Positions 1 through 11,389 of a stretch of DNA of 11,389 nucleotides are shown piece after piece (within the stretch, counting starts at the first letter, position 1; each line of letters opens with the position of its first letter). Both the position numbers and the translations under genes were made by a program. This DNA is from Thermoproteota archaeon (lineage in GTDB: Archaea; Korarchaeota; Korarchaeia; B14-G2), in NCBI GenBank assembly GCA_003661385.1, contig QMWA01000035.1:1-11389 (forward strand). Reading direction: 5' to 3'. The notes beneath the pieces were generated by a model. It saw nothing but the letters and a program-made list of their open reading frames with translations. It was not told the DNA's origin and ran no database searches.

Positions 1-4
1 TAGG

Positions 5-334
5 ATGGTGTCCAGCTTAAGGGAGGCGGCTGAGGAGGGGTTGGCCTACTATGTCAGCAAAGCCGGCAGCAAGCTCAGAGACTACATGAAAGCTGTTCCA
101 ACAGAGCTGCTAGGGAGAGCTGCCGCCAGAGCACCAGGCACTGGGGACTTAGGGTTCCTGAAGAAGGTGAGAGATGTGGCTAGAGGGGCTCTGCTAGACT
201 ACCCCTTCCAGCTTCCAGTAGCTATTGGAGCAATATTTCTGGTGTGGCTTGAGTGCTATAACTTGAATGTAGCGCTCAGTAAGGTTGCTGGAGAAGTGGA
301 GGGAGGGGAGGCTCTGGAGCTCATAGTGCTTTAG
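5..334 (+). CDS. Hypothetical protein, possibly 5'-truncated
   Basis: I do not recognise this 109-residue product. The frame is open to the left edge, so the ATG at 5 may be an internal Met of a longer gene. The first two thirds are charged and helical in character, rich in Glu, Lys, Arg and Ala. A hydrophobic stretch at about residues 66-83 (LDYPFQLPVAIGAIFLVWL) could be one membrane segment or a buried core helix, and a short acidic tail follows. Codon use, with AGG/AGA arginine and GAG/AAG, matches the neighbouring genes, which supports real coding. It converges on atpI: its TAG (332-334) and the TAA of atpI (333-331 on the other strand) share bases, so there is no room for an intergenic terminator. 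No function is proposed. Confidence 0.55.
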   Translation: MVSSLREAAEEGLAYYVSKAGSKLRDYMKAVPTELLGRAAARAPGTGDLGFLKKVRDVARGALLDYPFQLPVAIGAIFLVWLECYNLNVALSKVAGEVEGGEALELIVL

Positions 335-2013
335 GGGAATGACACTGGTACAGGCAGCATCAAGGGCTTGAACTGCACTCCATCCCCCATGTAGAACTTC
401 AAGCCGTGCTCCACCCAGTGAAGCCTTAGGTCCTGGAAGAACACGAAGATCACCTCGAAGAACACGAAGAACAGCGTCCCTACTATAGCTCCTATTGTGA
501 AGGGGCCTACCATCGGAAGCCCTCTGGTGAACTCTACAAACAGCTTGCTCAGCACTACGTGTATCATCTCGAACGCGAAGATCCTTGAGTATGATATCGT
601 GTTGGATAGTGAGGCTAGCAGGGAGTCTAGTGCCTCGCCAAAGCCCTCTGTAGCACCCAGAACCTTCATTCTGAGCACTAGCATAACTAGGAATGGGAGC
701 CAGAGGAATGGGAAGCTCTGCTTGAAGTTGAATGCGATCATGAACGCCCCTACTCCATGCTTAAAGAAGAGGTAGACGCCGCCTAGGTAGAGCCAGATCC
801 ACACGAGGGGGCCTGCTACAGCCTCCTCGTACTCCTTCATCCTCAGCTTGTTGATTAGCCCTAGTATGAGCCCTGCTAGGATGTGTAGTATGGCAACGTA
901 CACTGAGAACTTAAGGAGCGGCATGGGCTCCTCAGCTGGAGACCAGTGTGATGGGAACCCTAAGGCGTGTAGGAGCTTCTCCCTCACGTGCTCTATGGCT
1001 TCGCTGTGGAACACCTCGTGGAGGTGGTGGCCTAGCACCTCACCGTAAACGAGGCCAAAGAACGTGGCTGCCAGCCCACCTAATATGAAGAAAGTAGACC
1101 CCTCTAGCACGTACCTTATTATCTCTCCTCCACCCTCAAATCCTCTTCTCTTTAGCAGGTAGGCTATCGATGCGAGGACAGTGAGGACAAGGCCGTGACC
1201 GAGGTCACCGAACATCATACCGAATATCACTGGGAACGTAAAGAACCAGAGTATAGACGGGTCTATCTCGAAGTAGTTTGGTATGCCATAGCTTCTCACA
1301 AGAGCCTCGGTCACGTGGACTATGCTGGGGTTCTTCAGAAGCGTCGGAGGCTTCTCAGCGTGATGCCCATGCTCAAGCTGAGGCCTAGCGAACTCTAGCA
1401 CATACTTCCCTCCAGTGCACTCCTCAGCGATCTTCTCTAGCTTCCGTCTGCTCTCCTCTGGAACCCACCCCTCGAATACAGCTACGGTCTCTGACCTAGC
1501 CATCTTCGTTTTAGCCTCCTCTATCACCCTGAAGCTCTCCACAACCCTCTTGTACTCTATTAGCTTAGCCTTGCTTTCCTCAGCTATTGACTTGAGCTCC
1601 TCTTCTAACCCTTTCTTCTCCTCCAGCGCCTTCTCTTCCTCCTCAGCTTCCCTCTCCAAGTCCGCTATTCTGCTCTGTATGCTAGAGACTTTCGCCTCTA
1701 GCTCTGATACGTACTTTTCAGCTTCATCTACTGCCTCAGGCGAAGTCTTCCCCTCGATCTCCTCAGCAGCAGCCTCTAGGCTAATGCCTAGAGAGGTAGC
1801 TAAGCTGTCTATCCTGGATGAGAGGGCAGATAGCCTGAACAGCTTCTCAGTGGGCTCTATCGGCTTAACCTTGCCCTCAAGCTTCCTTCCTATTCTGCCT
1901 CTCATGTCCTTGAGTTCGATGAGCTTCTGCTCCCCTACAGCAGCTAAAAACCTGTCAACACACTCAACAGGGATATAGCCTCTGACTCTAAGCATGGAGA
2001 CTGGCTTCAGCAT
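331..2013 (-). CDS. atpI: A-type ATP synthase subunit I (subunit a homologue)
   Basis: Membrane stator subunit (560 aa) that forms the proton or sodium half-channels against the proteolipid ring and anchors the peripheral stalks. The N-terminal cytoplasmic part (about 1-245) has a long Glu/Lys coiled coil at about 100-170. The membrane part has the family blocks FGMMFGDLGHG (264-274), NTISYSRIFAF (471-481), whose Arg477 matches the conserved channel arginine, and QDLRLHWVEHGLKFYMGDG (527-545). I start at the ATG at 2013 (MLKPVSMLRV), which has AAAGGAG six bases upstream, rather than at the in-frame TTG at 2055. The protein is short for the family (often 600-700 aa), mainly because the cytoplasmic domain is compact. 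It lies 90 bp downstream of atpD and has its own TATA-like box. Confidence 0.96.
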   Translation of the reverse strand: MLKPVSMLRVRGYIPVECVDRFLAAVGEQKLIELKDMRGRIGRKLEGKVKPIEPTEKLFRLSALSSRIDSLATSLGISLEAAAEEIEGKTSPEAVDEAEKYVSELEAKVSSIQSRIADLEREAEEEEKALEEKKGLEEELKSIAEESKAKLIEYKRVVESFRVIEEAKTKMARSETVAVFEGWVPEESRRKLEKIAEECTGGKYVLEFARPQLEHGHHAEKPPTLLKNPSIVHVTEALVRSYGIPNYFEIDPSILWFFTFPVIFGMMFGDLGHGLVLTVLASIAYLLKRRGFEGGGEIIRYVLEGSTFFILGGLAATFFGLVYGEVLGHHLHEVFHSEAIEHVREKLLHALGFPSHWSPAEEPMPLLKFSVYVAILHILAGLILGLINKLRMKEYEEAVAGPLVWIWLYLGGVYLFFKHGVGAFMIAFNFKQSFPFLWLPFLVMLVLRMKVLGATEGFGEALDSLLASLSNTISYSRIFAFEMIHVVLSKLFVEFTRGLPMVGPFTIGAIVGTLFFVFFEVIFVFFQDLRLHWVEHGLKFYMGDGVQFKPLMLPVPVSFP

Positions 2014-2062
2014 TGTAATCTCCTTTAAGCTTCTTTTTTCAGGTTGGGGCTCCAAAGCTTAG

Positions 2063-2070
2063 CTTATAAC
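2063..2070 (-). promoter_or_regulatory. TATA-like box for atpI
   Basis: GTTATAAG on the minus strand lies 50-57 bases before the atpI ATG at 2013. A transcript starting about 25-30 bases downstream would have a leader of roughly 26 nt carrying the AAAGGAG ribosome site. The box falls in the 90-bp gap between atpD and atpI, so atpI can probably be transcribed separately from E-F-D as well as by read-through. Confidence 0.4.
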
Positions 2071-2103
2071 TCTTTCGCCTACAGCTACCATGTTAGACTA
2101 GAG

Positions 2104-2745
2104 CTAAGGCCTCCTCTTGGACAGCACAAGCCTCTTAATCAACTTAAGTCTGAAGTAGTCTTCTCTAGCCAGCTCCTCAAGCTTCATCTCGATCTCCTTG
2201 GCAGAGGCCTCGAGCCTAGGCAATATTATATACTCTAGGATGTTCACCTTTCTTCGAGTTCTCCTGATCTCCCTGCCTAGGAGCTCGAGAGCTCTCTCTG
2301 TCTCAGCCAGAGAGACGATGTAGCTCAAGACTTCCTCGAAGGCGACCTTAGATTCGTCGAGGTGCGTTGATGTCTCTGCAATCGAGTAGCCACTTTCCAA
2401 GACACCTATCTCAGCTTTCCTTACCTTTAGAACCGGTACTATAACGCCCATTATGTTCCTGGAGCCCACTTCAATCTCCATTGCCTCCCTAAGCCCCAGA
2501 CTAGCTCTCCTGACCCCAAGGCTGCCCATGACCATGTTGGCTACAAGCAGCTTCTCAAAAGCTCCCTTAATGACTTCCTCAAGCTTCTCCCTCTTCTCCC
2601 TGGCTTCACTCAGCAGGTTCATGAAGTCTATTATCAGGGCCTCCTCCTTCTCCTTGAGCAGCCTGTAAGCCCTGTTAGCGAGAGCTATCCTCTTCCTGAG
2701 CTTCAGGAGCTCCATTCTAGTCGGGCTGACTCTGGCTGCAGCCAC
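2104..2745 (-). CDS. atpD: A-type ATP synthase subunit D (central rotor shaft)
   Basis: Subunit D (213 aa) forms the coiled-coil rotor shaft inside the A3B3 head and, with F, couples ATP turnover to the membrane ring. The N-terminal family block VSPTRMELLKLRKRIALA (residues 6-23) is clear, followed by an antiparallel coiled-coil pattern. The C-terminal helix carries RRTRRKVNILEYIILPRLE, the canonical 'RRVNALE..viP' segment of the family. The start is GTG at 2745, because the conserved V-PTR block begins five residues later. The stop codon of atpF lies within TGAGGTGA upstream, so GAGGTGA doubles as a good ribosome site seven bases before the GTG. Subunits A and B, which commonly sit between F and D in archaea, are absent here. 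Confidence 0.96.
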   Translation of the reverse strand: MAAARVSPTRMELLKLRKRIALANRAYRLLKEKEEALIIDFMNLLSEAREKREKLEEVIKGAFEKLLVANMVMGSLGVRRASLGLREAMEIEVGSRNIMGVIVPVLKVRKAEIGVLESGYSIAETSTHLDESKVAFEEVLSYIVSLAETERALELLGREIRRTRRKVNILEYIILPRLEASAKEIEMKLEELAREDYFRLKLIKRLVLSKRRP

Positions 2746-2756
2746 TTAGCTTCACC

Positions 2757-3077
2757 TCAGCCTACCTCTATTCCGACAGCCCTCTTTATCATCTCCTTGT
2801 ACTTTCTCTCAGCTGGAAGCCTAGGGCCGCTCCTGTCTGGGATCTCTATGAAAATCGGGTACATCCTCTCCTTGAACGCCTCTATTTCCTCTCTAGCTAG
2901 CTCAGCAGCCTTCTCTGTTATGATCACCAGAGCTATGTCTCTCCTGTTGAGCAGCATTCTGACAGCTCTCTTAGCTGACTCCCTAGGGCTCTCCTCACTC
3001 ACCTCGTATGCCTCAGTCACACCAGCTAGCTTGAAGCCAGCTACAGTATCTGCGTCCCCTATCACAACGATCTTCAT
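2757..3077 (-). CDS. atpF: A-type ATP synthase subunit F
   Basis: Small central-stalk subunit (106 aa, normal for the family) that binds subunit D and regulates rotation and ATPase activity. The N-terminus carries the family signature IGDADTVAGFKLAGV (6-20) at the first beta strand and turn of the Rossmann-like fold. The C-terminus has IPDRSGPR (about 79-86) followed by YKEMIKRAVGIEVG, the tail helix. The ATG at 3077 shares its A with the TGA of atpE (TGATG), a one-base overlap typical of translational coupling. Its own stop lies only 11 bases before the atpD GTG. Confidence 0.96.
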   Translation of the reverse strand: MKIVVIGDADTVAGFKLAGVTEAYEVSEESPRESAKRAVRMLLNRRDIALVIITEKAAELAREEIEAFKERMYPIFIEIPDRSGPRLPAERKYKEMIKRAVGIEVG

Positions 3078-3691
3078 CAGGACACCTTAGCCTTCTCAAG
3101 TATGATCTTAGCGATGAGGGGCCTAAGCCTCTTCTTAGCCTGCTCGATTCTGGTCTTAAGGGTGTTATCTACTACAATCCTGCCGTCAGCAGACTTGACC
3201 ACGACACCATCCCTCACTATAGGAGAGGCCTCAAGCTTCAGCTTAACACCATGCTCCCTCTCCACCTTCTCAGCGATCTTAGCTGCAGCATCGAGATCCG
3301 GCTCGCTAACGTACACTGTGAGCTCACTTACACCAGCCAGCTCAACTGAGCGCCTCATCAGGTTCTCTAGGACCTCAGCTCCGTACTCCCTCCGGATCCG
3401 CTCCTCAGCTTCCTTAAACACCTTCTCCACGAGCTCCTCTCTAGCCTGAGCTATCCTCTGCCTGCTCTTGAACCTAGCGTCCATCAGAAGCCTCTCAGCC
3501 TCCTTCTCAGCATCCCTGACCTTAGACTCAAGCAGGCTCTCAGCTTCAGCTTTAGCCCTTGTCTCAGCCTCCTTAACCCTAGCTTCGGCCTCGCTCCTAG
3601 CTCTACTGAGGATGTCATCGGCCTCACTCCTAGCCTTCTCGAGAAGAGCCTCTGTAATCTTACGGTAGTCTCCAGTAACCTCCACCGACAT
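3077..3691 (-). CDS. atpE: A-type ATP synthase subunit E (peripheral stalk)
   Basis: Peripheral-stalk subunit (204 aa) that holds the A3B3 head against the torque of rotation. Residues about 10-105 form an uninterrupted Ala/Glu/Arg/Lys coiled coil with repeated 'AE' steps. The C-terminal globular domain contains SPIVRDGVVVKSADGRIVVD (about 157-176), matching the 'GG.i..s.DG.i.vdnTl..rle' block of subunit E. The frame is open to 3766, but the extra 25 residues are aromatic and non-homologous in character and would lie upstream of the TATA box. ATG at 3691 (MSVEVTGDYRK) is therefore the start, with GGTGG a few bases before it. It is the first gene of the E-F-D-(I) unit. Confidence 0.93.
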   Translation of the reverse strand: MSVEVTGDYRKITEALLEKARSEADDILSRARSEAEARVKEAETRAKAEAESLLESKVRDAEKEAERLLMDARFKSRQRIAQAREELVEKVFKEAEERIRREYGAEVLENLMRRSVELAGVSELTVYVSEPDLDAAAKIAEKVEREHGVKLKLEASPIVRDGVVVKSADGRIVVDNTLKTRIEQAKKRLRPLIAKIILEKAKVS

Positions 3692-3722
3692 TAAATACCA
3701 CCAGACGCCGCTCAGCATCCAG

Positions 3723-3730
3723 CTTATAAA
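3723..3730 (-). promoter_or_regulatory. TATA box of the atpE-F-D operon
   Basis: TTTATAAG on the minus strand, preceded by AAC, is one of the best archaeal BoxA matches in the window. It lies 32-39 bases upstream of the atpE ATG at 3691, which places the transcription start about 10 bases before the ATG. This spacing independently supports the 3691 start over the longer reading frame. Confidence 0.6.
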
Positions 3731-3810
3731 AGTTAAACCACGATACCACAACATGCAGGCTGGCATAGGGAGGCTGTGCTAGCTGCCACATGCCTTAGCA
3801 GAGGACAGAT

Positions 3811-3844
3811 CAGCTGAGCTGCGATAACGCTGCTGTAAACAGCA
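3811..3844. promoter_or_regulatory. Cluster of dyads in the atpE / V4R divergent promoter region
   Basis: Three symmetric elements lie side by side: CAGCTGAGCTG (3811-3821), a perfect odd palindrome; GCGATAACGC (3821-3830), a weak 3-bp stem; and TGCTGTAAACAGCA (3831-3844), a perfect 6+6 dyad with a 2-bp spacer. The last ends three bases before the AT-rich box (CTTAAAT, 3847-3853) of the V4R gene. This position is where a homodimeric archaeal regulator could act on the V4R promoter. Protein binding is inference; only the symmetry is seen. Confidence 0.35.
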
Positions 3845-3846
3845 AG

Positions 3847-3853
3847 CTTAAAT
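3847..3853 (+). promoter_or_regulatory. AT-rich TATA-like box before the V4R gene
   Basis: CTTAAAT lies 30-36 bases upstream of the TTG at 3883, the distance expected for a nearly leaderless archaeal transcript. It is a weaker match than the atpE box. No other AT-rich element lies closer to the start. Confidence 0.35.
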
Positions 3854-3882
3854 TCCCATAGATCGCAGCCAGCAGGGATACT

Positions 3883-4407
3883 TTGGAGAGCATAAGAGAG
3901 GTAGCTGAGCTCTTGAGCTTAGACCCATCAGGTAGACTCCTTTTCAAGGGCAAAGTCCCGATGATACTTACTACAAGAGAGTTCATAGCACTAATCCAGA
4001 AGACAATAGAGGAGGTAGTAGGGGAGAATGCTGCTGCAGTCATAATGTACAGAGCAGGCTTCAAGGCAGGATATAGTTTTGCAAGAACACAGAGCATCGA
4101 ATTCGGCGTGAGAGGAGTAGACATCCTCAGGAAGTACCTTGAGACAGCAAGCAAGAGAGGATGGGGGGAGTTCACATTACAAAGCTACGACATAAGTGAG
4201 AGGATAGTAGTAGAAGTGAGAGGGAGCTACGGCGAGGAGTGGGGCAATGTAGGCAGGAGAGTGTGCCACATTTGGCGAGGAGCACTAGCTGGAATAGCAC
4301 AGTATATAGCAGACGACATGAACCTGAAAATCAAGATGAAGGGAACAGAGGAGAAGTGCGTGGCAGAGGGATCTGAATGCTGCATAATAACAGCTGAACC
4401 AGTATAG
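3883..4407 (+). CDS. V4R (4-vinyl reductase) domain protein
   Basis: Single-domain V4R protein (174 aa). The fold (COG1719-type) is thought to bind small hydrophobic ligands and occurs alone in archaea or attached to regulators. Visible features are RAGFKAGYSFA (57-67) in the first helical layer, GRRVCHIWRGALAGIAQYI (124-142) and the C-terminal block EEKCVAEGSECCIIT (156-170), which follows the 'E..C.a.G...C.f' pattern. Cys128, Cys159, Cys166 and Cys167 could form a metal or disulfide site. No HTH is visible. The start is TTG at 3883 with AGGGA about five bases upstream; ATG at 3961 would remove part of the N-terminus. The gene is divergent from atpE. It uses more A-ending codons (GTA, GCA, ACA, AGA) than its neighbours. 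The ligand is unknown. Confidence 0.85.
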   Translation: MESIREVAELLSLDPSGRLLFKGKVPMILTTREFIALIQKTIEEVVGENAAAVIMYRAGFKAGYSFARTQSIEFGVRGVDILRKYLETASKRGWGEFTLQSYDISERIVVEVRGSYGEEWGNVGRRVCHIWRGALAGIAQYIADDMNLKIKMKGTEEKCVAEGSECCIITAEPV

Positions 4408-4510
4408 GCTGCGATAACACCAGCAGAACCTCACCTAGGCAACAGTCCACTGAAGATAATGTCATCAGCTCAACTGCTCTCCTAGCTGAGCCCACAGCTC
4501 TGCTAGCATC

Positions 4511-4535
4511 CTCCTGAGTATATAAGTTCCAGGAG
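4511..4535. promoter_or_regulatory. TATA-like site enclosed by an inverted repeat
   Basis: CTCCTG (4511-4516) and CAGGAG (4530-4535) form a perfect 6-bp inverted repeat around TATATAA (4519-4525). No intact gene begins at the expected distance downstream. It could be the leftover promoter of the eroded frame, the promoter of a small RNA, or chance. Confidence 0.25.
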
Positions 4536-4582
4536 AACAGAAACCTATCAGGTATACCATGCGTTGACCTGCTATGCTCAGG

Positions 4583-4613
4583 AGCTAGCTCAGAAGCTAC
4601 GTCAGCTAGCTCA
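4583..4613 (+). repeat. Direct repeat AGCTAGCTCA, two copies
   Basis: AGCTAGCTCA occurs at 4583-4592 and 4604-4613, a 21-bp period. Each copy contains the self-complementary AGCTAGCT. Two copies only; no array. Confidence 0.4.
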
Positions 4614-4880
4614 CTAGCATACTCCCTTAGATTGAAGGGAAGGCTACCAAGATGCCTCTCAGCTCCTCAGAGAAATCGTGAAGCCAGGATGGTATCCTAA
4701 GCACGGAGACCACAGCCTTAACTACATCCTCTACTGCAAGCTGACAGCAACAATCTTAGAGCCAAACTTAGACAGAAGCCCAGAATAAGCCCTATCAAGC
4801 AATGATACAGCAGCATCCCTGCTGAGAACCCTAAGGCCAGCACCAACAATAGCAGTGCACGAAGAAGCTAAAAACATTAA

Positions 4881-4915
4881 CCTAAGGGCTAAGGTGTTGA
4901 AGGGCTGCCCTTAGG
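4881..4915. repeat. Perfect 9-bp inverted repeat (hairpin)
   Basis: CCTAAGGGC (4881-4889) and GCCCTTAGG (4907-4915) are exact reverse complements separated by 17 bases. The stem is GC-rich enough to fold in RNA. No T-run follows on the plus strand, so it is not an obvious terminator. It sits at the end of the possible eroded reading frame. Confidence 0.5.
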
Positions 4916-4953
4916 GTTCTCAAGTGCAAGAGAAAACTCCTTCTGCTGCATCC

Positions 4954-4971
4954 AAGTGAGCAAAGTGAGCA
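4954..4971 (+). repeat. Tandem duplication of AAGTGAGCA
   Basis: AAGTGAGCA is repeated exactly, head to tail, at 4954-4962 and 4963-4971. It most likely records a local slippage event; there is no third copy. Confidence 0.5.
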
Positions 4972-5222
4972 CTAGAGAGATGCCAGAGAGGAGCTTTTAG
5001 CTTCACTAGGTAAGCAGCTGCTACTCGACAGTAAGGCTTCTCAGTGTCTAAGGAGAAATAGATGCCATTTCTAACGGCAGATGTCTTGCTCACAGCTTTA
5101 CATTACTTTAGCCTGCGTGTTTTGAAGCATGGCAACAGGATGTATAAAGATGCCATTCTGAGGTAAGCGAAGGCAAGAGCGGCTCTAGATTAGAATATGA
5201 GCTGAGGTGAGGTGGAGCGCTT

Positions 5223-5231
5223 GTTATAAAG
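5223..5231 (+). promoter_or_regulatory. TATA box upstream of the UPF0216 gene
   Basis: GTTATAAAG is a good archaeal BoxA match. It predicts a transcription start near 5253-5256. That would make the GTG at 5257 nearly leaderless, or give a roughly 50-nt leader to the ATG at 5305. A second AT-rich element, CTTTTAAG at 5281-5288, lies between the two candidates and could serve the 5305 start. Confidence 0.5.
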
Positions 5232-5304
5232 CTAAGGGAGGAGCAGAGGCGGTGGTGTGCTTTGGTGTTTGGACAGTAACCTTTTAAGGGGGAAGCCCTC
5301 CGTC

Positions 5305-5739
5305 ATGGGGTCTACATTGTTCAGGTTGGGTGAGGAGGAGGCCATAAGGAGGCTAGTGTCTATTGCTAATGCTCATCTCCCAGCAGAGTTCAAGACCTTA
5401 AGGCAGCTTTTAGATGAAAGGGATCCGAAGGTGCTTTGTAGAGATGGGTCAGTCCATATGTTTGATAGGAAGGAGCTGGAGAAGCTGGCTGAGATGGTTC
5501 CAAGGGAGATGCATGACAGACTAAAGCTCCCGATAGTTCTCACGATAAACCCCAAGTATGGTAGGGGGGCTTATGAAGTTGAGGGAGATGCTGCAAAGCA
5601 GGTTGTAGCCATGGTACTTGACCTACCACAGCCAGTACAGGATGAAAAGCTCATTTTATACAGGCCACAGGTCATGAGGCTCAGGAGAGTACTTCCGACG
5701 ACAACACAATATGCCTTCGCCAGAGAAGCCATGTGGTAG
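5305..5739 (+). CDS. UPF0216 (DUF61) family protein
   Basis: Conserved archaeal protein of unknown biochemical role (144 aa from this start, the usual size). The family blocks are clear: LPAEFKTLRQLL (25-36), RDGSVHMFDRKEL (46-58), LKLPIVLTINPKYGRGAYEV (73-92) and the C-terminal LYRPQVMRLRRVLPTTTQYAF (118-138). Homology-like sequence begins around residue 8, so ATG 5305 is preferred. An upstream GTG at 5257 is in frame, would add 16 residues (MLWCLDSNLL...) and sits at a nearly leaderless distance from the TATA box, so it cannot be excluded. It stands alone between the gene-poor region and the decayed sulfur genes, and no neighbour hints at its job. Confidence 0.88.
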   Translation: MGSTLFRLGEEEAIRRLVSIANAHLPAEFKTLRQLLDERDPKVLCRDGSVHMFDRKELEKLAEMVPREMHDRLKLPIVLTINPKYGRGAYEVEGDAAKQVVAMVLDLPQPVQDEKLILYRPQVMRLRRVLPTTTQYAFAREAMW

Positions 5740-5820
5740 CTGAAGCTACTAGATTGCTGGGTTGAGATAGTATTCTACAAGCCTGCCTCTCCTCCTCTCA
5801 CTTACTATCCTGCATCTAGC

Positions 5821-5848
5821 AAGCATGAAGAGCCATCGAGCGATGCTT
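5821..5848. repeat. Inverted repeat AAGCAT / ATGCTT
   Basis: AAGCAT (5821-5826) and ATGCTT (5843-5848) form a 6-bp inverted repeat with a 16-base loop in the 165-bp gap between the UPF0216 gene and the DsrE2-like pseudogene. The rest of the gap shows no gene; a pyrimidine-rich stretch lies at 5786-5801. It could be a weak terminator hairpin, but no T-run follows. Confidence 0.25.
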
Positions 5849-5904
5849 AAGCTCATCTTAGGTCTCGGCTTATCTTCCTCAGGTGTGCTCCGCGCGCAAG
5901 CAAG

Positions 5905-6179
5905 GTGATGATAGTAGCGTCTAAAGGGGCCCTTGACATGGCTTACCCCCCTCTGATACTGGCTCAGACAGCAGCGTCGCTTGGCATGGACAGCATATTC
6001 TTCACATTCTGGGGGCTAGACATAGTTAGGAAGGATAGAGTCGACAAGCTGAAGGGGGCTGCTGTAGGGAGCCGTCGCTGGGTATGCCTAGCATCCTCAG
6101 GGTACTGCCAGGGATGACTGAAGTAGCCACCTCTATGATGAAGAGGAGGATCAGGGAGGTCAAGATGCCGGGGATAGAG
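5905..6179 (+). pseudogene. DsrE2-like (DsrE/F/H superfamily) pseudogene, frameshifted and truncated
   Basis: Residues from 5905 (GTG, MMIVASKGALDMAYPPLIL) match the N-terminus of membrane-associated DsrE2-type sulfur-carrier proteins, including the FFTFWGLDIVRKD block. The frame breaks at about 6072. Restoring one C (AGC-CCG-TCG) would give GSPSLGMPSILRVLPGMTE, the expected 'GnPs..MP.il.vLPGMt' motif, and the second frame continues through KMPGIE at 6179. After that the expected C-terminal third, with its 'lyaC' motif, is missing and SQR-like sequence follows without a break. Intact family members transfer or bind persulfide sulfur and commonly neighbour sqr, tusA or hdr-like genes. The single-base error could be a sequencing error, but the truncation is independent evidence of loss. 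Confidence 0.85.
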
Positions 6180-6723
6180 GCCGCAGAGTTCTTCAACCTG
6201 GACTACGTGGACCCCAAGGGAAGGCAGCTGTCCTCCATGGAAGGCGAGAAGGTAGGGTATGACATGCTAATACCGGCCTCTACACAGGCGAGCATAGCAG
6301 TGAACCCTGATGTCAGAAGCCATGATAGCTGGATCCCAGTAGACAAGTACAGGCTTAACATCGCTGGCTATGATGACGCATATGCCATCGGGGACGTAGC
6401 TGCGCTCCCCACTGCAAAGACCGGCGTGACAGCTCATCTTGAAGCTTAGTGATGGCAGAGAACATAGCTGCAGACATCAAGGGACTGGAGCCGGGTACAG
6501 TTCACAGGGAGGGCGAACTGCCCGTTTGAAGTTGGGTTTGGGAGAGCTACTTTCGTCTAGACAATTATATGAGAAGGCAGCCAAGCCATCAAAGCCCACT
6601 AGGCTCAGGTACCTTATGAAGAAGCTGTTTAAGAGCATGTACTGGCTGACGCTTACAAGGAAGCTCGACTGGGTGTTTAAGCTGTACTTTGGCAACAACC
6701 TCATGCAAGTAGATAGAAAATAA
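6180..6723 (+). pseudogene. Sulfide:quinone oxidoreductase-like pseudogene, C-terminal part only
   Basis: The frame that carries the DsrE2 remnant runs directly into EFFNLDYVDPKGRQL and then DAYAIGDVAALPTAKTGV (about 6387-6440), the second FAD-binding block of FAD/NAD(P)-dependent SQR-type flavoproteins. The N-terminal half with the GxGxxG dinucleotide motif is gone. The rest is split across frames: TAG at 6447; MAENIAADIKGLEPGTVHREG in another frame from 6452; NCPFEVGFGRATFV from 6516, stopped by TAG at 6558; and LYEKAAKPSKPTRLRYLMKK to the TAA ending at 6723 in a third frame. These pieces line up in the order expected for one protein (Cys-containing 'C.yEvGfG' block, then a C-terminal amphipathic membrane helix). 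Intact SQR passes electrons from sulfide to quinone. This copy cannot be functional. Confidence 0.88.
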
Positions 6724-6753
6724 GTGGGGGCTAGGCTGGCAAGATGCCTGTAG

Positions 6754-6981
6754 CTACCCAGCTGCAAGCATGGTGTACCTCAGGATCAGGCCCCCTATTA
6801 TGATGAGAGCCGCTGCTGTCAGTAGAAGCACATATGGAAGTATGAGGCCTCCTGCTTCTACTCCAGCTCCCTTGCCACGTGTTATATGCAGGTATTCTAG
6901 GAGGAAGGATATTGCTAGGCCTACTCGCATCACGCCGCCTACGAATAGCAGCTTCAAGTGCGCGCGGAGACCCTGAAGAGG
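6754..6981 (-). pseudogene. NrfD/PsrC-like membrane subunit, C-terminal remnant
   Basis: An open minus-strand frame of 75 codons reads PLQGLRAHLKLLFVGGVMRV and then GLAISFLLEYL, a linker, a second hydrophobic helix (LPYVLLLTAAALIIIGGLI) and LRYTMLAAG before TAG at 6756-6754. This resembles the last two transmembrane helices of NrfD/PsrC/DmsC-type quinone-interacting subunits, whose C-terminus is typically 'GGlllRyvvv.aG'. An in-frame TAA at 6984-6982 and the absence of any upstream hydrophobic frame show that the N-terminal helices are missing. It converges on the SQR-like remnant with a 30-bp gap. Together they look like the ruins of a sulfur/polysulfide-quinone module. Assignment rests on the two-helix pattern and the terminal motif only, and a small intact two-helix protein is the alternative. 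Confidence 0.55.
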
Positions 6982-7157
6982 TTATGGGCCTAGGCAGCCA
7001 GCAGAGCCCATGCAGCACTTAGATCCTACATTAAAGGAGTTCTAGCACTAGCTGGCTATTCACTTATTTGAATGCCTTGCTTCATGCAGGATAACTTTTT
7101 TAGCAGGCAGCTACTGGTATGCCGGCTTCTCTGGGCATGCTGCTAGGGGTGTAGGCT
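6982..7157. other. Intergenic region before tatC
   Basis: No gene is seen in these 176 bp. A T-run (CTTTTTTA, about 7095-7102) and an AT-rich element (CACTTATTTG, 7060-7069) could be the terminator of something upstream or the tatC promoter. The T-run is about 55 bases before the tatC TTG. The spacing does not settle which element is used. Confidence 0.3.
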
Positions 7158-7931
7158 TTGGAATATGATGTCGAGAAGCCCATCTGGGAGCATATAACTG
7201 AGCTGTCTGAGAGGCTTAAGGTCATTGTGCTTGTGGTTGGTGCTGCAGCTTTCATTATTGGAGTCATCCCAGCTAGGCCCTTTGACCCATCTAGCTATAG
7301 GGGAAACTACACCACCTTAGTTTCATACATAATCAGTAGCCTTGAGGAGAAGATGCTCCCTGAGGGAGCTGAGATCATAGCAGGTGGCTGGATGGACGTG
7401 TTAACCGTGTACTTGACTGCCTCTCTAGTCTTAGGCTTCCTGGCTGCATCCCCTGTCGTCGCGTACGAGATCTGGAAGTACATTGGCCCTGCTCTCTACA
7501 AGCATGAGAAGAAGCTGATAGCCTACTTTATGCTTGGCTTCGTGTCGCTGTTCGCCCTAGGAGCCGTCTACGCCTTCTACATAATTGTCCCGATTACAGC
7601 TAAGGTCATAATGTGGCTTGCCATCAAGGGAGGAGCCACACCCGTATTCACTCTCAAGGAGTTCATGAACTTCATATTCCTAGCTGTAGTAGCTACAGGA
7701 CTCTTCTTTAACTTCCCACTAATACTGCTTGTGCTCGTTAAAGCTGGAGTAATAGACACCAAGACCCTCTCAAGTAACGTTAGGAAGGTGTTTCTGGGGG
7801 TTCTGATACTGACAGCTGTACTTACACCTGACCCGTCTCCCATCAGCATGCTTCTGCTTAGCATACCGTTTATGGGCTTATACCTGATTGTGATATTCGT
7901 AGGGAGGAGGCTTGAGAGAGAAGCTACTTGA
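7158..7931 (+). CDS. tatC: Sec-independent protein translocase TatC
   Basis: Polytopic membrane receptor (257 aa) of the twin-arginine pathway, which recognises RR signal peptides of folded proteins. Family features are WEHITELSERL (10-20), the cytoplasmic N-terminal motif; SPVVAYEIWKYIGPALYKHE (98-117), with the conserved Glu104; GLFFNFPLILLVLVKAG (181-197); and LTAVLTPDPSPISMLLLSIP (218-237), with the conserved 'TP.P.s......P' block. Six transmembrane segments fit the hydrophobicity. The start is TTG at 7158 with TAGGGGTG six bases before it. No tatA is in the window. It converges on the radical SAM gene with an 8-bp overlap of the 3' ends. Its position beside an NrfD-like remnant fits the fact that partner subunits of such enzymes are often Tat substrates, but that link is inference. 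Confidence 0.95.
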   Translation: MEYDVEKPIWEHITELSERLKVIVLVVGAAAFIIGVIPARPFDPSSYRGNYTTLVSYIISSLEEKMLPEGAEIIAGGWMDVLTVYLTASLVLGFLAASPVVAYEIWKYIGPALYKHEKKLIAYFMLGFVSLFALGAVYAFYIIVPITAKVIMWLAIKGGATPVFTLKEFMNFIFLAVVATGLFFNFPLILLVLVKAGVIDTKTLSSNVRKVFLGVLILTAVLTPDPSPISMLLLSIPFMGLYLIVIFVGRRLEREAT

Positions 7932-9612
7932 TCAGGAGCTTAGCAAGCAGCTTTAGATGAAGAGGCAGCCTTAAGCTCTTAGCTAGGCTCCTGGATGGGT
8001 AGAGGTCTTCTGTAGCCCTGTACTCTGTTTCAACAAGCTCTCTTACTGCAGCAGCTAGATCCTCCCTGCGTGCCTGCGAGCTGGCAAGCTCGGAGATCTT
8101 TCTGTCAAGTTCTATCCTCCTGAGCGTGAGCTCGTATTGCTCTCGGCTTATGAGGCCTAGGCTGAGCTTTGCTTTGGCCATCTCCTCTATGGCTCTCGCT
8201 GAGGACTCAGCTATCTCTTCTCTGCTCATCCAGCTTGTCCTGTAGTTTAGGATCTGTTTCCAGTGGAGTTCTGTTAGGGCCCTCCTATGGCAGGCTAGTG
8301 ACCTCCATAGGATGGCATAGCCATAGCTGTCTGGGTCTTCGAAGGCTAAGCTACCGGGATCGACGAAGGGGGCTAGGGGGGCTACGAAGGAATCTATCCT
8401 GCCCCTGGCGGTGGCTTCCTTTGTGATGTATAGCAGGTACTTTGCAGGCTTGTCAGCGTGGCTTGGCTTCTGTAGGGGGAGCCCCACCATGAAGTATAGG
8501 TCTATCCTCTTGAATCCGAGGCTTACCGCGTTTTTCACGGTCTTCTCCAGCTCGCTGTTCCCATATGGCCTTCCGAAGGCTCTTCGAACCTCCTCTATGG
8601 GGGATTCAGGTGAGATGTGGAGGTATATGCTGTCTCCTATTCGCCTTATTTCCTGAAGGATCTTCCTTGAGGCTGGGTAGAAGAGCTCGAAAAACAGCTC
8701 ATTGCCCAGATCTGCTTCCCTTAGCGCCTTGGCTACAGCTAGCGCTCTCTCCTCGCCGCCTATTCTCAGGTCTCCGACGAAGAATATTGGGGCAGATATC
8801 ATGCTTGCTATGGACTCAGCTTCCTCTGCTATCTTGTCTGGAGACTTCAGCGCCACCCTACTCCTGTTTAGGTAGCACTTGAAGGCTGAGGCTGACCCTC
8901 CACACGTTATGCAGTTGAATATGCAGCCCTTTACTGTGATGACTGCTGTCACAGGCTTCTCCTTGAAGCCGTAGAATGGTGATGTTAGATCCATGTCTCT
9001 CGTCCTAAGGAGGTTCTTGGCTACAATCCAGTGGTCTACTCTGTTATTGAAGTCGCTGGGGACGTGTGATATGGGCTCAGCTCTCACCTTATTGCCGTCT
9101 CTCCATGCTACGTTGGGGACCCCCTCTAGGCTCCTGTGCTGGCTTATCCTCTCTGCTAGCTGCCTCATGACCTCCTCTGTGGAGTCTCCTCTGACCACAA
9201 TGTCCACATAGGGGTGCTGAGACATTATCTCCTGCCAGTAGTATGTTGCTGAGAAGCCTCCGAGTACTACTGTGGACTCTGGGTGAAGTTTCCTGATGAT
9301 CTTAGCTAGCTCTAGTGCTCCATGAGCGTGGACAAGCCAGTGGAGGCTTATCGCATAGACCTCAGCGTTCAGCTTCTTAAGGAACTTGGGTGGGCTGAAC
9401 TTCCTGTCGGCTAGCATCTTAGCAGCTATGTTGAATATCCCAACTTTGAAGCCAGCTTCCTCCAGGTATGTTGAGATGGTGAGAAAGCCGTAGGGGTACA
9501 TGTCGAACACATAGAGCGAGGGGACTACCTCGCTTATCGGGCCAGCGTAAGATGGAAGCTCCCTGAAGTCGTATACGCTTGGAGGGTGTATGAGAGCCAC
9601 ATCAACCCTCAT
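7924..9612 (-). CDS. B12-binding-fold / radical SAM protein (Ta0216-like)
   Basis: Radical SAM enzyme of 562 aa. Residues about 1-195 form a cobalamin-binding-like Rossmann domain (PYGFLTISTYLEEAGFKVGI, then VVLGGFSATYYWQEI), but without the DxHxxG motif that supplies the lower cobalt ligand in base-off enzymes. The radical SAM core starts with VKGCIFNCITCGGS: Cys230, Cys234 and Cys237 form the CxxxCxxC site for the [4Fe-4S] cluster. YLHISPESPIEEVRRAFGRP and LYFMVGLPLQKP are later core elements. The C-terminal 110 residues are helical and charged. From memory it best resembles the archaeal Ta0216-type B12/radical SAM group; the substrate is unknown. Its ATG shares one base with the TAA of the upstream methyltransferase (TAATG). 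Expected chemistry is methylation or another radical reaction on an unactivated carbon. Confidence 0.9.
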   Translation of the reverse strand: MRVDVALIHPPSVYDFRELPSYAGPISEVVPSLYVFDMYPYGFLTISTYLEEAGFKVGIFNIAAKMLADRKFSPPKFLKKLNAEVYAISLHWLVHAHGALELAKIIRKLHPESTVVLGGFSATYYWQEIMSQHPYVDIVVRGDSTEEVMRQLAERISQHRSLEGVPNVAWRDGNKVRAEPISHVPSDFNNRVDHWIVAKNLLRTRDMDLTSPFYGFKEKPVTAVITVKGCIFNCITCGGSASAFKCYLNRSRVALKSPDKIAEEAESIASMISAPIFFVGDLRIGGEERALAVAKALREADLGNELFFELFYPASRKILQEIRRIGDSIYLHISPESPIEEVRRAFGRPYGNSELEKTVKNAVSLGFKRIDLYFMVGLPLQKPSHADKPAKYLLYITKEATARGRIDSFVAPLAPFVDPGSLAFEDPDSYGYAILWRSLACHRRALTELHWKQILNYRTSWMSREEIAESSARAIEEMAKAKLSLGLISREQYELTLRRIELDRKISELASSQARREDLAAAVRELVETEYRATEDLYPSRSLAKSLRLPLHLKLLAKLLIK

Positions 9613-10319
9613 TAGACCACCTTCCTAGCTACTACACCAGCTAAAGCTAGTAGCTGCGTGACCTGCAGGACAGCAAACCCCACCTTAGCCAGAGCTGTCT
9701 TCAGGCAGCTTAAAGTCCACATGAGCTGGTATGTTGGGTGAAGCATCCTCCAAGCTCTCCCTCTCAGGCCGCATATGGCAGACGCAACCAGAGGAACAAG
9801 CTTCCTAATGTACATGGAGAGAAGCTCCTGGCCCGCTCTGCTTCCAGGCTTAAACAGGTCTACTATAGCCAGTAGCCCCCCAGGCTTAAGCACTCTATGC
9901 GCCTCAGCTAAAGCCCTCACACGGTTCAGCGAGTCCCTGAGGGCATATGAAAAGACAACACAGTCGAAGTACCCGCTTGGGAACGGCATTTCCTCCATTC
10001 TGGCAAGCACAGGCCTTAGAGGAAGCCTTGAAGACCTTTCTCTCACAGCTACAGCCATCTCAGGTAGCACATCTAGGCAGTACACCTCTCCACCTGGATG
10101 CACCTTAGATACTAGAATAACAGAAGACAGCCCTGGGCCACACCCCACATCTAGAACCCTAGAGCCAGGCTCAAGAGGAAGAGACCCCAGCACCTTAGAT
10201 CTCAGAATCCCTGAGAGGCCTAGGGTTACTGCACTATTTACCTGCTCATAGCATGGTATAGTGTCTCTTAAGGCAAGCTCGACAGAGAGCCAGAGCTGCT
10301 GTGGGATCCCTAGCTGCAT
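9612..10319 (-). CDS. UbiE/MenG-like class I SAM-dependent methyltransferase
   Basis: Class I methyltransferase (235 aa). Motif I is VLDVGCGPG (55-63), the acidic residue of motif II is Asp83 (CLDVLPEM), MPFPSGYFDCVVFSYALRD (111-129) covers motif III, and RVLKPGG (142-148) closes the core. The N-terminal PCYEQVNSAVTLGLSGILR and the 'SYALRD..NR..AL.E.HRVLKPGG' spacing resemble UbiE/MenG C-methyltransferases of quinone biosynthesis, although archaeal homologues act on other substrates too. A hydrophobic C-terminal stretch (TALAKVGFAVLQVTQLLALA) suggests a lipophilic substrate or membrane contact. ATG 10319 overlaps the ArsA stop by one base (TGATG), and its TAA overlaps the radical SAM ATG. It is the middle gene of a coupled three-gene operon. 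Confidence 0.88.
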   Translation of the reverse strand: MQLGIPQQLWLSVELALRDTIPCYEQVNSAVTLGLSGILRSKVLGSLPLEPGSRVLDVGCGPGLSSVILVSKVHPGGEVYCLDVLPEMAVAVRERSSRLPLRPVLARMEEMPFPSGYFDCVVFSYALRDSLNRVRALAEAHRVLKPGGLLAIVDLFKPGSRAGQELLSMYIRKLVPLVASAICGLRGRAWRMLHPTYQLMWTLSCLKTALAKVGFAVLQVTQLLALAGVVARKVV

Positions 10320-11224
10320 CAGGATACCCCCTTGAGGTACTCTGAGAACTCTAGGAGCTTCTCCTCGCCCTGGATGTCCTCTGGGAGCATTGGTATGACT
10401 ATTATCCCAGGGCTCTTCCCAAACTCCCTCTCGAGAAGCTCAAGGTACCTGGCATGCACCTCTGACTTCCTGACCCAGGGCTTGCAGCTACAGGCTTCTC
10501 TCTGGAAAACCTGGTTGACTATGACCTTGCGTACTCTTATGCTGAAAGCAGCTAGCTCCTGCATTATGCGCTTAGCTTGAGTGTACCCTAGCCACTCTGG
10601 TATGGTCACTATGTACGCCTCGAACTCTGGGGAGGCGAGCATGCCCAGCACATCCTCAGCTAGCTTCCTCCAGCTGCTTATCAGCTTCAGGGGGTCAGCT
10701 CTCTCCTTACGCCTTATCTTATCCAACGTGGACTTTACTCTCAGGTACATCGCTGCTGCATCACCGAGGTGGCTGTATAGCTGCTCCTCTAGCTTCACCA
10801 GGGACAGAGCTCCGCCAGCAGGGGCAGTATCCCAGACTATGAAGTCATACTCCCCAGTGCTCTTCTTGTCTAGGATATACCAGAGCATGAACTCGAATCC
10901 TATGCCAGGTGCTCCAGCAATGTAGTCTATAACCTCCTCTCCGACAGGCAGGAACGAGGACACTACATCATAGACCTCCTTCCCAAACCTCCTCTTCCAC
11001 CTCTCAACCACAGCATCCTCATCAAGCTCAGCAGCATACAGGGATCCACTCACTACTCTCGGGTCAGGACCAAGCTCTACACCAAGTATATCTGACAGAG
11101 AGGGAGTGGGGTCGCTGGTAACCAGCAGAACCTTGTGCCCACCTTTAGCCAGCCTGACTGCGAGAGAAGCTGAGCACGTGGTCTTACCTACACCACCCTT
11201 GCCCCAGAAGGATATAATCCTCAA
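10319..11224 (-). CDS. ArsA/Get3-like P-loop ATPase
   Basis: SIMIBI-class ATPase (301 aa, somewhat shorter than Get3). It has a deviant Walker A GKGGVGKT (8-15), switch I SDPTPSLSD (37-45), switch II DTAPAGGALSL (132-142), and VNQV (236-239), where Asn237 would read adenine. A C-terminal CSC (245, 247) followed by RKSEVHARYLELLEREFG fits the ArsA 'C..C..R...Q.kyl..l...F' region, but with CxC in place of CxxC. Switch I has Thr-Pro where Get3/ArsA usually has Ala-His, and switch II lacks the usual TGH. It is therefore probably not a canonical tail-anchor factor or arsenite pump. It may load or energise a step for the downstream methyltransferase and radical SAM enzyme. The start is TTG at 11224, with a G-run five bases upstream and an AT-rich box about 30 bases before it. 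Confidence 0.9.
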   Translation of the reverse strand: MRIISFWGKGGVGKTTCSASLAVRLAKGGHKVLLVTSDPTPSLSDILGVELGPDPRVVSGSLYAAELDEDAVVERWKRRFGKEVYDVVSSFLPVGEEVIDYIAGAPGIGFEFMLWYILDKKSTGEYDFIVWDTAPAGGALSLVKLEEQLYSHLGDAAAMYLRVKSTLDKIRRKERADPLKLISSWRKLAEDVLGMLASPEFEAYIVTIPEWLGYTQAKRIMQELAAFSIRVRKVIVNQVFQREACSCKPWVRKSEVHARYLELLEREFGKSPGIIVIPMLPEDIQGEEKLLEFSEYLKGVS

Positions 11225-11245
11225 GGAGCCCCCCGCATGGCATGG

Positions 11246-11260
11246 CTGTTAAGAAATTTT
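11246..11260 (-). promoter_or_regulatory. AT-rich promoter-like element before the ArsA operon
   Basis: GGTAAAATTTCTTAA on the minus strand lies about 22-36 bases before the TTG at 11224. The distance suits a short-leader archaeal transcript that would cover the whole ArsA-methyltransferase-radical SAM operon. The match to a consensus TATA box is only moderate. Confidence 0.35.
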
Positions 11261-11300
11261 ACCATGAAGCTCAGCGGTAAGCAGCATGAAGCAGAGGAGT

Positions 11301-11389
11301 TTACATTAAGGCCAGCTCATACCTCCTAAACCTCTGCGCGCCCAGCGAGAGCAGAGCCCTCAGCCTGCTCCCCCTATAGCTGAAGTGAA
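11301..11389 (-). CDS. C-terminal end of an unidentified gene (partial)
   Basis: An open minus-strand frame enters from the right edge and ends at TAA (11303-11301). The last 28 residues include FSYRGSRLRALLSLGAQRF and end RRYELALM. The Arg/Leu-rich amphipathic character and AGG codons look like real coding, but the piece is too short to identify. If real, it lies 76 bp upstream of the ArsA start on the same strand and may belong to the same or a preceding transcript. Confidence 0.35.
   Translation of the reverse strand, partial: HFSYRGSRLRALLSLGAQRFRRYELALM

Follow-up and report, generated by a model that had tools for sequence, protein, structure and literature searches.

Get3 and ArsA are P-loop ATPases of a family otherwise associated with protein targeting and with arsenite. 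Late menaquinone biosynthesis employs MenA and the methyltransferase MenG/UbiE, and a further methylation that yields methylmenaquinone has been assigned to MqnK/MenK, which are HemN-like class C radical SAM enzymes without a B12-binding domain. TsrM, TokK, CysS, and MgmA, joined by HpnR on sequence, are class B (cobalamin-dependent) radical SAM enzymes with a common domain order, fold, and CxxxCxxC motif. In ubiquinone synthesis, UbiB/COQ8 and lipid-binding partners are proposed to bring hydrophobic quinone intermediates within reach of soluble enzymes. How several archaeal quinones are made is not known (PMC13386864).

The window, the whole 11,389-nucleotide stretch of DNA analyzed here, from an uncultured member of the Korarchaeota, encodes members of three of these groups in a single coupled operon (Table 1). 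The original prediction of three genes joined by single-base overlaps was exact in its open reading frames and coordinates: the sequence is cTGATGc at the first junction (10319) and cTAATGa at the second (9612), stop and start sharing one base in each. Its ArsA-like, UbiE-like, and B12/radical SAM identities were likewise upheld by profile matches. All three genes encode real, conserved proteins with orthologues in other genomes. The exact order was seen in this window only, and elsewhere the genes pair in other combinations. A scan for promoter-like sequences gave matches at chance level only, and its consensus, that of sigma-70, is not applicable to archaea. The operon probably encodes late, lipid-phase steps of isoprenoid-quinone biosynthesis in a setting that lacks both the Men and the futalosine (Mqn) headgroup pathways, a reading to which we give a probability of about 0.62. 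The pathway assignment is fairly strong, and the exact reactions are those we infer below.

Table 1. Genes and gene junctions of the operon in the window
Feature	Position	Strand	Details
ArsA/Get3-fold ATPase gene, first of the operon	10319..11224	-	301 aa, TTG start; PF02374/TIGR00345
UbiE/MenG-like SAM-dependent C-methyltransferase gene	9612..10319	-	235 aa, ATG start; UbiE/MenG models are the best NCBIfam matches, below cut-off
B12-binding/radical SAM gene, TIGR04190 (Ta0216 family)	7924..9612	-	562 aa, ATG start
TGATG stop/start overlap, ATPase to methyltransferase	10319..10321	-	read from sequence
TAATG stop/start overlap, methyltransferase to radical SAM gene	9612..9614	-	read from sequence

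The radical SAM protein matches TIGR04190 with 672.4 bits over profile positions 1-548 of 554 (cut-off 500). It contains an N-terminal B12-binding domain (Pfam PF02310) followed by a Radical_SAM domain (PF04055), and the CxxxCxxC cysteines are invariant in the family alignment. Its structure model (pLDDT 93) matches TsrM, MgmA, CysS, TokK, OxsB, and AprD4, with a Z score of 22 against the first three. The protein thus has the domain order, cysteine motif, and fold of class B radical SAM methylases. It is only 13-17% identical to TsrM, TokK, CysS, and MgmA, however, and belongs to a separate curated family that carries a conserved HWxVHA motif within the B12 domain, in which HW is invariant and HA near-invariant. 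Fold alone cannot settle methyl transfer by TIGR04190, because AprD4 and OxsB have the same fold and a main reaction other than methyl transfer. The enzyme is probably a C-methylase. Like MqnK/MenK, it is a radical SAM enzyme proposed to act on a quinone ring, but it is of the cobalamin type and its quinone substrate is putative. Neither TIGR04190 nor the joint occurrence of these families turned up in literature searches, and no published function of TIGR04190 was found.

The methyltransferase scores 99.2 bits against TIGR01934 (cut-off 158.35) and falls below all curated UbiE/MenG cut-offs. It is 41% identical to orthologues located immediately before the radical SAM gene in two other genomes (G005 and G006). 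UbiE-like relatives that adjoin the radical SAM gene in Dehalococcoidia reach 198-221 bits, which is above the TIGR01934 cut-off. A hydrophobic tail had been read at its C-terminus; in the alignment this segment corresponds to the C-terminal strand that UbiE-type enzymes normally have, an ordinary end of the fold that gives no cause to infer a membrane anchor, and the membrane-tail reading was dropped.

Gene neighborhoods were counted at TIGR04190 loci in named genomes. A MenA-like UbiA gene lies within three genes of a TIGR04190 gene in 17 of 80 (Dehalococcoidia, Spirochaetales, KSB1, Methanosarcinales, and Bipolaricaulota). A UbiE-like gene immediately precedes it in seven and in the window, while the ATPase gene adjoins it in nine, in the window operon, and in one more Thermoproteota genome. 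Other loci, spread over many bacterial and archaeal phyla, place geranylgeranyl reductase (GGR), polyprenyl synthase, or complex I nearby. The radical SAM gene also sits within formate dehydrogenase operons that carry an NrfD subunit, and NrfD-like subunits possess a quinone site (PMC8076601). The UbiA beside one radical SAM gene (locus L078) proved to be a heme O synthase and is not counted. In Dehalococcoidia and Spirochaetota, selD-selA-selB genes downstream of the radical SAM gene suggested a selenium link, which was rejected: the neighbor in the Spirochaetota loci is a formate dehydrogenase with its large subunit interrupted by a stop codon, and this would account for the selD-selA-selB genes. 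The co-location with MenA-like UbiA, MenG/UbiE, GGR, polyprenyl synthase, and quinone-linked respiratory complexes strengthens the quinone side of the original prediction, which had suggested a quinone or a membrane lipid as the methylated substrate; the argument from the hydrophobic tail falls away. Against the quinone reading, no quinone-gene neighbors were found for the radical SAM gene in Korarchaeum (g5), Thermofilum, Fervidicoccus, or Pyrobaculum, and a published table reports no quinone for Korarchaeota (PMC3914697).

The window genome itself encodes a polyprenyl synthase, GGR, a MenA-like UbiA, and complex I in a row on another contig (C1), as well as a hydrogenase with a cytochrome b subunit. 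This UbiA is divergent: MenA models (TIGR00751 and the PRK06080 series) are the nearest, with a best score of 102.8 bits against a cut-off of 277. In the proposed pathway, the co-located contig C1 enzymes would supply the isoprenoid chain and attach it to an aromatic ring. The UbiE-like enzyme, by virtue of its family, would then carry out SAM-dependent C-methylation of the prenylated ring. The TIGR04190 enzyme, with its TsrM/TokK/MgmA fold, would introduce a second modification beyond the reach of SAM alone, most likely C-methylation at an unactivated ring or chain carbon. The Get3-fold ATPase may act as an ATP-gated carrier or extractor that hands the hydrophobic prenylated intermediate to the soluble enzymes, akin to the role proposed for UbiB/COQ8; a canonical tail-anchored protein would be an alternative cargo. 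The likeness to UbiB/COQ8 is confined to this proposed role; the folds are unrelated and no homology is claimed. Complex I beside the contig C1 UbiA would use the quinone product.

This system resembles late menaquinone biosynthesis in pairing a MenA-like UbiA with a UbiE-like enzyme and in its links to polyprenyl synthase and GGR. It differs in adding a B12 radical SAM enzyme and a Get3-fold ATPase, in archaeal UbiE-like enzymes that score below curated cut-offs, and in the headgroup pathways of its carriers. MenD, of the classical menaquinone pathway, scored above cut-off in none of 51 radical SAM carrier genomes, the window genome included. MqnA/MqnD of the futalosine pathway (PF02621) were not found in the window genome (91% complete), and convincing MqnA/D occurred in only five of the 51. 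Most carriers would therefore depend on an undescribed route or on scavenged precursors.

The alternative that survives best is that the radical SAM enzyme merely methylates the ring, turning menaquinone-type quinones into methylmenaquinones, with the headgroup supplied by Mqn, Men, or salvage. TIGR04190 is named after Ta0216 of Thermoplasma, and the quinones of T. acidophilum include monomethylmenaquinone and methionaquinone (PMC6770870). C-methylases (TsrM, TokK, MgmA, and CysS) are among the fold neighbors, and Pyrobaculum carries both TIGR04190 and MqnA/D. However, most carriers have neither Men nor Mqn, and such a ring methylase would therefore usually tailor a quinone of unknown origin. 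We regard this restricted role as a credible minority reading.

A naphthoate or other aromatic headgroup could instead be imported from neighboring organisms, in which case the operon would be a finishing kit for prenylation, methylation, and tailoring, and no new headgroup pathway would exist. This fits the presence of UbiA and UbiE in carriers that mostly lack MenD and MqnA/D. In Korarchaeum, moreover, an ABC importer adjoins UbiD-UbiA, and its binding protein weakly resembles MqnA/D (23 bits). That score falls short of the family cut-off and may reflect a common fold only. Carriers, for their part, come from many phyla and habitats, among them large-genome respiring lineages such as Gemmatimonadota and Acidobacteriota. 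Salvage is possible but somewhat doubtful.

The ATPase scores 183 bits against PF02374 and 164 bits against TIGR00345, above the latter's cut-off of 135, and shares the fold and P-loop of Get3/ArsA ATPases. Its P-loop (GKGGVGKTT), switch I (DPTPS), and switch II (WDTAPAGG) are intact, and the P-loop is intact across all complete orthologues. Its structure model (pLDDT 81) has archaeal Get3 as its top PDB match (3zq6, TM 0.78) and also matches eukaryotic Get3. Unlike the ArsA arsenical pump (TIGR04291, 77 bits against 650), it is one 301-residue domain rather than a tandem double. It has CxC in place of the zinc-binding CxxC of Get3; the two cysteines occur in 18 and 28 of 41 orthologues, respectively, and are missing in Thermofilum and most Dehalococcoidia. 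The protein is distinct from the canonical ArsA/Get3 pair of its own genome on contig C83 (469 versus 138 and 117 bits), and its clade separates from that pair in the tree (SH-aLRT support 98). An ArsA match in genome G029 (183 bits) groups with the canonical pair and was removed from the orthologue set. The clade's genomic link is to quinone genes and not to arsB or GET components.

The Get3 fold would also suit a tail-anchored-protein targeting factor placed fortuitously beside two unconnected enzymes, and several ATPase orthologues sit among unrelated genes. Yet the ATPase and radical SAM genes adjoin in Korarchaeota, Pyrodictiaceae, Nitrososphaeria, Hecatellales, and Gemmatimonadota, separate lineages with at least six changes of this adjacency on the tree. 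ATPase orthologues adjoin a MenA-like UbiA in G028 and one Bathyarchaeota genome, and complex I in G002. Among 398 Thermoproteota genomes, the ATPase occurs in 18, the radical SAM gene in 18, and both in 12, where 0.8 would be expected (raw counts that ignore kinship; many genomes are incomplete MAGs). Within Korarchaeota, the top-scoring ATPase orthologues (376-471 bits) occur in the same genomes as MenA-like UbiA (233-348 bits), which was not found in the Korarchaeum (g5) genomes examined. These data bear out co-conservation of ATPase and radical SAM genes, far above chance and with adjacency in several lineages; the exact trio was seen in this window alone. With a separate ArsA/Get3 pair retained in the genome, a fortuitous operon is unlikely. 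The occurrence of each gene alone, the ATPase in G007, G025, G395, and G409 and the radical SAM gene in Pyrobaculum, does count against the preferred quinone reading. The module was rejected as the source of menaquinone in ammonia-oxidizing archaea, being nearly absent from 150 Nitrososphaeria genomes (three radical SAM orthologues and one ATPase orthologue).

An archaeal ether lipid or polyprenol could be the target in place of a quinone, since archaeal lipids, too, are built by enzymes of the UbiA, GGR, and polyprenyl synthase families and are modified by the radical SAM enzymes Tes and Cds (PMC10821996). However, the UbiA-UbiE-radical SAM cluster is also bacterial, which makes archaeal lipids an unlikely common denominator. 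The UbiAs near TIGR04190 score best against MenA models, far above DGGGP-synthase models, and complex I and the NrfD-type formate dehydrogenase are among the neighbors. Membrane-lipid modification is accordingly quite improbable. It is very improbable that the ATPase is a NifH/BchL-like ATP-driven electron donor to the radical SAM/cobalamin enzyme: NifH/BchL belong to the same P-loop superfamily and the CxC pair could bridge a dimer, but the clade does not conserve its cysteines, as cluster ligation would require, and its nearest fold is Get3, not NifH.

Late quinone biosynthesis remains the preferred reading of the operon. More tentatively, TIGR04190, the ATPase clade, and the MenA-like and UbiE-like enzymes might together form the core of an undescribed third pathway, leading to a respiratory quinone of the naphthoquinone type or to a new one. 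Its users might include Korarchaeota, Bathyarchaeia, some Nitrososphaeria, Dehalococcoidia, and others without Men and Mqn, and its radical SAM enzyme and ATPase might have no counterpart in known quinone pathways. Many archaea and Chloroflexota have apparent respiratory chains, yet seem to lack any known quinone pathway. The operon offers named candidate genes common to archaea and bacteria, together with a testable set of carriers. If the quinone reading is true, TIGR04190, a curated radical SAM family so far unassigned, would gain a function, and a role in lipid metabolism would be suggested for a Get3-type ATPase.

The three open reading frames of the original prediction, each overlapping the next by one base on the minus strand, stand as proposed and encode an ATPase, a UbiE-like methyltransferase and a radical SAM enzyme of curated family TIGR04190. 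Their contig (C35) comes from a 1.74 Mb genome, 91% complete, within a small group of 29 genomes, most of which carry TIGR04190. Among archaea, the family is found in Thermoproteota, Bathyarchaeota, some Nitrososphaeria and ANME-type Methanosarcinales; bacterial carriers include Dehalococcoidia, Anaerolineae, Spirochaetota, KSB1, Gemmatimonadota and others. Among the loci examined, the complete three-gene order occurs once, in the window.

Features of the window
Feature	Position	Strand	Remarks
ATPase, single-domain ArsA/Get3-type (gene 1)	10319-11224	minus	TIGR00345, 164 bits (cut-off 135)
UbiE-like methyltransferase (gene 2)	9612-10319	minus	below every curated UbiE/MenG cut-off
B12-binding/radical SAM, TIGR04190 (gene 3)	7924-9612	minus	672 bits (cut-off 500)
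TatC gene			downstream of operon, convergent
DsrE2-like and type III sulfide:quinone reductase gene remnants	5905-6723	plus	different frames; a putative decayed (or mis-assembled) quinone-dependent enzyme close to the operon
DUF61 protein	5257-5739	plus	
DUF5943/XylR_N-like (V4R-type) protein	3883-4407	plus	
A-type ATP synthase subunit I/a, D, F and E-like ORFs	331-3766	minus	assigned by eye; A, B, C apparently absent between F and D; usual archaeal order differs

Recurrent neighbours were identified by clustering the genes flanking TIGR04190 at 80 loci; relatives' gene calls are mechanical ORFs, and many genomes are incomplete. A UbiA-family gene lies within three genes of the TIGR04190 gene at 17 of the 80 loci. 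One MenA-like gene per ~1,500 genes would, by rough estimate, fall that close to a given gene in ~0.4% of genomes, so the association is not due to chance. These UbiAs best match 1,4-dihydroxy-2-naphthoate polyprenyltransferase (MenA) models, under cut-off; the count excludes the UbiA adjoining locus L078, a heme O synthase. A UbiE-like gene immediately precedes TIGR04190 at 7/80 loci and in the window, and the Dehalococcoidia examples exceed the MenG/UbiE subfamily cut-off (198-221 versus 158). An ArsA-like gene adjoins it at 9/80 loci and in the window operon, with an eleventh, convergent case (L293). In a second tier of neighbours, geranylgeranyl reductase (GGR) occurs in Nitrososphaeria, at L055 and at L294, polyprenyl synthase at L055 and at L063, and a complex I-type subunit at L056. 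In two Spirochaetota, the neighbour is a split formate dehydrogenase operon that includes an NrfD subunit. NrfD-like subunits contain a quinone site and form part of proposed formate:quinone oxidoreductases (PMC8076601).

On the radical SAM tree, the fewest changes required are 6 for ATPase, 8 for methyltransferase, 13 for UbiA and 4 for GGR; with this scatter, the association is not a single inherited block. No quinone-gene neighbourhood was seen in the best-studied carriers, Thermofilum, Pyrobaculum and Korarchaeum. In Dehalococcoidia and Spirochaetota (L070, L077, L081, L083, L099; L086, L090), selD-selA-selB follow the radical SAM gene, and the Spirochaetota run also holds a gene for the large subunit of formate dehydrogenase, interrupted by an in-frame stop that probably encodes selenocysteine. 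A divergent TIGR04190-like clade (L301, G324:C3; L320, G111:C106; ~380-440 bits), with up to three copies per locus, adjoins molybdenum oxidoreductase-like and FeS-like ORFs.

The ATPase belongs to a distinct clade. Against a profile built from radical-SAM-linked ATPases, orthologues score 190-583 bits versus 117-147 bits for canonical ArsA/Get3 pairs; the single exception (G029, 183 bits) groups with the canonical pair in the tree and was rejected as an orthologue. The window genome carries both kinds, with a canonical tandem pair on contig C83. Among 398 Thermoproteota, the radical SAM gene (at least 500 bits) and the ATPase orthologue are each present in 18 genomes and occur together in 12 versus 0.8 expected (Fisher p ~1e-14, uncorrected for phylogeny). 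The orthologue is found in only one of 150 Nitrososphaeria, where the radical SAM gene is also present. It adjoins a MenA-like UbiA in G028 and in one Bathyarchaeota genome, where an NrfD/FeS/molybdenum oxidoreductase lies alongside and the contig also carries the radical SAM gene; in G002 it lies beside nuoABCD.

A run of genes on contig C1 of the window genome encodes polyprenyl synthase, GGR, a MenA-like UbiA and complex I; this UbiA scores 233 bits on the profile of radical-SAM-linked UbiAs. A NiFe hydrogenase that includes a cytochrome b subunit is encoded on a separate contig. Seven genomes of the group (G000, G001, G002, G003, G005, G006 and G028) were found to have MenA-like UbiAs of 233-348 bits, and all of these but G003 have the top ATPase scores (376-471 bits). 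Korarchaeum-type genomes (g5) have a more divergent ATPase, and no UbiA examined in them exceeds 60 bits. One such genome, G008, has an ABC importer, whose binding protein weakly resembles MqnA/D, immediately before UbiD and a TIGR01475 UbiA (L165:6184-10698). This arrangement, a possible aromatic-precursor salvage locus, is repeated in G022 and, with the importer convergent, in G018.

Markers of known menaquinone pathways are scarce: MenD exceeds cut-off in none of 51 radical-SAM-bearing genomes, and convincing MqnA/D occur in five (Pyrobaculum oguniense, two Methanosarcinales, one Acidobacteria and one Gemmatimonadetes MAG). An earlier survey did not find a complete pathway in the one Korarchaeota proteome it covered (PMC3914697). 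A 2026 survey emphasises that no quinone pathway is recognised in many lineages, including Chloroflexota, and that several archaeal quinones are of unknown biosynthesis (PMC13386864).

The radical SAM model (pLDDT 93) matches TsrM, MgmA, CysS, TokK, OxsB and AprD4 over its full length. These are mostly cobalamin-dependent C-methylases; AprD4 and OxsB share the fold, which therefore does not fix the reaction. In its B12-binding domain, residues 91-98 (HWLVHAHG) include H91, W92 and G98, invariant in 49 sequences (alignment A5), and the almost invariant H95 and A96; this stretch is a possible marker of the cobalamin lower face or substrate site. The ATPase model (pLDDT 81) matches Get3, with residues 137-170 poorly predicted. 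Its clade retains the nucleotide motifs and does not conserve the would-be zinc/cluster cysteines, which is evidence against an electron-donor role. Alongside the gene presence, co-location, co-occurrence and predicted folds documented here, a role in late quinone biosynthesis is proposed: the UbiE-like and radical SAM enzymes would act on a prenylated quinone precursor, altering its ring or chain, and the Get3-fold ATPase would handle a hydrophobic intermediate. The chemistry may represent an undescribed headgroup route, headgroup salvage or extra methylation of a menaquinone.
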